Positions 1 to 64,000 of a stretch of DNA of 64,000 nt are shown one piece after another. How positions within the stretch are numbered: the stretch's first letter is position 1; each line of letters starts with the position of its first letter. Source of the DNA: Pyrinomonadaceae bacterium (GTDB lineage: Bacteria > Acidobacteriota > Blastocatellia > Pyrinomonadales > Pyrinomonadaceae). Position numbers and translations under genes: made by a program. The stretch covers positions 62,794 through 126,793 of the forward strand of contig JAJQRF010000007.1 of the NCBI GenBank assembly GCA_021228405.1, written 5' to 3'. The notes beneath the pieces are model-generated. The model saw only the letters and a list, made by a program, of their open reading frames with translations. It was not told the origin of the DNA and did no database searches.

Positions 1-112
1 TGACGGATTCGATCGCCAAATTTTCGCGGTAAGCGATGCGGCTCATCGCGTCGTATTCCTGTTGCCTGATCGCCCAGACCGCGCCTTCGATGTATGCAAT
101 TACACGATTCAT
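1..112 (-). CDS. Head maturation protease (S49-like), N-terminus only
   Basis: Reading begins at an ATG (112-110) that overlaps the portal stop codon in an ATGA arrangement, and runs off the left window edge after 37 codons. The visible start, MNRVIAYIEGAVWAI, resembles the N-terminus of phage S49-type (SppA/ClpP-like) capsid maturation proteases, in which a similar hydrophobic stretch ending in WAI precedes the protease fold, and such proteases normally follow the portal gene. The catalytic serine and lysine lie outside the window, so the assignment rests on this short N-terminus and gene order. It could be another head protein. Confidence 0.5.
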   Translation of the reverse strand, partial: MNRVIAYIEGAVWAIRQQEYDAMSRIAYRENLAIESV

Positions 113-1482
113 TCGTTTGCTCCCGTTTGATCTGCCGAAGACTGATCTTGATCTTGTGCAGGTTCGGCGGTTTGCGTGCGCGGTTCGAGTCCGAACTGCA
201 CGTCGAGTTGTGGATAATGTTCGGGCGCGAACTGATAACCTGCGCGTGCCGCCGCATTGACATCGGTTGCCCAGTCGGTCGCTTCCGTATCGCCGAGAAA
301 ACACTTCGGCGTTAAATGCGCTTTGTCTTCGCCGAAGTTGACGACCGTTAAAAGTTTGTAGATATGCGACTGCACGGCGCGTTCGATCTGGCGGCGGAAA
401 TTCTGTTTGCGCGTATCGGCAACGTCCTTCGACGATTCACGGGCGGCGCGGGCATCCTTGTCGGCTTCGCCCGTGACGAGCGCATCGCCCAGAATGACTT
501 TGCGGATTTCGGAATTATTGTATTTGAGCGCGTGCGTGAATTGATCGCCCGTTCCCTGCACTTCGAGCTGTTTGATGTCGGCGGTATTCGGGATTGCAAT
601 CGATGAATTGTTTGCAAAGCCTTCGAGCGCACGCATCATACTTGCTTGCGCGGTTTCCTTTAGCGGAACTCCGTCTTTCATTTTCGGCGTGCCGTCGGTG
701 TTTTTAATATAAACGTCGTTTGCGCCATTGGCAGTTATGCCGACCTTTTTCGGAATCGCGGACGTTCTGCGCCATTCGGCATACTGGGCGCGGGTCAGTT
801 TTTTGTCGCAGTAGGCTTCGATAAGTGCGCGGGCTTGCGACAATCCGCGCGGATCGTTGTCTTCGAGCTCGAAAGATAAAATGAAAAACTTTTCGACGGG
901 AATAATTTCATCCGATGTCAGACTGATCGCGGAAGTCGAAACGACCGTTTGACCCGCACGCCGTGCACCGACGAGTCCGAGCACGTTGTAAAACTTATCG
1001 GTCACGAACGCGGTCGCGCGGTTCGGCTTCGGATTGAGACGGTCTAAAACGAGTTTGCCGTCGATCTGCGCGTCGGTTTGGTATTTGAGCACGATCTCGG
1101 CAACCTTGACACCTGAATAAAACGCCGATTTGAACATTTCACGCAGAACCGATTCGAGCGGGCGGCGCGTCACTTCGGGCGCAGTCGCTTTTTCGATAAA
1201 TTGAGCAATTTCTTCGGCTTCGGCAAATTCGGGATCGTCGCTGTCGGAAATTGCCGGAACGGGCTGAATTCCGTCCGAAAAAACCGCATCGACGAGAAAA
1301 TTCACATCCGATTCGATCTCGGCATCGAGCCGCAAACGGTCGAGCAGATGCGCGTTGAGACGGCGTTCGACACGATCACGGACGGAATTCGTGCGCGATT
1401 CAAAAACGGAACGGCTGCCGACGACATATTCTTCGTGCAGTTCGTTTTCTTCGATTTTTCGTGCGTTCGCCGTTTGCGCCAT
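109..1482 (-). CDS. Phage portal protein
   Basis: A 457-residue protein matching the size and layout of tailed-phage portal proteins, which form the dodecameric DNA channel at one capsid vertex and dock the terminase. A Mu-type (DUF935-like) portal is my best family guess: the central region has the FKSAFYSGVKVAEI segment and a later LTGEADKDARAARESSKD-like basic helix typical of the portal stem and wing. It lies directly between the terminase and a head-protease start. An ATG 11 codons upstream (1515) is in frame but falls inside the loop of the leader terminator hairpin. I chose 1482 because its context (CACCCGAA then ATGG) is the same as before the terminase ATG. Confidence 0.8.
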   Translation of the reverse strand: MAQTANARKIEENELHEEYVVGSRSVFESRTNSVRDRVERRLNAHLLDRLRLDAEIESDVNFLVDAVFSDGIQPVPAISDSDDPEFAEAEEIAQFIEKATAPEVTRRPLESVLREMFKSAFYSGVKVAEIVLKYQTDAQIDGKLVLDRLNPKPNRATAFVTDKFYNVLGLVGARRAGQTVVSTSAISLTSDEIIPVEKFFILSFELEDNDPRGLSQARALIEAYCDKKLTRAQYAEWRRTSAIPKKVGITANGANDVYIKNTDGTPKMKDGVPLKETAQASMMRALEGFANNSSIAIPNTADIKQLEVQGTGDQFTHALKYNNSEIRKVILGDALVTGEADKDARAARESSKDVADTRKQNFRRQIERAVQSHIYKLLTVVNFGEDKAHLTPKCFLGDTEATDWATDVNAAARAGYQFAPEHYPQLDVQFGLEPRTQTAEPAQDQDQSSADQTGANE

Positions 1483-1493
1483 TTCGGGTGAAA

Positions 1494-1571
1494 ATGCAAA
1501 ACGCCTCGAAAACATACTTATTCAGTAGTCTTCGAGGCGTTAATCTCGATAAATGCTCAGATTTTAGAGCA
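1494..1571 (-). promoter_or_regulatory. Structured leader RNA, copy 1 (candidate attenuator)
   Basis: On the minus strand the 5' leader of the portal operon can form hairpin 1 (5-bp stem, 1567-1571 with 1554-1558, loop TAAAATCT), then hairpin 2 (stem CGAG-type, 1545-1549 with 1532-1536, loop ATTAACGC). The 3' strand of hairpin 2 is also the 5' strand of an 11-bp hairpin (1531-1541 with 1500-1510) followed by a broken T-run, a weak intrinsic terminator. Hairpin 2 and the terminator exclude each other. A second copy with the same loops but different, still paired, stems lies at 8085-8150, which is direct evidence for conserved RNA structure. The ligand or protein is unknown. Confidence 0.7.
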
Positions 1572-1590
1572 ACAAATTTTTTCAGATTTC

Positions 1591-1619
1591 AATGTAAGCG
1601 AAAATCTTTAGAAAATCAA
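1591..1619 (-). promoter_or_regulatory. Late promoter for the portal operon
   Basis: Minus-strand -35 TTGATT (1614-1619), 17-bp spacer, -10 TACATT (1591-1596), followed after about 20 bases by the structured leader. The same arrangement (TTGAAA, 17 bp, TACTTT) stands before leader copy 2. Strand, spacing and the shared downstream CTGAAAAA segment support it. The transcription start is inferred. Confidence 0.65.
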
Positions 1620-1742
1620 GAGAAATCTCAATTTATAATAAATTTTCCGAATCTTGGTTATATTATAACCGCCAAAAGGACAAGCAAGCATAATTTCGGG
1701 CGAAAGCCACGCAAAATTCGCAATTCGCGGATTTAAGGATTT

Positions 1743-3158
1743 TTAGCTATACGGAACGCCCGTTTCATAACTTCCCGCATCCTGCACGGCGTAAGAAAGT
1801 CGGTATCTGGTCGCGTCTCCCGCGTGATCTTCGGCTTTAGGATCGACATCATCGCGGTCTTTTTCGTATCTCGGCAAAACGGGCACGGTGCGAATCCATT
1901 GCGTGCAGTTATCGAAGACAAACAATCCCGCGTCTTCCATCGGATGTTGTTTCGCGGCTTTTAAGAAACGGCGAAGTCTTTGCCAGCCTTGTTTGCGGCT
2001 TCCCGGTGTTTTATCTGCTTTGAGCCACGACACGCCGCGTTCCGCCATTTCGTCGGCAATTGAAATCCCGATGAGCGGATCGGCTTGCCATATCTGCGTG
2101 TCAGCCGCGCCGTCGTTGATGATGAGATTTTTCAAAACTCCGAGCTGTTCGCGTTCGATGATGCCGTCCGCGATTTCGTGCGCGAGCAGTTTATTGCCCT
2201 CGTTGGGTTTGCCGTTCCATCCATACCATTCGGAGATCGCAAAGACGGTTCCGCGCGGGTAAGTGATGCCGTTCGGCGCGGTCGTGCCGTCCGATTCCGC
2301 CCACCAGATAACCGAGAACGGCGACGAGCTTCCCCAGTCGAATGTGCGGTCAACATACCACGAAAAAGGAATTTGGAAGCCTTTGATGATGTGACGCGTG
2401 CGGTCGAAAACGTCGTCGAGCATTCCGCCCGCCACGATGTCCCAATCGCCGTAACGCCAAGCGCGGAGAAGCTGTTCGTCGCCGTTCGCCGATGCTTCGA
2501 TTCGTTTCCAGTAATTCGGATCGGCTTCCAACAGCCGTGTGTTGTCGTCTAAGGTTGCGGGAATATAAATGCGTGTGACTTTTTGCTCTTCGTCATAAAA
2601 CGGCGTGCGAGCCGGTGCAGGATCGACATATCTGGCTTTTACCCAGTTATGACCGACACCGCCCGGATTTCCGGTTGCGCGGAAATAACACGGCACACCT
2701 GCGCCGGAACGAAGGCAAGCGCGAAGTTTGTCGATCGGTTTCGGCGATGCCCAGTTGACGATCTCTTCAAAACACATCCAAGTATATTCGTGTCCTTGAT
2801 AACGGTCGGCATCCGAATCGCGTTCAAGATAGCGCATTTTGAGTTTCGCGCCGTTCGGAAAAATCCACGTCCGCTTGTCGCCTTTATAAACTCCGCCGAC
2901 GAGCGGGAATATCTTTTGGGCATATTCCTGAACCTGTTCAAGTTCGGGATAGGTTTTGCGGAAGAAAACGCCGTAAGCGTTCGCGCCGTAAAGATCGGCG
3001 TGCGACAGCCAATCGCCGAGCATCCCGTAGGTTTTGCCGCCGCCGCGTGCCCCGCCGAACAGCAAATCTTCAAACGGGCAGGCGATCATTACTTCCTGCG
3101 GCGTTCCGGGCATCGCTTCAAATGCGGTTATTTGCTTGATTTGGATTGTTGGAGCCAT
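1743..3158 (-). CDS. terL: Terminase large subunit
   Basis: A 471-residue DNA-packaging motor. The N-terminal ATPase has Walker A GGARGGGKT at residues 35-43, a Walker B-like CFEE at 129-132 and the conserved SGAGVP...TGNPGG segment. The C-terminal nuclease domain shows TFDWGSSSPFSV near residue 265 and DGAADTQIW further on, giving the acidic metal ligands. The protein pumps DNA into the prohead and cuts concatemers, docking on the portal encoded just downstream. Its start overlaps the small subunit by 31 bp. After its stop there is a 260-bp gap carrying a separate promoter and leader, so portal and terminase are not simply one transcript. Confidence 0.95.
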   Translation of the reverse strand: MAPTIQIKQITAFEAMPGTPQEVMIACPFEDLLFGGARGGGKTYGMLGDWLSHADLYGANAYGVFFRKTYPELEQVQEYAQKIFPLVGGVYKGDKRTWIFPNGAKLKMRYLERDSDADRYQGHEYTWMCFEEIVNWASPKPIDKLRACLRSGAGVPCYFRATGNPGGVGHNWVKARYVDPAPARTPFYDEEQKVTRIYIPATLDDNTRLLEADPNYWKRIEASANGDEQLLRAWRYGDWDIVAGGMLDDVFDRTRHIIKGFQIPFSWYVDRTFDWGSSSPFSVIWWAESDGTTAPNGITYPRGTVFAISEWYGWNGKPNEGNKLLAHEIADGIIEREQLGVLKNLIINDGAADTQIWQADPLIGISIADEMAERGVSWLKADKTPGSRKQGWQRLRRFLKAAKQHPMEDAGLFVFDNCTQWIRTVPVLPRYEKDRDDVDPKAEDHAGDATRYRLSYAVQDAGSYETGVPYS

Positions 3159-3601
3159 TCTTCGGGTGAAAGTTTCGGCGGAACTCTGACGACCGTGTGC
3201 GAAACATTCGCTTCGACATCGTGTTTAATTTTATTTGAAAATGCGTCGCCCGATTCTTTGGCGGCTTGCTCCAAGATTTCGCGCATCGCCTTCGGGTTCG
3301 GATGGGCGTTGTCTTCCTGACGGTCGAGCATATTTTGAAGTTTCTGCAAACGAAACGCTTTATTCGCAATCGGAATATCGTTCACGTTCTTCAAAAACTT
3401 TTTGCGCGTGGAATTGAAGATTTTCCGCAGATCAGGAGAAAGTTTTTTATTCGTCGGTTGGTAATAATAGATACTTTGGATTGAAACTTCCAGACCGAAA
3501 TTTTCCTTCAATTGCGATTGAACGGTTTTCGGGCGTTCAAAAATCGCAAGCCGTTGAACTACAAATATTTGATGTTCTTTTTCTAAAGCGTGTTCAGCCA
3601 T
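3128..3601 (-). CDS. terS: Terminase small subunit
   Basis: A 157-residue basic, helical protein immediately upstream of and overlapping the large terminase gene, the usual place of the small subunit that recognises the packaging site. The N-terminal 45 residues (VVQRLAIFERPKTVQSQLKE) look like a helix-turn-helix of the DUF2280 type. A long alpha-helical middle (about 65-110) would mediate oligomerisation, and the C-terminal PPKLSPEEWL tail may contact the large subunit. Function is inferred mainly from position and general build; no catalytic motif is expected. Confidence 0.75.
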   Translation of the reverse strand: MAEHALEKEHQIFVVQRLAIFERPKTVQSQLKENFGLEVSIQSIYYYQPTNKKLSPDLRKIFNSTRKKFLKNVNDIPIANKAFRLQKLQNMLDRQEDNAHPNPKAMREILEQAAKESGDAFSNKIKHDVEANVSHTVVRVPPKLSPEEWLQQSKSSK

Positions 3602-3682
3602 ATTCTTTCAAACTGATTAAAACTGCTAACTTCTGACAAACTTTTGGTATTTTTCGTGCATAATATGCGCGTTTTTTACCGA

Positions 3683-3811
3683 TTAACCTTCCATTATGAT
3701 TCTGCCGTAAACGTCTTTGCGTGTTGGTGCTTTTTTTGAATTTTCACTTTTACGACAAAGCTCGCGGCGGATTTTGATAGCGCGAATCTTCTTTTTTGTT
3801 TTTACCTTCAT
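3683..3811 (-). CDS. Small very basic protein (42 aa)
   Basis: An ATG at 3811-3809 overlaps the TAA of the upstream DUF6527 gene (TAATG) and is preceded by GAGG at good spacing, so translation is probably coupled. The 42-residue product starts MKVKTKKKIRAIKIRRELCR and is about one third Lys/Arg, suggesting nucleic-acid or terminase interaction. I know no family for it. The 80 bases between its stop and the small terminase gene contain no further ORF of note. Confidence 0.6.
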   Translation of the reverse strand: MKVKTKKKIRAIKIRRELCRKSENSKKAPTRKDVYGRIIMEG

Positions 3812-4140
3812 TAAACCTCTTCCCACAACGGAATATCGACCGTCTGACCTTTGAGCGCGCGTGTCGAATCTTCGAGATAAATCATCTTCCCGTCACGGAT
3901 GAAGAAATGACAGACGAACGGTTTCGGGTCGATCTTTTCGCCGTCCATAATGCGTTTGTGTTCGTCGTCGGTGATGCCTTCGGTGCCGCGCACGATGATC
4001 GACGGCATCACGGTCGGTTTCTGCATATTGCCGTTAAAAGTCCATTGGCGCGTGAATCCGTGCAGACATTCGCATCCGACGCATTGAAAGACCCATTGCT
4101 CGATGTCATCCTGCCAGAAAAGCCGATTTTGTTTACTCAT
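3811..4140 (-). CDS. DUF6527-like phage protein
   Basis: A 109-residue protein of the DUF6527 type, found in many phages and of unknown function. The family pattern is visible: W-F-N-G-(D/N) near residue 35, PTVMPSI, then CHFFIRDGKMIYLEDSTRALKGQ and a C-terminal PLW. The start chosen is MSKQNRLFW; an alternative 17 codons upstream would overlap the preceding gene. It is in a tight cluster of small genes between the metallopeptidase and the terminase, all on the minus strand and overlapping by a few bases. Confidence 0.7.
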   Translation of the reverse strand: MSKQNRLFWQDDIEQWVFQCVGCECLHGFTRQWTFNGNMQKPTVMPSIIVRGTEGITDDEHKRIMDGEKIDPKPFVCHFFIRDGKMIYLEDSTRALKGQTVDIPLWEEV

Positions 4141-4148
4141 AATATTTT

Positions 4149-4382
4149 TTAAGATTTTTGTTGAACTTCTTTTCTGACAATTTCCGCCCAAGTTTCCAAA
4201 ATACTTTCTGTAACCTCTTCATCAAGAGTTCCCCAAAAATCAAGTCCGCTACGGTCAGACAAATCTGCTTGAATTTGATAAGCGATTCGGTCTGCATAAT
4301 CAGCGGTTTTATGTTGGTTTTCGTTTTTACATCCAACCGATTTGGATGTAAATGGTTTTTCGCAATAATCACAATTTTTCAT
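4149..4382 (-). CDS. Hypothetical protein with N-terminal zinc ribbon knuckle
   Basis: The 77-residue protein starts MKNCDYCEKPF at an ATG overlapping the stop of the metallopeptidase gene (ATGA). CxxC at residues 4-7 and a single Cys near 18 could bind a metal, and the rest is acidic and helical (TLDEEVTESILETWAEIV). I recognise no family. The strict overlap with both neighbours' reading direction and the coding-like composition support a real gene. Confidence 0.55.
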   Translation of the reverse strand: MKNCDYCEKPFTSKSVGCKNENQHKTADYADRIAYQIQADLSDRSGLDFWGTLDEEVTESILETWAEIVRKEVQQKS

Positions 4383-4987
4383 AAACAATTCCCGCACATC
4401 TTTGAAATGTCCGCGTGTGCGATGAGCGGTTCGGAATTAGCGGCTTCGACGAAAGCAATTCCGTTCGCGACGCTTCCGATGCCGTAACGGGCAACGACTC
4501 CGATAAATTCCGTCACGTCGTGATCTTTGATCGTATAAATCGGTCTGTCCGTCGCCGCGTTGAATTTCGGTTCGCCGAATTCGTCAAGAGCCTGAGCGCA
4601 ATGATAAAGTTCGTGTTCGACGAGAGCGCAAAAGTTCGTGTCCGAAGTTTCAAAACAATAATTTGCATCCAATGTGATGACAAAATCGGGAATCGCGCCG
4701 AACCATTCCTGCATTTGCATCAACTGGCGATGCTTTTGCCATTTTGCGCCGCGAAAGCTCGGAATTTCCGCCGTTCCCGCCACGGCGCGCATTCCTTTTG
4801 AGTTCGGAACGTTCGTCCATAAATAGCCGATGTGCGCTTGCAGAAGATGTGCGTGATCGGGATTATGAAGCGGCGATTCGTCGTCGAGAAAAGTTTTCCT
4901 TGCCCATTCTTCGAGTTCCGGCGAAGGAATAAAATAATCAATGCCGACGTATTCGTTTATCAAGATTTCGGGCGGTTGCGGTCGCAT
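4379..4987 (-). CDS. Putative phage metallopeptidase (PF18894-like)
   Basis: The 202-residue protein carries VEHELYHCAQ near residue 125, a zincin HExxH motif, followed about 30 residues later by IKDHDVTEFIGVVARYG, which provides a third ligand and matches the layout of the putative phage metallopeptidase family PF18894. The target is unknown. A TTG four codons upstream is possible but ATG at 4987 is preferred. A second, longer member of the same family is encoded at 16952-17716, so the phage has two paralogues, one in the packaging cluster and one in the modification cluster. Confidence 0.7.
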   Translation of the reverse strand: MRPQPPEILINEYVGIDYFIPSPELEEWARKTFLDDESPLHNPDHAHLLQAHIGYLWTNVPNSKGMRAVAGTAEIPSFRGAKWQKHRQLMQMQEWFGAIPDFVITLDANYCFETSDTNFCALVEHELYHCAQALDEFGEPKFNAATDRPIYTIKDHDVTEFIGVVARYGIGSVANGIAFVEAANSEPLIAHADISKMCGNCL

Positions 4988-5012
4988 AAATTCAAGCAAT
5001 TGTGCGTGTGTG

Positions 5013-5345
5013 CTAGATGCTGTTCATCACGGCTTCAGCCGATGCCGTGAAAGCGTCAATCGTGCTTTGGGCTGGTAAAGTCTGACCCATTCCGAGAAGT
5101 CTGCCCATCGCATCCTGCACCGCGCCGCCGTAAATGATGCACTGTTGAATATTCGTCGGGTTAGGCGGTAACGGAACGGGAATCGTTTCATTGACGATTG
5201 TTCCGGCTTCAACGATGAAATTCGAGCAAGCCGTCACGAATTGCGCGGTTATCTCATTTTTAATAGTTTCGGGTAAAACTGCCTTTTGGTCTTTCATCCC
5301 GTTACAGCAGAGTATTTTTTTTACGTTTTGCTGAAATGTCGCCAT
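5013..5345 (-). CDS. Hypothetical protein
   Basis: A 110-residue protein with no recognised domain. It begins MATFQQNVKKILCC, contains a proline-rich stretch (IPVPLPPNPTN) and ends in a helical segment. Its ATG lies two bases from the stop of the preceding membrane protein gene, so the two are co-transcribed. Its place between lysis-like membrane genes and the packaging genes would suit a spanin-like, structural or regulatory role, but no lipobox or transmembrane helix is visible. Function unknown. Confidence 0.5.
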   Translation of the reverse strand: MATFQQNVKKILCCNGMKDQKAVLPETIKNEITAQFVTACSNFIVEAGTIVNETIPVPLPPNPTNIQQCIIYGGAVQDAMGRLLGMGQTLPAQSTIDAFTASAEAVMNSI

Positions 5346-5346
5346 A

Positions 5347-5706
5347 TTAATAATCCTTGCTTAATCTTTCCTTTTCCAATTGCTGTTGTTTTTTTACGTC
5401 TTCTTGAAACTGCATAATCTGCATCGCCTGTGCTTTGCCTTCGTCGCGCCCCATCCATCTATTCATCACGTTCTGCGTCGCGGTTTCGTAAGCGATGCGG
5501 TTGATGAAATTTTCCCTGTTCTCTCGCTGAACTGTCGTGATCTGATTATAAAGAAACGGTGTCAGGCATAATGAAATAATCGTTGCCCAGTGACCGACCT
5601 TTTGAAAGGTCGATTGTTTTTGATGCGCTTCAAGCAAAGCGGTGATCGTTTCAAGACAAGTTTCGATTCGTTCAGCGTTTTCCTTTTTTTGCGGGAGTTT
5701 GTCCAT
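5347..5706 (-). CDS. Single-pass membrane protein, possible lysis accessory
   Basis: A 119-residue protein with a helical, charged N-terminus, one hydrophobic segment (GHWATIISLCLTPFLYNQI, about residues 37-55) and a long C-terminal helix rich in Gln/Lys/Glu that looks like a coiled coil (VKKQQQLEKERL). The gene overlaps the end of the putative holin by 35 bp. The layout of short tail, membrane anchor and coiled coil resembles Rz-like inner-membrane spanins, but the outer-membrane partner is not seen, so this is only a suggestion. Confidence 0.5.
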   Translation of the reverse strand: MDKLPQKKENAERIETCLETITALLEAHQKQSTFQKVGHWATIISLCLTPFLYNQITTVQRENRENFINRIAYETATQNVMNRWMGRDEGKAQAMQIMQFQEDVKKQQQLEKERLSKDY

Positions 5707-6154
5707 CTTCTTTAATATTCAAATAACGACTGCCTTCCTTTTTGACGAAAACTGCGAGCAATCCCCAGATCACCTGATTGGCGAATCCCATCAAAATAAA
5801 ACTGCCGAGCCAATAATTGACCATTTGCCGCTGCACGACAAAATAATCGTAGGTTAAAAGTCCGACCATAATGCCGAGCCCCCACGCGAAAGCGATATTC
5901 GTCCGAAGCGATGCGCGCGGATTGGTTTTGCGTTCCCATAAATAACTGAGAATGCCGCCGATGGCGGACATCAGCATACACAGACCCGCGAGCGTCGGAT
6001 GCGGTAGCAGTGCCGTATAGTTCAGGACCGGCTGTAAAATGAACGCGAACGCGCAGAATCCCGCATACACGCTCGAAAAAAAGAATAATTTTGCATTCAG
6101 AAGCGAATGAATCATTTTCGTTTCCGTAAACCAACCGAAGAATTGAATTTGCAT
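5672..6154 (-). CDS. Multi-pass membrane protein, candidate holin
   Basis: A 160-residue protein with about four hydrophobic segments (near 20-42, 50-70, 85-105 and 118-140) and a Lys-rich C-terminal tail (TPAKKGKR), which is the usual topology and size range of phage holins. It lies downstream of the endolysin gene in the same direction. Two start codons 13 codons apart (6154 and 6115) could give two forms, as in dual-start holins; this is speculative. Not assignable to a named holin family by eye. Confidence 0.5.
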   Translation of the reverse strand: MQIQFFGWFTETKMIHSLLNAKLFFFSSVYAGFCAFAFILQPVLNYTALLPHPTLAGLCMLMSAIGGILSYLWERKTNPRASLRTNIAFAWGLGIMVGLLTYDYFVVQRQMVNYWLGSFILMGFANQVIWGLLAVFVKKEGSRYLNIKEDGQTPAKKGKR

Positions 6155-6179
6155 TAGTTTTAAATTACTTTATTCAATG

Positions 6180-6247
6180 CAAACCGATCTGGATCGAGAT
6201 TGGTTTGTAAAAGGGATTTGTTGAAATTACCAGTTTCAACAAATCCC
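6180..6247 (-). terminator. Hairpin terminator between lysis genes
   Basis: A perfect 14-bp hairpin with a 7-nt loop (6213-6226 with 6234-6247) is followed on the minus strand by a short T-run. A second 11-bp hairpin (6197-6207 with 6180-6190) follows. It lies after the secreted 140-aa gene and before the holin candidate, so it may limit read-through from the endolysin transcript. Confidence 0.6.
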
Positions 6248-6293
6248 GCCCCGTTTTTAAGTTTTGCGAATTTGGTGTTTTATCCGAACTGAA

Positions 6294-6716
6294 TTAAACC
6301 CCGGCGCGTGCGTATGTATTTTTGAAAATCCCGTGAAAAGCCTTCACGTTCGGCGGTTTAATGTATGATGTAAAATTTTCGTTAAAATTCGGCGGTGCAT
6401 CGGTTTTTATAAGGTTTTCCCGACCGAGCGCGGCAATCAGTTCGCGGTAATTCCCGTTTTCCAACGCCGGCGCAATGTCCGCGCAAATATCTTCCGTTTC
6501 GACACCTGCAATGATCGACGTATCGACGGGCAAATGCGCCTTCGTGAGCGCGGCGGTGATGCGCGATTCGGTTATTTCGTCCGCACCGATCAAAACAATC
6601 GTGATCGTTTTTTTCGTCATTTCAAGGTTTTCAATCGCCGAAACGGGCGGACTTGCCGCAAAAAGTAAACCGAGCATCAGCACGGCAAATGTAAATAATG
6701 TTTTTAGTATTTTCAC
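6294..6716 (-). CDS. Secreted hypothetical protein
   Basis: A 140-residue protein starting at GTG (6716-6714) behind a strong AAGGAGA ribosome site. Residues 1-27 form a signal peptide ending in SPPVSA, predicted to be cleaved before IENLE. The mature part (TKKTITIVLIGADEITESRITAALTK) starts like a small alpha/beta domain but has no motif I recognise. It is encoded directly after the endolysin, so it might act in the periplasm during lysis or alter the host envelope. Function unknown. Confidence 0.55.
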   Translation of the reverse strand: MKILKTLFTFAVLMLGLLFAASPPVSAIENLEMTKKTITIVLIGADEITESRITAALTKAHLPVDTSIIAGVETEDICADIAPALENGNYRELIAALGRENLIKTDAPPNFNENFTSYIKPPNVKAFHGIFKNTYARAGV

Positions 6717-6757
6717 TTTTATCTCCTTTTCTCCTTTCTCATCAAAATATGATGGCG

Positions 6758-8065
6758 TTATTTATTTAATGAGCTGACAAGCTCGTTTTGCCGACTGTCC
6801 ACGTCATCGGGATTTGTCGGGATAAGATTGTGCGAGTTCGGATCAGCCATTGCCTTATAACAGTTAAGGACGAATGAGCCGACGAATTCGCGGTGTTTAT
6901 AAATCAGTAAAAAGAAACCGAAAACCGCCGCGCCGGTGATGATGCCGATCGATAATTGAGCGACCCACGACGCACTTTTGAACCAACTGACGATAAATGT
7001 CAGAAACGAACCGAACGGAACGAGCGCGAGATATTTCTGCCAACCGAAACGCGGGATAAATGCAGGGATATTTTTCGGATCGAAAACGTTTTCCGTGAGC
7101 GTCGTGGTTTGCTCGACTGTTCCCTGCACGGTTTCGACCGTGTTTGAGATTTGATTTTCGACCTTTTGCAAAGAACCGGAAAAAGGCGGCGGAAATTGGG
7201 CGGGAATTGTTGCCGATAAGTCAACATCCGCAGGTTGAACGGAAAGATTGCCGATGCTTTCCGTCGGGATGTTTATGATTGGTTCCGCCGCCGAAACTGT
7301 TTGATTTATTTGCGGAATGTCGAGCTTTATTTCAGCCGATTGCAAATGCGCGAAAGTGTTTTTTTCCGCGATCTTTTGCGCGAGTCTTGCCTTCGTGCCG
7401 TCGCCGACGATACCGTCAGCCGTCAAGCCGTTTTGACGTTGAAAACCGATGACCGCGTTTTTCGTGATCTTGCCGAATTCGCCGTCGATTTCGTGTGCGT
7501 GAAGATAACCGAGTGATGCGAGATCGGCTTGGAGTTTGCGAACTGCTCCGCCGATGTCGCCGAATTCGAGAATATCGTCTGCGGCAGGCGTAAAAACGGC
7601 GGGCTTTGCGCCGCGCAGAATATTGTCCATTCTCTGCCAAACGGCAGTTAAACCGCCTTTGCTGTATGCGGCGAAACATTCCTTGACGCTCATTCCCTTC
7701 AATTGGACGTGCGGCTTGTCGGTAAACTTCCAATCGCCGCCCCATTCCAGACCGAGTTTTTTGGCTTCGCGCCCGATGAGATTGAAATTTTGCAGATTAT
7801 CGTAATTCAATCTGCCGTTCTCGAACGGGCAAAGATCGACCGCCAAACCGTAATTATGATTTGATTGACCGCCTCGGGCTTTTGTTACGATCTGCCCCGG
7901 CGCGGTGCGACCTTTGGCAAAAAGTTTGTTTTGTTCGTCGAATGTCCGCAACCCGTCGGTCACGACGACCGTTAAACCGAGATTGCCGAGAGCGGCGATC
8001 AGTTTAGTGATGCGTGAAGCTAATTCGGGATGAACTTTTTTCAATTTTTCGGCATTTTTATCCAT
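6758..8065 (-). CDS. Endolysin: M15 peptidase with peptidoglycan-binding domain and C-terminal TM
   Basis: Residues 1-125 are a VanY/M15C-type zinc L-alanyl-D-glutamate or D-alanyl carboxypeptidase domain with SNHNYGLAVDL (His70, Asp77) and DKPHVQL (His119) as metal ligands. Residues about 160-230 form a PG_binding_1 domain (LEFGDIGGAVRKLQADL...DGIVGDGTKARL). A linker follows, then a transmembrane helix near 370-395 (IGIITGAAVFGFFLLIY). The 435-residue length is larger than simple endolysins because of the C-terminal membrane part, which could hold the enzyme at the membrane until release. No Shine-Dalgarno sequence is visible. Expression is preceded by leader copy 2. Confidence 0.88.
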   Translation of the reverse strand: MDKNAEKLKKVHPELASRITKLIAALGNLGLTVVVTDGLRTFDEQNKLFAKGRTAPGQIVTKARGGQSNHNYGLAVDLCPFENGRLNYDNLQNFNLIGREAKKLGLEWGGDWKFTDKPHVQLKGMSVKECFAAYSKGGLTAVWQRMDNILRGAKPAVFTPAADDILEFGDIGGAVRKLQADLASLGYLHAHEIDGEFGKITKNAVIGFQRQNGLTADGIVGDGTKARLAQKIAEKNTFAHLQSAEIKLDIPQINQTVSAAEPIINIPTESIGNLSVQPADVDLSATIPAQFPPPFSGSLQKVENQISNTVETVQGTVEQTTTLTENVFDPKNIPAFIPRFGWQKYLALVPFGSFLTFIVSWFKSASWVAQLSIGIITGAAVFGFFLLIYKHREFVGSFVLNCYKAMADPNSHNLIPTNPDDVDSRQNELVSSLNK

Positions 8066-8073
8066 ATATTTTC

Positions 8074-8150
8074 AAAAACAAAAAGCCGTGTTCGGAATTC
8101 GTCGGAATCCGAACACGGCGTTAATCGTGTAAAAGCCCAGATTTTAGGGC
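8074..8150 (-). promoter_or_regulatory. Structured leader RNA, copy 2 (candidate attenuator)
   Basis: Minus-strand leader of the endolysin gene. Hairpin 1: stem 8147-8150 with 8135-8138, loop TAAAATCT. Hairpin 2: stem ACACG/CGTGT (8126-8130 with 8113-8117), loop ATTAACGC. Overlapping it is a long terminator hairpin at 8085-8119 (about 15 bp, one bulge) followed by TTTTTGTTTTT. Loop sequences are identical to copy 1 at 1532-1571 while every stem has changed with compensating bases. Pairing of hairpin 2 would block the terminator, so the element can switch transcription of lysis genes on or off. Confidence 0.75.
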
Positions 8151-8171
8151 AACATAAAATTTTTCAGTTCA

Positions 8172-8200
8172 AAAGTAAACTATTTAGGCTGATTTTTCAA
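8172..8200 (-). promoter_or_regulatory. Late promoter for the endolysin operon
   Basis: Minus-strand -35 TTGAAA (8195-8200), 17-bp spacer, -10 TACTTT (8172-8177). It has the same spacing and downstream CTGAAAAA segment as the portal promoter, so the two late units share promoter and leader design. Confidence 0.65.
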
Positions 8201-8225
8201 GGAAATTATTAGTTTTAGCAATTTC

Positions 8226-8465
8226 TTAACTCGATTCATCTTTGAACTGTCCTCGAAACTTTAAGCCATCGTTCAATAGTGATGCAATCTCTTCAGCCTG
8301 ACCTCCCCAATTTGGAAAGTTCGCGCCGTCTTCCGCAAAATTCATTCCGTAAGCCATTTCTTCAATTGAGCCATCTTTTAATTTAAGCTCCTCAATTCGC
8401 ACAATTCTGGTATAGTTTTCGCTTTTTGAAATTTCAAATCTGACTGTCTCTCTATTTATGTTCAT
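8226..8465 (-). CDS. Hypothetical protein
   Basis: A 79-residue acidic protein (MNINRETVRFEISKSENY start) with no recognised motif. The alternating charged and hydrophobic pattern suggests a small beta-rich fold. It is the last gene before the endolysin leader and lies 6 bp after the neighbouring zinc-ribbon gene, so it belongs to the middle-gene transcript rather than to the lysis transcript. Function unknown. Confidence 0.5.
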   Translation of the reverse strand: MNINRETVRFEISKSENYTRIVRIEELKLKDGSIEEMAYGMNFAEDGANFPNWGGQAEEIASLLNDGLKFRGQFKDESS

Positions 8466-8471
8466 AATTTT

Positions 8472-8693
8472 CTAATGTTTCCCCCAAGAATTATTATAAC
8501 CGCAATTCGGACAGGTCAAAGCCATCACGGACGAACCTTTTTTCGGAATGATGGTTAAAATCTTATCGCCGTTTCGGACGAACATTTTTTTGCCGTCCGT
8601 TTCGCAAAGGATTTCCGTGCATTTTTGATTCGTGCCGCGAACTGTTCCCTTGCAACGCATTTCTTTTTTGATTGTTTCCGTTGTTTCGATCAT
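8472..8693 (-). CDS. Small zinc-ribbon protein
   Basis: A 73-residue protein beginning MIETTETIKKEMRCKG behind a GAGGG ribosome site. Four metal-binding positions are visible: Cys at MRCKG and KCTE, then CPNCGYNN near the C-terminus. This makes a two-knuckle zinc ribbon like phage Com-type translational regulators, but the similarity is only general. A longer reading frame starting at 8735 has no ribosome site and was not chosen. Confidence 0.5.
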   Translation of the reverse strand: MIETTETIKKEMRCKGTVRGTNQKCTEILCETDGKKMFVRNGDKILTIIPKKGSSVMALTCPNCGYNNSWGKH

Positions 8694-8761
8694 TGCATTC
8701 CCTCGAAAATAATTTAGTCCTGAAGTTAAGTTCATAATGATTTGTTATTGTGCTTTTGAAG

Positions 8762-9349
8762 TTAAAATAATGTTGCTTGATTTATCTTTTTCGGTCGTGC
8801 CATCTTTGCGGTCTTTTGTTTGTGGCATAAATTACAGAGCGTTTGCAGATTGCTCATTTCGTGTTTTCCGCCGTGAATTACTTCCAGAATATGATCGGCT
8901 TGCCAACAGCTTCCGCCGAAGTTCAAAGGCGTGTCTTTCCAGATTTTCCGCGCATCTTTGAAAAATTGTTTTCTATATTCAAAAAACATGTGAATAATTT
9001 GTTGCCTAATCTCCAATGAATGATTTTTATTGCTCGATAAATCATAAGGATTAAAAACGGTTTCAAATTCACTTAATGATTGGTTTGCGTGATCTGAAAT
9101 TCTTTGAATTTTCTCGCAATCTATGCCGCAATTGGCGCAAATTCCATTGTCACGGGCGAATACTTCACGGCGGATATGCGTGCTCGAACCTTTGGCGAAC
9201 ATCATTTCTTCAAATGCCGCGTATGAACAATCTTTTGAGCACCATTTCGTTTGTTTACCCGTGAGCGGTTTTTCACATCGACGACACAGATGATCGGTGC
9301 GCGAAGGATAAATATCATCCAAAGTAAGATTTGATTTATATCTGCTCAT
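8762..9349 (-). CDS. HNH endonuclease
   Basis: A 195-residue protein. The C-terminal HNH motif is clear: CWQADHILEVIHGGKH, then MSNLQTLCNLCHKQKT, giving the catalytic His/Asn/His with two CxxC-type zinc sites. The N-terminus has another zinc knuckle (CRRCEKPL and CSKDC). Phage HNH proteins near terminase clusters often assist packaging cleavage, but this one lies with middle genes and might be a nicking or homing-type enzyme. Its stop overlaps the following small membrane gene (ATGA). Confidence 0.85.
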   Translation of the reverse strand: MSRYKSNLTLDDIYPSRTDHLCRRCEKPLTGKQTKWCSKDCSYAAFEEMMFAKGSSTHIRREVFARDNGICANCGIDCEKIQRISDHANQSLSEFETVFNPYDLSSNKNHSLEIRQQIIHMFFEYRKQFFKDARKIWKDTPLNFGGSCWQADHILEVIHGGKHEMSNLQTLCNLCHKQKTAKMARPKKINQATLF

Positions 9350-9546
9350 TTGTTTCTTTTTCCGACTGACCTGTTCCCGATCCTTTCGCGCCTTTCATCA
9401 AATTTCTTGTCGAATTCGTCGGCTTCCTTTTTGGCTCGAAAAAACCAAATCCAAATCACCGATGACGGCAAAAGCCACAACAAAAGCAAAATCAAAACGA
9501 ATAACCATAAAGGCATATTCCGGATGTAATTAATAAATTCATTCAT
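9346..9546 (-). CDS. Small single-pass membrane protein
   Basis: A 66-residue protein with a strong hydrophobic helix (PLWLFVLILLLLWLLPSSV, residues 12-30) and a highly charged cytoplasmic tail (KKEADEFDKKFDERRERIG). Start and stop codons overlap both neighbours by four bases. Function unknown; such proteins include holin-like and superinfection-exclusion peptides. Confidence 0.5.
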   Translation of the reverse strand: MNEFINYIRNMPLWLFVLILLLLWLLPSSVIWIWFFRAKKEADEFDKKFDERRERIGNRSVGKRNK

Positions 9547-9779
9547 ATTTTTTCATCACCAGATAAGTATTTATTTTCATCAAACAACAAATAATACCCT
9601 TTGCCGCCTGTTGTTTTGCCACCGCCTTTGATCGCATCCGGTTTAGCATCTTCGGGAATAACGATGCCGAAATTTGTTTTATAAAAGTTTCTGGCGTGTA
9701 GGTTTTTCGGCACAAGATGCCAGCCTGTGTAAACAGGAACGCCGAATCGGTTTTCAAGTTCTGCTTTTAGTGGTTTCAT
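9543..9779 (-). CDS. Hypothetical protein
   Basis: A 78-residue protein with conserved-looking core (FGVPVYTGWHLVPKNLHAR, then a Gly-rich GGGKTTGGKGYYLLFDE). The Gly/Lys loop resembles a nucleotide-binding turn but is not a genuine Walker A motif. I do not recognise the family. It lies between the DUF1064 nuclease and a small membrane protein in the same operon. Confidence 0.5.
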   Translation of the reverse strand: MKPLKAELENRFGVPVYTGWHLVPKNLHARNFYKTNFGIVIPEDAKPDAIKGGGKTTGGKGYYLLFDENKYLSGDEKI

Positions 9780-9785
9780 AGTTTT

Positions 9786-10133
9786 TCACGTTTCCTTTAT
9801 TTTGATTCCCCAGACCGCGAGCATAAGCTTATTTTTCAGCCGATATGCGGGAATTTTCCGCGTCGCTTCCGACTTCACATCTTCGACGATAATTTCGCCG
9901 TTCTGCACGTATTGAAAATCGGCGATAAAATCGCAAATCTTCACGCCGTTGATCTCGATGCGGAATTTAACCTGTCTTTCGAGTTCCGCAATCAATCCGT
10001 TCCGCTCTAAAATCTTTAACTCGAAATATCTTCTCGCTTCCTTCGCGGAATCGAATATAATCCCGTCGATAACCGTTTTGCGGTTGCGATATTTATTTGC
10101 CTTTGTGTGTGTGAGGATGATTTTTTGAGCCAT
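9786..10133 (-). CDS. DUF1064 nuclease-like protein
   Basis: A 115-residue member of the DUF1064 family, PD-(D/E)XK-like phage proteins thought to be small nucleases or Holliday-junction enzymes. Seen here are FDSAKEARRYFEL (the family's ExxRY helix), then VKICDFIADFQYVQNGEIIVEDVKS, with the Asp and the E-x-K catalytic positions. Its ATG overlaps the stop of the PP-loop gene (TAATG). It likely works in phage replication or recombination. Confidence 0.8.
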   Translation of the reverse strand: MAQKIILTHTKANKYRNRKTVIDGIIFDSAKEARRYFELKILERNGLIAELERQVKFRIEINGVKICDFIADFQYVQNGEIIVEDVKSEATRKIPAYRLKNKLMLAVWGIKIKET

Positions 10134-10948
10134 TATGTCCAACATCCTTCTGAACAAGTCATTTGATCGTATTGAAAAAGCGATAACTCTCTTTTTGGCT
10201 TGTCGGACAAATCCGCTTCAATTAACGGAACGCCCGAAAAATGCAGATAAACAGCGTTCGATTCGTCACGACTTCGGATTTCATAATCGAGTTCAACTGC
10301 TTTTTGCCACTCGTCGGGACGGCTCTGCACGTCGCGCCATTCTTCGTTGTTCTGTTCGCCGCACATCCAGCAACGGCTTTTCGGCGGTTCGGGTAATCCG
10401 TAATTCAAAACCAGATCAACACACTCTTGGCGCGTCATTCGCACGTTGTAACCCCAAATCAACGGATAATGATGTTCTCGCCATTGCACGTCCGAATCTT
10501 TACACCGCGATATTTCATCGAGAGAAAAGCCGATCCATTGAATAACGGGATTTTTGCGTCCGTATCCCTGTTCAGGTAACAGCAACCAATCACGCACAAC
10601 ATCGCGTTTCCAAAAACCTGAGCAGAAAGTCCGCATCTTCCCGACTTCGCCGTTCTGTCTTGTCCATGTCGGAATTACAGGAAGTTGGCTTTCTTCCTTA
10701 TTTTTATTGATGTAATACAAATCCTGTTTGGAAAATGAATGCGGAATAACTTCAACCTCGCAACCGACTTCATGTAAAAGCGGACGCATATAATTTTCGA
10801 GATATTCAAACGTGGTTTTGCATTCGCGCCCCGTATCAGCCATTACGATCCGTTCAGGGCGTGGCAAAACGCCTTGCCGGATTAATACCGCGATTGCGGC
10901 TGTTTGCTTGCCGCCGCCGTAGTTCCAGATGATTGGTTTATTGCTCAT
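10133..10948 (-). CDS. PP-loop (PAPS reductase-like) protein
   Basis: A 271-residue protein with the N-terminal PP-loop signature NYGGGKQTAA, a variant of SGGKDS, placing it in the phosphoadenosine phosphosulfate reductase / DndC-like adenylyl-transferring family. Two later cysteine clusters (CWMCG near 195, and CSEGC near the C-terminus) and FCSGFWK are visible. Phage members of this group have been suggested to act in sulfur or nucleobase modification, but no Dnd partners are encoded here. It could modify DNA or a tRNA. Biochemical role unknown. Confidence 0.75.
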   Translation of the reverse strand: MSNKPIIWNYGGGKQTAAIAVLIRQGVLPRPERIVMADTGRECKTTFEYLENYMRPLLHEVGCEVEVIPHSFSKQDLYYINKNKEESQLPVIPTWTRQNGEVGKMRTFCSGFWKRDVVRDWLLLPEQGYGRKNPVIQWIGFSLDEISRCKDSDVQWREHHYPLIWGYNVRMTRQECVDLVLNYGLPEPPKSRCWMCGEQNNEEWRDVQSRPDEWQKAVELDYEIRSRDESNAVYLHFSGVPLIEADLSDKPKRELSLFQYDQMTCSEGCWT

Positions 10949-10990
10949 AAATTTAATAATTCGTAAACTGCGTAAATTCGCCGATCCGAT

Positions 10991-12385
10991 TCAGCCGTAA
11001 ATATTCGTCACGGTCAAAAATCTGCCGTAAAATTCGCATTCAAGTCGCCTGTCCGCGCCCGAACGAAGCGGTTTGAAGGTTAAGGTCCCGCGTCGCGGTG
11101 CGCGACGGTCGTTCAGATCGGCTTCTTTAATATCGACCGTTAAAACGATATTCGCGGATTTGACCAGCTCGCCCGAACCTTCGAGATAAAGCGGCGAAAG
11201 TTCGCCCGACTTTTTGTATTCCTTCAAACCTTCCTGATTGAATTGCCCCAGAACGATGATCGCAATATTGAGCTCCTGACCGAGCTTTTTGAGTCCTTTC
11301 GCAATTTCGCCGAGCAGTTCGGCGCGGGTCTTTCCGCGTTGACCGTTTTCAATTAATTGCCAGTAATCGACGATCAGAACGGACAAATTTTTTTCTTTGA
11401 CCAAACGCCGCGCTTCACTTTGCACTTCGCGCCATTCGAGCGGTTTTTGGCAGACGAGAAAATTATCGAGAAACAATTTAGCGGCAATTTGCGAAGCTTT
11501 TTCGTAAGTGCTTTGGTAAATGCCGGGTTTGAGCCAGTTCGACTCGACGGCTTCGCTGTCGTCGCCGAATTCGTCGAAAGAAAGCGCGTAGGATTCCTGC
11601 GCGATCAGGCGCAGGGCGTTTTGCAGATTCGACATTTCAAGACTCAGCAAACCGACCGTTTCGCCCTGTTTGGCGATGTTTCTCCCGATCTGCAAAGCAA
11701 GTGCGGATTTTGCCGATTTCGGCGGCGCGACAATGGCAAGCACGTCCGTGCGGTAAAGACCGCCGCCGAGCGTTTCGTCGATCTTGTCAAGCCCTGTCGA
11801 AATTAAAAATTCGGTCGCTTCCTGCCGAAAATAAGCATCGAGCGTCGGCAGAACTTCGGTCTGAAAGATTTCCGATAAGGGCTTGAAAGAGTCGGTTTCC
11901 TCGGCGTAATTGTCGCGCAGTTCGGATTCGAGCTTTACGAGTCCGTGACAGAATTCCTTGAGCGTGATCTTTCCTGCGGCGAGTTGATCGCAGAGGTTTT
12001 CGCCTTTGCTCACGCCGTAAATACGCGACGAATTTTCTTTGACAAGGTGCACGTAATCGAAAATATCGTGAAAATGCGGCAGTCCGTAAGTGAGATTCGT
12101 GATCGCCGAAACTGTCCACATACTGAAAGGGTCGTTGTAAGACGGCTGTTTTTTGATAATGGCAAAGATCAGCAAAGCGTCGATGCGGTCGCCGTTTTCT
12201 TCGAGTTCGAGCATCGCCGAAAAAACGGCGCGGTGAAACGGTTCGGTAAAATCCAAAGGGGTTATTTTCCGCGTCTGACGGATGATCGAGTTGTCGAGCA
12301 GAATCGCGCCTAAGATCACGCGCTCCGCGTCCGCCGCTTCCATCTTGAAGTCGATCTTTCGGTAAGTAATTCCTGAATCAGCCAT
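10991..12385 (-). CDS. DnaB-like replicative helicase
   Basis: A 464-residue protein with the two-domain build of DnaB helicases: an N-terminal helical domain (ERVILGAILLDNSIIRQ, PLDFTEPFHRAVFSAM) and a RecA-like motor domain. The expected Walker A is replaced by APPKSAKSA, with Ala where Gly is usual. Walker B is LSVLIVDYWQLI, followed by LKKLGQELNIAIIVLGQ and a C-terminal arginine-rich segment. The start at 12385 overlaps the upstream replication gene by 8 bp; an in-frame ATG 5 codons earlier is less likely. It unwinds phage DNA at the fork after loading by the upstream protein. Confidence 0.85.
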   Translation of the reverse strand: MADSGITYRKIDFKMEAADAERVILGAILLDNSIIRQTRKITPLDFTEPFHRAVFSAMLELEENGDRIDALLIFAIIKKQPSYNDPFSMWTVSAITNLTYGLPHFHDIFDYVHLVKENSSRIYGVSKGENLCDQLAAGKITLKEFCHGLVKLESELRDNYAEETDSFKPLSEIFQTEVLPTLDAYFRQEATEFLISTGLDKIDETLGGGLYRTDVLAIVAPPKSAKSALALQIGRNIAKQGETVGLLSLEMSNLQNALRLIAQESYALSFDEFGDDSEAVESNWLKPGIYQSTYEKASQIAAKLFLDNFLVCQKPLEWREVQSEARRLVKEKNLSVLIVDYWQLIENGQRGKTRAELLGEIAKGLKKLGQELNIAIIVLGQFNQEGLKEYKKSGELSPLYLEGSGELVKSANIVLTVDIKEADLNDRRAPRRGTLTFKPLRSGADRRLECEFYGRFLTVTNIYG

Positions 12386-13265
12386 TGGGTTTATGTGCAC
12401 ACTCCTTCCATTTTTTATCGAAAATCAAGCCGCGTTCGTCGCAGATCGGGCAATTCTCGATTGCGATCTGCCGTGCGGTTTTCTGTTCGGCGGGTTTGCT
12501 TTCCGCGCCGAAAGCGGTTAAAAAGTCGTCTTCGGTCAAAGTATCGTATTGACCTTCAACCCATCCTTTCAGTCGTTCAAGGGCAAATTTAACACCGTGT
12601 TTTTCACAGAATTGTTTCAAGCGAGTGCCTATTTCACGGACATTTTTAGACGGATTGGTATTCTGCAAGTGGGTCAGAAAATTCGCTTTCGTCATTTGTT
12701 TTTCTTCGGGTGTTAATTCCGACCATTGACGTTTCGGCGGGTCGGTAGAAGTCGGTCGGTCTTCGCGCACGCGCGGGAAAGACTCACCACTACCGTTTTT
12801 AAACTTACTTGAAGATGAAGATGAAGATGATAGACAAATTACCTCGCCGTTACCGTCTTGTTTTTTGTCCGTTACTTCGGGCGTTACTTTACCGTTACCT
12901 CTGCCGTTACTTTTATGATTGTCTTTATAGCGTTTTTGCCTTTCCGCGTTCTTAGCTCTGTCTTGCTCTTGAGCAACAAGCTCGGGGCTGTAGATTATGT
13001 TTTCTCTGGACGTAGCAAAAGCGTTGACGGACATCAGTTCTGCCAGAAAGGTTTCGTATTCGTCCAAAGTAACGGCGCATTTTATCGCGGCGATCTTTGA
13101 AGGCATAGCTTCACCGTTCAGACACAAGTAACCCGCACGCTCTGAATCGTGCATAAGAATCATTAACCTAAACCACAAACCTTGCGCGCCAATCGAGCAG
13201 GCAGACACGTAACTTCGTAGAAAATCACCTTTGTAGATATTGAGATACGGCAAATTATTGCCCAT
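12378..13265 (-). CDS. Phage replication initiator / helicase loader-like protein
   Basis: A 295-residue protein directly upstream of and overlapping the helicase. The N-terminus (PYLNIYKGDFLRSYVSACS...GLWFRLMILMHDSE) is a DUF1376/winged-helix type replication domain. A linker contains eight consecutive serines. The C-terminus carries CPICDERG and a final CAH, a zinc finger. The design is like lambda O or DnaC-type loaders. The serine tract is encoded by a GAAGAT hexamer repeat on the plus strand (about 12810-12832), and phage origins often lie inside such genes. The start follows ACGGAG. Confidence 0.7.
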   Translation of the reverse strand: MGNNLPYLNIYKGDFLRSYVSACSIGAQGLWFRLMILMHDSERAGYLCLNGEAMPSKIAAIKCAVTLDEYETFLAELMSVNAFATSRENIIYSPELVAQEQDRAKNAERQKRYKDNHKSNGRGNGKVTPEVTDKKQDGNGEVICLSSSSSSSSKFKNGSGESFPRVREDRPTSTDPPKRQWSELTPEEKQMTKANFLTHLQNTNPSKNVREIGTRLKQFCEKHGVKFALERLKGWVEGQYDTLTEDDFLTAFGAESKPAEQKTARQIAIENCPICDERGLIFDKKWKECAHKPNG

Positions 13266-13294
13266 CGTTTTTACTCCGTTCATAAATTCGGCGA

Positions 13295-14215
13295 TTAAGC
13301 CGCCATTTCAAAAAGTCCTGTTTGATTCTGTAATTTAAGCGCGATGTCGGAATTACGAACCGCTTGATCGTGATAACTTTCCTTTAATTCAAATTGAACC
13401 GCGTTTCTATCCTGTTCAATTGCCACATAAAGCGTTGAACCGATACCGCCGAACGGATCAAGAATCAAAACATCCGACTGAATCGAAACGGGATTCGTAT
13501 AAAGACGAATCAGGCGGCGGATAACTTCGAGCTGAAGCGGGCAAACGTGTTTTTCTTCGTCCGATTCACGCGCCGCACGGTAGCCGTCCAAAACATCGAC
13601 TTCGTTGATGTCCGTCCAGATGCCCGATGCCCACTTGATCCATTCGTCGGAAGTAACCCATCCGTCAGGATTTAATTTCGGATCGTAAAGCGCACGGACC
13701 GGAGTTTTAGCTTCGCCCGGCTTTTGAAAGATCAAAACGTAATCGTTCGGCGCAGGCGCGAGCATCTGCGCGTTGCGTTTGCCCGTGACGAACATCAAGC
13801 TGTGCAGATTCAATCTTTGCGCCATCGCCTGCGGATTTTTCGAGATCGCAAATTCGCCCGTAAAATGAAAACCGCTTTTCGAGAATATTTTGATCGTCGC
13901 ACCGCGAAAATCACGCCGACCGATAAAGCCGTGCTGATTCTTCCAAGCCAATAATTGCTGAATGTGGATGCAGACGTTCGCACCGGGTTTCGTAACTCGC
14001 AAAAGCTGTTCGATCACGAAACGCATATTGAGCGCAAACCTGCCCTCTTCGATGTCCACGGTCGAGCCGTTGTTTCCGACATCTTCGAGTTTTCCTGAGT
14101 AAACGAAAAGTTCCTCAAATGGAATGCTCGTAACGGTCAGATCGACCGATTCGGGCTGAAGTTTTTCAGCCATTCCCGTGATGCAGTCTTGATTGTAAAG
14201 ATTTACTTTGGTCAT
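13295..14215 (-). CDS. N6-adenine / N4-cytosine DNA methyltransferase
   Basis: A 306-residue SAM-dependent methyltransferase. Motif I is DPFGGIGST near residue 253 and the catalytic motif IV region is TSIPFEELFVYS at residues 29-40, so the order is IV before I, as in the beta class. The normal (D/N/S)PP(Y/F/W) catalytic motif reads SIPF, with Ile in place of the first Pro. It is paired with a SNF2-like helicase and a MazG-like gene, a set I know from other phages. It may protect phage DNA from host restriction. Confidence 0.8.
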   Translation of the reverse strand: MTKVNLYNQDCITGMAEKLQPESVDLTVTSIPFEELFVYSGKLEDVGNNGSTVDIEEGRFALNMRFVIEQLLRVTKPGANVCIHIQQLLAWKNQHGFIGRRDFRGATIKIFSKSGFHFTGEFAISKNPQAMAQRLNLHSLMFVTGKRNAQMLAPAPNDYVLIFQKPGEAKTPVRALYDPKLNPDGWVTSDEWIKWASGIWTDINEVDVLDGYRAARESDEEKHVCPLQLEVIRRLIRLYTNPVSIQSDVLILDPFGGIGSTLYVAIEQDRNAVQFELKESYHDQAVRNSDIALKLQNQTGLFEMAA

Positions 14216-14216
14216 A

Positions 14217-14588
14217 TTATTCCTTTATTGGTAATGGACTATATTTAGGTTTTGCCGCTTGTTTCGCTCGGATTTGATCAACTTTCGTCCAAATCCGTTT
14301 TAACTCGGTTTCGGCTGATTCGTGCATATCCAAATTTTGGGCTAAACAAAGCGCGGCTAAAGTGACCATAACGCCGCCGACTTCCTGCGATTTTTCGCCG
14401 ACAGCTCGATTAAAAACATATTCGACAAGCTGATGCGCTTCATCTTTCGTGCATCCGCAGGATTGCACTAACTCAAGTGATTCTTCCAAAAATCTATGGT
14501 TTCGCTCAATTACATCGCTTGCTACCATTTGCCCGAAACAAATCATCAACCAAGGTTGAACACGATTTTGAAACGATTCATTTTTCAT
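14217..14588 (-). CDS. MazG-like nucleotide pyrophosphohydrolase
   Basis: A 123-residue protein with the all-alpha MazG pattern: FLEESLELVQ (the EExxE helix) and, after 30 residues, KSQEVGGVMVTLAALCLAQNLDM (the second metal-binding helix). Such phage enzymes hydrolyse (d)NTPs or lower ppGpp. The start at 14588 overlaps the helicase stop (ATGA); the longer in-frame extension from 14798 is antisense-like and was rejected. Confidence 0.7.
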   Translation of the reverse strand: MKNESFQNRVQPWLMICFGQMVASDVIERNHRFLEESLELVQSCGCTKDEAHQLVEYVFNRAVGEKSQEVGGVMVTLAALCLAQNLDMHESAETELKRIWTKVDQIRAKQAAKPKYSPLPIKE

Positions 14589-16207
14589 AAAATTTCCATC
14601 CTTTTCATTGCTTCGATATAAGCGGCTTCCTGACGTTCGATCATCTCGACGAACTGAACTTCCTTTCTCAGCACGTTTTCGAGCTGTGCATATTCGAGTT
14701 CGTGAATGTAAGGCAAATGAACGCGCACGCGCTTTGTCTGACCGTAGCGAACCGCACGACGAACCGCCTGATAAAAGTTCTCGAAAGAATCGTCCCATCC
14801 CGAAAAGATCATCGAGCCGACATTTTGAAAGTTCATCCCGAAACCGAGAAGTTTTGCTTTCGAGATCAAAATCTGAATTTCGCCTTTGCGGAATTTTTCC
14901 AAGATTTCGGCGCGTTCCGTGTCTTTTTGTTTACCGGAAAGCACGGCGAATTTATAGCCGAAATTAAATGAAGATTTATTGAGAAGTTCGGCGATGATTT
15001 CCGATTCTTCATCGAAAACTGTCCACACCAAGACTTGATTTTCGACTGCTTCTTTAATTATTAAATCAGCCGTAAATTTCGGTTTATTGCTCGCAATCCG
15101 CTTTGTGACTTTTCCCTTCTCGTAAACAAAACCTTTGGCGATCTGCGACAGTTTTGAGCGACCGACGATGCCCTGCGTTTGTGTGGCGAAAAGCGAAGCC
15201 TGTCCGAAGTTATTCGTATTGAATATTCGCGCCGCGTCCGATTGTTCGTGCGTGATCGGAATCTGATGTTTGAGAATGACCGGATCGGGCGGCAAAACTA
15301 CCGACGAACTCCAGCCGTATTTTTTCGGATCGCGTAAGTAAATACTCCACGCGCACATCCACTCGAAGAAAGCGTTCTGCGCGTGTTTTTTAACCGTCCA
15401 TTCCTGAGTAACTTTGTCTTTCGTGAAAAACGTCCAGATGATCTCGTTTTCCGAGCGCATTCTTTCAAGGAACGAAGCCTGCGAAGCGAATTCGATCACG
15501 TCGTTCGGCGCGGGTGTTGCCGTGCAGGATAATTTGAACGGAATACCTTTGCACGAATGAATGAGTGCCCATTTCTGCTTGCCGCCGCCTGATTTCAGAC
15601 GTGACGATTCATCCAGAATTACGCCCGCCAGATTTTTCAGCTCATAAACGATCTGCCCCGATTCGTCGGGGTTCATCTTTTCGTAATTCGTGACGGCGAT
15701 CAGGTATGTTTTATCGTCCGATTTTGCCCATTTGCGCATTTCGTCGCGGTCGAGAATATGGAGTACTTTTAAATCATCACCGTAAAAACACCGCGCTTCG
15801 TCGATCATTTGCGGGATAATGTCTTTAAGCGTGAATATCAAGACCTTGCCGCCCGTGCGATGGGCGACCTGCCGTGCGAATTCGAGCTCGATCAGCGTTT
15901 TGCCGGTCCCGCAGTCCGACCAGACGGCAAAGGTTTCTGCACTCAAAGCAAGCCCGATAATCTTGCGCTGATGCTCGAAAAGAAATCCGGGCATTTCAAG
16001 CGAATTTAAATCTGAAGTCTGCGCCGGTTCGACTCCCAAAAGGTTCGCGTAGCGTGCGTGGGTTTCGATTCGGTAATTGTCCGTAAACTCGTCGTAAGTC
16101 AAACGCGATTCGGGCAGACGTTTCGCGCGCTTGAAAATCTCGTATTTGTCGAGGTCGAACGGAGCGGAAAAGGTCACGGATAAATTTTCGCCTGTTTGTG
16201 TAATCAT
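14585..16207 (-). CDS. SNF2-like superfamily 2 helicase
   Basis: A 540-residue SF2 ATPase. Visible motifs are Walker A SDCGTGKT (97-104), motif II DESS (199-202) in place of DEAH, SCTATP (about 228) for motif III, and in the C-terminal half GFGMNFQN plus QAVRRAVRYGQTK (motifs V and VI). It is a DNA translocase, probably working with the adjacent methyltransferase or in replication or anti-restriction. The N-terminal 70 residues (DKYEIFKRAKRLPE) are a small HARP-like or substrate domain. The start overlaps the DUF5131 stop. Confidence 0.85.
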   Translation of the reverse strand: MITQTGENLSVTFSAPFDLDKYEIFKRAKRLPESRLTYDEFTDNYRIETHARYANLLGVEPAQTSDLNSLEMPGFLFEHQRKIIGLALSAETFAVWSDCGTGKTLIELEFARQVAHRTGGKVLIFTLKDIIPQMIDEARCFYGDDLKVLHILDRDEMRKWAKSDDKTYLIAVTNYEKMNPDESGQIVYELKNLAGVILDESSRLKSGGGKQKWALIHSCKGIPFKLSCTATPAPNDVIEFASQASFLERMRSENEIIWTFFTKDKVTQEWTVKKHAQNAFFEWMCAWSIYLRDPKKYGWSSSVVLPPDPVILKHQIPITHEQSDAARIFNTNNFGQASLFATQTQGIVGRSKLSQIAKGFVYEKGKVTKRIASNKPKFTADLIIKEAVENQVLVWTVFDEESEIIAELLNKSSFNFGYKFAVLSGKQKDTERAEILEKFRKGEIQILISKAKLLGFGMNFQNVGSMIFSGWDDSFENFYQAVRRAVRYGQTKRVRVHLPYIHELEYAQLENVLRKEVQFVEMIERQEAAYIEAMKRMEIL

Positions 16208-16947
16208 TTCGGAAACTCCCTAACCTGTAAATCTTGCGGAAATTCGGAAATATCGCCGCCGTGACGGTGTTTTAATTTCATTTCTTTGGCTAAATGCGTT
16301 CCGAGTTGTTTGATAAAAATTGCCGTAGTCGGTGTTAAATCCGCGACCAACTCCCGAATCCAATCGAAACTGCAAGGACGATACCGATATAAGCCCGTTT
16401 CATTTCCGCTTTCACCGCCGATAATTGCCCAGTCGATACGTCGCAAATCTGCTAAATCCAAATTCATATCCACACGACCGTGCAACGGCTCGAACGAAAC
16501 AAAATGTGTGCGACAATCGACTTCGAGCAAATCAATAATTCGATGCTTGCCTTTTTCCGCGCCGACGCTCGTTCCGAACCAGATATTTTTCATTTCCAAA
16601 ATATCTTTCGGCGTTTGTTCCGTGATTCGTTCGGGTCGCTTCGTTAAAATTTGAAATGTATGTTGCGGACATTTACGGATAATGTCGAAGGCTTCATCAC
16701 GGAAAGAGTCACAATCCGTGTGGTAAACGTCCGTCAATGAAGACATAAAGATTTTCGACGGTTCTTTAATTCGCAACGGCAGATCGAAAACGGTTTTGGT
16801 TTTCGTCACGCTTAAAGGGTTGAACCTTTTACCGCCGAACGAATCCCGATACATATAGCAAAACCTGCAATCTTCATCTACCTTCGTGCAACCTCGCGCG
16901 ATGTTCCACGTCGCGTCAGTCCACTGAATATCTGAATTAAATCCCAT
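16204..16947 (-). CDS. DUF5131 / Gp37-Gp68 family, radical SAM-like
   Basis: A 247-residue protein of the phage Gp37/Gp68 (DUF5131) family. It starts MGFNSDIQWTDATWN and has a cysteine cluster C20-x6-C27-x2-C30-Y, which would carry an iron-sulfur cluster as in radical SAM enzymes, followed by TKRPER and VGAEKGKHRI. The function in phages is unknown; a DNA or RNA base modification is the usual suggestion. The start has GGAGGG seven bases upstream, embedded in the stop of the preceding gene; a longer frame to 17052 was rejected. Confidence 0.85.
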   Translation of the reverse strand: MGFNSDIQWTDATWNIARGCTKVDEDCRFCYMYRDSFGGKRFNPLSVTKTKTVFDLPLRIKEPSKIFMSSLTDVYHTDCDSFRDEAFDIIRKCPQHTFQILTKRPERITEQTPKDILEMKNIWFGTSVGAEKGKHRIIDLLEVDCRTHFVSFEPLHGRVDMNLDLADLRRIDWAIIGGESGNETGLYRYRPCSFDWIRELVADLTPTTAIFIKQLGTHLAKEMKLKHRHGGDISEFPQDLQVREFPK

Positions 16948-16951
16948 AAAA

Positions 16952-17716
16952 TTACCCTCCAAAACAACGCACCCGCGATGCGCTCTTTTCAAGTTCGGAA
17001 GGTTGCCACACCTTCCGAAAAATAACCTTAAACGAGCTTGAAAAATCGGCAATGACCGAATTAAAAGAGCGATGTTTGAATGTCTTTACCTTTCTCAAAC
17101 GCTTCCGCCATTTGCAGAATGTCGCCTTTCCAAAACCGAATTCCTGAACCTCGCGGCTGAAACCTTCAAAATCGTGACCGCGCAGACAATATTTCCCGTT
17201 TTGATAATCCGCGTGTAAAAGTTCGTGAAAAATGAGCGCGTGAATTTGTCCGACGGTGATCTGACCTTTGCGGCAATGATCGGCGGCGACCCAGACGACG
17301 AAATCGACCTTTTCCGTGAATCCGTCGGAATCTTTTTCGGACAATTTGCGGATAAGCGACGAAGGTTTGACGCATTTGCCGAGCGTGGCGCGTCCGCCGC
17401 CCGTTCCGCCTTTTCGTTTCCACAGGTAACGGATGTTCGCGGTCGAGATCGGGTAAAAGTCCTGCTCGTATTTTTCGATCAGATATTTACCGATTTTTTC
17501 GAGTTCGGGGGCTTCCAGAAAATCATTTCTTTCCTCGTCGAAATGGCGGTCGGCAGGGATTTGCATTTTCTTGTCCTTCAATGCTTCGCCGATAATGCCG
17601 TTCAATTTGTAGGCTTGATCTTTCATTTGTTGGTCGGGCGAAATATCCGAATCTCGATCGATCGTAATTACATTGTGTTTTCGTGGTTGTTCAATGACTT
17701 CCAGTTTTACGGGCAT
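16952..17716 (-). CDS. Putative phage metallopeptidase (PF18894-like)
   Basis: A 254-residue protein with IFHELLHADY (HExxH zinc site, near residue 164) and 20 residues later LRGHDFEGFSREVQEFG, matching the putative phage metallopeptidase family. The N-terminal half is charged and helical and includes IRYLWKRKGGTGGGRATLGK. An AAGGAGA ribosome site precedes the ATG. The protein may bind DNA and act on a host protein, but its substrate is unknown. The C-terminal 60 residues are basic (FCKWRKRLRKVKTFKHRS). Confidence 0.7.
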   Translation of the reverse strand: MPVKLEVIEQPRKHNVITIDRDSDISPDQQMKDQAYKLNGIIGEALKDKKMQIPADRHFDEERNDFLEAPELEKIGKYLIEKYEQDFYPISTANIRYLWKRKGGTGGGRATLGKCVKPSSLIRKLSEKDSDGFTEKVDFVVWVAADHCRKGQITVGQIHALIFHELLHADYQNGKYCLRGHDFEGFSREVQEFGFGKATFCKWRKRLRKVKTFKHRSFNSVIADFSSSFKVIFRKVWQPSELEKSASRVRCFGG

Positions 17717-17746
17717 AAAATTCTCCTTTTTATTTGATTTACGCCT

Positions 17747-18010
17747 TTACGCGGCGTGTAAATTTGCCGCATTTCGGGACGACAAAGCTGTTTTTTCAGT
17801 CCAGAAAAGTTTCCAATATCCGCACGCGCAAACGCCGTAATTGTGAAAATCCGTTCGGTTTGAAAATCCTTTGTAAACGAGTTTTTGTTTGCACTTCGGA
17901 CACTTCTTCAGCTCGATGATTAATTGATTCAGACCGTGTGTGTCCGGCGTAAATCCGTCATCGGATAAAAGTTCGGTTTCCTGCGTGAATGTGATCTCAT
18001 TTTTCGGCAT
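17747..18010 (-). CDS. Zinc-ribbon protein
   Basis: An 87-residue protein with CPKCKQKLVYKGF and CACGYWKLFW, forming a classical four-cysteine zinc ribbon (residues about 37-66). The N-terminal part is polar and acidic. It overlaps the end of the upstream 212-aa zinc-finger gene by 14 bp. One of several small zinc proteins in this early region. Function unknown. Confidence 0.6.
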   Translation of the reverse strand: MPKNEITFTQETELLSDDGFTPDTHGLNQLIIELKKCPKCKQKLVYKGFSNRTDFHNYGVCACGYWKLFWTEKTALSSRNAANLHAA

Positions 18011-18635
18011 AATTTCCTTTTTTACTGCGCTGATACTCGGCTAATCTTTGCGACGCTTTCAGATACGGCACGGGCTGTTTTTCGGGCGGAATCAAAAAGC
18101 TTTTGTTTTCGAGCGCGTCTTCGTAAACCGCCAGGCGAATATCGAAAGCAGAAAATCGTTTCAGCCCTCGCCGGCGTTTTGTCGCACGAATCCTTTCGCA
18201 TTCCTTCAATCCGTCTTTGGTCAATCCGAAGCGTGTCGGATAGCAACGTCCGAAGCCGAGCAGATATTCCTCGGCTTCATTGATCGTGATATTCATTCCG
18301 CGCCGGGCGAATCTGCCTTGAATGAGAATCGCTTCGTGCTTTTCGTTGAAACGTTTCAATGCGTTCACACGCGCACGTTCCCGGGTTTCATCGTTTTGCC
18401 AATAGCTTTTATTGGCGGAAGCGTTATTTTTGCGCCAGTTTTTCAAATAATTGCTTTTATATTCGCGCCGATTGCCGCGCTCTTTGGCGTTATGGCACTC
18501 TTTACAGCGCGGTCGCACGTAATAGCGTTTTTCCTTGCGTCTGAAAACGACGACGATTTCGCAAAGCGGTTTCGTGTTTCCGCAAATATTGCAGTTTCCG
18601 TTTTCGGGAAGTTCGGCGGCGAATTTGAAGTGCAT
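17997..18635 (-). CDS. Zinc-finger protein, possible endonuclease-VII-like
   Basis: A 212-residue basic protein with an N-terminal zinc site (CNICGNTKPLCEI and CKECHNAKERG, residues 15-50) followed by a long Arg/Lys/Asn-rich helix. The Cx2C..Cx2CH layout resembles recombination endonuclease VII or HNH-type zinc modules, yet the catalytic Asn-His segment is not clear. The rest (LKRFSAFDIRLAVYEDALEN) has no recognised fold. It starts where the preceding gene stops (TGATG). Confidence 0.5.
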   Translation of the reverse strand: MHFKFAAELPENGNCNICGNTKPLCEIVVVFRRKEKRYYVRPRCKECHNAKERGNRREYKSNYLKNWRKNNASANKSYWQNDETRERARVNALKRFNEKHEAILIQGRFARRGMNITINEAEEYLLGFGRCYPTRFGLTKDGLKECERIRATKRRRGLKRFSAFDIRLAVYEDALENKSFLIPPEKQPVPYLKASQRLAEYQRSKKGNYAEK

Positions 18636-19015
18636 CAGATCAAACTCTTGTAAGTCGTCGCCAGAACGAAATTTTCACGGTAAGCGACACCCGCTTTTTC
18701 GATCAGTTTTTCGTCCCGCAAAATATGAAAAATCCCTGCAAAGGCTTTCGGCTGAACCGTGACGGGCAATCCCGAAAGACGCGAATAAGCGTCATAAGCC
18801 TTACGAAACGTTTCAGCTAAAAACGAATCTTTGCGACCGGGAAGAAAGACATTGACCGCATACCGCAAAACTTCGCGCTTCCACGAATCGGATTGATTTT
18901 CGTAAACGGCTGAAATCTTTCTTTCCGTTTCGCGCCATTTTTCGGCTTTGGTCGGTTCAAGCGTCGTGACCGTTTCACCGCCGAAGAGGTTTCTTTGTGT
19001 GACTGAATTTTTCAT
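18635..19015 (-). CDS. Hypothetical protein
   Basis: A 126-residue protein starting MKNSVTQRNLFGGETV and lying between the papain-like and zinc-finger genes. The middle (REVLRYAVNVFLPGRKDSFLAETFRKAYDAY) is helical and the C-terminal half (LPVTVQPKAFAGIFHILRDEKLIEKAG) looks like a winged-helix domain, so DNA binding is possible. The 113-codon upstream extension has a non-coding character and overlaps the neighbouring gene; it was rejected. Confidence 0.5.
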   Translation of the reverse strand: MKNSVTQRNLFGGETVTTLEPTKAEKWRETERKISAVYENQSDSWKREVLRYAVNVFLPGRKDSFLAETFRKAYDAYSRLSGLPVTVQPKAFAGIFHILRDEKLIEKAGVAYRENFVLATTYKSLI

Positions 19016-19019
19016 ATTC

Positions 19020-19418
19020 TTAATAAAATAGGTCAATTTCCGCGACCAGATAATCGCTTGATGTTTTGTTTTTGTTTGCCGGATTTGGATCGTGAACGAC
19101 TTTGAGCAATTTATTTTCAAAAAATCCGACAACAGCGTGTAAATTTTCGGGATGTAAAAATGATTGAACAGCGACAATGCAATAACCTGTAAAGGGCAAT
19201 CGCTCAAAAGCTCGCAAAAGTCCATCATCGGATAATGAATGAAAGAAAACAGGAACGCGGTTTTTTGATTCCCAAAAGCGAATATATTCTTCTTTCCAAT
19301 TCGGAAATGTGACGAAATTCGGAACGTCGTCAAGTTCGCATTCCAAAATCGAAGCAACGCAAGCCGCTAAACAATTCCCTGTGACGTTCGTAAAATCTGT
19401 CTGATAAACTTTTTTCAT
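19020..19418 (-). CDS. Papain-like fold phage protein
   Basis: A 132-residue protein with GNCLAACVASILE near residue 14 and HAVVGFF near residue 92, the Cys and His pattern of small papain/C39-like folds that I know from other phage proteins with the same start. The catalytic reading is inference, since no third residue is obvious. It overlaps the upstream gene end by four bases (ATGA-type) and is co-transcribed with the zinc-ribbon gene. It may be a cysteine peptidase or amidase acting on a host target. Confidence 0.55.
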   Translation of the reverse strand: MKKVYQTDFTNVTGNCLAACVASILECELDDVPNFVTFPNWKEEYIRFWESKNRVPVFFHSLSDDGLLRAFERLPFTGYCIVAVQSFLHPENLHAVVGFFENKLLKVVHDPNPANKNKTSSDYLVAEIDLFY

Positions 19419-19606
19419 AAAACTCCCGCCAATCTTTTAACTTTTCTAACTCTGTCCGCCCGAAGAACCGCGTCCATATCGATTTCGGTTTCGTGGAATT
19501 CCATAAAATCCGCACGGCACGTTCGGCACATCGTTTTGTGAATTTTCAGACGCTCGCACTCGAACGCGTCGATATTCATTAAATTTTCACCGCACTCGCA
19601 ATTCAT
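19415..19606 (-). CDS. Small zinc-ribbon protein
   Basis: A 63-residue protein with CECG at residues 3-6 and CRTC at 27-30, a zinc ribbon. The rest is acidic and helical. Between its start and the next gene upstream (19607-19782) no ORF with a plausible start and ribosome site is found; one frame there reads as coding-like (VIVGANCCPF) but has no start codon. Confidence 0.5.
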   Translation of the reverse strand: MNCECGENLMNIDAFECERLKIHKTMCRTCRADFMEFHETEIDMDAVLRADRVRKVKRLAGVL

Positions 19607-19782
19607 AAACTTTTTACAAAATCGGCGGCACGTTGCCTGACAACGATTTTTCTACTACGTCTCTCTAAAGATCACGCCGCCGAAATTTTCATTGAGCGGA
19701 TAAAACGGACAGCAATTCGCCCCCACGATCACGCACGGAGAAGAGTGTGCGCGTCTGCCCGCCTGATTCGTTCAATGGGTTT

Positions 19783-20403
19783 TCAAAAATTCCACTGTTC
19801 CGCCATAGCGTTCGCAATTCCCTGGAAAGTTTTTGAGCGCAACATCGCCCTCCCACTTGAAGGCGGTAAATAAAATAACCGGTGCTGTTCGTTTTTCGGA
19901 AGTTTCAGCATTTCCGCCTTCACGTCGTTTGTCGGTTGCAGTTTTGGCAATCCTTTGAGCCAGAGGCAAGTTGATTTTCTTTCCAAATGCCCGAACTGAT
20001 ACGGGTGTATTATTTGCGTGTAATCCTGCCCGATTAATTCTTTCGCGTATCGGTGCGGGATAGGGTTCTCGACCGCTATCCGCTCACAGTTTGAATTCAA
20101 AAGCGATTTGAAAAGCATCGCGGCTTTTTCTAAATTCTCCCATCGCACCAGGTTTTTACTGCCGTCTTTATTCCACAGCCAGCGCACGCCTGAGTTTGTG
20201 AGATAAGTGCAGGGTGGGTGAAAAATCATCAAATCCCACCTGGAAATTAAAGAATCCTGCAGGACGCGCAAAATATCGCCCTGAATGTGATTTCCAGGGA
20301 TTGCAGACGGCGCAATATCACAACTCCAGGCATCCCAACCCCTCGCCTTAAACGCTTCCCGGACAACTCCGAATCTTTCGCAACCAATCAATACTCTTTT
20401 CAT
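19783..20403 (-). CDS. DNA cytosine methyltransferase-like protein
   Basis: A 206-residue protein. HPPCTYLTNSGVRWL carries the Pro-Cys catalytic pair of C5-cytosine methyltransferases, and VENPIPHRY matches their ENP motif. The N-terminal GCERFG...DIAPSAIP...GDILRVL suits an abbreviated SAM-binding fold. It ends with the SKTFQGIANAMAEQW tail found in phage members. The protein is shorter than full Dcm enzymes and lacks an obvious target-recognition domain. It could methylate phage DNA or be an inactive homologue. Confidence 0.65.
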   Translation of the reverse strand: MKRVLIGCERFGVVREAFKARGWDAWSCDIAPSAIPGNHIQGDILRVLQDSLISRWDLMIFHPPCTYLTNSGVRWLWNKDGSKNLVRWENLEKAAMLFKSLLNSNCERIAVENPIPHRYAKELIGQDYTQIIHPYQFGHLERKSTCLWLKGLPKLQPTNDVKAEMLKLPKNEQHRLFYLPPSSGRAMLRSKTFQGIANAMAEQWNF

Positions 20404-20882
20404 TTCACTCCCCGAAGTTTCCTAATCGCCCGCAGATGCGAAACCAGATCGGAAGCCACGTCGCGAAGTTGTGCTGCTTCCTCTTCGAGCGCGGTCAATT
20501 CCGACGAACTGCACTCGGTAAATTCCTTTTTGTTGAGTCCGTCCAGAACGTCGAAGGATTCCTTCAAAACGCTCGCGTGATGCTCTTTCTGCTCGGTCGC
20601 CGCCGAATCTGCCGAATCCGCCGTAAACTCCATTTCAAGCTCTTCATACACACGCCGGTTGAGCATCTTTCCCGCGCCGTTCTGCGCCGCTTCATATTGA
20701 CGCGCAAACTGCATATAGTGCGTGACGGGTGAAACATTGCCGCTCTGTATCGGGTTCTGCGTTTTCGGTTCGCGTCCGTGCGAGTTATACCACTCGGACG
20801 TTTTACCGAAGAGCTTCGACATCTGCGAAGCCAGTTTCTTAAAGGCTTCCTGAACCTGATTAACTATTTCGTGTGCTTCCAT
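20400..20882 (-). CDS. CII-like or helix-turn-helix early regulator
   Basis: A 160-residue protein whose first 45 residues (AFKKLASQMSKLFGKTSEWYNSHGREPK) look like the DNA-binding segment of phage CII-type regulators, with a following helical region and a Ser/Glu-rich C-terminus. Its start overlaps the upstream intergenic region that holds 12-bp direct repeats. The similarity to known regulators is weak, so the function is a suggestion. It overlaps the methyltransferase-like gene by four bases. Confidence 0.4.
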   Translation of the reverse strand: MEAHEIVNQVQEAFKKLASQMSKLFGKTSEWYNSHGREPKTQNPIQSGNVSPVTHYMQFARQYEAAQNGAGKMLNRRVYEELEMEFTADSADSAATEQKEHHASVLKESFDVLDGLNKKEFTECSSSELTALEEEAAQLRDVASDLVSHLRAIRKLRGVK

Positions 20883-20903
20883 ACTTGCGTTTTTCGGTTT
20901 TTG

Positions 20904-20948
20904 ACAAGTTCCGTTACTTGCACCCGCCTTGAAAAAACAAGTTCCGTT
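20904..20948. repeat. Direct repeats upstream of the CII-like gene
   Basis: ACAAGTTCCGTT occurs at 20904-20915 and 20937-20948, 33 bp apart, which is about three helical turns. Between them lies a Gly/Cys-rich spacer. Further right (21031-21086) the heptamer AACCGTT occurs twice directly, once with one change and once inverted. These could be operator or replication-protein sites. The rest of the 20883-21142 stretch holds no gene. Confidence 0.4.
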
Positions 20949-21142
20949 TCAAAACCTGTCTGCTAATCTTGTAACTGTCGCGCGAGGCGGGTTTTCATTG
21001 CCAAAAACGCCGCATTGACCAATCGAACACGGAAACCGTTCAAACCGTTAAAGACCGTTTCCGCCTTCGATTTCCCCGAAACGGTTGAAGACTTTGGCAA
21101 ATCCGAAGCCGTTTCATCCGTTCTTTGATAATCAAATATCAA

Positions 21143-21316
21143 TTAATTCGGACGGCGCGTGTTTGGCGATTCGTTACCGTCCGAAGTTTCTTTATAGTCA
21201 GCTAGTAGGCATCTATCTGAACAAAAAAAATATTTCCCGTTTCGCGGAACATAATGAAAAGGTTTATCTATCTTCTTTCCGCACCTATCACAAATTGTTC
21301 TGTTTTCGTTAGCCAT
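21143..21316 (-). CDS. Small MYM-type zinc-finger-like protein
   Basis: A 57-residue protein (MANENRTICDRCGKKIDK start) with CDRC and FCSDRC, a four-cysteine treble-clef-like zinc finger. The ribosome site GAGGTGAAT is placed around the stop of the upstream gene, giving coupling. The longer in-frame extension from 21487 overlaps another real gene and was rejected. Confidence 0.55.
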   Translation of the reverse strand: MANENRTICDRCGKKIDKPFHYVPRNGKYFFCSDRCLLADYKETSDGNESPNTRRPN

Positions 21317-21323
21317 ATTCACC

Positions 21324-21491
21324 TCAATCAGGACACTCAACCAAAAACTCTTTTCCACAATCGGAACATTTGTAATAATCGCAACAACCCTCTGAGCAAG
21401 TGCGGTCAGTAGGTTTCGAGTTGCTATGACGACAATTTTCGGTTTGCTGATAAGAGCCTTTAAATTCGCCGTTTTGGTTAAAAACATTCAT
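21324..21491 (-). CDS. Small cysteine-rich zinc-ribbon protein (55 aa)
   Basis: Found by reading the frame between the two neighbouring zinc proteins: ATG at 21491-21489, stop at 21326-21324. The 55-residue product starts MNVFNQNGEFKG, has CRHS, CSEGCC and CSDCGKEF with a final CPD, so six or more cysteines can bind zinc. It overlaps the end of the next upstream gene by 14 bp. The ribosome site of the downstream gene is inside its stop region. No family is recognised. Confidence 0.55.
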   Translation of the reverse strand: MNVFNQNGEFKGSYQQTENCRHSNSKPTDRTCSEGCCDYYKCSDCGKEFLVECPD

Positions 21492-21690
21492 AAACTTTTT
21501 GTTCCTTACTTTGAAAATTAAATCTCTCCCTTTGTTTCAAAGACTGAAAAATTCTGCCGTGACACCGTTGGCAAAGCGAATAGTTTTTATCCGAAAAGAT
21601 TTTGACCTTGCCCCGATATTTCCCGCGAGTTTTGACCCGGCGGAAAAGGCGGATTCGGTTCTTACAGTTTTCGCAGTATCTTTTCGGCAT
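21478..21690 (-). CDS. Small basic zinc-ribbon protein
   Basis: A 70-residue protein starting MPKRYCENCKNRIRLFRR behind an AGGAAAG ribosome site. CENC and CQRCHGR form a four-cysteine zinc site, and the middle is strongly basic (KTRGKYRGKVKIF), suggesting nucleic-acid binding. The longer frame upstream to 21759 lacks a ribosome site. The following 170 bases (21691-21861) contain no convincing gene. Confidence 0.55.
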   Translation of the reverse strand: MPKRYCENCKNRIRLFRRVKTRGKYRGKVKIFSDKNYSLCQRCHGRIFQSLKQRERFNFQSKEQKVYECF

Positions 21691-21861
21691 AAATCTTTCC
21701 TGTGCAGGATGAAAGAGTCTTTCCCATCCTGCGATCGATACAAACGAAACATTCGGCAAGCTCTCCGAAACTACTGTTTTATTTGTTGCCCGATGCCAAG
21801 CCTACTTGCTTTCGTGAATGCGTTCGTCTTTCTCGGCGCGGCTATAAATGCTGTTGCATTC

Positions 21862-22101
21862 TCAGAATAACGTCGGCTCGTAGTCCGTATTTTTGAAGCC
21901 TTCGAGCTTGTTTTGCTCGACCAGCCACATCGGACACCAGAAGCGGATTTCTTCATCGTTCCGCTCAACATCTTTGATCTGGGATTTCGGAACGAAAACT
22001 TTCGGATCGCCTTCAACCTGAACGCCGTAACTCTTTTCCGATTCGCTCACGATCAAACGTGTCGGGATTTTCAAATGAATTAAATCGCTTCCTTTCGCCA
22101 T
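21862..22101 (-). CDS. Hypothetical early protein
   Basis: A 79-residue protein starting MAKGSDLIHLKIPTRLIV, with an amphipathic beta-like pattern (SYGVQVEGDPKVFVPKSQIKDVE) and a Trp-rich segment (FWCPMWLVEQ). No family is recognised, but the compact size suggests a small DNA-mimic or regulatory domain. It sits in the minus-strand early operon six bases from its nearest upstream neighbour's stop region. Confidence 0.5.
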   Translation of the reverse strand: MAKGSDLIHLKIPTRLIVSESEKSYGVQVEGDPKVFVPKSQIKDVERNDEEIRFWCPMWLVEQNKLEGFKNTDYEPTLF

Positions 22102-22163
22102 AACTTTTCAAAATCTTTCGGGAACGATGCTCGACCGTTCCCGTTTCCGCACGGACATCAATG

Positions 22164-22520
22164 TCAAGCGAAAACCGCACGGAAAATCAAAAACACCAGA
22201 AGAAACACGAACCCGATGACAAACAGATGTTCGTAAGCATTTACCGAAATCGTTTCGATCAACTTTTTCCAAAGACTTTTCACGGTTCGTTTCTCCATTT
22301 TGTAAACTTGCTCGCACGCTCCGGTGCAGAATTCCACCGTCATTTGAAACACGGGACGCTTGCAGTTTTTGCAGTAGCGGAACTGCACGAATTTCCTGCC
22401 TAAAATCTCGATGAACGTCGGGCGCGTTTGCGGCGCAGGAAGGATTTCCGTAGTCGGTCTGATCTGCGCGAAAACCTCGCCTTTGCCGTTGCCGAGTGCA
22501 ATAAATGTCGGACGGCTCAT
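22164..22520 (-). CDS. Membrane-anchored zinc-ribbon protein
   Basis: A 118-residue protein. The N-terminal 75 residues are polar with CKNCKRPVF and CTGACE, a zinc site. The C-terminus is one hydrophobic helix (LFVIGFVFLLVFLIF) anchoring it in the membrane with a very short tail. Its ATG overlaps the stop of the small membrane protein upstream (ATGA). Function unknown. Confidence 0.5.
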   Translation of the reverse strand: MSRPTFIALGNGKGEVFAQIRPTTEILPAPQTRPTFIEILGRKFVQFRYCKNCKRPVFQMTVEFCTGACEQVYKMEKRTVKSLWKKLIETISVNAYEHLFVIGFVFLLVFLIFRAVFA

Positions 22521-22648
22521 TGTTTTTCAACCAAAAAACTGACACGCACTTTCGCTTCTTTGGCGGCGTGGTAATAACCCATCGAATAGCCGAGTGCGAA
22601 AAGGCACAGGCTCGTTAAAATCAATCGAATTAAAAATCTTCTCTGCAT
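22517..22648 (-). CDS. Small membrane peptide (43 aa)
   Basis: Read in the frame between two neighbours: ATG at 22648-22646, stop at 22519-22517. The product starts MQRRFLIRLILTSLCLFALG and has one hydrophobic helix after a basic N-terminus, then a short helical tail (AAKEAKVRVSFLVEKQ). It overlaps the downstream start by four bases. Size and topology suit a small membrane regulator of unknown role. Confidence 0.5.
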   Translation of the reverse strand: MQRRFLIRLILTSLCLFALGYSMGYYHAAKEAKVRVSFLVEKQ

Positions 22649-22718
22649 AAACTTTCTTCATTCCCAAGACGGGATTCGTTGAAATTCAAAATAAATCTGA
22701 TAAATTCAAATATTGCCT

Positions 22719-22920
22719 TCATTTACTTTTTCTATTCGCCAAGAAATTCTTGATTGCCGTATCGATGATTTGCTCGAATAAAAAAGCGAACACGATATAA
22801 ACAAGTAAAACTATTCCGATCAGCCGCGCATATTCAGTAAATAATCCGGTAACGAAGACAGCACTAAACGCGATGATTTCGCCTTGAAATAAAAATGCCG
22901 CTGTTTAATAAACTTTTCAT
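22719..22920 (-). pseudogene. Small membrane protein, probably frameshifted
   Basis: An ATG at 22920 reads MKSLLNSGIFIS for 12 residues then stops soon, while the neighbouring frame carries a two-helix membrane segment (GEIIAFSAVFVTGLF, then LIGIVLLVYIVFAFLFEQ) ending in a basic tail at 22719. That frame has no start codon of its own. A one-base slip at the T-run around 22890 would join them into a protein of about 64 residues. It is either a real frameshift, a programmed slip, or an assembly error. Confidence 0.3.
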
Positions 22921-22924
22921 TTTC

Positions 22925-23185
22925 TTAAGACCCGGCAACCATTCTTTGAATGCGCTCGATAACTCTTTTCTGGCGCGGACGCATCCCGACGATTTCAACT
23001 TTTTGCCCAGGTTTCGGCGCAACGGCTTGACGCGCCGCGCTGTCAACGTCGGACAGATAAACTTTTTCCCTTTTTCCGTCCGCAACTTTCGGCAGATTTT
23101 TAACCGCCGTTTCGCTTGCGGCGTGCGACAATCCTGTCAAATTTCGGAATCTTATCTTTGCTTTTTCCTGTGAAATCAATTCCAT
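22925..23185 (-). CDS. Hypothetical protein
   Basis: An 86-residue protein starting MELISQEKAKIRFRNLTG. It is Lys/Arg-rich with helical segments (DSAARQAVAPKPGQKVEIVGMRPRQKRVIERIQRMV) and looks like a nucleic-acid-associated protein. The longer frame to 23332 runs into an inverted-repeat region and was not used. Function unknown. Confidence 0.45.
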   Translation of the reverse strand: MELISQEKAKIRFRNLTGLSHAASETAVKNLPKVADGKREKVYLSDVDSAARQAVAPKPGQKVEIVGMRPRQKRVIERIQRMVAGS

Positions 23186-23201
23186 AAAATTACTGTTCGG
23201 A

Positions 23202-23344
23202 TTTTTTGAACATTTGAGGATTTCGGATGATACAATTTTTTTTGGAATCTCCTGTCTGCTGATACACAGCTTGCCAGACCGCCGGCACCGTGGCGCGGCG
23301 TTCACCGTTTTGTGGTTGCCCGAAATCCTCAAATTTTCAAAAAA
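23202..23344. repeat. 25-bp inverted repeat flanking 93 bp
   Basis: The arms 23202-23226 and 23320-23344 are inverted copies with one mismatch (CATTTGAGGATTTCGG in one, CCGAAATCCTCAAATT in the other). Between them is a GC-rich core with its own dyad near 23278-23312. The piece could be a MITE-like insertion or a structured RNA. It sits in a 417-bp stretch (23186-23602) without a convincing gene. Confidence 0.55.
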
Positions 23345-23602
23345 TCAAAGTTTGCCGAACCCAACACTTACGACTTCGGCTTGTCGGTAACTCCCTGTTG
23401 GTAGGCGGTCGGCTTCACTGCACTTGCCAGACTCTCTCCGGTTTATCGCGATCTATACGTTCCTTGCTCGTCGGAACGGCAGTTCGGAGAATTCAATTTC
23501 AAAGTGCCGAATATCGTTTCGGCGGACGCTTTTTCCTGGACATTTACCGACCAAAAGTAAGTCATCCGGTCGCCTGTTTTGCCCGAAGGCAATCTTTGTT
23601 TT

Positions 23603-23818
23603 TTAAGGGTAGTAAATCTTCTGGACGTGAAAGACTTGGTTTGTCCGACTTTCAAATTCTTCTTTCAAAGCGTCTAACCTTGCTCTCGCTGTTAAGCGTA
23701 AGCCGTTCCAGTTGTATTGATGTGTTAGTTCGGTGGCTTCGGCGCGAATTGCTTTTAAAGTCATTTTTTTGACATTTGGTTCAATAGTTTCAAGTTCCGT
23801 GTTATTCGTTATTGACAT
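23603..23818 (-). CDS. Small hypothetical protein
   Basis: A 71-residue protein starting MSITNNTELETIEP behind GGAGAAAAA. The sequence (VKKMTLKAIRAEATELTHQYNWNGLRLTARARLDALKEEFESRTN) is almost entirely helical. It lies between the SWIM protein and the inverted-repeat region and belongs to the early operon. Function unknown; the longer frame to 24085 is antisense-like and was rejected. Confidence 0.5.
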   Translation of the reverse strand: MSITNNTELETIEPNVKKMTLKAIRAEATELTHQYNWNGLRLTARARLDALKEEFESRTNQVFHVQKIYYP

Positions 23819-23894
23819 ATTTTTCTCCGTTTTGTTTGTGCGAGTGAGCGGATTCCCAAATATCCGCTCACTCGCTTTGACTGCCTCACTTCCA

Positions 23895-24773
23895 CTAATA
23901 TTGACAGTCAAAATCGTAGGTAAATGCCTCTTCAAAGTCCGCAACTTCGATCGCGTAAACTTCCGCGCCGGCGCGGTTGAAAACCCTGCCGTATTGAAAA
24001 CAACTTCCCGCGATCTCTGCCGAACGCTCGACCGATTGCACGGCTTCCTTTTGAGTGCGGAAACGACGCGTGACAGGCTCTGCATTATCCTTGAAATTGG
24101 TTGCGAACGTGACGGCGGCGAACGGGTAAAATTCGGCTTCGAGCTCTTCGTATTCGTGTTCGAGAACTTCGCGCAAAACTACCGCGATATGTTTGCAGAT
24201 GCGGTTTCGGCGGTTGAAATCGGCACATTGACAGCTTGCGAAAAGATTACCGTCAGCGTGACGGATTTTGATGCGGTATTCGTGACGGTTGGCGCGGTTG
24301 ACGACGACAAAAGCATTTCGTTCCCAATCGCCGAAAACTTGCAGATCGCTGTTTGCGCCGCGTTCGACCGCCGCAAAAAAATCATCGAGTCTTTCGTTGA
24401 TGCAGATGCCGCCGCCGTTTTGCTCTTTGGTTTCTTCCTTGACAGGCGCGACCCACAGTTTGTAGGTCGCTTTCGGCGTGTGCAGTTCCGCACCTTGAAA
24501 GAACGTTTCGGCGAGCATATCCGAAAAACCGCGTTCCGAAATATTTACGAAAACTTTGTCGAGCCACATTGAAAGCTCGCCGTAAGCCATCGAGAACGTG
24601 ATGACTTCCGTTTTGCCCGTTGCCTTTGCCGTGCGTTCGATGACCATTTTTTTTGTGGTTTCCGCATCGTATTTCCAATCTGCCGATGCGAATGCTTCGA
24701 CTGTGTTACCGACTTCGCGGTGATAACTAATTCTCGTTTCCCAACTTTTTCTTCCTGCGCGTGTTCTTGACAT
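23895..24773 (-). CDS. SWIM zinc-finger protein (first early gene)
   Basis: A 292-residue protein with a SWIM-type zinc motif, YRIKIRHADGNLFASCQCADF followed by NRICKHIAVVL (C-x-C-x(n)-C-x-H), at about residues 165-205. The N-terminal region is a helical domain, and the C-terminus resembles a short regulatory tail. SWIM domains bind DNA or proteins and occur in helicase or recombination partners. As the first gene after the early promoter at 24827-24855, it is likely made soon after induction. A GGAGAAAAAA ribosome site precedes the start. Confidence 0.75.
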   Translation of the reverse strand: MSRTRAGRKSWETRISYHREVGNTVEAFASADWKYDAETTKKMVIERTAKATGKTEVITFSMAYGELSMWLDKVFVNISERGFSDMLAETFFQGAELHTPKATYKLWVAPVKEETKEQNGGGICINERLDDFFAAVERGANSDLQVFGDWERNAFVVVNRANRHEYRIKIRHADGNLFASCQCADFNRRNRICKHIAVVLREVLEHEYEELEAEFYPFAAVTFATNFKDNAEPVTRRFRTQKEAVQSVERSAEIAGSCFQYGRVFNRAGAEVYAIEVADFEEAFTYDFDCQY

Positions 24774-24826
24774 TGATTTTTTTCTCCTAAAGTTTTTTGT
24801 AGGATTTTTTTGAACCCCACTTTTGA

Positions 24827-24870
24827 ATTCTACATTTTATGTCGCATCTTGTCAACATAAAATGTCGCAA
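24827..24870 (-). promoter_or_regulatory. Early promoter with overlapping operator
   Basis: Minus-strand -35 TTGACA (24850-24855), 17-bp spacer, -10 TAGAAT (24827-24832). A 22-bp near-palindrome with half sites TTGTCAACAT and ATGTCGCAA spans 24849-24870 and covers the -35. A further half site (ACATTTTATGTCGCA, 24832-24846) lies in the spacer. The same operator occurs at 25151-25172, so a repressor bound here would close both promoters. Confidence 0.75.
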
Positions 24871-24895
24871 TTTAGAAAAAAAAGAGAAAAAGTCG

Positions 24896-25120
24896 TCAAA
24901 CCGTAGAAATTACGGGCTTTTCGTGGACAAGTTCGTGAATTGATTTGCCGTAAATAGTGCAAAGATTGGACAAAAGATTAAATGACGCGACTTTCCCGTT
25001 TTCCGCTCTGCTAATTGTGTTTCTATCAACATTTAACAGTTCGGCAACCGCTTCTTGAGTCTTTTGCGACTCTTCGCGCCATTTCACTAATTTACTCGGA
25101 TCGTAATCATTTCGATTCAT
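24896..25120 (-). CDS. Cro/XRE-type DNA-binding regulator
   Basis: A 74-residue helix-turn-helix protein: KLVKWREESQKTQEAVAELL and VDRNTISRAENGKVASFNLL match the recognition helix of XRE/Cro proteins. It lies between two copies of the palindromic operator and divergent from the other XRE gene, the classical position of a Cro-like repressor. The -10 (25129-25134) is eight bases from the ATG, so the mRNA probably has almost no leader. Confidence 0.8.
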   Translation of the reverse strand: MNRNDYDPSKLVKWREESQKTQEAVAELLNVDRNTISRAENGKVASFNLLSNLCTIYGKSIHELVHEKPVISTV

Positions 25121-25128
25121 ATCTATAA

Positions 25129-25172
25129 ATTTTATGCTTAAAGATGTTACTTGTCAACATTTAATGTCGCAA
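25129..25172 (-). promoter_or_regulatory. Promoter of the Cro-like gene with operator; divergent plus-strand promoter
   Basis: Minus-strand -35 TTGACA (25152-25157), 17 bp, -10 TAAAAT (25129-25134) drive the small XRE gene. The operator with half sites TTGTCAACAT and ATGTCGCAA spans 25151-25172. On the plus strand TTGTCA (25151-25156), 17 bp and AAGTAT (25174-25179) may drive the other regulator, so one operator could control both directions. Confidence 0.7.
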
Positions 25173-25185
25173 GAAGTATCTTGTT

Positions 25186-25605
25186 ATGTCTAAACACAAA
25201 ATGTTACAAAAATTAATCAACAAAATGGCAACTGATAAAACTAGATGGAAAGTTTTCGGCGCGTGGCTGAAAGCGCAACGTGAAAACGCTAAACTTTCGC
25301 AAGAAGGTCTTGGGGATAGAATTGAAGTAGATCGGCAAACGATTTACAGAATTGAAAACGGGTTGAGCGGAACAAAACGTGAAACGGTTATTGCTTTGGC
25401 AAAAGCACTACAAGTTTCAGAATCCGAGGCATTGATTAAAGCTGGATTTTCTCCGCAAAATTCTGAAACCGACACTTACAAAATCCTCGACGGCGTGATG
25501 ATTAGTTTTCAGGACGATGATTTATCTAAGAAACAACAGCAGGAAATTGCCGACATCGTTCGCAAGCTAGTTGTCGGAGTGAAAGCCGAAAAACAAAATC
25601 AATAA
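25186..25605 (+). CDS. XRE-family lysogeny regulator (ImmR-like)
   Basis: A 139-residue protein. Residues about 20-75 (FGAWLKAQRENAKLSQEGLGDRI and RQTIYRIENGLSGTKRETV) form an XRE helix-turn-helix, and the C-terminal half is helical without an S24/LexA protease domain. With a metallopeptidase ImmA/IrrE gene 2 kb away it fits ImmR-type repressors, which are cleaved by ImmA. Possible ATG starts are at 25186, 25201 and 25225. It probably binds the operators at 24849 and 25151. A secreted protein gene follows three bases after the stop. Confidence 0.75.
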   Translation: MSKHKMLQKLINKMATDKTRWKVFGAWLKAQRENAKLSQEGLGDRIEVDRQTIYRIENGLSGTKRETVIALAKALQVSESEALIKAGFSPQNSETDTYKILDGVMISFQDDDLSKKQQQEIADIVRKLVVGVKAEKQNQ

Positions 25606-25608
25606 ATT

Positions 25609-26226
25609 ATGAAAATTATTCTCTCAATATTTTGTATTGTGATTTTTGCCTTTAATATCTTCGGGCAAATTAAAACAAAGTCCGTGCCGAAAGTTGAAAA
25701 CGATCAAAAGAAAACCGAACAATGCCGATTTACATTAGAAGATTCTCCGAAAGTGCGCGGCTTAAAACTGGGAATGTCCGTTTCCGACGTGCGCGATATA
25801 TTCGGAAAAGGATTTCTTCCGTTTGAAACTAAAGAACCGAACGGCATTGAGAGCGTCACGCTTTACGACAGTTTTTTTCAGGACTTATCAGCTTTCGACG
25901 GTGTAAGCAGATTGACGCTCAAATTTTATCAATGGAATTTACATCAGATAGAAATTAAATACGCTGAAAGTGCGGCTCAATTCACCAATGAACAATTAAA
26001 AACGAAAGTTATTGAAGCCTTTAATCTTCCGCCTGCAAAGTGGGAAGGTTCGAGTTTTTATTTTGATACTATAAACGAAATTCTAACTAACACAGGTCAG
26101 GAATTGGCTTGTAAAGATTTTAGCGTTGAAGTCGTATACGGCAATCAAGTTAGACTTACAAATTTTGTAACAAGAAAAATGATCGAAGAAAACGAACAGA
26201 AAAAACGGGAGAATTTCAAACCTTAA
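25609..26226 (+). CDS. Secreted hypothetical protein (lysogenic moron candidate)
   Basis: A 205-residue protein with a signal peptide (residues 1-20, ending in FNIFGQ) and then a mature part with SPKVRGLKLGMSVSDVRDIFG, the start of a domain also seen in bacterial secreted proteins of unknown function. It follows the ImmR-like gene at once, so the lysogen likely produces it constantly. It may alter the host envelope or protect against other phages, but no motif proves this. Base composition is more A+T rich than the lytic genes. Confidence 0.55.
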   Translation: MKIILSIFCIVIFAFNIFGQIKTKSVPKVENDQKKTEQCRFTLEDSPKVRGLKLGMSVSDVRDIFGKGFLPFETKEPNGIESVTLYDSFFQDLSAFDGVSRLTLKFYQWNLHQIEIKYAESAAQFTNEQLKTKVIEAFNLPPAKWEGSSFYFDTINEILTNTGQELACKDFSVEVVYGNQVRLTNFVTRKMIEENEQKKRENFKP

Positions 26227-26303
26227 TCTAAAAAGAAAAGATCGTCGATGTTATGCGGACGATCACCAAAGGCGTAAAAGCTGAAAATGAAAATTAAGAT
26301 TTT

Positions 26304-26636
26304 ATGATCTCGCAAAATTACGATTTCGATGAATTTTTGAAATTTATCGAAGATAAAAATTATATCGAAATTATTCCGCTTGCCGATGCGGAATGCGGAT
26401 TTGCCGAACGTCAATCATTCAGCGTAAAAGGCGCGGTCAAAGCGCGTGCGATGGGAAGCACGTCGTATGCAAAATCATTAAAAGGTTTTCTGTTTTTCTT
26501 GCGCTCCGGCATTAAACCGATGGGCATTGACGATTACGAATTTGCGAAATATAAAAGCGTGTGCGAAAAACTGGTCGAGAAAAAACAGTTCAAGCCTGAA
26601 GTTTTGCAGATGTTTCAATCAGATCGACGGCGATGA
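26304..26636 (+). CDS. Hypothetical protein
   Basis: A 110-residue protein starting MISQNYDFDEFLKFIEDKN. The middle (FAERQSFSVKGAVKARAMGSTSYAKSLKGF) is basic and the end is helical. I recognise no family. Its last 47 bases overlap the convergent gene 26590-27000. It lies 77 bp after the secreted protein gene and might be its co-transcribed neighbour. Confidence 0.45.
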   Translation: MISQNYDFDEFLKFIEDKNYIEIIPLADAECGFAERQSFSVKGAVKARAMGSTSYAKSLKGFLFFLRSGIKPMGIDDYEFAKYKSVCEKLVEKKQFKPEVLQMFQSDRRR

Positions 26637-27000
26637 TTTGCCGTTCGTAAAACTCAATATTATTCAGATCGACGAAAACATTGCGGCATAATTTTTCATC
26701 ATCGGGGAAAATATCAAACAAGGCTTGTTCAGGTGATTCGGCGGCAACCGAATGAAAAGAAATTTGACCGGAGCGGTCGCTTATTTTGACTTGATAAGTT
26801 GATTTATTCAACGAAGGACAGCTTTGAACTGTCGGACGCGGCACATACACGGTGATCGTTATTTCCGCCGTTCTGCCGATGTGCGTGATCTCGCCGATCT
26901 CTTTGACTTTGATGTTAGTTTCGTCGAGTTTCTCGAACAAATTTTGCAGTTCGGGAAAATGATCGGTTTTATTTTGCGTCGTAGTTTTTGAAATATTCAT
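26590..27000 (-). CDS. Hypothetical protein
   Basis: A 136-residue protein starting MNISKTTTQNKTDHFPEL. The pattern of beta strands (EITITVYVPRP, YQVKISDRSGQISF) and charged helices resembles a small alpha/beta domain, but I know no family. It is convergent with the preceding plus-strand gene and divergent from the next one; the ATG lies seven bases after an AT-rich -10-like AATAAT, hinting at a short leader. Confidence 0.45.
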   Translation of the reverse strand: MNISKTTTQNKTDHFPELQNLFEKLDETNIKVKEIGEITHIGRTAEITITVYVPRPTVQSCPSLNKSTYQVKISDRSGQISFHSVAAESPEQALFDIFPDDEKLCRNVFVDLNNIEFYERQIIAVDLIETSAKLQA

Positions 27001-27031
27001 AAATCAAATTATTCACAAGGAGAATAAAGCA

Positions 27032-27214
27032 ATGGCAGATACCACAGGAAAAAGCGAAGTTGAGGTTGCAGCGGAAAATCTAACAAATAGAGAGAGCGCA
27101 ATCTTTCAGTTCTTTTCCGGGCGGAAGCGTGACCAATGTTCTGTCGCCGTCCTTGCGATGAACCGTTACGCTGTGCGGCTTGTTTTTATCATCCGATCTT
27201 TCTTCGGTGATTAA
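27032..27214 (+). CDS. Short ORF with strong ribosome site
   Basis: The ATG follows AAGGAGAATAAAGC, one of the best ribosome sites in this module, and the N-terminus (MADTTGKSEVEVAAENLTNR) looks coding. After about 25 residues the frame runs antisense to the 27080-27268 gene and becomes low quality. It may be a short leader peptide or a truncated gene. Confidence 0.3.
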   Translation: MADTTGKSEVEVAAENLTNRESAIFQFFSGRKRDQCSVAVLAMNRYAVRLVFIIRSFFGD

Positions 27215-27268
27215 GATAATTTCATCCAGATTGATAATCGCGGTTTCGAGATTCAAAGTTTTACTCAT
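27080..27268 (-). CDS. Small hypothetical protein
   Basis: A 62-residue protein starting MSKTLNLETAIINLDEIILI. The last part (HSVTVHRKDGDRTLVTLPPGKEL) is beta-like. The promoter TTCACC (27301-27306), 17 bp, TACAAT (27278-27283) ends nine bases before the ATG, so it has virtually no leader. The same promoter layout and CCGAAATTATG start context appear before the gene at 27521-27727. It resembles the protein at 27321 in length and style, but not in detail. Confidence 0.45.
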   Translation of the reverse strand: MSKTLNLETAIINLDEIILITEERSDDKNKPHSVTVHRKDGDRTLVTLPPGKELKDCALSIC

Positions 27269-27277
27269 AATTTCGGA

Positions 27278-27306
27278 ATTGTAGCAGAAAGTAAACAAAA
27301 GGTGAA
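27278..27306 (-). promoter_or_regulatory. Promoter of small lysogeny-module gene
   Basis: -35 TTCACC (27301-27306), 17 bp, -10 TACAAT (27278-27283) on the minus strand. Sequence downstream, TCCGAAATTATG, is nearly identical to that after the promoter at 27737-27765. Confidence 0.5.
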
Positions 27307-27320
27307 CGAGAGGTAATTAA

Positions 27321-27536
27321 ATGGCAATAGAAAATTTAATCAAAGCAGGGGCTTATTTGATTCAGCCGGATGCGATTGACGCAATTGAAGCGCACAGCGA
27401 TTCGGTCATTGTTTATCTGCGCGGCGGCGGCAAGCTGATTTTGACAGGCGATGCGATAACCGCCCTTTCAAGCCAGATCGGTTACAGAATGCCGACCGCG
27501 CCCGAATCGCCGACACATTCTTACGAAGTCGGTTGA
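27321..27536 (+). CDS. Small hypothetical protein
   Basis: A 71-residue protein starting MAIENLIKAGAYLIQPDAI, behind GAGAGG. It has a compact beta-like pattern (SVIVYLRGGGKLILTGDAITAL), which I do not recognise as a named family. The end overlaps the start of a minus-strand gene's stop region at 27521. Function unknown. Confidence 0.45.
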   Translation: MAIENLIKAGAYLIQPDAIDAIEAHSDSVIVYLRGGGKLILTGDAITALSSQIGYRMPTAPESPTHSYEVG

Positions 27537-27727
27537 TCTTTTTTTCTCGACTTGTGCGTTACGGAAATTTTGACATTTACCTTACAAAATTCCGAGTAAT
27601 CGCCTTCGATGATTGAAATATCCGTGACTGTCATTTGATTGTGCTTTTCGATGTTTCTAATCACATCGTCAACGACCGATGAATAAACGTGCGATTTGTT
27701 TTCGGCTTGTGTCAGTTCGTTTGCCAT
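27521..27727 (-). CDS. Small hypothetical protein
   Basis: A 68-residue protein starting MANELTQAENKSHVYSSVV. The Ile/Val and charged pattern (TDISIIEGDYSEFCKVNVKISV) suggests a small beta domain. Its promoter TTCACT (27760-27765), 17 bp, TAAAAT (27737-27742) ends nine bases before the ATG, giving an almost leaderless transcript as with the gene at 27080-27268. Confidence 0.45.
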   Translation of the reverse strand: MANELTQAENKSHVYSSVVDDVIRNIEKHNQMTVTDISIIEGDYSEFCKVNVKISVTHKSRKKDQPTS

Positions 27728-27736
27728 AATTTCGGG

Positions 27737-27765
27737 ATTTTAGCATAAGGCGAACGAAAAGTGAA
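27737..27765 (-). promoter_or_regulatory. Promoter of small lysogeny-module gene
   Basis: -35 TTCACT (27760-27765), 17 bp, extended -10 TGCTAAAAT with core 27737-27742, followed by CCCGAAATTATG. A near-duplicate of the promoter at 27278-27306. Confidence 0.5.
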
Positions 27766-27783
27766 CAAATTTGAGCGGTAAAT

Positions 27784-28221
27784 ATGAATTTTGTTCTCAC
27801 GCAAAAATTAAAGGATTACGGTTTTAATGAACGCGCGATGAGCGAAGCGGATTTTTATACTATCTGCGAATCCGAAAACATCAAGGTCATCGAAACGGAT
27901 GCACCGACGAGTTTTTATTTTTCCGTCGAGGGAAATCATTTCATCATCATTAAAAAATCGCTCAAAGGTTTGCGGAAAACTTTTTCGATGTTTCACGAAC
28001 TGGCGCATTATTTTCTGCACGGCGGCGATCATTTATCGAGAGCTTATTTTTACGGGATGCTGAAATCGAAAAACGAATTTGAAGCCGACGCGCTCGCCGT
28101 GATCGCTTTGCTTCCGAGAAAGTCGCTGAAAAGTTTCGATTTCCTGGAAGAGCATCCGAACCGCTTTGCCCGGAAACTTTATCAGGACAGGCAGAAATTA
28201 GAGTTTTTATACGGAGTTTAA
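27784..28221 (+). CDS. immA: ImmA/IrrE-family metallopeptidase
   Basis: A 145-residue protein with the gluzincin motif HELAH at residues 71-75 and the third ligand Glu in EFEADALA near residue 100, both hallmarks of ImmA/IrrE proteases. In ICEBs1-type elements ImmA cleaves the ImmR repressor after DNA damage or cell signals and so induces excision and lytic genes. An XRE repressor lacking its own protease domain is encoded at 25186-25605, matching this pair. It is the last phage gene before the attachment site. Confidence 0.85.
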   Translation: MNFVLTQKLKDYGFNERAMSEADFYTICESENIKVIETDAPTSFYFSVEGNHFIIIKKSLKGLRKTFSMFHELAHYFLHGGDHLSRAYFYGMLKSKNEFEADALAVIALLPRKSLKSFDFLEEHPNRFARKLYQDRQKLEFLYGV

Positions 28222-28361
28222 GATTACGATTAAAGCACACGGTTTCGGAACGTTTTTGTGAAATAAAATTGTGAATAGGATTTTTGAATTTTCGGACAAA
28301 AGGCTGTAAGTAACGTTCAATACACGCTTTACGGATTTGCGCGAAGATCGATACCTGCGCC

Positions 28362-28406
28362 CTGAAAATCCGCGTGTCGGCGGTTCGATCCCGTCCCAAG
28401 CCACCA
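28362..28406 (+). other. Attachment site: 3' half of tRNA-Phe
   Basis: The sequence runs from the anticodon loop (CTGAAAA, anticodon GAA) through a variable loop GTGTC, a TTCGATC T-loop with paired stem, the acceptor strand CCAAGCC and encoded CCA. The 5' half (expected to start GGCTTGG) is absent, and the upstream bases do not pair as an anticodon stem. This is the typical product of phage integration at the anticodon loop of tRNA-Phe, so this is the distal att site. The intact tRNA gene should be on the left outside the window. Confidence 0.88.
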
Positions 28407-28414
28407 TCGAAATT

Positions 28415-28444
28415 AAAAAAGCGCATCAAATGATGCGCTTTTTT
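28415..28444. terminator. Bidirectional terminator after the tRNA-Phe half
   Basis: GCGCATCA at 28421-28428 pairs with TGATGCGC at 28431-28438, flanked by A-run and T-run of six or more, so it works for the tRNA on the plus strand and for the receptor gene on the minus strand. Confidence 0.8.
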
Positions 28445-28482
28445 GCATTTAGTGCGTTTTTGCCTTTCGGAATTGTTTCAAT

Positions 28483-31400
28483 TTAGAAATTATAACGTAT
28501 TCCGAACTGAAGCTGGCGTGCCGGTGCCGCTGAGGTAAAGCCGAGCGGCGCAGTCGGTGAAACGCCTTTAATGCCTCTTGCGTTGATCGGAATTACGTTT
28601 GTCGCTCCGGCGCAGTTGGGATTCAAGGCAAAGTTGGCAACACAGGCGGTTCCGACGACGTTGTTGATGCCGTTATAATTAACCGTATTGAAAAGGTTGA
28701 AAGCTTCAAAGGTCAATTCCAAAAACCGTCTTTCGGTAGCGAAAAACCGGCGGGCAAGACGCATATCGAAATTGTAGAATGCTTCGCCCCTGCCGGTATT
28801 TCTGCCTGCCGTTGCAGGGCGGTCATTATAAAGGCGACTATCGCCGTCAGTATCCGTTCCGATCAATAGGTTAAAAGGTCTTCCGCTTCCAGCCGTGAAG
28901 ATCGGCGAGAATACGAAATCCTTTAAGATCGCATTCTTTGCCGGGCTTGTCAGAACCGCACTCAAAACGACGCGATGGCGTTGATCGAAAGCCGAAAGAC
29001 TTCGATCGGCACGTACATTGAACGGATTTTGCGCCAGATAATCGGTGTTGAAATCCGTCGCTTCATCGATCGCTTTAGCGAACGTGTAATTTGCATTAAT
29101 GCTGTAATTACGCGAAAAACGCTTGGTGATCTGTAAAGTTCCGGCGTGATAGAAAGTGTTCGCAACCGATTGATATTCCGCATCGAGCGCGTAAAGCGGC
29201 AGAGGAATCGGCAAAGTGACCGTTCCCGGAACGCCCGGAAGAGTAATTCCCGGAACGTTGAACGTGCCGCGTTCCGTCGCAAACAGACACGGTAAACCCG
29301 TAAAGCGGCTGACAAAAACTCCGTTGACGGAAACACAGGAGGACGACGGAGCCTGTGCCGTCGAAGTGATCGGGACATAATCGCGCACATCGACCGGACG
29401 GACGAGATGAAGTCCGCGCGAAAACAGGTAGCTCGCTTCGGCAACAAAACCGCCGCCTAAATCCTGTTGAAACGCGCCGCTGACCTGATACGTTTCGGGG
29501 CTTTGAAAATCCTGCCCGATACGGATTCGCGCTTCGAGCGGTCTGCCGGGCGTTGTAATCAAGCCGAATTGTGCCAGATCGGAAGCCTGAATCTGACGAT
29601 TTCCGATCACGCCCTGCGCAAGCAAAGTTTGATAAATTCTCGCCGAACCGAACGAGCCGGGCAAAGTTATCGCCGACACAACAATATTGATGTTATACGG
29701 GTTGGTGCCGGAAGCCAACGTGTTCGTGACATTCGTGATCTGGTTATCGATCTGTCCGGTAAAAATTCCCGCACCTGCACGGAAAACGGTTTTTCCGTTA
29801 TTGAAAACGTCCCACGAGATGCCCACACGCGGCTGGAAATTGTTTTTATCGGTCGGAACCGGATCGGCTTCGTTTTGAATCGAATAGCGCAAACCGTAAT
29901 TCAAGGTGACATTCGGACGCACTTTCCAAGTATCCTGACCGAATAATGAAAACTTCTGTGCGCCACTGCTATACAGCGGAAGCCCGAAGCCCTGCTGGTA
30001 AACCTGCGGCAGATTCGCGTTGTAGGCTTGCAAGGAGTTGATCGTGGTATTTTGCAATGTATTTATCAAAAATCCTGCGAACTGCGGCGTGATCGTGCCG
30101 TTTCCAGCGTCGGTCTGAATCTGGACGATAACCGGATTCTCATTGGCGGTCGTTCTGATGTCGGGATCGGGGAAAAATACGCCGAACGGCAACGAACCGA
30201 AACGGAACGTTCCCGGCAGATAAGTTTCCGAGGTGGTCGAAATACGGCTGTATTGGAATACGCCGCCGAATTTTACGGTATGCGAACCGCGCACTAATGA
30301 GATCGTATCGGCGAGGTCGAATTGCCGCGTAATGCTGTCGGACGGCAAAAAGATGTCGCGCCCGAAATTTCCGTATCCGAGAATGTTTACTTCGGGTCCG
30401 AAAGGATCGTTCGGCGTGACCTTCAATCTGTAATAGGAAAATTGGGCACGGAGCTCATTGACCGTGTTGCTGTCGAAAGTGTGATTTTCCGAAAGCAGGA
30501 TTCCGCCGCTCGGATTATCGATCGCGCGTCCGCGCGAAACGGCGTTCAATGCGCCCGTCGCCTGATTTTCGTTGTCGATCTTGGCAAAATTCAAACGAAT
30601 GAATCCCGTGTCGGAATCGCTGAACGTATGATCGATTCTTCCCGAAATCACCGCGCTCGTGTCTTTTGCGGGAAACTGACCGTTGGTTGCGGCATATAGA
30701 TTAAGCGTTCTGGCGTTCGGCGTTGTCAAAACCGAGCGTAAAGCGGCGGCGGTCGTGGCAAATTGCGGCTTGGATGCCAGATAAGTTAGAAACTGGTTCT
30801 GGCTGGCAGTCGTCGAATCGGGAACGAGTCTGAACGTATTTCCCGCCAATGAATCGTTCAATGTTACGAACGAAGTCAATTTTTGACGTAATCCTTCCGC
30901 CGACACAAAGTAAAATGTTTTGTTCTCGACAATTTTTCCGCCGAGCGAACCGCCGAATTGCTGGCGATTGAACGGCGATTTGCCTTCAGGGTTAAAGTCG
31001 AACGCGTTTCTCGCATCGAAAGTCTTGTCGCGGAAATAACCGAAAATGCTTCCGTTTATTCTATTGCCGCCTGTTTTGGAAACGATATTGACAACTCCGC
31101 CCGATGCACCGCCGAATTCGGCGTTGTAGCTGTTGCGGTCAACCTGAAATTCCTGCACGGCTTCCTGGCTGATTACGTTTCGCGCACCGCCCGCCGCTGT
31201 GTCGGCAGTCGAGCCGTCCACGTTGATCGAATTTCCGCGACCGTTGTTGCCGCCGAAGCTCAAACCTGATTGCGGAGTTTGTGCAACACGGAAATCCGTC
31301 GAATCATTGACGTTATCCGCATCGGCAACACCGGGCGTAAGCAATGCGAAATCGAGAAAATTACGGCGGTTGATCGGCAGATTATTCAATTGACGCGAAC

Positions 31401-31821
31401 TGATAACAGTCGATTGCTGAGTTCTTTCCGTATCGACCAAAACTCCGTCGTTGCCCAAAACGTCAACCACCACGCCGACGTTTCCAAGACTCAGATCAAC
31501 ATCAAGCGACAATTGCTGTCCGACTTCAAGCTGAACATTATTGATCGTTTTCGTTGCAAACCCGGAAGCCTCGACCTTCAGCGTGTAAACGCTCGGCGGC
31601 AGTGACAAAATCACGTAACTGCCCTCGGCATTGGTCGTTACCGTTCGGCTCAACCCTTTGGAATTATCCGTCGAAGTGATGGTCGCGCCCGCGATGACCG
31701 CGCCGTTCGGGTCTGTTACTTTTCCTCTAAGCTCTGCGGTTGCGGTCGCCTGCGCAAAAGCCGAGCTTGCGCCGATCGCCAGACACAACCACAAAAACAA
31801 AAGTTTTCCCAACTTTCTCAT
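28483..31821 (-). CDS. Oar-like TonB-dependent receptor with regulatory-like domain
   Basis: A 1112-residue outer-membrane protein: signal peptide (about residues 1-25, ending SSAFAQ), a carboxypeptidase-regulatory-like beta domain (TAELRGKVTDPNGAVIAGATI), a plug domain and a large beta-barrel ending in the aromatic terminus FGIRYNF. This Oar/TonB class is abundant in Acidobacteria, where it imports large substrates. The start chosen is MRKLGKLLF behind AAAGGAGAAAA; an earlier start seven codons upstream is less likely. The protein lies just next to the prophage insertion and is not part of it. Confidence 0.9.
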   Translation of the reverse strand: MRKLGKLLFLWLCLAIGASSAFAQATATAELRGKVTDPNGAVIAGATITSTDNSKGLSRTVTTNAEGSYVILSLPPSVYTLKVEASGFATKTINNVQLEVGQQLSLDVDLSLGNVGVVVDVLGNDGVLVDTERTQQSTVISSRQLNNLPINRRNFLDFALLTPGVADADNVNDSTDFRVAQTPQSGLSFGGNNGRGNSINVDGSTADTAAGGARNVISQEAVQEFQVDRNSYNAEFGGASGGVVNIVSKTGGNRINGSIFGYFRDKTFDARNAFDFNPEGKSPFNRQQFGGSLGGKIVENKTFYFVSAEGLRQKLTSFVTLNDSLAGNTFRLVPDSTTASQNQFLTYLASKPQFATTAAALRSVLTTPNARTLNLYAATNGQFPAKDTSAVISGRIDHTFSDSDTGFIRLNFAKIDNENQATGALNAVSRGRAIDNPSGGILLSENHTFDSNTVNELRAQFSYYRLKVTPNDPFGPEVNILGYGNFGRDIFLPSDSITRQFDLADTISLVRGSHTVKFGGVFQYSRISTTSETYLPGTFRFGSLPFGVFFPDPDIRTTANENPVIVQIQTDAGNGTITPQFAGFLINTLQNTTINSLQAYNANLPQVYQQGFGLPLYSSGAQKFSLFGQDTWKVRPNVTLNYGLRYSIQNEADPVPTDKNNFQPRVGISWDVFNNGKTVFRAGAGIFTGQIDNQITNVTNTLASGTNPYNINIVVSAITLPGSFGSARIYQTLLAQGVIGNRQIQASDLAQFGLITTPGRPLEARIRIGQDFQSPETYQVSGAFQQDLGGGFVAEASYLFSRGLHLVRPVDVRDYVPITSTAQAPSSSCVSVNGVFVSRFTGLPCLFATERGTFNVPGITLPGVPGTVTLPIPLPLYALDAEYQSVANTFYHAGTLQITKRFSRNYSINANYTFAKAIDEATDFNTDYLAQNPFNVRADRSLSAFDQRHRVVLSAVLTSPAKNAILKDFVFSPIFTAGSGRPFNLLIGTDTDGDSRLYNDRPATAGRNTGRGEAFYNFDMRLARRFFATERRFLELTFEAFNLFNTVNYNGINNVVGTACVANFALNPNCAGATNVIPINARGIKGVSPTAPLGFTSAAPARQLQFGIRYNF

Positions 31822-31894
31822 ACAAATTTTCTCCTTTAACAAAATTAACTGTGTAAACTTCTGAAACTAAAAATATTGACAAATAGCGGCTCGA

Positions 31895-31916
31895 AAACGG
31901 CAAAGTTTTGCCGTTT
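31895..31916. terminator. Hairpin terminator between receptor and TetR genes
   Basis: AAACGGCAAA and TTTGCCGTTT pair with a very short loop, with T-runs on both sides, so it may end the TetR transcript on the minus strand; it stands before the receptor promoter. Confidence 0.6.
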
Positions 31917-31920
31917 TTCT

Positions 31921-32520
31921 CTAATTTTTCTCTCTCAATAAACTTCTCAATGCCATTTCACAAACATCTTCGCAAACCTTTTTAACGGACATTTTCCCAT
32001 TCGGACGATACCAGCGCGAAAGCCACAAGATCATTCCCAGCAAAGTAAAAGTCGCGGTTGTAATGTCCACTTCGGTTAACTTTTCTTCGTTTTGCAGTTC
32101 GATAATCGTGTTTCTCACAAAATCGAAATAATCCCGCCGTCTTTTGAGGACTTCTTCACGCTGATAAAAATTCAGCTCGTTGATTTCGTGCGAAATAATA
32201 ATGACGGCGTGGTTTCCGCCCGCACAAAGCCGCGCGTGATTAAAAATAATGAATCTCAGCCGCTCTTCCGCATCGCCGATGTTGCGTGCCGGTTCCAAAA
32301 CTTCGCGGTCAACGCTGTCAAGCCCGAGATTGACGATTTCAAAAAGCAGACTCTGTTTACTTTCGACATAATAATAAAGTCCGGCTTTCGTTATATTTAA
32401 AGCTTCCGCGATGTCGTTCAGCGAGCAAGCATTATACCCCTTCGTGAAAAAAATTTGTGCCGCCGTAAGATAAATTTCCTGCGCTTTTTCCTGGCTTTTT
32501 TGAGTTCCGTTCTTTGCCAT
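31921..32520 (-). CDS. TetR-family regulator (KstR2/FadR-like)
   Basis: A 199-residue repressor with an N-terminal TetR helix-turn-helix (LTAAQIFFTKGYNACSLNDIAEAL, with the Tyr-Tyr KAGLYYYV segment) and a C-terminal ligand-binding domain of the TetR_C_24 kind, found in fatty-acid and steroid regulators. It is divergent from the 4-hydroxybutyryl-CoA dehydratase-family gene, with a palindromic site between them at 32662-32673, which it probably binds. The likely effector is an acyl-CoA. Confidence 0.8.
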   Translation of the reverse strand: MAKNGTQKSQEKAQEIYLTAAQIFFTKGYNACSLNDIAEALNITKAGLYYYVESKQSLLFEIVNLGLDSVDREVLEPARNIGDAEERLRFIIFNHARLCAGGNHAVIIISHEINELNFYQREEVLKRRRDYFDFVRNTIIELQNEEKLTEVDITTATFTLLGMILWLSRWYRPNGKMSVKKVCEDVCEMALRSLLREKN

Positions 32521-32661
32521 CTGCCTCAGTTAAAAGCAACAACTCCATCAATTAAAAAACCTTGTCGTTCTCAATGCCGAAAACCCGGTTCGACTGACTG
32601 TAAAGACACCGATACATTAAAATTGCGGTTGTTTGACTAATTAATTTATGATAATTTTACT

Positions 32662-32673
32662 TACCGTTCGGTA
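32662..32673. promoter_or_regulatory. TetR operator-like palindrome
   Basis: TACCG and CGGTA arms separated by TT, in the spacer between the divergent TetR and dehydratase genes. The form resembles sites of TetR regulators of fatty-acid and phenylacetate degradation. Binding is inferred. Confidence 0.55.
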
Positions 32674-32826
32674 GAATTTTATTTAATTTAGTTAAATAGC
32701 CATTAATTGTCAAGAAAATTATTAATAAAAACCTTGAAGCATAGCAATTTAATTGGTCTTACCAATAAATTTGATAAAATTCGATCATCAACCGCTTTCG
32801 GGAAAAACATATTATTTAGTTGCAGA

Positions 32827-34365
32827 ATGAAATTAACCGTGACCAAAACAGCTAAGACCGCCGTAAAGTCAGGCGAAGATTACATAAATTCTCTACGCGG
32901 ACGAAAGTTAAAAGTTTACCTTTTCGGCGAACTTGTCGAAGATATTGTCGAACATCCGCTGATCCGTCCGAGCATTAATGCCGTTGCGGAAACTTACGAT
33001 CTGGCACAGCGCGAACCTGAACTGGCAAGCGCGGTTTCGCATTTAACGGGCGAAAAGGTCAATCGCTTTCTGAACATCACGATGAGCCGCGACGAGGTTG
33101 TTCTGCAAAACAAAATGCAGCGGCGGCTCGGGCAACTGACGGGAACGTGTTTTCAACGCTGTGTCGGGATGGACGCGCTCAATTCGCTTTATTCGACGAC
33201 TTTTGAGATCGATGAAAAGTTTCAAACCGATTATCACGAACGGCTCAAAAAATTCATCAAAGAAGTTCAGACACAAAATCTCGTGATCGGCGGTGCGATG
33301 ACCGATGTTAAAGGTGATCGAAGCCTTGCGCCCCATCAGCAAGCCGATCCGGACCTTTTCGTTCACGTCACCAAAAGAACCGGCGAAGGCGTTTTTATCA
33401 CTGGCGCGAAGGCGCATCAAACGGGATGTTTGAACTCGCATTGGCTGATCGTGATGCCGACGATGCGTTTGACCGAAAACGACAAAGATTATGCGATCGT
33501 CGGCGCGATTCCGGTCGAAGCCGAAGGAATCACATATATTTACGGTCGCCAATCGTGCGACACGCGCGCTCTGGAAGGAGGCGAAATCGACACGGGAAAC
33601 AATAATTTCGGCGGTCAGGAAGCAATGGTCATTTTTGAAAATGTTTTCATTCCGAACGAACTGATCTTTATGGACGGCGAAACCGAATTTGCTTCGATGC
33701 TGGTTGAAAGATTTACTTGTTATCACCGCCGTTCTTACGTCTGCAAAAGCGGTGTCGGCGACGTTTTGATCGGCGCGGCGGCGCAGATTGCGGAATATAA
33801 CGGCGTGGAAAAAGTTTCGCACATCAAAGACAAGCTCGTTGAAATGACGCATTTGAACGAAACGATCTACGCGACGGGAATCGCTTCGAGTTATCAGTCG
33901 AAACCGACCAAATCGGGCGCGTATATCTGCGACGATATGATCGCCAATGTCTGCAAACATCACGTCACGAAAATGCCTTATGAAATCGGACGTTTAGCGC
34001 AGGATTTGGCGGGCGGTCTGGTCGTCACTTTGCCTTCGGAAAAGGATTTTAAAAGCAAAGAGATCGGGCATTTATTGGAAAAATATTTGAAAGGACGCGC
34101 CGATGTTTCGACCGAAAACCGTGTCAGAATCCTGCGCTTGATCGAAAATATGACGCTCGGCAGAAACGCCGTCGGCTATCTCACCGAATCGATGCACGGC
34201 GCGGGTTCGCCGCAAGCGCAGAGAATCCAGATCGCACGGCAAATGCAGATCGAATTTAAAAAGCAACTGGCAAAAGAACTCGCGGGAATCGAAGAACGAA
34301 AACGCGAACAATTAACGGGCGAAATTACCGATTATTTTGGTAAAGTATTCGATACGGATGTTTAG
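32827..34365 (+). CDS. 4-hydroxybutyryl-CoA dehydratase-family enzyme
   Basis: A 512-residue member of the HpaB / 4-hydroxybutyryl-CoA dehydratase family, FAD enzymes that also carry a [4Fe-4S] cluster. TGTCFQRCVGMDAL supplies two cysteines (108 and 112) and YHRRSYVCKSGVGDVL supplies His300 and Cys306, the ligand set of AbfD-type dehydratases; spacing of the last two is six here, I recall seven in the studied enzyme. It may convert 4-hydroxybutyryl-CoA to crotonyl-CoA or act as a vinylacetyl-CoA isomerase. A long in-frame extension upstream overlaps the regulatory region; ATG at 32827 was chosen. Confidence 0.75.
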   Translation: MKLTVTKTAKTAVKSGEDYINSLRGRKLKVYLFGELVEDIVEHPLIRPSINAVAETYDLAQREPELASAVSHLTGEKVNRFLNITMSRDEVVLQNKMQRRLGQLTGTCFQRCVGMDALNSLYSTTFEIDEKFQTDYHERLKKFIKEVQTQNLVIGGAMTDVKGDRSLAPHQQADPDLFVHVTKRTGEGVFITGAKAHQTGCLNSHWLIVMPTMRLTENDKDYAIVGAIPVEAEGITYIYGRQSCDTRALEGGEIDTGNNNFGGQEAMVIFENVFIPNELIFMDGETEFASMLVERFTCYHRRSYVCKSGVGDVLIGAAAQIAEYNGVEKVSHIKDKLVEMTHLNETIYATGIASSYQSKPTKSGAYICDDMIANVCKHHVTKMPYEIGRLAQDLAGGLVVTLPSEKDFKSKEIGHLLEKYLKGRADVSTENRVRILRLIENMTLGRNAVGYLTESMHGAGSPQAQRIQIARQMQIEFKKQLAKELAGIEERKREQLTGEITDYFGKVFDTDV

Positions 34366-34789
34366 CAAAGCCACGGATACCGATCAAAAATTTATTTTAG
34401 GCAACAAGACCAGATCACAAATCCTGCGTGATAGTGAGAACAGATTCATTATGATTGTCGTCGGCAGTATTATTTCAATCGGCGGAATAATTCTTATGAT
34501 TGTGACTGCCAACAGCGATCTTGAAAAAAAATACGGATTTTTGATGCTATTTGGAAGTTTTGGACTGGGTTTAATCTTATCTTTACTCGGTTTGAGATGC
34601 CCTTTTTGCGATTCGTTAAAAAGGCTGGATCGTTTTGAATCAAAATATCTGATAATAGAAAAATGGAATTATAAATGCTTTGAATGCAATTTATCCAATA
34701 AACAAATCAATGAAATTATCGATATGCTGAATCGAAACGTCGAAATAACTCCTGAAACGATAGCAAGATTTAACCGCAGGGAAATCTAA
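34358..34789 (+). CDS. Membrane protein with zinc-binding tail
   Basis: A 143-residue protein starting MFSKATDTDQKFILG, overlapping the previous stop by eight bases. Two hydrophobic segments (about 30-52 and 62-80) precede a cytoplasmic part with CPFCDS and CFECN, a zinc site. No family is recognised. The overlap with the dehydratase gene suggests coexpression, but the composition is more A+T rich, perhaps a recent addition. Confidence 0.5.
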   Translation: MFSKATDTDQKFILGNKTRSQILRDSENRFIMIVVGSIISIGGIILMIVTANSDLEKKYGFLMLFGSFGLGLILSLLGLRCPFCDSLKRLDRFESKYLIIEKWNYKCFECNLSNKQINEIIDMLNRNVEITPETIARFNRREI

Positions 34790-34795
34790 ATTAAT

Positions 34796-36121
34796 ATGAA
34801 TCGAAAATCGGCTTGGTATGCGCTCGGAGTTTTGTTTTTAATCAATGCGCTGAACTTTTTCGACCGTCAGATCATCGGTGTGGTCGGCGAACCAATTCGC
34901 AGGGAATTCGGTTTGAGCGACACGGCTCTGGGAGTTTTGAATGTCGCTTTTACGTTGATCTATGCCTTTGTCGGATTGCCGTTCGGAAAACTGGCAGACA
35001 GATTTGCGCGGCGGAAACTTTTGGCGGGCGGCGTTTTTGTTTGGAGCATTTTTACCGCCGCTTCAGGTTTGGCAAATAGTTTCTGGCAGATATTCCTGCT
35101 CCGGCTCGGTGTCGGCATCGGTGAAGCATCGTGCGCTCCGGCGGCAAATTCCTTGATCGGCGATTATTTTCCGCCCGAAAAACGCGCCAGGGCAACTTCG
35201 ATCTTTATGCTCGGCTTGCCTGTCGGTCTGGCTTTGAGCTTTGCCGTAAGCGGTGCGGTTGCGCGAAATTACGGTTGGCGCGCCGCTTTTTTCGTGGCTG
35301 GTTTGCCGGGTTTGCTCTGTGTCGTGCTTGCCTTATTGATGCGCGAACCGTTGCGCGGCACGGTTGAAAAGATAAATGTCGGCGCAAAAACGCGCGAAGG
35401 CTCGACATTCAAACACATTCTTGCCACGCCGACAATGCGCTGGCTGATCTTGTCGGGCGCATTGCATAATTTCAATCTTTACGCGCTTTCGGCATTTATC
35501 ACGCCGTATCTGATGCGTTTTCACGGGCTCGACATCAGGAATGCGGGCTTTGTTTCGATGATAATTTACGGGCTTTTGAGTTTGCCCGGACTTTTCGGCG
35601 GCGGCGCACTCGGCGATTGGGCGAACAAACGGCGGGCGGACGGTGCACTGCTCGTCGTGACCTTTGCGATCCTGCTTTCGATTCCCTTTTTCTTTTTTGC
35701 GCTCGGTGCGGAAGCCGGAAACGTGACGAAATTTTTGCTTTTGATGGGCGTAAGCGTGGCGTTTATGTATTTTTATTACCCGATTACCTACGCGACGATC
35801 GCTAACGTCACGGAACCTGCTTCACGCGGCACGGCGATGGCGGTTTATTTTATGGCGATGTATCTGCTCGGCGCGTCGTTCGGTCCGTATGTCATCGGTG
35901 CGATCAGCGATCATTTCACGCAAAACGCCGCCGTCGCGTCAGGAATCAACGATTTTTCCGCCGCCGCGCTCGAACCGTTTCGTGCCGCCGGGCTTCGTTC
36001 GGCAATGTATCTCGTGCCGATCTTGAGTGTTATTCTGACGCTCGTGATGTTTGCCGCATCGCGCACGGTGAAAAAGGATGTCGAGAAAATTCAAGATTGG
36101 ATGAAAGGAAATTCAAATTAA
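34796..36121 (+). CDS. MFS transporter (Spinster/hexuronate-like)
   Basis: A 441-residue major facilitator with 12 predicted membrane helices. The signature G-K-L-A-D-R-F-A-R-R-K-L-L after helix 2, RxxxGIGEAS in helix 4 and the central loop are seen. The family includes Spns-type lipid and organic-acid exporters. In a cluster with an acyl-CoA regulator and HMG-CoA reductase it may carry an organic acid or its precursor. Substrate is unknown. Confidence 0.8.
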   Translation: MNRKSAWYALGVLFLINALNFFDRQIIGVVGEPIRREFGLSDTALGVLNVAFTLIYAFVGLPFGKLADRFARRKLLAGGVFVWSIFTAASGLANSFWQIFLLRLGVGIGEASCAPAANSLIGDYFPPEKRARATSIFMLGLPVGLALSFAVSGAVARNYGWRAAFFVAGLPGLLCVVLALLMREPLRGTVEKINVGAKTREGSTFKHILATPTMRWLILSGALHNFNLYALSAFITPYLMRFHGLDIRNAGFVSMIIYGLLSLPGLFGGGALGDWANKRRADGALLVVTFAILLSIPFFFFALGAEAGNVTKFLLLMGVSVAFMYFYYPITYATIANVTEPASRGTAMAVYFMAMYLLGASFGPYVIGAISDHFTQNAAVASGINDFSAAALEPFRAAGLRSAMYLVPILSVILTLVMFAASRTVKKDVEKIQDWMKGNSN

Positions 36122-36131
36122 AATTTATAAT

Positions 36132-36767
36132 ATGGAAGCATCAGAAAAAGAATTTAATATAATTAAAGAGAAACTTGCTTCAACCGTTGATGTCCTTTCT
36201 TTTGAAGTAGATATTTATTATGCGTTTTCACTTACTTTTGCAAGATTATTTATAGCCGATACCCCAAACTATAAAATGAATGATGGAACAATCGGCGCAA
36301 CTAGAAGTAGTTGGACATATCATACTGCGCTGGCTCTAGCCCAAACTTCAAAAATGTTCAATCTTCATTGCAAATTTGAAAGTCACGGCAAACGCGATGC
36401 TGTAATAGAAACAGCTGACGAAGAACCTGAAGTATTGCTATTTGCTGAATGGGAATGGGATTACGAAGATATTTTTGGAAATGGCAAAGAACTTGAAAAA
36501 CTAAAAAATTCTTGTCGTGAAACAAGAACCGCCGAAGCCTTTTTACTTGTTTATTGCCCAAGTCATAAGTTTGCTGATTATATAACCCGCATAGCTGAAT
36601 TTTGGATTAAAGGTTTTAGAAGAACTAAAAATCCTCCTTCACTATTTGTTCATACAATAATTTTTGAACAGCAAAAATATGTTAGAGAATTTGAAAGACT
36701 AAAAACTGTTGTTGTTAATCCAACTGAGGTTTGGGTATTAAATGACATTTATTTTCCAAATTTATGA
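36132..36767 (+). CDS. Hypothetical protein, low GC
   Basis: A 211-residue protein, visibly more A+T rich than both neighbours. It contains VLLFAEWEWDYEDIFG and EAFLLVYCPSHKF, which vaguely resemble the core strands of PD-(D/E)XK nucleases, but no full active site can be drawn. The stop overlaps the HMG-CoA reductase start (ATGA), so they are transcribed together. Probably acquired by transfer. Function unknown. Confidence 0.5.
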   Translation: MEASEKEFNIIKEKLASTVDVLSFEVDIYYAFSLTFARLFIADTPNYKMNDGTIGATRSSWTYHTALALAQTSKMFNLHCKFESHGKRDAVIETADEEPEVLLFAEWEWDYEDIFGNGKELEKLKNSCRETRTAEAFLLVYCPSHKFADYITRIAEFWIKGFRRTKNPPSLFVHTIIFEQQKYVREFERLKTVVVNPTEVWVLNDIYFPNL

Positions 36768-37930
36768 ACAAAAAAATTCCGCGAAACAAAGAAAACGATT
36801 ACACCCGCGAAGCCGCCGAAGAGAGGCGCAGATTTGCGAAAGAACAAACAAACGCCGAACTCTGCCACGTCGGGCAATATTCCTTTGATCCTGCGGTTTT
36901 GCCGGGAAACATCGAAAATTTTATCGGCGCGGCGCAGGTTCCGATCGGTCTTGCCGGACCGCTCCTCGTCAATGGCGAATACGCGAAAGGCGAGTTTTTC
37001 GTGCCGCTCGCGACGACCGAAGGAACGCTGGTCGCGAGTTACAATCGCGGGATGAAACTTTTGAAAGAATCGGGCGGCGTGACGGTCACGGTGGTTGACG
37101 ACGCGATGCAGCGTGCGCCCGTTTTCGTTTTCAGATCAGCGCGTGAAGCGCAAAAGTTTTCAAGTTGGATAAAGGAAAACTTCGCCGAGATCAAAGCCCG
37201 CGCCGAAACGACCACAAGCGTCGGCAAACTGCGTGATATTCAGCAATTCCCGGCGAGCAGATTTTTATATTTGCGGTTCAATTACACGACGGGCGACGCG
37301 GCGGGACAAAATATGGTCGGCAAGGCGACGAAAGCGGCTTGCGATTGGATAGTTTCAGTGCGCCCTGAAATCGAACGTTACCAGCTCGAAGGCAGTTTTG
37401 CGACCGACAAAAAGACTTCCTGGGTCAATACGCTGAACACTCGCGGGAAAAAAGTCATTGCCGAAGCGACGATTCCTGCCGAGAAATTAGAATCGATCAT
37501 GCACGTTTCGGTCAAGCAGATTTTTGAAGCGCGTTTGACTTCGCAGCTCGGCGGGTATTTGGCGGGCGTAAACAATAACGGCGCGCATTCGGCGAACGGC
37601 ATCACGGCGATGTTTATCGCTTGCGGTCAGGATGTCGCCAATGTTGCGGAATCTTCGGCGGCGGCGGTTTACGCGGAAATTACGAAAACGGGTGATTATT
37701 ATTTTTCGGTAACGATTCCTTCCCTGATCGTCGCCACATACGGCGGCGGAACGGGGCTTCCGACACAGCGCGAATGCCTTGAATTATTGGACTGTTACGG
37801 CAAAGATCGCGTGAAGAAATTTGCAGAGATCGTCGCGGCGACCGTTCTCTGCGGCGAACTATCTCTCGGAACCGCCGTCATCGCCGACGAATGGGTTTCA
37901 TCACACGAAAAACTCGGAAGAAACAGATAA
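36764..37930 (+). CDS. Hydroxymethylglutaryl-CoA reductase
   Basis: A 388-residue class I-like HMG-CoA reductase. ENFIGAAQVPIGLAGPL, TTEGTLVAS (catalytic Glu), NYTTGDAAGQNM (DAMGMN-like cofactor site), TYGGGTGLPTQ and the C-terminal SSHEKLGRN with its catalytic His are all seen. It makes mevalonate for isoprenoids, or works in reverse for mevalonate use. No other mevalonate-pathway gene is in the window. A long inverted repeat follows at 37939-38018. Confidence 0.88.
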   Translation: MNKKIPRNKENDYTREAAEERRRFAKEQTNAELCHVGQYSFDPAVLPGNIENFIGAAQVPIGLAGPLLVNGEYAKGEFFVPLATTEGTLVASYNRGMKLLKESGGVTVTVVDDAMQRAPVFVFRSAREAQKFSSWIKENFAEIKARAETTTSVGKLRDIQQFPASRFLYLRFNYTTGDAAGQNMVGKATKAACDWIVSVRPEIERYQLEGSFATDKKTSWVNTLNTRGKKVIAEATIPAEKLESIMHVSVKQIFEARLTSQLGGYLAGVNNNGAHSANGITAMFIACGQDVANVAESSAAAVYAEITKTGDYYFSVTIPSLIVATYGGGTGLPTQRECLELLDCYGKDRVKKFAEIVAATVLCGELSLGTAVIADEWVSSHEKLGRNR

Positions 37931-37938
37931 GAAAATTA

Positions 37939-38018
37939 TTGCCTGCGAAATAAACGAAAAGAACGAAAAAAGAATTTTGTTTCTTATTTTTCGTTTCTTT
38001 CGTTTATTTCGCAGGCAA
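37939..38018. terminator. Long inverted repeat / bidirectional terminator
   Basis: Arms TTGCCTGCGAAATAAACG... (37939-37970) and ...CGTTTATTTCGCAGGCAA (37987-38018) pair over about 30 bp with two mismatches. It separates the HMG-CoA reductase gene (plus) from a convergent minus-strand gene and may terminate both. Confidence 0.65.
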
Positions 38019-38033
38019 ATTTTCTTTCCAATC

Positions 38034-38879
38034 TTATGAAATCTCGTTCAAGCTCGCAGGTGAAAGATTGAGTTTGTTTTCGCCTTCGACAATCGTGATC
38101 GGCGAACTCCAGACGGCAAAACCGCTTCCCGATTTGGTGATTCCGAAAAGATAATAACTGTCGGGTTTGATGTCCTTCATTGCCGCTTTTCCGCTTCCGT
38201 CGGTCGTCGCATTATATTTGACGTGTTTGTTGATCGCGTTCAGCGCGTCACGCCGAAAATCTCCGTATCTTTCCGGATACAGGATCGCCAAGCCCAAACT
38301 GTTCGTCAGAGTCTGTCCTTCGATCGGTTCAAGATCGGCATCACTGAGAATCGATTCCAAAGCTTCGTCCAAAAGATAGAATTTTTCATTTTTGACGGTC
38401 TGAATCGAGCCGTTTTTCGTGGAAACTTTGGCGTTTATCTCAACCACGCCCCGGTCGGAAGGAACATTTACGACTTCGGTTTTCGTCGTCGGCGGAACCG
38501 TTTGCGAAACCGTGCTCGGCGGCGTTGTCACCGTTGTCGAACTCGAAGGAATTTCGACCTGTGTTTGCGGAACGGTGCGCGTCGTCGTTTCTCTCGTTTC
38601 CGTCTGTCTTTGCGGAATCGCAACATTTACGTTCGTCGTTTTTAATGCCTCTTCTTCGCTGTTACGCGTCATCGCGAAAACTGCGAAAACCAGAAGCGCG
38701 CCGATCAAAACTATCGGGATAAAAATCCATTTCGGAAAATCATCGCTTGCCGGTTCGGTAACGACAACTCTTCTCGGCACGACAGGAGTCGGCACGGCAA
38801 ACGGACGACCGCAATTCGGGCACGCAACTGCCTCACTTGAAACTTCGTGGCTACATTCAGGACAAATTATTAATGACAT
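38034..38879 (-). CDS. Zinc-ribbon membrane protein with regulatory-like C-terminus
   Basis: A 281-residue protein starting MSLIICPECSHEV behind GGGAAG. The N-terminal CPEC..CPNC zinc ribbon (residues 6-25) is followed by a transmembrane helix (IFIPIVLIGALLVFAVFA, about 50-68), a Thr/Pro/Ser-rich spacer, and a periplasmic C-terminal domain with a carboxypeptidase-regulatory-like part (GSGKAAMKDIKPDSYYLFGI). Such proteins are common in Acidobacteria and are of unknown function. Confidence 0.6.
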   Translation of the reverse strand: MSLIICPECSHEVSSEAVACPNCGRPFAVPTPVVPRRVVVTEPASDDFPKWIFIPIVLIGALLVFAVFAMTRNSEEEALKTTNVNVAIPQRQTETRETTTRTVPQTQVEIPSSSTTVTTPPSTVSQTVPPTTKTEVVNVPSDRGVVEINAKVSTKNGSIQTVKNEKFYLLDEALESILSDADLEPIEGQTLTNSLGLAILYPERYGDFRRDALNAINKHVKYNATTDGSGKAAMKDIKPDSYYLFGITKSGSGFAVWSSPITIVEGENKLNLSPASLNEIS

Positions 38880-39023
38880 ATTTACACTTCCCTTATTCTC
38901 AAAATAATAAAACTTAAAAAATCGTATTAAAAACGGACATAAATTAACCGTTAAATATACTTGTGGCAATGCTTATGCCGAAAATTCAAATAAGCCGAAG
39001 TGTAAAATTTAAAGTATAAAACC

Positions 39024-39092
39024 GCGTTCAGAATCCCGTCTTGAGGCGGCTTACCTCAACCAAAAGCCTTCTAAAGAAGGAACTCTGAACGC
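39024..39092. repeat. Nested palindromic (REP-like) element
   Basis: GCGTTCAGA (39024-39032) pairs with TCTGAACGC (39084-39092). Inside are two further hairpins, CTTGAGG...CCTCAA and CCTTCTAAAGAAGG, giving a three-way-junction-like fold. Each arm is a diverged copy of the other, so a cruciform of REP type is likelier than a riboswitch. It lies in a 320-bp gap (38880-39202) with no gene. Confidence 0.5.
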
Positions 39093-39202
39093 TTGAAAAA
39101 TATTTATTTGATTTGTCGATTCGTCAAAATCTTACCGTCAACGCTCCGCACAGACCGATTAACCTCACTTAGAGGATATTTTTCAGTAAAATTAAGGCTG
39201 GT

Positions 39203-39991
39203 TTATCCGCAGAGAACCGCACCGCCGTTGATGTTGATGACTTCGCCCGTTATGTGGCGCGACCAATCGGACGCGAGGAAAATTATCGAAAGAGCAACAT
39301 CGTCGGCGGTTGCGACGCGTTTCAGCGGGATTCCGTTGATGACGCGCCCGACGAATTCTTCATCGTGGAATACTGGATCGTTCAGATTCGTATCGACCCA
39401 ACCCGGCGCGACCGCATTGACGCGGATTTTCGGCGCAAGCTCGTTGGAAAGTGCTTTTGTAAACGAAATTTGTCCGCCTTTTGAAGCCGCATAATTTGAA
39501 TAACCCGCTTCGCCGCGCTGTCCGGCGGTCGAGGAAACGATGACGATGTTTCCTTCGCTTTGGCGTTTGAAATAATCGCTGACCGTTTTGCAAATCGTCC
39601 AGGTTCCCTTCAGATTCGCGTCTAAAACCCTGTCCCAGAGCGATTCGGACATTTCGTTGATAGGCGCACCTTCCCAGATTCCCGCGTTTGCGATTAATAA
39701 ATCGACGCTTCCGAATTTTTCGACCGTCGCGGCGGTCAACTTTTCGGCTTCGCTCAGTTTTGAAACGTCCGCCTGCACCGCAATCGCTTCAACACCGAGC
39801 TTTTTACATTCCGCCACGACTTCTTCGGCTTCGCGTGCGTGCTGAAAATAATTAACCGTGACATTCGCGCCCGCTTCGGCTAAACGCAACGCCGTCGCGC
39901 GTCCGATTCCGCGCGATGCACCTGTCACGATCGCGGTTTTTCCGCTCAATAAATTGCCTGGTAATTTTTTATCGACAACCTTTTCACTCAT
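39203..39991 (-). CDS. SDR oxidoreductase (FabG-like)
   Basis: A 262-residue short-chain dehydrogenase. TGASRGIG (about residues 24-31) binds NAD(P)H; the catalytic Ser and YSNYAASKGG (Tyr-x3-Lys) follow near residue 160. It is about as similar to 3-oxoacyl-ACP reductase FabG as to 3-hydroxybutyryl-CoA-type SDRs. A close paralogue lies at 53418-54206. The N-terminal extension (MSEKVVDKKLPGNLLSGK) is a family feature of both copies. Substrate unknown. Confidence 0.88.
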   Translation of the reverse strand: MSEKVVDKKLPGNLLSGKTAIVTGASRGIGRATALRLAEAGANVTVNYFQHAREAEEVVAECKKLGVEAIAVQADVSKLSEAEKLTAATVEKFGSVDLLIANAGIWEGAPINEMSESLWDRVLDANLKGTWTICKTVSDYFKRQSEGNIVIVSSTAGQRGEAGYSNYAASKGGQISFTKALSNELAPKIRVNAVAPGWVDTNLNDPVFHDEEFVGRVINGIPLKRVATADDVALSIIFLASDWSRHITGEVININGGAVLCG

Positions 39992-40015
39992 AAATCATTC
40001 ATCCTTTTGCCCTTT

Positions 40016-40723
40016 TTACGGGCTGTATTTCACTTCGCTGATAATTATTTCCGCCGAATTTCCATCGCTCGGAGCCTGACCGCGAAAGAGCCAGAAATTC
40101 AAGTAAATCGGCATCGGAGTTTGGGAAACGTCCGCGCCCGAATATCTCCAATTAAATATTTCGTTCGTTTCGCTGTGTCCGTGAAACGATTGAAAGAAAA
40201 CGCTTTTCCGGGCGCGGGTAAAATTATGTTGGGTGTATGTGCCGACCAGGGTAAACGGGAAATTCCGCGTTTGATATTGGTTCGCCGCCGCGTCCGACCA
40301 AACCGTAAAATTTCCGCTTCCGTTCGACGCATTTCCCCACTTGGCAAATTCGATGTCGAGTTCGCCGAGTCCTTGTTTCGCGGATTCGGTCGGATAATTG
40401 AACAATCCGAGCACGACATTCTTATCCAATTGATCGATTCTGCCGATGACTTTGAACGAATATTTGCCGTAAAGAAACTTTTGCGTCGTCTGCAATTCGG
40501 CACAAGTCCAGCGTCCGCCGACTTTTCTGATCGCCAGATGAAGCCGTCCGAGCTCATCGACCCAAACATTGTCGTTTCGCCAGTAATTCTTCCCCGGCGC
40601 GCCGTAACCGTTACTGCGAACCGTCCATTCAAGCCCCGAAAAACTGATAGTTCTTGCCGAAATCTGAGCCGACATACACAAAAACAATCCCATCAACAGG
40701 AATATCTTCGATAAATGATTCAT
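40016..40723 (-). CDS. Secreted GH16-like concanavalin-fold protein
   Basis: A 235-residue protein with a signal peptide (about 1-25, ending SAQISA). The motif GELDIEFAKWG is the ExDxxE active site of GH16-type beta-glucanases, on a beta-sandwich with WRNDNVWVDELGRLHLAI and a C-terminal NFWLFRG. It probably cleaves or binds a beta-glucan outside the cell. The start at 40723 was preferred to one eight codons upstream. It lies upstream of the SDR gene and may be a separate transcript. Confidence 0.75.
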   Translation of the reverse strand: MNHLSKIFLLMGLFLCMSAQISARTISFSGLEWTVRSNGYGAPGKNYWRNDNVWVDELGRLHLAIRKVGGRWTCAELQTTQKFLYGKYSFKVIGRIDQLDKNVVLGLFNYPTESAKQGLGELDIEFAKWGNASNGSGNFTVWSDAAANQYQTRNFPFTLVGTYTQHNFTRARKSVFFQSFHGHSETNEIFNWRYSGADVSQTPMPIYLNFWLFRGQAPSDGNSAEIIISEVKYSP

Positions 40724-40794
40724 AAGTGTTGTGTTGTCATAAAACAACGAATCATATCGGTAATTCCCGATTTTTCTTGAGAATAAGAATGTTT

Positions 40795-40946
40795 GAACGC
40801 GGATTGGGCAGATTGAGCAGATTAAGACGGATATTTTTAATGATTAAAACAAACAAGTTTGAGCCGCCTAGCCAATATCTCTGACTTCAATCCTTTTTTA
40901 TAAAATAATCATCGAAAATCCGCCTCATCTGCCCAATCCGCGTTCC
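40795..40946. repeat. Long inverted repeat with GAACGCGGATTGGG arms
   Basis: GAACGCGGATTGGGCAGAT at 40795-40813 is the inverted copy of ATCTGCCCAATCCGCGTTC (to 40945). The arms carry internal direct repeats of the CGGATT word. It lies between the metX and GH16-like genes (40724-40961), with no ORF. Repeats of this type recur in genomes of this group. Confidence 0.5.
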
Positions 40947-40961
40947 AATTTCTTAAACCTC

Positions 40962-41987
40962 TTACGCCGCGCACAAGACCAATCGCGGTCTTTGCCTTTT
41001 TTCAAAGACTTGCTTCAAAACCGCCGATGTTTCCTGCACGTCGCTCAAAAACGCATCGTGTCCGTCGTCCGAAACGATTTCCAGATAATCGGTTTTCACG
41101 CCGTTCACGTTAAATCTCGCCGCCAGTTTTTCGACATCCTTTGCCGGAAAAAGCCAATCGCTCGAAATGCCGACCAATGTGACTTTTGCCTGAATCCGTT
41201 CGATCTCTTCATTGGTCAGATCGAACAAATCCATCGCCCTTGTAATTATCCGGTAGCTTTCGATCTCGAAACGTTCATCAAAAATTTTCGCCTGATGATC
41301 GAGATAACCGCCGATGTCGAAACGGTGTTCGTGTTTTTTCGACGGATTTTCGCCGTTGCGATTCGGGCGGCGACCGAACCGCAGATCGAAATTTTCCGGT
41401 GATTTATACGAAAGCATCGCGATCTGCCGCGCAATTCCGAGATCGCCGAGAGCCAATGCCTGCCGCTGAATATGGTTGAGAGCCAAAGCCATCGAAGAAA
41501 GCGGAGTCGCGCCGATTGCCACACATTCGTCGGCAATTCCGGGAAAATCCGCAACCAACTGGAGCGCAAGCATACCGCCGACCGAACCGCCGATCACCGA
41601 TTTGAATTTTTTGATTCCCATATATTCAAACAGCAAAGCGTTTGAACGAACGATGTCGCGGGTCGTGATAACGGGCAATTCCTTTTGCTTTTTGCGCCGA
41701 TTTTTCATTGAACGCGCACTCGTCGAACCGTAACAAGAGCCGATATAATTGACGCAAACAAAGGCATTTTTCGACGTGTCGAGCGTTTTGCCGTCGCCGA
41801 TCAAGCCTTTCCACCAATCGCCGATCTTCGATGAACCCGTCAGCGCGTGAAACACCAGATTTGCATTCGATTTATCGGCGTTTAACTGCCCGTAAATACT
41901 GCAACGAAGTTCGAGCGAAGGCAAAATCTCGCCGCTTTCAAGCGTAAAAGGTTCGTCTATAAAAAAATCTATTTCAAAAACTTTCAT
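40962..41987 (-). CDS. metX: Homoserine O-acetyltransferase-family enzyme (MetX)
   Basis: A 341-residue alpha/beta hydrolase of the MetX family. The nucleophile Ser135 sits in GGSVGGM, with SSDWLFP (Asp) and DDGHDAFL (His) completing the triad; the oxyanion segment is NYIGSCYGSTS, a variation on the common NVLGGCQGSTG. It acylates homoserine in methionine synthesis. The gene has a CGGAGAG ribosome site and is preceded by a SAM-II riboswitch and a terminator, so it is turned down when SAM is plentiful. The C-terminal VLCAA is unusual. Confidence 0.85.
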   Translation of the reverse strand: MKVFEIDFFIDEPFTLESGEILPSLELRCSIYGQLNADKSNANLVFHALTGSSKIGDWWKGLIGDGKTLDTSKNAFVCVNYIGSCYGSTSARSMKNRRKKQKELPVITTRDIVRSNALLFEYMGIKKFKSVIGGSVGGMLALQLVADFPGIADECVAIGATPLSSMALALNHIQRQALALGDLGIARQIAMLSYKSPENFDLRFGRRPNRNGENPSKKHEHRFDIGGYLDHQAKIFDERFEIESYRIITRAMDLFDLTNEEIERIQAKVTLVGISSDWLFPAKDVEKLAARFNVNGVKTDYLEIVSDDGHDAFLSDVQETSAVLKQVFEKRQRPRLVLCAA

Positions 41988-42033
41988 AATCTCTCCGAAT
42001 TCTTTTTTTCTGCGGCAACTTCTGCGAGCAAAA

Positions 42034-42074
42034 AGAAAAAAGCTCTCGTGCTAAAGTTTGCACGAGAGCTTTTT
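42034..42074 (-). terminator. Intrinsic terminator in the metX leader
   Basis: An 11-bp stem (42041-42051 with 42060-42070), loop of eight, followed on the minus strand by TTTTTCTTTT. It stands between the SAM-II element and metX, which makes it the expression platform of the riboswitch or an independent attenuator. Confidence 0.75.
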
Positions 42075-42133
42075 CAAGTTCTTTCGTTTCGTCGGCGGCT
42101 TTTTTATTGTAGAAAATACAGAAAATTCGCCGA

Positions 42134-42183
42134 GACTCTTTAGCAGTTTTTATCGTGGAGCAAGTTGCCTTAAATCGCCACGT
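42134..42183 (-). promoter_or_regulatory. SAM-II riboswitch
   Basis: On the minus strand CGTGG (42178-42182) pairs with CCACG (42154-42158), enclosing GATTTAAGG...CTTGC, and is followed by ATAAAAACTGCTAAAGAG. This matches SAM-II: a short hairpin whose loop pairs with the GCTAAAG tail to form a pseudoknot around S-adenosylmethionine. It lies 150 bases upstream of metX, a typical SAM-II client gene. A terminator lies between, unlike the ribosome-site blocking known for many members. Confidence 0.82.
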
Positions 42184-42424
42184 TTGAAATTTTCAAATTT
42201 TTTAATTTTCGTTTCGTCGAAAAGTTCAAACGCAGCTATCGAATACAACAGCAACAAATATCTGAACTGATAATAATTTTCGACATATCTTCCAATACAA
42301 CTTTTTGCAAAGTGTATTTTTACGCTACACCAACCTTTTTAAGCTTGTCAAGAAAGCATATCTAAAACAATTCCTGAATACTGTAAGTAATCTGCTTGCC
42401 AATTACTTGCACTGACAATTCAAT

Positions 42425-43108
42425 TCAATTATTTTCTTTCACCTGAATGGTTTCCGAAGTGACATTCGGACAAGTTTTATTCTCGAGTAAATTGATTTCA
42501 ACCGTCGCAGTTATGCTTTTACTGTCTGATTCGGGATCGGGTTTAATTGTAATTTGCGATGTTCCTTGTCCTTTGACGATCACACCGGAAGAGATTGTCC
42601 AAGCATAACCTTTTACTTCTAAATTTCCGCCGGAAACATTTGCAGTAAAAACTACACTTTCGCCGATTTTCACAAAATCGTCCGATGCCGAAACCGAAAC
42701 CACCGGGCATTCGACCAAACCGCAATTAATCATCTCATCTACCAAAGTAATAGATCGATTTGCCGTGCTGATTTTTCCTTTTTCAGTAATTTCCAAATTG
42801 ATCGTATAAGTTCCCGGTTTTACTCCAAACAAATTCCATTGAACATTATTTCCTTCGCCGACAATTTGACCGCCCGAAACGGTATATTTATAGTCACTGT
42901 TTTTAACCTTTTCCGAAACACCGTCAACTCTCACGGAAACATACATTTGCTCAACGGATTCTGCTTCGGAAATTTTCTCGGTGGAAATTTTCAATTCATA
43001 TTTTGATAAATTAATTGTGGGTGAAGTATTTTGACTTGTGTTTTGAGCATTTGAAATGCTTGCAAAAAAGCACGAAAGAACCAACAAAAACCAGAGTTGT
43101 CTTTTCAT
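42425..43108 (-). CDS. Secreted protein with PKD/Ig-like repeats
   Basis: A 227-residue protein with a signal peptide (about 1-21, SISNA-Q). Two immunoglobulin- or PKD-like beta domains are visible: residues about 35-120 and 125-225, each with a YTVSGGQIVGEGNNVQW or AWTISSGVIVKGQGTSQI segment. No catalytic motif. Probably a surface or periplasmic adhesion module of unknown ligand. Confidence 0.6.
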   Translation of the reverse strand: MKRQLWFLLVLSCFFASISNAQNTSQNTSPTINLSKYELKISTEKISEAESVEQMYVSVRVDGVSEKVKNSDYKYTVSGGQIVGEGNNVQWNLFGVKPGTYTINLEITEKGKISTANRSITLVDEMINCGLVECPVVSVSASDDFVKIGESVVFTANVSGGNLEVKGYAWTISSGVIVKGQGTSQITIKPDPESDSKSITATVEINLLENKTCPNVTSETIQVKENN

Positions 43109-43237
43109 AAATTTTCCTCTGCGCTAATTTAACACAAACATTTCCGTAAAATAAAGATTTTTTCAAATTTATATTACAATCTTCAAATGCGTTTCGTATG
43201 AAGATTCTTTTTGAAATCAAACTCTAAATCTGAAAAT

Positions 43238-45319
43238 ATGCCTGAAAAACATTATCGAACCTGTAATCTTTGCGAAGCCGTTTGCGGCATCGAGATCGAA
43301 CACGAAAACGGCGAAATTCTTTCGATCAAAGGAGATAAAGACGACCCGTTTTCACGCGGTCATATTTGCCCGAAAGCGTTGGCGTTGAAGGAGATTTACG
43401 TTGACAAGAATCGGCTCAAATCGCCCGTCAAAAGATTCGGCGAAGATTGGCGCGAGATTTCCTGGGAAGACGCTTTTGCGGAGATCGCGGAAAAGATCGG
43501 AGAAATTCAGACAAAATTCGGCAGAAACGCGGTTGCGGTTTACCAGGGAAACCCGTCCGTTCATAATTTCGGAACGCTTTTGAACAGCGGGTTACTGCTC
43601 AAATCTTTAAAAACACAGAACAATTTCTCGGCAACTTCGGTCGATCAGCTTCCGCATCATTTTGCGGCTTGGACGATGCTCGGACATCCGCTTTTGATGC
43701 CGATTCCCGATCTTGACCGCACCGGTTTCTTTTTGATTTTCGGTGCAAACCCGCTTGCATCGAACGGCAGTTTGATGACCGCGCCCGACGTGATAAATCG
43801 CCTGAACGCCGTCAAAAAACGCGGCGGTAAGATCGTTCTGATCGACCCGCGCCGCACCGAAACGGCGCGCGTGGCGAACGAACATCATTTTATAAAACCT
43901 GCAAGCGATGTTTATTTTCTGCTTGCGATGATTCACGTTTTGTTCGCGGAAAATCTCGTAAATTTAGGCAGACTCGAGGAATTTACCGACGGCATTGAAG
44001 TTTTACGGGAAGTTTCAAAAGATTTCTCGCCCGAAAACGCCGAAATCAAAACAGGCATTGCGGCTTCGGAAATAAAACGCATCGCGCTCGAATTTGCCGA
44101 TGCAAAAACCGCCGTTTGTTATGGCAGAATGGGTGTTTCGGTGCAGAAATTCGGTTCGCTGTGTCACTGGCTGATAAATTCGATCAACATTTTGACGGGA
44201 AATTTCGACCGTGCGGGCGGCGCAATGTTTACGCGTCCGGCGTTCGATATTTTGCAGACGGCAAAAGGCGAAAATGTTTTCAACCGCTGGCAGAGCCGCG
44301 TCCGAAAATTGCCCGAATTTATCAGCGAACTTCCCGTTTCCGCGCTTGCCGAAGAGATTTTGAACGGCGGCGATGGGCAGATCAGGGCACTTTTTACGAG
44401 TTGCGGAAACCCCGTCTTGTCTACGCCGAACGGCGCACAACTCGAAAACGCGCTTGCAGAACTAGATTTTATGGTTTCGATCGATATTTACATCAACGAA
44501 ACGACGCGTCACGCAAATATTATTCTGCCGCCCGCGACCGGACTCGAAACTTCGCATTACGACGTGATCTTCAATACATTCGCGGTCAGAAACACGGCAA
44601 AATATTCCGCGCCGCTTTTTGAAAAATCGCCGAACGCCAAATACGATTGGGAAATTTTTCAGGAACTCGCGCATCATCTGAACGGCAAAAACGAACCGCT
44701 GAAATTAGTTCCGCCCGAAGTGAAACTCGATCTCGGCTTAAAGTTCGGGCATTACAAACTTTCGCTCGAAGAGTTACAAAAAAATCCGCACGGAATCGAT
44801 CTCGGCGAACTGCAACCCTGTTTACCCGAACGCCTTTTTACCGAAAATAAACGAATAAATCTCGCGCCCGGACTTCTGGTAAACGACCTGCAAAGATTGC
44901 GGGACGATTCAAGCGACACGGTGGATTTTCCGTTCGCGCTGATCGGACGGCGGCATCTGCGCGACAATAATTCCTGGCTTCACAACTCGGAAATTCTCGT
45001 CAAAGGCAAAAACCGCTGTACCGTTTTGATAAATTCCGCAGACGCGGAAAAACTCGGTTTGCAGAATAATCAGTTCGTCAAAGTTTCGTCGCGCGTCGGC
45101 AGTGTCGAGATTCCGTGCGAGATAACCGAAAACATTGCGCGCGGCGTGGTTTCGATTCCGCACGGTTACGGGCACGGACGCAACGGCGTAAAGCTCGACA
45201 CGGCAACGAATCACGCGGGAGTTTCGCTTAACGATCTGACCGACGACACGGCAGTCGATGACTTAACGGGAAATGCGGCTTTCAGCAACACGAAAGTTCG
45301 TTTGGAAACGGTTTCTTAA
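43238..45319 (+). CDS. Molybdopterin oxidoreductase (formate dehydrogenase-like)
   Basis: A 693-residue DMSO-reductase superfamily enzyme. The N-terminal [4Fe-4S] site is C-NLC-EAVC...GHICPKA, and the C-terminal molybdopterin-binding domain ends with LLVNDLQRLRD...GYGHGRNGVKLDTATNH. The molybdenum ligand position cannot be assigned by eye (no Cys in SVDQLPHHFAA), so it may be an Asp- or Ser-type enzyme. It is monomeric in layout, with no partner genes nearby. Substrate unknown. The stop codon overlaps that of the convergent GGDEF gene. Confidence 0.8.
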   Translation: MPEKHYRTCNLCEAVCGIEIEHENGEILSIKGDKDDPFSRGHICPKALALKEIYVDKNRLKSPVKRFGEDWREISWEDAFAEIAEKIGEIQTKFGRNAVAVYQGNPSVHNFGTLLNSGLLLKSLKTQNNFSATSVDQLPHHFAAWTMLGHPLLMPIPDLDRTGFFLIFGANPLASNGSLMTAPDVINRLNAVKKRGGKIVLIDPRRTETARVANEHHFIKPASDVYFLLAMIHVLFAENLVNLGRLEEFTDGIEVLREVSKDFSPENAEIKTGIAASEIKRIALEFADAKTAVCYGRMGVSVQKFGSLCHWLINSINILTGNFDRAGGAMFTRPAFDILQTAKGENVFNRWQSRVRKLPEFISELPVSALAEEILNGGDGQIRALFTSCGNPVLSTPNGAQLENALAELDFMVSIDIYINETTRHANIILPPATGLETSHYDVIFNTFAVRNTAKYSAPLFEKSPNAKYDWEIFQELAHHLNGKNEPLKLVPPEVKLDLGLKFGHYKLSLEELQKNPHGIDLGELQPCLPERLFTENKRINLAPGLLVNDLQRLRDDSSDTVDFPFALIGRRHLRDNNSWLHNSEILVKGKNRCTVLINSADAEKLGLQNNQFVKVSSRVGSVEIPCEITENIARGVVSIPHGYGHGRNGVKLDTATNHAGVSLNDLTDDTAVDDLTGNAAFSNTKVRLETVS

Positions 45320-47865
45320 CCTAAAAGTTCAAAAAGATACGGCATTCCTTCAGGAACCGGCGCAACAGTTGGGCTTTCGGATAAAATTAGTTCGGCTTGC
45401 GCGGCATCGGTCGGTCTTGAATAGAAAAATCCCTGCCCGAAAGTGCATTCCAGATTTATCAGGCTCGCGGCTTGTTCTTCGGTTTCGATGCCTTCGGCGA
45501 TCACGTCCATTCCGAGATTTTTCGCGAGCATCACGATCGCCTTGACGATCTCGCTGTTTTCCATCGTCGCGTTCATCACGTCCACAAACGAGCGGTCGAT
45601 CTTCAGAAAATCGATCGGCAAACGCTGTAAATAACTCAAACTCGAATACCCCGTGCCGAAATCGTCGATGGAAAGACGCACGCCGAGTTCGCGCAGTTTG
45701 TTCATAATGTTGATCGCCATCTGCGAATTTTCCATAACGTGGCTTTCCGTTACTTCCAATCGCAGATGTTTCGCGTCCAGCCCCGTTTCGAGCAGAATCG
45801 CCGCCACGCGGTCAGCCAGATCGTGCTGGATAAACTGTTTGCACGATAGATTTACGCTGATGTGCAAATCCTTTCTTTCGGGATAACGTTGCTGCCATTC
45901 GCCGATCTGCCGACAACTTTCGCGCAAAACCCATTCGCCGATCGGGACGATCAGACCCGTTTCTTCGGCGACGGGAATAAAATCGTTCGGCATCACGATT
46001 CCGCGTTCGGGGTGAAACCAGCGCACGAGCGACTCGAAACCGATCAGACGATTGGTCGTCAGGTGCATTATCGGTTGATAGAAAACGCGGAATTCACCGC
46101 GTTCGAGCGCAAGACGAAGCTCGGTTTCGAGGCGCAGACGCTTGTTCACCTGTTCGTGCATTTCGTGATTAAAGATTTCGTGACGCGCTTTTCCGGCAGA
46201 TTTGGCGCGATACATCGCGATGTCCGCGTCGCGCAGAATCTCTTCGGGCATCCGGTATTTTTCGTCTTTCAGCGCGATCCCGATGCTCGCGCTGATGAAA
46301 ACATCTCGTCCGCCGAGGCTGAAGGGTCGGGTTAGAATGTCCTGAATGCGGCGCACGACGTTCAAAACGTCTTCGGGTTCGTTGAGTTCGTCAAGCAGGA
46401 TCGTAAATTCGTCGCCGCCGAGCCGCGCCACAATATCGTTTCCGCGCAGAAGTCCTTCCAGTCTGCCCGCGATGAGTTTTAGAAGCGCGTCGCCCGCCGC
46501 GTGTCCGAGCGAATCGTTGATGAGCTTGAAGCCGTCGAAATCGAGGAATAAAACGGCGAAACTTTTTTCCCTGAAGGAACCGCGCGACATCACACGGCGC
46601 AGATGTTCGAGAAAAAGCGCGCGGTTCGGCAGGTTTGTCAGCGCGTCGTGCATCGCGTTGTGCAGAAGTTTTTCCTCGACGCGTTTGCGTTCGGTGATGT
46701 CGGTGTGAATTCCCATCGAACCGATGATCCTGCCGTCCGAATCCGTCAAAGGAACGCCGCCGACCAAAGCCCACAAAGGTTCGCCGTTTTTCCTGACGAT
46801 CTTCAATTCGTAAGTGTCCGAAACACCGTTCAGACGGCGCAGATTCGCTTGCCGCACAATTTCCCTGCCTTCTTCGTCGAGCAGAAACTCCGAGGCTTTT
46901 TGCCCCAGAAGTTCGGCTTGCGAATAGCCCGTCATCTCGCAGAAACGCGCATTCGTGAAAATGATGCGCTCGTTCTGATCGACTTCGAGCAAGCCCTCGG
47001 TCATATTTTCGATGAGCGTCCGAAATTTCTTTTCGCTTTTGCGCAGAGCGGCGTTTGCCTGTGCGTGTTGCGTCACGTCGCGGATGATGCAGAGAATCGA
47101 TTTCTGTTCCTGAAACTCGATCAGCGTTGCGTTGAGCATCACGTTCAGCGGCTCGCCGTTTTTGTGAAAATGGACGCTTTCGAGCGTTTCCTGTTCGACT
47201 CTGGCGAGCAGTTTGTCGATATATTCCCTGCCGCGCGCGACATCCTTCGAGATGGTTTTAAGACTTTTCCCGATAAACTCGTTGCGCGTAAATCCATACA
47301 TTTTGCAGGCGTGTTCGTTCACGTCGAGAACCGTTTCGTGTTCGGGTTCAAAGATGATGATCGCGTCGTTGATGTATTTCAGAAGATGCTCGAACTGCGC
47401 CGAGATTCTGAGTTCTTCCTCGGTTTTCTTGCGCTCGGTCACATCGCGGATGACCGCCGTAAACAGTCTTTCGTCGCCCGAATATTGCTCGCCGAACGAG
47501 GCTTCGATCATAAATTCGCGCCCGTTGAACGTGACGGCGGGAACTTCGACGATCTTGCCGACAAATTCGTAGTTCGGATTCGTCAGAAAGAGTTCGAGGC
47601 TCGCCAGAAAGTTTTCGCGTTTGTATTCGGCGATGAGAATCGAGATATTTTTTCCGATCAACTCGTTGCGGACATAGCCGAAAATGCGTTCGGCGGATTT
47701 ATTGATCGACAAAATCCTGCCTTCGCGGTTCATCGTCACGATCACGTCCGACGCGGCATCCACCACATACCTGTAAACGACCTGCTGATATTTCGTCAAA
47801 AGCAGATGGTTCTCCGTGGTGTTGAGTTCAGGAGTTTTTTTGAAAAACTCGTTGATAAATTGCAT
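45316..47865 (-). CDS. PAS-GGDEF-EAL cyclic di-GMP protein
   Basis: An 849-residue protein: three PAS domains (about residues 25-145, 150-270 and 275-400), then a diguanylate cyclase domain with LGGDEF (about 485), and an EAL phosphodiesterase domain (about 575-830). The EAL signature reads ESL (GFESLVRW), a small change at the metal-binding motif; other residues (DDFGTGYSSLSYL, KIDRSFV) are intact. Presumably it makes or degrades cyclic di-GMP in response to PAS ligands such as haem or flavin. ATG at 47865 was chosen over an upstream TTG. Confidence 0.88.
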   Translation of the reverse strand: MQFINEFFKKTPELNTTENHLLLTKYQQVVYRYVVDAASDVIVTMNREGRILSINKSAERIFGYVRNELIGKNISILIAEYKRENFLASLELFLTNPNYEFVGKIVEVPAVTFNGREFMIEASFGEQYSGDERLFTAVIRDVTERKKTEEELRISAQFEHLLKYINDAIIIFEPEHETVLDVNEHACKMYGFTRNEFIGKSLKTISKDVARGREYIDKLLARVEQETLESVHFHKNGEPLNVMLNATLIEFQEQKSILCIIRDVTQHAQANAALRKSEKKFRTLIENMTEGLLEVDQNERIIFTNARFCEMTGYSQAELLGQKASEFLLDEEGREIVRQANLRRLNGVSDTYELKIVRKNGEPLWALVGGVPLTDSDGRIIGSMGIHTDITERKRVEEKLLHNAMHDALTNLPNRALFLEHLRRVMSRGSFREKSFAVLFLDFDGFKLINDSLGHAAGDALLKLIAGRLEGLLRGNDIVARLGGDEFTILLDELNEPEDVLNVVRRIQDILTRPFSLGGRDVFISASIGIALKDEKYRMPEEILRDADIAMYRAKSAGKARHEIFNHEMHEQVNKRLRLETELRLALERGEFRVFYQPIMHLTTNRLIGFESLVRWFHPERGIVMPNDFIPVAEETGLIVPIGEWVLRESCRQIGEWQQRYPERKDLHISVNLSCKQFIQHDLADRVAAILLETGLDAKHLRLEVTESHVMENSQMAINIMNKLRELGVRLSIDDFGTGYSSLSYLQRLPIDFLKIDRSFVDVMNATMENSEIVKAIVMLAKNLGMDVIAEGIETEEQAASLINLECTFGQGFFYSRPTDAAQAELILSESPTVAPVPEGMPYLFELLG

Positions 47866-48111
47866 ATTGGCTCGATGGACGGTGCGTTTGAAGGACGGCA
47901 AAGCCGATCTTTTACCCGACAGGGGAAAATATTCGAGGGTTCGGTTTTGATTTTCTGAAAGTTTGCTGTTTGCGGACGCGTTCAGACAGTTAAAGACTTG
48001 TCCGACTTTTTTATTTTACAGTAAATTTTATATCGGAAACAAGCAAAAAGTTGTTTAACCCGAAATTTTCTCTAAAGTTTTTGCGAAATATGCCGATAAG
48101 CGGCAAACATT

Positions 48112-48556
48112 CGATTTTGGATTTTGGATTTTGGATTTTGGATTTGGGGCTGAAGCCCGAAATTTAGAGTGCCGGGTTTGAAGTTTTATAAGTTTTTTTT
48201 GAGTAAGCACTCAAGCAATATTAAGTTAGATCAACTAAAAACTCCCCTCCTTTATCAAGGAGGGGTGGACGCGCTTCGCGGACGGGGTGGTTGTCAAACA
48301 TTAGAGTTTCGGTCGCTTAATGACGCGCTTCGCGGACGGGGTGGTTAAATCTCAAGCTTAATCAATCGAATTTCTAAACTTGCACCAACCACCCCGCCGC
48401 TTCGCGCCACCCCTCCTTGATAAAGGAGGGGAGCTTTTTTTCTGCATTTAATTTTGTGTTGGGGCTTAACACGACGGCAAAGGAGCGTGACGAAAGATTA
48501 AGGATTCCGGATTCCGAAATTTAATCCAAAATCCAAAATCCAAAATCCAAAATCCC
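48112..48556. repeat. Gene-poor block of inverted and tandem short repeats
   Basis: The 9-bp-scale repeat GGATTTT(TT) is tandem at 48112-48147 and its complement (AAATCC) at 48524-48556. Between them two copies of CGCTTCGCGGACGGGGTGG lie with inverted arms (48242-48292 and 48387-48433) around CCCCTCCTTTATCAAGGAGGGG. No ORF stands out in 47959-48556. These are likely mobile or structural repeats typical of this lineage. Confidence 0.6.
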
Positions 48557-48730
48557 CTACGCGTCGGTGTCGTGCAGAGTGCCTTTCACGTCGTCGCCGA
48601 AATCGGGCGACATATTGTTTCCCGCCAGACGGCTCGGCGGGTCTTCGATCTCTTCGAGCGGTTCCTGGTCAACCAGAATGCCTTCCGAAAGGTCTTGTTC
48701 GGTTAAAATTTCGTCGTTATCATTCATCAT
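48557..48730 (-). CDS. Small acidic protein (57 aa)
   Basis: ATG at 48730-48728 behind a strong GAGGTGATT ribosome site gives a 57-residue acidic protein starting MMNDNDEILTEQDLSEGILV and ending HDTDA. Almost half of the residues are Asp/Glu or polar. It is too short for database-style recognition by eye. The protein is separated from the next gene (48845-49528) by an ATCATT-rich stretch. It may be a leader peptide or DNA mimic. Function unknown. Confidence 0.6.
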   Translation of the reverse strand: MMNDNDEILTEQDLSEGILVDQEPLEEIEDPPSRLAGNNMSPDFGDDVKGTLHDTDA

Positions 48731-48844
48731 AATCACCTCAAATATTTAATATTCACCGCCGAAATGACGGCTTAATGAATATTATCATTTATCAGTCATC
48801 ATTCATTATTTATCATTCATCCGTTATCCGTTATCACTTAAAAA

Positions 48845-49528
48845 CTATCCGTTATTCGGCGGTGTCGGCGGCGGTTCGTTTTTATTGCGTTTTTCGATCT
48901 TGCACGCCGATTTCCATTCGGCAATCAATCCTTCGTCGCCGTTATCTTCGAGCAGATTCAGGACGACGGTTTTCTGTGCGCGGCGGTTCTTTTTCAAATT
49001 TTTGATCGCGGCTTTTTCGGTTGCGGTCGCGGCGACACCACTGCCTTTTCCGCTGTTCTGCTGTGTCTGCGCGGCTTCAAAAGCCGTGATTTTTGTTTGC
49101 AGAATGGTCGCAATTGCTCCGTTTATGCCGAAACTGTTAAATATTGCGCTGTTTGCCGTATCCATATCGTTATGAAACGACTGCGCCGTGTCCAAAACCT
49201 CTTGATTGCTTAAAGTTCCCTTCGGAATTTTGAATGTGTTGTCAAAATCGGGGTTTTCCGTCTTGATAGTTTTGGCGGTGTCGGCGATTTTTCGCAGATA
49301 TTTATAAAGGTCTTCTCTGGCGTTCAGCTTGTCCGCCGTTGCGTCGGTTCGCAAACCCGCCGCTGAAATGCGGTTTGCCGCCGAAGTTTCCAAAACCGCA
49401 ATGTCCGCCAAGAGCGCGGTATTTAAACTGACTGCTTTTGCATTATCTTTCAGCAAATTATTGTTTCGCGCGAAAAATTCGGTCATCTTTTGTGCCGAAT
49501 CAAACTCATCAAATTCTACATCTGTCAT
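48845..49528 (-). CDS. Helical hypothetical protein
   Basis: A 227-residue protein starting MTDVEFDEFDSAQKM, almost all helical and Asn/Ala/Lys-rich, with a Gln/Ser/Gly-rich linker (TQQNSGKGSGVAA) and a Pro-rich end (PPPTPPNNG). No known domain. It lies between two repeat blocks together with the small acidic protein, possibly as a small surface or lineage-specific protein. Confidence 0.5.
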   Translation of the reverse strand: MTDVEFDEFDSAQKMTEFFARNNNLLKDNAKAVSLNTALLADIAVLETSAANRISAAGLRTDATADKLNAREDLYKYLRKIADTAKTIKTENPDFDNTFKIPKGTLSNQEVLDTAQSFHNDMDTANSAIFNSFGINGAIATILQTKITAFEAAQTQQNSGKGSGVAATATEKAAIKNLKKNRRAQKTVVLNLLEDNGDEGLIAEWKSACKIEKRNKNEPPPTPPNNG

Positions 49529-49572
49529 TTTTTTAGTCCTCCAATCTGATTATTTTTAGTGATTTGACGGTT

Positions 49573-49860
49573 TTACAGCCGTCCCGGAAAAGAATTTGGT
49601 TATCTTAGAAAAGAATTTAGCCGTCTTTATATAAAACTTGGTTATCTTGTGAATGAACTTCATAATCTTTGTGAAAAATTTAGTCAACTTTGCATAGAAC
49701 TTAGTCAACTTTGCAGGAAACTTGGTCGCCTATGTATAAACCTTAGTCACCTTTTAAATGAACTTGATAATCTTTACTGCAAACTTGGTCATCTCGGAAA
49801 AGATTTTGACGACTTTTGCAAAGGGATTTGTCATCTTTGCAATGATTTTTGCGGTCTAAG
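49573..49860. repeat. Tandem array with 21-bp period
   Basis: About twelve diverged copies of a unit with core AAGNTNACNAAGTT (minus strand) repeat every 21 bp. The plus-strand frame gives a heptad of Leu/Cys-rich pattern (LC..L), but no ribosome site or consistent start is present and the ORF there (49649-50158) runs on into non-repeat sequence. Copy number differs slightly from place to place and units differ in a few bases. Confidence 0.6.
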
Positions 49861-50216
49861 AAATGATTTTGAAGTTCCTGACAATAGTTTTGCCGTGGAG
49901 CGACAAAATACGCGCCGGTTTTACCTGAAAATTATCCGAAATATCACGAATCTTTTTCAGATAAACTACCATTTTTACTGTTTTCGAGTGGATTTTATAT
50001 TTATTTTTATTGAACTGTCAAGACCTTTTTTGCATCCGAAACGGTGCGTCGGGATTTATTATTTGATTGGCAAGGGTTTAAAGCGGAAAATTATTTATTT
50101 AAGCCGATTTATCAGTCGTTTAGTTTCTCACGTGTCGGGTTTTTATTCAGTTATTTAGAGTTCTTATAATTTTTTCTACAGTTTTGCCGTTATGGTGTCA
50201 AATATTTAAGATTTCT

Positions 50217-50425
50217 TCTTTAATTTCTATAACTTCTTCTACGGCTCTGTCGTCAGGCTTCTTTATTTTCATAATTTCTCTATGGCTCTACCGTCAGGCT
50301 TCTTTAATTTCTATAATTTCTCTACGGCTCTGCCATTAAACTTCTTTAATTTCTATAACTTCTTCTACGGCTCTGCCGTCTGTTTCTTTAGTTTTTATAA
50401 TTTCTTCTACGGCTCTGCCGTCCGA
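50217..50425. repeat. Tandem array with about 42-bp period, five copies
   Basis: Units of about 41-42 bp contain the core CTACGGCTCTGCCGTC followed by CTTCTTTAATTTCTATAA. Five copies are seen. The plus-strand translation is a repeated FNFYNF/STALP pattern without a convincing gene start. No spacers are present, so it is not a CRISPR array. Confidence 0.65.
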
Positions 50426-50555
50426 TGTGCGGAAAGGCTCTGCCTTTCCGAAAGTTTTCACTAAAAATTTGAGGCTCCGCCTCGCCTTACCGTTTAAATT
50501 CGAGGCACAGCCTCAAATTTAAAAAAGTATTTCACGGAAAGGCAGAGCCTTTCCG

Positions 50556-50707
50556 CACATCAACGGGCAAAGCCCTTTAAAAGTCAGAGTCTTTCCCCAC
50601 ATCAACGGGCAAAGCCCTTTAAAAGTCAGAGTCTTTCCGCATATCAACGGGCAAAACCCTTTAAAAGTCAGAGCCTTTCCCCACATCAACGGGCAAAGCC
50701 CTTTGAG
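50556..50707. repeat. Tandem array with 42-bp period, nearly four copies
   Basis: The 42-bp unit begins CACATCAACGGGCAAAGCCC and has the word TCAGAGTCTTTCC; copies start at 50556, 50598, 50640 and 50682 (last one cut). They differ at a few bases. The array lies next to another 42-bp array of unrelated sequence and a GC-rich hairpin (about 50466-50521). The 1.19-kb stretch 49529-50717 has no other supported gene. Confidence 0.7.
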
Positions 50708-50717
50708 TTTTGTTTAT

Positions 50718-51064
50718 TTATCGGGTATTTTCCTTATCAACAACTGATTTTTTCAAACCATCGAGATAATGTTTAGATGTCCAATACAGATCAGCCCAAC
50801 CGAAACCGCGATTCAGTCTGTCCGTTTCCAAAATCTTCACGAACAGTTCGAGTTCCGAAATATCTTGCGGCTGATTTTCGATGTATTGCAGAAGTTTTTT
50901 CGACAGATACAATCCGAGATACCATTCAAACGCCTGTTTGCTCTGCTGTTGTTCGGAATTTTCGGCTAAATTTTCAAAGTATTTGATTAGCCGCCGTGAA
51001 TGCCGTTCGGCGCGTTTGTGAAATGGCTCGTTTTCACTCTGATTTTCGTGATTATTTTCCTGCA

Positions 51065-51065
<1 letters not shown>
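50718..51065 (-). CDS. Hypothetical protein
   Basis: A 115-residue protein starting MQENNHENQSENEPFHKRAERH. It is helical and charged (ENSEQQQSKQAFEWYLGLYLSKKLLQYIEN) without a known motif. Its start codon overlaps the stop of the acyl-CoA synthetase gene (TAATG), so it is probably translated as its operon partner. Function unknown. Confidence 0.55.
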
Positions 51066-53158
<2,093 letters not shown>

Positions 53159-53170
53159 ATAAATTATGAT

Positions 53171-53297
53171 TGTAGGGGCAGGTCTTGTGCCTGCCCGATC
53201 AGCCGAACGGCTGAAATTGCGTTTAATTTTTGCGTTGTCCGATTGTAACGGATATGTTCGCTGCGCTCATCGGGCAGGCACAAGACCTGCCCCTACA
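53171..53297. repeat. Perfect 29-bp inverted repeat
   Basis: TGTAGGGGCAGGTCTTGTGC... (53171-53199) is inverted exactly at 53269-53297, with about 70 bp between. Each arm is itself palindromic (GGGCAGG...CCTGCCC). It stands between the acyl-CoA synthetase (minus) and the SDR gene (plus). A MITE or REP-like repeat is the likely source. Confidence 0.7.
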
Positions 53298-53417
53298 AAT
53301 TCGGTATATGTTCATACAAATTTGGTTGCGTTTTTATCTGAATCGGCATCAAATCGTTCGGCGTTTTGATATTTTCAAAATAAAAGTTTATAACACGATA
53401 AATAAACAATAAAACTT

Positions 53418-54206
53418 ATGGCTGAAAAACCTGTCGAAATCAAACTTCCCGCGAACCTTTTTGAAGGCAAAACCGCGATCGTCACGGGCGCGTCGCGCGG
53501 CGTTGGTCGCGCCACCGCCCTGCGTCTTGCCGAAGCGGGCGCGAACGTCGTCGTGAACTATCTCCGCGAAGAAGAAAAGGCGAATAATGTCGTTGCGCTC
53601 TGCAAGGAAAAAGGCGTTGACGCGATTGCCGTGCAGGGCGACGTTTCCGAATGGCTCGACGCGCAAAATCTAGCGAAACAGGCAATCGAAAAATTCGGCA
53701 GGATCGATCTTTTAGTTCTCAACGCGGGAATCTGGGAAGGCGCGCCAATCGAAGAAATGAGCGAAGAAACGTGGAACAAGGTTTTGAACACGAATCTGAA
53801 AGCGGCGTGGGCGATGACGAAGGCTTGCGTCCCTTCGATGAAGAAACAGGAACGCGGGGCGATCGTTTTGGTTTCGTCAACGGCAGGTCAGCGCGGCGAA
53901 GCGAACTATTCAAACTACGCCGCCTCGAAAGGCGGACAGATTTCGTTTACGAAAGCACTTGCCTCCGAACTCTGCCCGAAAATCCGCGTTAACTGCGTCG
54001 CGCCCGGCTGGATCGAAACGGCGATGGTGCGTCCCGTTTTCGAGAACGAGGAATATAAACAAAAGGTTCTCAGCACGATTCCCTTGAACCGGATGGCGGC
54101 GACCGACGACGTTGCACTCTCGATCTGTTTTCTGCTCTCCGATTGGTCGCGTCATATCACGGGCGAGATTCTCAACATCAACGGCGGCGCGGTTTTGTGC
54201 GGTTAA
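53418..54206 (+). CDS. SDR oxidoreductase (FabG-like), paralogue
   Basis: A 262-residue short-chain dehydrogenase of the same subfamily and length as the one at 39203-39991: the N-terminus MAEKPVEIKLPANLFEGKTAIVTGA, TGASRGVG for NAD(P) and YSNYAASKGG for the catalytic Tyr-Lys are all there. The two share the GQRGEANYSNYAA and SRHITGEILNINGG stretches. Duplication in the lineage is likely. The stop overlaps the convergent endonuclease/phosphatase gene. Confidence 0.88.
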   Translation: MAEKPVEIKLPANLFEGKTAIVTGASRGVGRATALRLAEAGANVVVNYLREEEKANNVVALCKEKGVDAIAVQGDVSEWLDAQNLAKQAIEKFGRIDLLVLNAGIWEGAPIEEMSEETWNKVLNTNLKAAWAMTKACVPSMKKQERGAIVLVSSTAGQRGEANYSNYAASKGGQISFTKALASELCPKIRVNCVAPGWIETAMVRPVFENEEYKQKVLSTIPLNRMAATDDVALSICFLLSDWSRHITGEILNINGGAVLCG

Positions 54207-55807
54207 TTGACCGTTTTCGCAAATTCCGGCTCGTTTAACGGCAGATCGACGATAAGCGGGCGATGATCGGAAATACGCTCTTTGATCGTTTCATTTATCT
54301 GCGTCAGCGTCTGCCCGAAATGCGGTGCAAATTGATAAGATTCCTTTTCATCGCGCGGGGCTTTCAGGTTAGCGGGTTTGATAAATATCCAGTCGAGCTT
54401 GTATTTTCCGACGACGTAGATCGGGCGTTTGACCTGATACGTCGAAATGAAGCCTTTGCCGCCGCGCTGGTTTGAGTTGGCGAGAGTTTTGCTTTTCTCG
54501 TCCGTCGAACGCGTTTTGTCGCCGCGAAAATCGAACGTGCCGCCGTCATCAAAGCGAAACTTTTCGAGCGTCGAAAAGAATTTCCGGCTCTGGTTCGGCG
54601 AAAAATACGGAATGTGCCGAACCGTCGGGTCGTTCATCGTGCGCCCGAACGAAACGCCGTTCATCACCGTGTCTTCAACCATCCCGAAACCGAGCGCGTA
54701 TTGAATTCCCTTCTTTATCCAGTAATGCGGATTGCCGAAACGTTTAATCATTTCGCGCCGCAACGAAGTCGGTGTCAGGTCTGAGCCGGAAGTATTCATA
54801 TCGCCAGCTAAAATGACGGGATTTTGGATGGGTTTCAGGATTTCGAGCAGTTCTTCCATCTGCTTGACGCGATTTTTCGCCTTCGTGCGGTTTTCCAGAT
54901 GCGTCGCGGCGATCGTCACACGTCCCGACGGCAGCCTTTCATCGACAATGTCGGCAAAAAGCGTCGTCCGTCCGCCGCGCCGGACTTCGCGCATCGACTT
55001 TTCGAGGAAAACCGTTTGCGCCAGCGTCCGTTTCCCCTTCTCAACCCAGCTCGCGCCGTTCTTTTCGTCCAGATACCAGTCGTAGGGCTGATATTTGAAC
55101 GGCACGAGCCGCACATTTTCGAGCGGAAAACGGCTCAGGATGGCAACGCCGTGCAAACCTTTATATTTTTCCTTTTCGACTCTGACAATTTCGGCAATTT
55201 CTTTTTCCTGTCGGTCGACGGGCGGCTTTTCGTTAGTCAGATGAACGGGCATCAGTTCGACAAATTCGGTTCCGAAGGCGTAATTCATCTTCAATTTATA
55301 CGCCAGTTCGCCCGCGATATTTCGATATTCGGTTCTTTTCACGCCGAAATCGACCTCGTTGAAAACGATCACGTCCGCCTTGCGCAGATTCTCGGCTTCT
55401 TCCAGAACTTCCGCCCGTTCCTTGCTGTCCGGCGGAAACTTTTTGTCGTCGAGCATCGCTTCAAATTTTTGCGGATCGCTGAAAATCGTTTCGATCGCCT
55501 CGAATTCGATGCCGCGTTCGATATTCCAGAAAGCGACGCGCACGAAATTGCCTAGTTGCGGTGAGTTATTTAATGAGATTGTTTCTGTCGGCGTGTAATT
55601 ATTTTGAACAAAAGGCGTGTGAAGAAGGTAGTCGAGTTTTTCCTGCATTTCCGACGAAAGAACTTCGCTGTCGTAAAGCGTTTCGAGTTCGTCGTAGGTA
55701 AAAAATTTCGGTTCCGCACCGTTTCCGAAAGCGGCGCAATATAGAACGGCTGTAAAAAAAAGTAAAAAGACACTTCGGCGCGTGCCTTTTTTCAAGCTGA
55801 AAAACAT
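54203..55807 (-). CDS. Secreted endonuclease/exonuclease/phosphatase-family protein
   Basis: A 534-residue protein with an N-terminal signal/anchor segment (RRSVFLLFFTAVLYCAAFG). The EEP motifs are WNIERG, FNEVDF, ATHLENR, AGDMNT and SDHRPLIVDL, as in DNase I-like or phosphatase enzymes with Mg2+. The residues needed for metal and phosphate chemistry are present. The target (nucleic acid, phospholipid or sugar phosphate) is unknown. An extra C-terminal part of about 100 residues follows the DNase I core. Confidence 0.75.
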   Translation of the reverse strand: MFFSLKKGTRRSVFLLFFTAVLYCAAFGNGAEPKFFTYDELETLYDSEVLSSEMQEKLDYLLHTPFVQNNYTPTETISLNNSPQLGNFVRVAFWNIERGIEFEAIETIFSDPQKFEAMLDDKKFPPDSKERAEVLEEAENLRKADVIVFNEVDFGVKRTEYRNIAGELAYKLKMNYAFGTEFVELMPVHLTNEKPPVDRQEKEIAEIVRVEKEKYKGLHGVAILSRFPLENVRLVPFKYQPYDWYLDEKNGASWVEKGKRTLAQTVFLEKSMREVRRGGRTTLFADIVDERLPSGRVTIAATHLENRTKAKNRVKQMEELLEILKPIQNPVILAGDMNTSGSDLTPTSLRREMIKRFGNPHYWIKKGIQYALGFGMVEDTVMNGVSFGRTMNDPTVRHIPYFSPNQSRKFFSTLEKFRFDDGGTFDFRGDKTRSTDEKSKTLANSNQRGGKGFISTYQVKRPIYVVGKYKLDWIFIKPANLKAPRDEKESYQFAPHFGQTLTQINETIKERISDHRPLIVDLPLNEPEFAKTVN

Positions 55808-55910
55808 CTGATCTTCCCTTCCATTGTCCAATAAAGTGTCTTAAAACAAAATTACCGAAAGACATTGTGCAATCGCCATTCCAACGTGAAATGTTTCGAT
55901 TCGATACACA

Positions 55911-55950
55911 AAAAAGCGAACCGCTCAAAACCCTGAGCGATTCGCTTTTC
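55911..55950. terminator. Terminator after the CRTAC1 gene
   Basis: AAAAGCGAA-CCGCTCA pairs with TGAGCG-ATTCGCTTTT around a loop, followed on the minus strand by a run of six T. It ends the transcript of the cytochrome/CRTAC1 operon. Confidence 0.7.
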
Positions 55951-55968
55951 AGCAATTTTTACTTTTTC

Positions 55969-57774
55969 TTACTGTTTGACGGTCATCAGTTGATTTATTT
56001 TTTCGACTGCAACCTTCTGTGTTTCGCCGTTTGCCCAGACGATTTCGAGGGCATCGATCTTTGCCGCATCACCCAATCCGATGTGGATAAGCTGTTCGTT
56101 CTGCGAAGCGTAACCCGCGCCGCTCGTCACGTCAAAACGCTGGCGAAGCTTTCCCGTCGTCACGTAAACGGTCGAACCGATCGCATCCTTCGGCGTTTTC
56201 TTTGCCGTGTCGCCGACAAGTTTCAGAGCCAGCCAATTTCCCTTCGTGTCGCCGGCATTCTTCATCAGACACGGGGCAGAATCCTGATTGTTGACCAGCA
56301 TATCGAGCCGCCCGTCACTGTCGAAATCCGCGACGACGATTCCGCGCGCGACCATTGCGGCGGAAAGTGCCGTGTTCGGCGCGGCGGCAACGCGCTCAAA
56401 GCGCACGAGATTGTTCGTGCCCGCAGGTTTCAGATTCTTAAAAAGCAAAATCTGCTGGGCATAACTCGTTCCCCATTGAAAATTATCAACCACAGGATAA
56501 ACGTGCCCGTTGGCGACCGCGACATCCTTCCAGCCGTCGTTGTCGTAATCGAGAAACGTCGTGCCCCAACCGAGAAACGGGATCGAAACTTCGCCTAATC
56601 CGGCTTGAAACGTGATGTCGGTAAAATTTGCTTCGCCGTCGTTGCGGTAAAGCGTGTTCGAGTCGTCCGAAAAATTCGTGATGTGGAAATCAACGCGCCC
56701 GTCGTTGTCGTAATCGCCGACACCCAACCCCATTCCGGCTTGTTCGCGCCCGTTTTCATTGAGCGCGATGCCCGACGGATAACCCGATTCCTCGAAAGTT
56801 CCGTCGCCGTTATTGATGTAAAGCTGTTTCGGCGTGGAATCGTTCACGACCAACAGATCAACGTCCTTATCGTTGTCGACATCGACGAAAACCGATGAAA
56901 AACCGTAATAATTGCCTTCGTCCTTCACGCCCGCCTTTTCGCTCACATCTTCAAAAGTTCCGTCCGCTTTCTGATGAAAGAGCCTGTCTTTCGCGCCTTT
57001 CAGACCGCGCGGACCGCACATTACCGGCTGACCGCGAAACTGGCAGAAATTTCTGCCCGTCGCCGTTCCCTTTCCCACATCGAGCGGCGACACGGGCAGG
57101 TTTTTCAGATCGAATTCGAGATATGCGGGCACGAAAAGATCGAGTTTGCCGTCTTTGTCGTAATCGCCGAAGCTTGCGCCCGTATACCAGCCTTTGAGGT
57201 CAAGCCCGACCTTCGGCGCAACGTCCGTAAAAGTTCCGTTCCCGTTGTTTTTGTAAAGCCGCGAAACACCGTAATTGCTTACGAAAATATCCGAAAAGCC
57301 GTCGTTGTCGTAATCGCCGACCGCCACGCCCATTCCCCAACGTTCGTTTGCGATTCCGGCTTTTTCTGTCACGTCCTCAAATCTCCAATTGCCGAGATTG
57401 CGGTAAAGCGCGGATTTCGGAGCTTTTTCCTTGCCGTTTTCGGCATCGATGGTCGAAGCGTTCAGTAAAAAAATGTCCGGTCTGCCGTCGTTGTCGAAAT
57501 CGATAACGGCGGCGGTGCAACCCGTCGTTTCCACGATGTAGGCTTTGTCCTTCGTTCCTGAAACACAGCGAAAATCTTTCAAAGGCGTTTGCGGAGTTAC
57601 GTCTTCATAGATTTTCGGTGCTTTTTCGTCAACGATCCCGACGGTTCGTTTTGAAGTGTAAACCTTCGCCTCACCCGTCGAAACGCCGCCCGCTCCTTGA
57701 TCCTGCGCCAAACCGAAGACGGCGAAAAGCGAAAGACTGACCACCGTCAATGAAAACTTTTTAATGAAATTCAT
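55969..57774 (-). CDS. CRTAC1 / ASPIC-UnbV family protein
   Basis: A 601-residue secreted protein with signal peptide (about 1-23, ending FGLAQ). Repeated FG-GAP-like motifs (DFDNDGRPDIFLLNAS, GVAVGDYDNDGFSDIFV, VDVDNDKDVDLLVVN, FDSDGRLDMLVNN) build a beta-propeller with calcium sites, and the C-terminus is an ASPIC/UnbV domain (YASQNEQLIHIGLGDA). It lies directly downstream of the monohaem cytochrome gene. Such proteins are widespread in Acidobacteria and of uncertain function, often tied to cytochrome c biogenesis or extracellular oxidation. Long upstream frame was rejected. Confidence 0.88.
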   Translation of the reverse strand: MNFIKKFSLTVVSLSLFAVFGLAQDQGAGGVSTGEAKVYTSKRTVGIVDEKAPKIYEDVTPQTPLKDFRCVSGTKDKAYIVETTGCTAAVIDFDNDGRPDIFLLNASTIDAENGKEKAPKSALYRNLGNWRFEDVTEKAGIANERWGMGVAVGDYDNDGFSDIFVSNYGVSRLYKNNGNGTFTDVAPKVGLDLKGWYTGASFGDYDKDGKLDLFVPAYLEFDLKNLPVSPLDVGKGTATGRNFCQFRGQPVMCGPRGLKGAKDRLFHQKADGTFEDVSEKAGVKDEGNYYGFSSVFVDVDNDKDVDLLVVNDSTPKQLYINNGDGTFEESGYPSGIALNENGREQAGMGLGVGDYDNDGRVDFHITNFSDDSNTLYRNDGEANFTDITFQAGLGEVSIPFLGWGTTFLDYDNDGWKDVAVANGHVYPVVDNFQWGTSYAQQILLFKNLKPAGTNNLVRFERVAAAPNTALSAAMVARGIVVADFDSDGRLDMLVNNQDSAPCLMKNAGDTKGNWLALKLVGDTAKKTPKDAIGSTVYVTTGKLRQRFDVTSGAGYASQNEQLIHIGLGDAAKIDALEIVWANGETQKVAVEKINQLMTVKQ

Positions 57775-57785
57775 AGTATTTTTTA

Positions 57786-58139
57786 CTACAGCGAACGAAC
57801 GTATGCGACCATCGCCGTTATTTCCTTGGCGGTCATTTTTTTGCTGAATCCGGGCATCGAGCCGCCGCCGTTGCGGATGATTCGGGCAAGGGTTTTCGAG
57901 CTTTTTCTTTTGGTCGCGCGGCTTGTCAGATCGGGCGAACTGTAAAGCGCGCCGAGTTGCGTCTGGCTTTTGCCGTCGGCACCGTGACAGCGCGCACAAT
58001 TATTGATATAAACATCGCGAATCGAAGAAACTTTTTCGTTCGCCGCTACCAAATCCGGTTTCGTTTCGATCGCCGACCAACCGAACGCACCGACGGATAA
58101 AAAGAGCAGAATAATTCCCAACTTCAAACTTCTTTGCAT
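57786..58139 (-). CDS. Monohaem cytochrome c
   Basis: A 117-residue class I cytochrome c. An N-terminal signal/anchor helix (about 8-23), the haem site CARCH at residues 48-52 and the axial Met in NGGGSMPGF (about 93) are visible. It is a periplasmic electron carrier. It lies between the pentahaem protein and CRTAC1 genes in the same direction with short spacers, so the three are likely one operon. Confidence 0.88.
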   Translation of the reverse strand: MQRSLKLGIILLFLSVGAFGWSAIETKPDLVAANEKVSSIRDVYINNCARCHGADGKSQTQLGALYSSPDLTSRATKRKSSKTLARIIRNGGGSMPGFSKKMTAKEITAMVAYVRSL

Positions 58140-58254
58140 AAATATTACGTAAAACAGATGCGAGGAGATAGGTTTCAGGTAGTTAGTTTTTAAGAATCAA
58201 ATTATATAAATATTTCGACTAACACCTATCCCCTAAGACCTTCTATCCCTCAAA

Positions 58255-60516
58255 CTATTTCAGACTTACCCAACCGATATAATCCATTTTCTGCATCGAT
58301 TCCGAGAAAGGTTTCAGATCGTGCGTGTGAAAAGGCAGACTTTCATTTCCGATATGCCAGTTTGTCTGTAAAAAATTGCTTGCCAATGCCGTAACCGCCG
58401 GATCGTCCTTCAAATCCTGAAAGATTTTTGCTTCTTTTCGCGCTTCTTCGCGCATTCCGAGTTTTTGGTAAATTATCATCAGATTGTAATGCGCTCCGAC
58501 ATCTTCAGGATCGATCGCCAATATCTGATCGTAAAAACCCTTCGCAATTTCGAGTTGCGGCTTGCGTTGTTCGGGCGCAACGGTGTCGCTCCTGATCTTT
58601 GCCAGTTCGCCGAGCTGTTGAAGCGTCATTCGGTCACGCGGATATTTTTCGAGAACTTTTTTGAAATTTGCTTCGGCTTCATCGAGGCGACTGCGAACGC
58701 GGTCGATCCTGCCGAGCTGGAAAACGGCGCGGAGATTGTTTTGGTCGAGTTCGATGGATTTTTCGACCAGTTTTTCGGCTTCCTTCCAACCGCCCATTTC
58801 CATCAGAGCCAATGCTTTATTGGTAAATGCAAACGGTTTGTAGTCTTTGAAATTGGAATCGATAACTTCGTCGAATGCGTCCGCGGCTTGCGGAAACTGG
58901 CGTTGGTCGAGCAGAGCGATGCCGTAGTTGTTCCATCTGCGCCAATCCGGTATTGCCTTCGGATCGACAGGTTGCGATTTGTTTTCTTCGCCGATCAAAA
59001 TATTTCGTTCCGATTTCGCCATTTCGACGACGGGCAGATCGGTCGATTTGTTTAAAACGTAATCCGAAAACACGCGCGTAAACCGTCGATACTGCAATTT
59101 TGCAACGAGCTTTATCTGTCCGCCGTTCAAATCCTGCGGAACGGTAAATTTGTATCGCGCCAGATCGGAACGTCCCGAAGGAATCGCGAGATTATAAGCG
59201 ATAACCTTTGTTTTCCAGATAAAATGCAGGTTGTTATATGAACCGTCTTCCTTGACGAGATGCGTTTTGTAAGCGTGCGCGGTTTCATCGAGCGTGCCGT
59301 CGGGCTTCATATAACCCGATTTGAAAATCTCTTTGCCGTTTGCGTCCATCACACAGAATTCGACGTAGGCTTCGTAAAAATCGCGCAATTCGGGCGGGAA
59401 ACTGTGTCCGATGTTTTTGTTCGTGACGATGACATCAGCCGTCACGGTATCGCCGGCTTTTATTTTGAAATCCTTGCGGTTGACGGGCGCGATGAGTTTT
59501 TCCTTCGATTTTCCTTCGGATTTGACACTCAAGGCAAAAATATCAACGCCCATTTTGTCGTCCTGTAAAAATTTCGTGACTTCTTCGACCTGCTCCTTAT
59601 AGCCGAAAAACGCCGGGATTGCGGTATTTGCCGCCGCCCAGCGGTGCGACGCGATCATTCCGTTTTTCGCCGAAACGTCAAAGTTTTTTGCCTGCACGTC
59701 CTGCATATGACAGGTGTTGCAGGTTTCCTTGTTGCGAACATAAAACGGGTGCGGAGATTCTTTTGAAAACGATGATTGCTGCAATTCGTCGGCAACGGCG
59801 AAGGCACGCAGAAATTTATAATCGTTCAACTCGTGCGGAACCTGCGATTTATGACACGCGCCGCAAAATTCGGGCGTTTTCAAAACGTCGCGCATCATCG
59901 CGCGTTTATGGTCATCGATGTTGTTCAAAATTTCCTGATTCGTCGCCTGCACGATCTTCATACCGTCGGCTTTCTGCAAAAGCGCGGGCTGTCCCATCAC
60001 ATAACCGCCGATGCCTTTCCCGCTGACCGAATCGATCGAGTGACACGCGATGCAGGAAACGCCTTCGTTATCGAACGGGCGGTCTTTGAACTGCGGTTTG
60101 TCGGTCAATGCGCCCGAGAAAAGCGCGGCGGGATTGTGACAGGATTCGCAGTGACGCGTGAAAGCGATATTTTTCTGACGAATCAGATCGGTCACATTCT
60201 TCTGATAAAAAGGTTCACGAAACGAATTGCGGTGCGCCGATTGGTTCCATTGCGGGTGCATATCCGTGTGACATTCGGCACAACGCGCAGACGCGATGAA
60301 ATCCTCGCCTTTGATGAATCTTCCGTCAAAGGTGTTTGCGTTCGACGGTGAAAAAGGTTTTTCTCTACCGAAACGATAGTCATAAGTTTCATCGATCCAG
60401 GACTTGTATTCATCCGTCGTCATCTGACTGCTTTTGACATAATCAAAACCGAAAAACGCAACCCCGAAAAGAAGCCAAAACGATAATACGAACAATTTTG
60501 TAAAACGCCCTTTCAT
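58255..60516 (-). CDS. Pentahaem cytochrome c with TPR tail
   Basis: A 753-residue protein with a membrane anchor (about 8-25). Five haem-binding motifs are seen: CAECH, CESCH, CIACH, CGACH and CNTCH, in the N-terminal 270 residues. A middle beta domain (KIKAGDTVTADVIVTNKNIGHSFPP) is followed by tetratricopeptide repeats in the C-terminal third (NNYGIALLDQRQFPQAADAF, FQLGRIDRVRSRLDEAEANF). Together with the monohaem cytochrome and CRTAC1 it probably forms a periplasmic electron-transfer or oxidation unit. Substrate unknown. Confidence 0.85.
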   Translation of the reverse strand: MKGRFTKLFVLSFWLLFGVAFFGFDYVKSSQMTTDEYKSWIDETYDYRFGREKPFSPSNANTFDGRFIKGEDFIASARCAECHTDMHPQWNQSAHRNSFREPFYQKNVTDLIRQKNIAFTRHCESCHNPAALFSGALTDKPQFKDRPFDNEGVSCIACHSIDSVSGKGIGGYVMGQPALLQKADGMKIVQATNQEILNNIDDHKRAMMRDVLKTPEFCGACHKSQVPHELNDYKFLRAFAVADELQQSSFSKESPHPFYVRNKETCNTCHMQDVQAKNFDVSAKNGMIASHRWAAANTAIPAFFGYKEQVEEVTKFLQDDKMGVDIFALSVKSEGKSKEKLIAPVNRKDFKIKAGDTVTADVIVTNKNIGHSFPPELRDFYEAYVEFCVMDANGKEIFKSGYMKPDGTLDETAHAYKTHLVKEDGSYNNLHFIWKTKVIAYNLAIPSGRSDLARYKFTVPQDLNGGQIKLVAKLQYRRFTRVFSDYVLNKSTDLPVVEMAKSERNILIGEENKSQPVDPKAIPDWRRWNNYGIALLDQRQFPQAADAFDEVIDSNFKDYKPFAFTNKALALMEMGGWKEAEKLVEKSIELDQNNLRAVFQLGRIDRVRSRLDEAEANFKKVLEKYPRDRMTLQQLGELAKIRSDTVAPEQRKPQLEIAKGFYDQILAIDPEDVGAHYNLMIIYQKLGMREEARKEAKIFQDLKDDPAVTALASNFLQTNWHIGNESLPFHTHDLKPFSESMQKMDYIGWVSLK

Positions 60517-60830
60517 CCGATTTTTAATTCCTTGTTTCAGATAGTTTGTTGTATGGTTGAACTAACTTTTGAATTTTATTTGTTTCAGAGCGAATAATCA
60601 AATAAAATCGCGGATTTAATAAGATTTGAAATCAAAAATAGAAATTAATTAAGGACAAGGCAACTGATGTTTTCCCCAAACAAACGATCCGTAAACCGTC
60701 AGTTGAACGAACCTAGGCGGCTCTTTGAATATCGTTTTTTTCGATCAGCCGCTTGAAGCGGTTTTATTACGTCGATGCCGTCCCTCGAAAAGCTCTCGAT
60801 TCTTCGTCTTTAAGTAGCTGAAAACAAAGG

Positions 60831-61490
60831 TTAACTGTCCTGCATCCAGCCTTGCAGGATCGCGTAGCGGATGATGTCTTTGCGGGAACGCATCGCGAGT
60901 TTTTTAAGACAGTTGGCTTTGTGAGATTCGACCGTTTTGACACTGATGTCCAGTTTATCGGCGATTTCCGCGTTGCTGTAGCCGAGTGAGATGTGACGTA
61001 AAACTTCCGATTCGCGCTCGGTCAGTGGAGTTCCGGTCGTGTCGCCGCGCAGTCTGCTGTGTTTGTCAACGTAATCGTCGAAAACCTTGCCCGTGATTGC
61101 CGGATCGAGATAACTGCCGCCTTTGCCGATGGCGCGAAGAGCGCGGAGTATCTCTTCGGACGCGCTTTGTTTCAAAACGTAGCCGGAAACGCCCGATTGC
61201 AAAAGTTCCTGCAAAAAAGCCGTGTCGGTGTGACGCGTGAGGGTCAGAATTTTAATTTCGGGCGCAACCCGTTTGAGCGTGGCGGCGGCTTTCATCCCGT
61301 TAAGTTTAGGCATCGAAATATCCATCAAAACAATATCGGGATTTAGTTTCCGTGCCATTTCAATAGCCGCACGACCGTCGCCCGCTTCACCGATGACTTC
61401 CATATCGGCTTGAGATTCGATAATAAATCTGAACCCTTCGCGCACTGAAACGTGATCTTCGGCGATCAGTATTCTCAATTTATTTCCCAT
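60831..61490 (-). CDS. NarL-type response regulator
   Basis: A 219-residue regulator: receiver domain with phospho-acceptor Asp57 (LMDIS), Lys near 107 (GYVLKQSA) and a LuxR-type helix-turn-helix (about 155-215, LTERESEVLRHISLGYSNAEIADKL). It is the partner of the histidine kinase encoded directly upstream; the ATG lies within the last codons of the kinase gene. Target genes are unknown. A 314-bp upstream gap (60517-60830) contains hairpins only. Confidence 0.9.
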   Translation of the reverse strand: MGNKLRILIAEDHVSVREGFRFIIESQADMEVIGEAGDGRAAIEMARKLNPDIVLMDISMPKLNGMKAAATLKRVAPEIKILTLTRHTDTAFLQELLQSGVSGYVLKQSASEEILRALRAIGKGGSYLDPAITGKVFDDYVDKHSRLRGDTTGTPLTERESEVLRHISLGYSNAEIADKLDISVKTVESHKANCLKKLAMRSRKDIIRYAILQGWMQDS

Positions 61491-63135
61491 CCGAACCTCC
61501 TCTTTTGGCGAACAAAGCCGGAACGCGGACGAAAATCGTCGTGCCTTCGCCCGGCGCGGATTCGATTTCGAGCGTTCCCCTGACCAGCGCGGCGCGTTCT
61601 TCCATACCGATCAAACCGATTCCTTTACCGCGTGTTTTTTTATTTTTGACGTTGAAACCTCGTCCGTCGTCCTGAATTATCAAAACGATCAGATCGCCTC
61701 TTCTTTCGAGCAGAACCTCGACGTTGTTGGCTCCGGCGTGTTTGTATATATTGTTCAGGGCTTCCTGCACAATGCGGTAAAGATTTGTTTCGATCTCGCG
61801 AACAAAACGGCGTTTTTTTAAGCGCGAAGCCAAAAGTTCCGCCCGAACGCCGGAAAAAAGCGTCCATTGCTTGACGTAATTATCGAGCGCGGGGATCAAC
61901 CCGAGTTGGTCGAGCGCGGCGGGACGCAGTTCCCAGGCGAGAAAATCGATCCCCTTATCGATACTTTTAGCGAGCAGTCCGATCTTGTCGATTTCACGGC
62001 TCATCGCTTCGTTTTCGGACATTTTCCGTATCTTTTCCAGATTCAGGCGAAGCGATGTCAATTTCTGTCCGAGTTCGTCGTGCAGATCGCGGGCGATTCG
62101 CCGCCGTTCGTCTTCCAACGCGCCGACGAGTTTCTGGAGCATTTCCTTATCGCGAATGGCTTTTTCGGCTTCCAACCGTTCGGTCAGATCGCGGGCGATC
62201 TTAACAAATCCCTGCAATTTTCCGTTTGCGTCCCGCAAAAGCGTCACCACGCCGGAAACATAAAAACGGACTCCATCCTTGCGAATGTGAAAGCGTTCGT
62301 CGGGCGCGCGCCCTTTCCGCAGTGCGGTTTTCAATTCCTTTGCGGGAACGCCTTTGGCGCGGTCTTCGGCAGTAAAAATAATTTCGCTCGGCTTTCCGAT
62401 TATTTCCGCTTCCGTCCAGCCGAAAATCTTTTCCGCGCCCGCATTCCACGAATTGATGATGCCGTCGGGAGTGAGGGTAAAGATCGCGTAATCCTTTGCG
62501 CTTTCGATCAAAAAACGAAAGCGTTCTTCGGATTCAAGCAGAACATCTTCCGATTTACGCCGCTCGGCAGCATCGCGGACAATTTCCAGGACCAGGCGTT
62601 CGCCGTCAAGGTCCGCGCCGCTTGCATTTACTTCGACGTAAAGGTTGCCGCCGCGTTCCCTGACCCGCTTCAATCTCATCGAACCGTTTGCCCCCGTGCC
62701 CGACAAAATGACTGCAACCGCACGGGCGGCGGACGGCTCTGCCAGCGTCCGAAACAATCTATCGACCGGAGCGCGGAGGTCTTCGGTTTCCGAGTTCGCG
62801 GTAAGCTCGATCACGCCGTCGTTCATCGTCAGATGTCTGTTCGGCGGAATGAAATATATGTGATCCGGTTTCACCCTGACCCGTTTTTTTACCTGCGTCA
62901 CGGGAATTGGCGCAACCGCCTGCAAAACTTCCGCCGGAGAACTTTCGTAACCAGGCGAAAGATGAAGGATAACGACAAATGCCAATCCCGAATCCGGCGA
63001 AACATTCCTGAAAAACTCCTTGAGAAACTGCACGTCTTCGACAGACGCACCGATGCCGACGATCAAAAAGTCTTCGCGTGAAGCAGATTGAGATTTTTTC
63101 TTCGGTTTATTTTTTCCGCCTTCGTTTTTTTTCAT
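61480..63135 (-). CDS. Hybrid histidine kinase with truncated CheB domain
   Basis: A 551-residue sensor kinase. Residues about 20-165 look like a CheB methylesterase domain, but the GxSxGG loop reads GASVEDV, and the catalytic Asp segment reads GTGANGS (Asn for Asp). Then the protein joins a piece of one PAS domain (GADLDGERLVLEIVRD), a full PAS domain (about 205-325), a HisKA_3 dimerisation helix (RRRIARDLHDELGQK, His) and an HATPase (DDGRGFNVK, GIGLIGM). The CheR part of the usual CheB-CheR-PAS kinases is missing, so an internal deletion is likely. It overlaps the regulator gene by 11 bp. Confidence 0.85.
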   Translation of the reverse strand: MKKNEGGKNKPKKKSQSASREDFLIVGIGASVEDVQFLKEFFRNVSPDSGLAFVVILHLSPGYESSPAEVLQAVAPIPVTQVKKRVRVKPDHIYFIPPNRHLTMNDGVIELTANSETEDLRAPVDRLFRTLAEPSAARAVAVILSGTGANGSMRLKRVRERGGNLYVEVNASGADLDGERLVLEIVRDAAERRKSEDVLLESEERFRFLIESAKDYAIFTLTPDGIINSWNAGAEKIFGWTEAEIIGKPSEIIFTAEDRAKGVPAKELKTALRKGRAPDERFHIRKDGVRFYVSGVVTLLRDANGKLQGFVKIARDLTERLEAEKAIRDKEMLQKLVGALEDERRRIARDLHDELGQKLTSLRLNLEKIRKMSENEAMSREIDKIGLLAKSIDKGIDFLAWELRPAALDQLGLIPALDNYVKQWTLFSGVRAELLASRLKKRRFVREIETNLYRIVQEALNNIYKHAGANNVEVLLERRGDLIVLIIQDDGRGFNVKNKKTRGKGIGLIGMEERAALVRGTLEIESAPGEGTTIFVRVPALFAKRGGSDGK

Positions 63136-63241
63136 AACGGCGTTGTGTTTCGATTTTTTAAGTTTGCCAAATTACGCCGTAAAAAGAAACCGAAAAATGA
63201 TGCGCCGAAAGCAATCGGGCGGGATGCAGATTTTAATAAAA

Positions 63242-63600
63242 TTAAAAGAGAAAATGTCCGAGAATCAGGTCGAGCCGTTCGAGGTCGAGCGGGGCGATAT
63301 AAAATGAACCGCCGCCGACCTCGAACGCCCGTTTACGAAAAACACGGTTAGTTTCGGCACATAAAAAAATGATCGTCATTTTTTCGAGCGACTCGATGTT
63401 GCTGATTACCTGAGCGACTTCGTAACCGTCAATTTTAAGCAGTTCGGTATCGAGCAAAATCAGATCGGGACGTTTCTGCAAAGTCAGTTCAATCGCTTCT
63501 TCACCGTTTTCAGCTTCCAGAACGCGGAAGTCGTATAATTCTGAAAGTTCCCTCAGATCGTCACGGATTTGATCGTCTTTTTGAGCGATCAGCAGGGGAA
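63242..63600 (-). CDS. Degenerate receiver-domain protein, start unclear
   Basis: A receiver domain of about 115 residues continues upstream of the first ATG (63481) in the same frame: IFPLLIAQKDDQIRDDLREL is the typical beta1-alpha1 start with the acidic pair, and LILLDTELLKIDGYEV holds the phospho-acceptor Asp. The usual Lys near the C-terminus is replaced (FYIAPLDLERL has no Lys). No ATG, GTG or TTG start exists before the first strand; a rare start codon or a lost start must be assumed. End marked is approximate. Confidence 0.5.
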
Positions 63601-63697
63601 AAATCTTACCCGAAACCGGGGAATTTCCCGATTTCCCGCGCCGGTGTTTGTTGCGACAATTGAAGATTGATTTTTTTGCGGAAAAGGGGATAAATTT

Positions 63698-64000
63698 GTG
63701 GAATTACTCGATGCACGCGGAAGGCTGATGGCAATCGGCGGCGGTGAGGATAAGGAAAACGATTGCCTGATCCTCAAGGAATTTGTGCGGCTTGCGGGCG
63801 GCGCGAAAGCAAATATCGCCGTCATCACGACCGCGACGGATTTGCCCGCCGAAGTAGGAAACGAATATCACGAGGTTTTCAAAAAACTGGGCGCAAAAGA
63901 AACTTTTGCCGTTCAGGTCGCGACCCGGAGCGACGCGATGCAGTTACAATGCTGTAAATTGATCGAAAAAGCTTCGGGGATTTTTTTTACGGGCGGCGAT
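63698..64000 (+). CDS. cphB: Cyanophycinase, N-terminal part
   Basis: Reading runs off the right edge. The protein starts at GTG (63698) behind AAAAGGGGA, or at ATG 63728, with the peptidase S51 signature: RLMAIGGGEDK, VITTATDLPAE, then GIFFTGGD at the edge, which belongs to the loop before the catalytic serine. Cyanophycinases hydrolyse the storage polymer cyanophycin to beta-aspartyl-arginine. The cyanophycin synthetase gene often follows and would lie outside the window. Confidence 0.85.
   Translation, partial: MELLDARGRLMAIGGGEDKENDCLILKEFVRLAGGAKANIAVITTATDLPAEVGNEYHEVFKKLGAKETFAVQVATRSDAMQLQCCKLIEKASGIFFTGGD

Follow-up and report, generated by a model that had tools for sequence, protein, structure and literature searches.

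A candidate attenuator-like leader precedes both the endolysin and portal genes of a Pyrinomonadaceae prophage and recurs in related uncultivated phages

The window, by which we mean the whole stretch of 64,000 nucleotides (nt) analysed here, is part of a prophage in the 5.7-Mb genome of a Pyrinomonadaceae bacterium. The prophage encodes an integrase, an HTH repressor-like protein, a DnaB-type helicase, an S49 protease, a Mu-type portal, a terminase, and an endolysin. The endolysin gene (M15 peptidase plus PG_binding_1) occupies positions 6758..8065 of the minus strand, with its ATG at 8065, and the portal gene (Portal_Mu) occupies 109..1482 of the same strand. The listed start of the portal open reading frame (ORF), 1515, falls inside the loop of a terminator described below, and an ATG in the same frame at 1482 agrees with where the gene begins in relatives. 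A leader of similar build stands ahead of each of the two genes. The lysin copy is flanked by the endolysin gene on one side and by ORFs for a small zinc-ribbon protein and a 79-amino-acid (aa) protein on the other, and the portal copy lies between the terminase and portal genes. Elsewhere in the window are direct-repeat arrays with a spacing of ~42 bp (50152-50746) and an inverted duplication of ~790 bp (39203-39993 and 53416-54206), in which four blocks are 72 to 78% complementary and lie 13 to 15 kb apart. The same genome holds a second, distant terminase-like gene (L266; G000 C7 1133873-1134340; 31% identity), perhaps belonging to another prophage.

The original prediction placed an attenuator-like element ahead of the endolysin gene at 8200-8074, and our analysis bears this out, coordinates included, with all parts on the minus strand. 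The element opens with a promoter-like site (8172..8200) composed of a -35 box TTGAAA (8200-8195), a 17-bp spacer, and a -10 box TACTTT (8177-8172). The sigma-70-like promoter proposed here is present as a site with 17-bp spacing, but the match is modest, with 0.062 of 2000 shuffled sequences scoring as well. Downstream lie UGUU (8151..8154), the proposed 5' strand of a pseudoknot with AACG in the loop of the second hairpin; hairpin 1 (HP1; GCCC-UAAAAUCU-GGGC, 8150-8135); and hairpin 2 (HP2; CACG-AUUAACGC-CGUG, 8114..8129), a putative antiterminator that overlaps the 5' arm of the terminator. The terminator hairpin itself (8085..8119) has 15 pairs with one bulge and a predicted stability of -24.5 kcal/mol, and is followed by the U-rich tail TTTTTGTTTTT (8074..8084). 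Because the 3' strand of HP2 (8117-8114) lies within the 5' arm of the terminator, HP2 and the terminator are mutually exclusive, as had been claimed.

The 105-nt lysin leader has a predicted fold of -33.3 kcal/mol against a mean of -17 kcal/mol for shuffled sequences (z = -5.45; 0 of 200 shuffles as good). The terminator accounts for most of this excess, since pieces cut before its 3' arm give z scores of -1.90 (lysin copy) and -2.68 (portal copy). Attenuation by a leader peptide was considered and dropped, as by eye only the window lysin leader and the leaders of the related phage L249 (see below) have ATG-led frames, and these run to 2 to 3 codons.

The portal copy, at about 1619-1491 on the minus strand, presents the same order of elements. 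Its promoter-like site (TTGATT-17-TACATT, 1591..1619; 0.096 of 2000 shuffles as good) is followed by UGUU as the proposed pseudoknot strand (1571..1574), HP1 (GCUC-UAAAAUCU-GAGC, 1555..1570), HP2 (CGAG-AUUAACGC-CUCG, 1533..1548), and a terminator hairpin with the core CGCC...GGCG (1502..1539, -25.8 kcal/mol). The complete portal leader also folds better than its shuffles (z = -6.39). The description of this second leader as having the same loops on changed yet still paired stems proved accurate: the loops agree at 16 of 16 positions, the stems agree at 10 of 16, and each of the three base pairs that differ is compensated. Two matches to the two-loop pattern were found in the window, where 0.00 were expected, and the entire 5.7-Mb genome likewise holds two. 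The concentration of identity between the window copies in the loops suggests that these letters are under constraint.

Searches with the exact two-loop pattern returned at least 120 stretches in the viral_contigs collection and at least 117 in genome_contigs, and 5 of 396 genomes of the phylum had a match, the prophage's own genome included. A stem filter applied to the 245 matches listed kept only the two window copies, each of which appeared twice because L001 and L002 repeat them; exact copies may exist beyond these matches. A tighter two-loop pattern matched 6 stretches of viral_contigs, none with both stems by eye. L312, a match to the four-copy pattern described below, has a terminator and an HP1-like stem and was rejected, its HP2 reaching at most 3 pairs. 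A Thermaceae contig (L183) carries two matches of equal length to the two-loop pattern, 2.4 kb apart (3296-3319 and 5704-5727), without the stems. The leader DNA gave no match among phages in one search and one match at chance level (E = 0.3) in another.

The portal matched only its own genome among 99 genomes of the family, 162 of the class, and 396 of the phylum; it matched no phage at 1e-5 and no plasmid. The portal search alone returned no relative from viral_contigs, and alignments then gave L249 and later L380; L271 is a weak portal match. Terminase relatives in G203 (two) and MW202444 were set aside, as a different gene follows the terminase and no element is present.

Five more copies of the leader were found in three related uncultivated phages, for a total of seven copies in four phages, and all seven stand before an endolysin or portal gene. 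In three of the four phages, a copy stands ahead of the endolysin gene and another ahead of the portal gene. The first of the relatives, L249 (also G467; IMGVR_UViG_3300001798_000017), was found through its terminase, which is 81% identical to that of the window; one of its copies precedes a PG_binding_1 endolysin and the other a portal 53% identical to the window portal. A pattern built from the window and L249 copies (n = 4) matched 95 stretches of viral contigs, and among the 81 distinct matches ranked by pairing, inspection picked out one newcomer with all parts, G468 (also L307; IMGVR_UViG_3300037833_000028), again with one copy before an endolysin gene and another before a portal gene. 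The G468 portal in turn matched 22 distant phage records at 1e-2. The fourth phage contig, L380 (IMGVR_UViG_3300049432_000168), was found by alignment of its portal (50% identical), ahead of which its copy lies; it shows the portal side alone, the lysis side being out of view because the terminase match begins at the contig end.

These copies are not independent. The two in L249 are nearly identical, which may reflect recent copying, and the portals of G468 and L380 share 76% identity. The G468 terminase is unrelated to the window terminase save for a short C-terminal stretch, and the N-terminal part of the endolysin cannot be aligned between the window and G468, the alignment starting only at G468 residue 138; the leader has therefore stayed while its neighbours changed. 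It had been predicted that further copies with covarying stems and identical loops would precede late phage genes. Such copies do exist and their stems covary, but loop identity, complete or nearly complete, holds within a phage and not between phages.

The covariance-model search proposed for this purpose had weak reach. Built from the two G468 copies, the model ranked the L380 copy as its top non-self match (E = 0.019), with an unrelated site next (E = 0.072), and recovered neither the window nor the L249 copies, even with E allowed to reach 10; the five additional copies were gained by the pattern and protein-alignment routes. The element had also been described as belonging to no recognised class, and this agrees with Rfam 15, in which the window, L374, L375, L377, and L380 gave no match at the gathering threshold, the sub-threshold matches (one plus two) lying outside the element. 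Within a limited collection of literature, represented by partial texts, we found no description of such an element, and the word "phage" is absent from the available portion of PMC2965389.

Pairing was counted over a hand alignment of the seven copies, as MAFFT could not align their diverged cores. The inner four pairs of HP1 are formed in 28 of 28 cases, as are the HP2 pairs (28 of 28, of which 27 are Watson-Crick). Among all 5040 reassignments of 3' strands to 5' strands, pairing as complete as this was reached in only 4 for HP1 and 12 for HP2, which are swaps of identical strands. In four copies the 5' strand of HP2 is the same as the 3' arm of the terminator (4 of 4 positions), and in the other three it is one transition off, so the exclusive choice between the two structures is kept while the letters change. 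This sharing of a strand between HP2 and the terminator, ahead of a coding sequence, is the arrangement by which an attenuator is recognised, and it is present in all seven copies. The anatomy, the pairing, the placement, and the recurrence of the element can be read directly from the sequences, and on these grounds we regard the paired attenuator-like leader with covarying stems in four phages as a real finding.

A candidate pseudoknot, in which 5' UGYU pairs with ARCG in the HP2 loop, has 4 of 4 pairs in every copy except that of L380, where 3 of 4 form. Once formed, it would mask the AACGC at the start of the terminator. Its two strands show one two-sided change between the G468 copies (UGUU/AACG to UGCU/AGCG); a single double change in 3 to 4 pairs is suggestive of covariation and not proof of it. 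In truncated L249 leaders the predicted fold instead pairs UGUUG with CAACG and has no HP2, and the predicted folding of the 80-nt L249 pieces that lack the terminator 3' arm does not surpass that of shuffled sequences (z = -0.66 and -0.63).

Antiterminator-like pairing of at least 5 pairs, under loose rules, was seen at 128 of 360 other terminators, and because it is so frequent, a single copy alone proves little. Such a background, together with the modest promoters, would fit ordinary terminators whose role is to keep upstream transcription out of the late genes, with small hairpins that arose by chance. We consider this rather improbable, given that the copies occupy matching places in four phages with pairing specific to the strands of each copy, and that a terminator without release would silence the genes behind it unless promoters lie elsewhere. 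A rule-based scan found exactly the 7 copies in the window and phage stretches (170,889 bases), 0 in three terminase relatives (65,191 bases), and 1 in 355 other loci (2,809,380 bases); its rules were written after the copies had been seen, so these counts describe the copies and are no independent test.

The loops follow a different pattern from the stems. HP1 loops read UAAAAUCU in the window (an identical pair), CSGAGU in L249 (CCGAGU and CGGAGU), C(A)UUCU in G468 (CUUCU and CAUUCU), and UUUUUU in L380; they are thus alike within a phage and wholly different between phages, and the HP2 loops share mainly their A(A/G)CGC end, which is kept in all seven copies. A riboswitch, in which a metabolite or ion would bind the fold of HP1, HP2, and pseudoknot and so set termination, would have a like layout, with a pseudoknot and a terminator sharing a strand, and could account for the constant end of the HP2 loop. 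We nonetheless find it quite unlikely, as the HP1 loops differ wholly between phages and Rfam gives no match at threshold. Likeness within and difference between phages favours a phage-specific or phage-encoded partner over a metabolite, and a phage-encoded partner that changes along with the RNA appears to fit the HP1 loops best. By eye, HP1 of both L249 copies (3691-3712 and 9460-9481) contains CCNNNGAG, a motif selected for Mu Com according to the available part of PMC6483171; it is absent from HP1 of the other phages, perhaps a matter of chance.

The same observations bear on whether any phage protein is needed. In the excerpted text of PMC9378689, phage HK022 has two similar put RNAs of ~70 nt, each with two stem-loops, downstream of two promoters, and here too each phage with both sides in view has two leaders of two hairpins. 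Hairpins of this kind could act directly on RNA polymerase and make it resistant to terminators. Such a cis-acting element is unlikely here: HP2 shares a strand with the terminator in all seven copies, which suits attenuation better, and the HP1 loops are not conserved between phages.

Attenuation is also in keeping with the relative stability of the alternatives. The terminator hairpins of the seven copies range from -23.5 to -30.4 kcal/mol and the leaders without the 3' arm from -11.8 to -16.3 kcal/mol; being much the more stable, the terminator, left alone, should win and keep the genes off. Promoter-like sites, scored against 2000 shuffles, were found with 17-bp spacing and ending 14 to 17 nt before UGUU in 5 of 7 copies (0.004 to 0.096 of shuffles as good). 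The portal copies of G468 (0.226) and L380 (0.677) have no good promoter at this shared position, and better-scoring sites lie farther upstream of the window portal copy (82 nt) and the L249 lysin copy (69 nt). Opposite-strand frames, resembling inserted genes, lie just upstream of the leader for both G468 copies (L375:9861-10607 and L307:4903-5295) and L380 (5725-6687), and these long frames would call for a promoter near the leader.

Leaders of some phages are known to give rise to small RNAs, and a promoter-like site followed directly by a strong terminator is what would be expected if the terminated leader were itself the product, a small regulatory RNA with incidental read-through. That possibility seems very unlikely to us, since the element always abuts a late gene, the terminator stem ending 19 to 21 nt from the ATG in 6 of 7 copies (19 nt in the lysin copy) and 35 nt from it in the seventh.

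The gene that we regard as a candidate trans-acting partner, a role that is a guess, encodes a small zinc ribbon at 8472..8693 on the minus strand and has relatives in L249 and G468. Each of the three phages whose lysis side is in view has it upstream of the lysin copy, separated from the leader by an opposite-strand frame in G468 and by the 79-aa ORF in the window. The proteins are 67 to 74 aa long with four conserved cysteines, and in single comparisons the window protein matches that of G468 at E = 2e-13 and that of L249 at 8e-5, while the G468 and L249 proteins match at 0.001 over 28 residues. A hairpin (AATTCC...GGAATT) and a T-rich stretch are visible by eye just before the start of the zinc-ribbon gene in L249 (3380-3433).

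In database searches this protein matched no family or PDB entry significantly. Its best Pfam match (E = 0.024) is below the cut-off, PHROGs has none up to E = 1, and no NCBIfam family was found over the three members. The best match among PDB sequences, at a nonsignificant E of 0.47, is an RNA-binding zinc ribbon. The structure model has a pLDDT of 69.5 and a pTM of 0.51, and a Foldseek search with it gave no match at E = 0.001 or below. Among 396 genomes of the phylum only its own genome was returned, and among phages nothing at E = 1. The zinc ribbon as releasing factor is our guess, drawn from its position and kind, and other shared genes could also fill the role.

A zinc ribbon beside a leader hairpin could also point to translation. 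Mu Com, a zinc finger described in the accessible part of PMC6483171, binds a hairpin in mRNA and activates mom translation, and by analogy the zinc ribbon might bind a hairpin here and aid ribosomes. In favour of this, the tract between stem and ATG has none of six Shine-Dalgarno-like 4-mers tested in any of the seven copies. It is nevertheless the least probable of the explanations we considered: the hairpin has U tracts behind it, as in a terminator, and ends at least 19 nt short of the ATG, and profile comparison detects no kinship with Com (hhalign probability 3.6% over 11 columns around CPxC; no Com model among the Pfam matches up to E = 1).

Judged on sequence and placement, the element is best read, with a probability of roughly 55%, as a transcription attenuator that is off by default, controls two late operons of a temperate phage, and is released by a factor from the phage, perhaps its zinc ribbon. 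Against this reading stand the weak promoters, the L249 copies whose truncated leaders show no predicted HP2, and the small number of phages. RNA polymerase would start just upstream and make a leader of roughly 80 to 100 nt, in which HP1, HP2, and the short pseudoknot (5' UGYU with ARCG of the HP2 loop) could form first. Once the 3' arm of the terminator emerged, the far stabler terminator would take the shared strand, and polymerase would stop short of the endolysin or portal gene. At a late stage of infection, a factor encoded by the phage might bind the HP1/HP2 fold and block the terminator, or ride with the polymerase, and both late operons would then come on together. The candidate for this factor is the zinc ribbon whose gene lies upstream of the lysin copy. 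Within this scheme we consider default-off attenuation likely and favour a phage protein over a metabolite as the ligand; we infer that termination takes place in cells, that release is regulated, that the ligand is a protein, and which protein it may be. More tentatively, and with the odds somewhat against it, the system could be a self-contained late switch of a non-lambda kind, in which a phage zinc ribbon without a family reads a pseudoknotted leader, one per late operon, and opens lysis and assembly jointly, RNA and protein co-evolving phage by phage.

The timing of late genes is known in detail for few phages. In the group of uncultivated phages described here, both late operons carry a compact RNA element, and a candidate partner gene that can be tested adjoins it. 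If the attenuator reading is true, the leaders would represent a new RNA class and the partner a new kind of antitermination protein, together forming a simple RNA-protein switch that would offer a way into the timing of host lysis by such prophages.

Several known systems resemble parts of this arrangement. In lambda, the N protein, a partner that the phage itself encodes, acts with nut/boxB sites whose hairpin loops resemble one another within a phage and differ from phage to phage, as appears to be the case for the leaders here. BoxB is a 15-nt hairpin with a purine-rich, GNRA-like pentaloop, whereas the HP1 loops are 5 to 8 nt long and mostly not purine-rich, none is a GNRA-like pentaloop by eye, and the terminator lies within the element. 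In lambdoid phages the Q gene sits just upstream of the lysis leader, a position like that of the zinc-ribbon gene, the candidate regulator here. The lambdoid pR'-tR' region with Q (the consulted part of PMC6606751) likewise has a late promoter, a short leader, and a terminator ahead of lysis and assembly genes, but Q binds a DNA site at the promoter, whereas here RNA structures are conserved and covary, in two copies; no member of the Q family was found among the scanned part of the phage's proteins. HK022 put, as far as the excerpt of PMC9378689 describes it, also provides two similar elements per phage with two stem-loops each, but it needs no phage protein and acts on early genes at a distance, whereas HP2 shares a strand of the adjacent terminator before late genes. 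Mu Com and mom (PMC6483171, in part) offer another small phage zinc finger with an mRNA hairpin ahead of a start codon, but Com acts on translation and the proteins have no detectable kinship. The closest parallel comes from the dfn and mln operons of Bacillus velezensis, where, in the portion of PMC12691694 available, each operon has a small leader hairpin followed by an intrinsic terminator and one trans-acting protein, LoaP, opens both. LoaP differs in being a NusG relative that uses a UNCG-type hairpin separate from the terminator, a loop type that none of the seven leaders has by eye, and in having no part in phage late genes within that text. With two operons that each carry a similar leader hairpin and terminator, the element described here would work most like the LoaP leaders.
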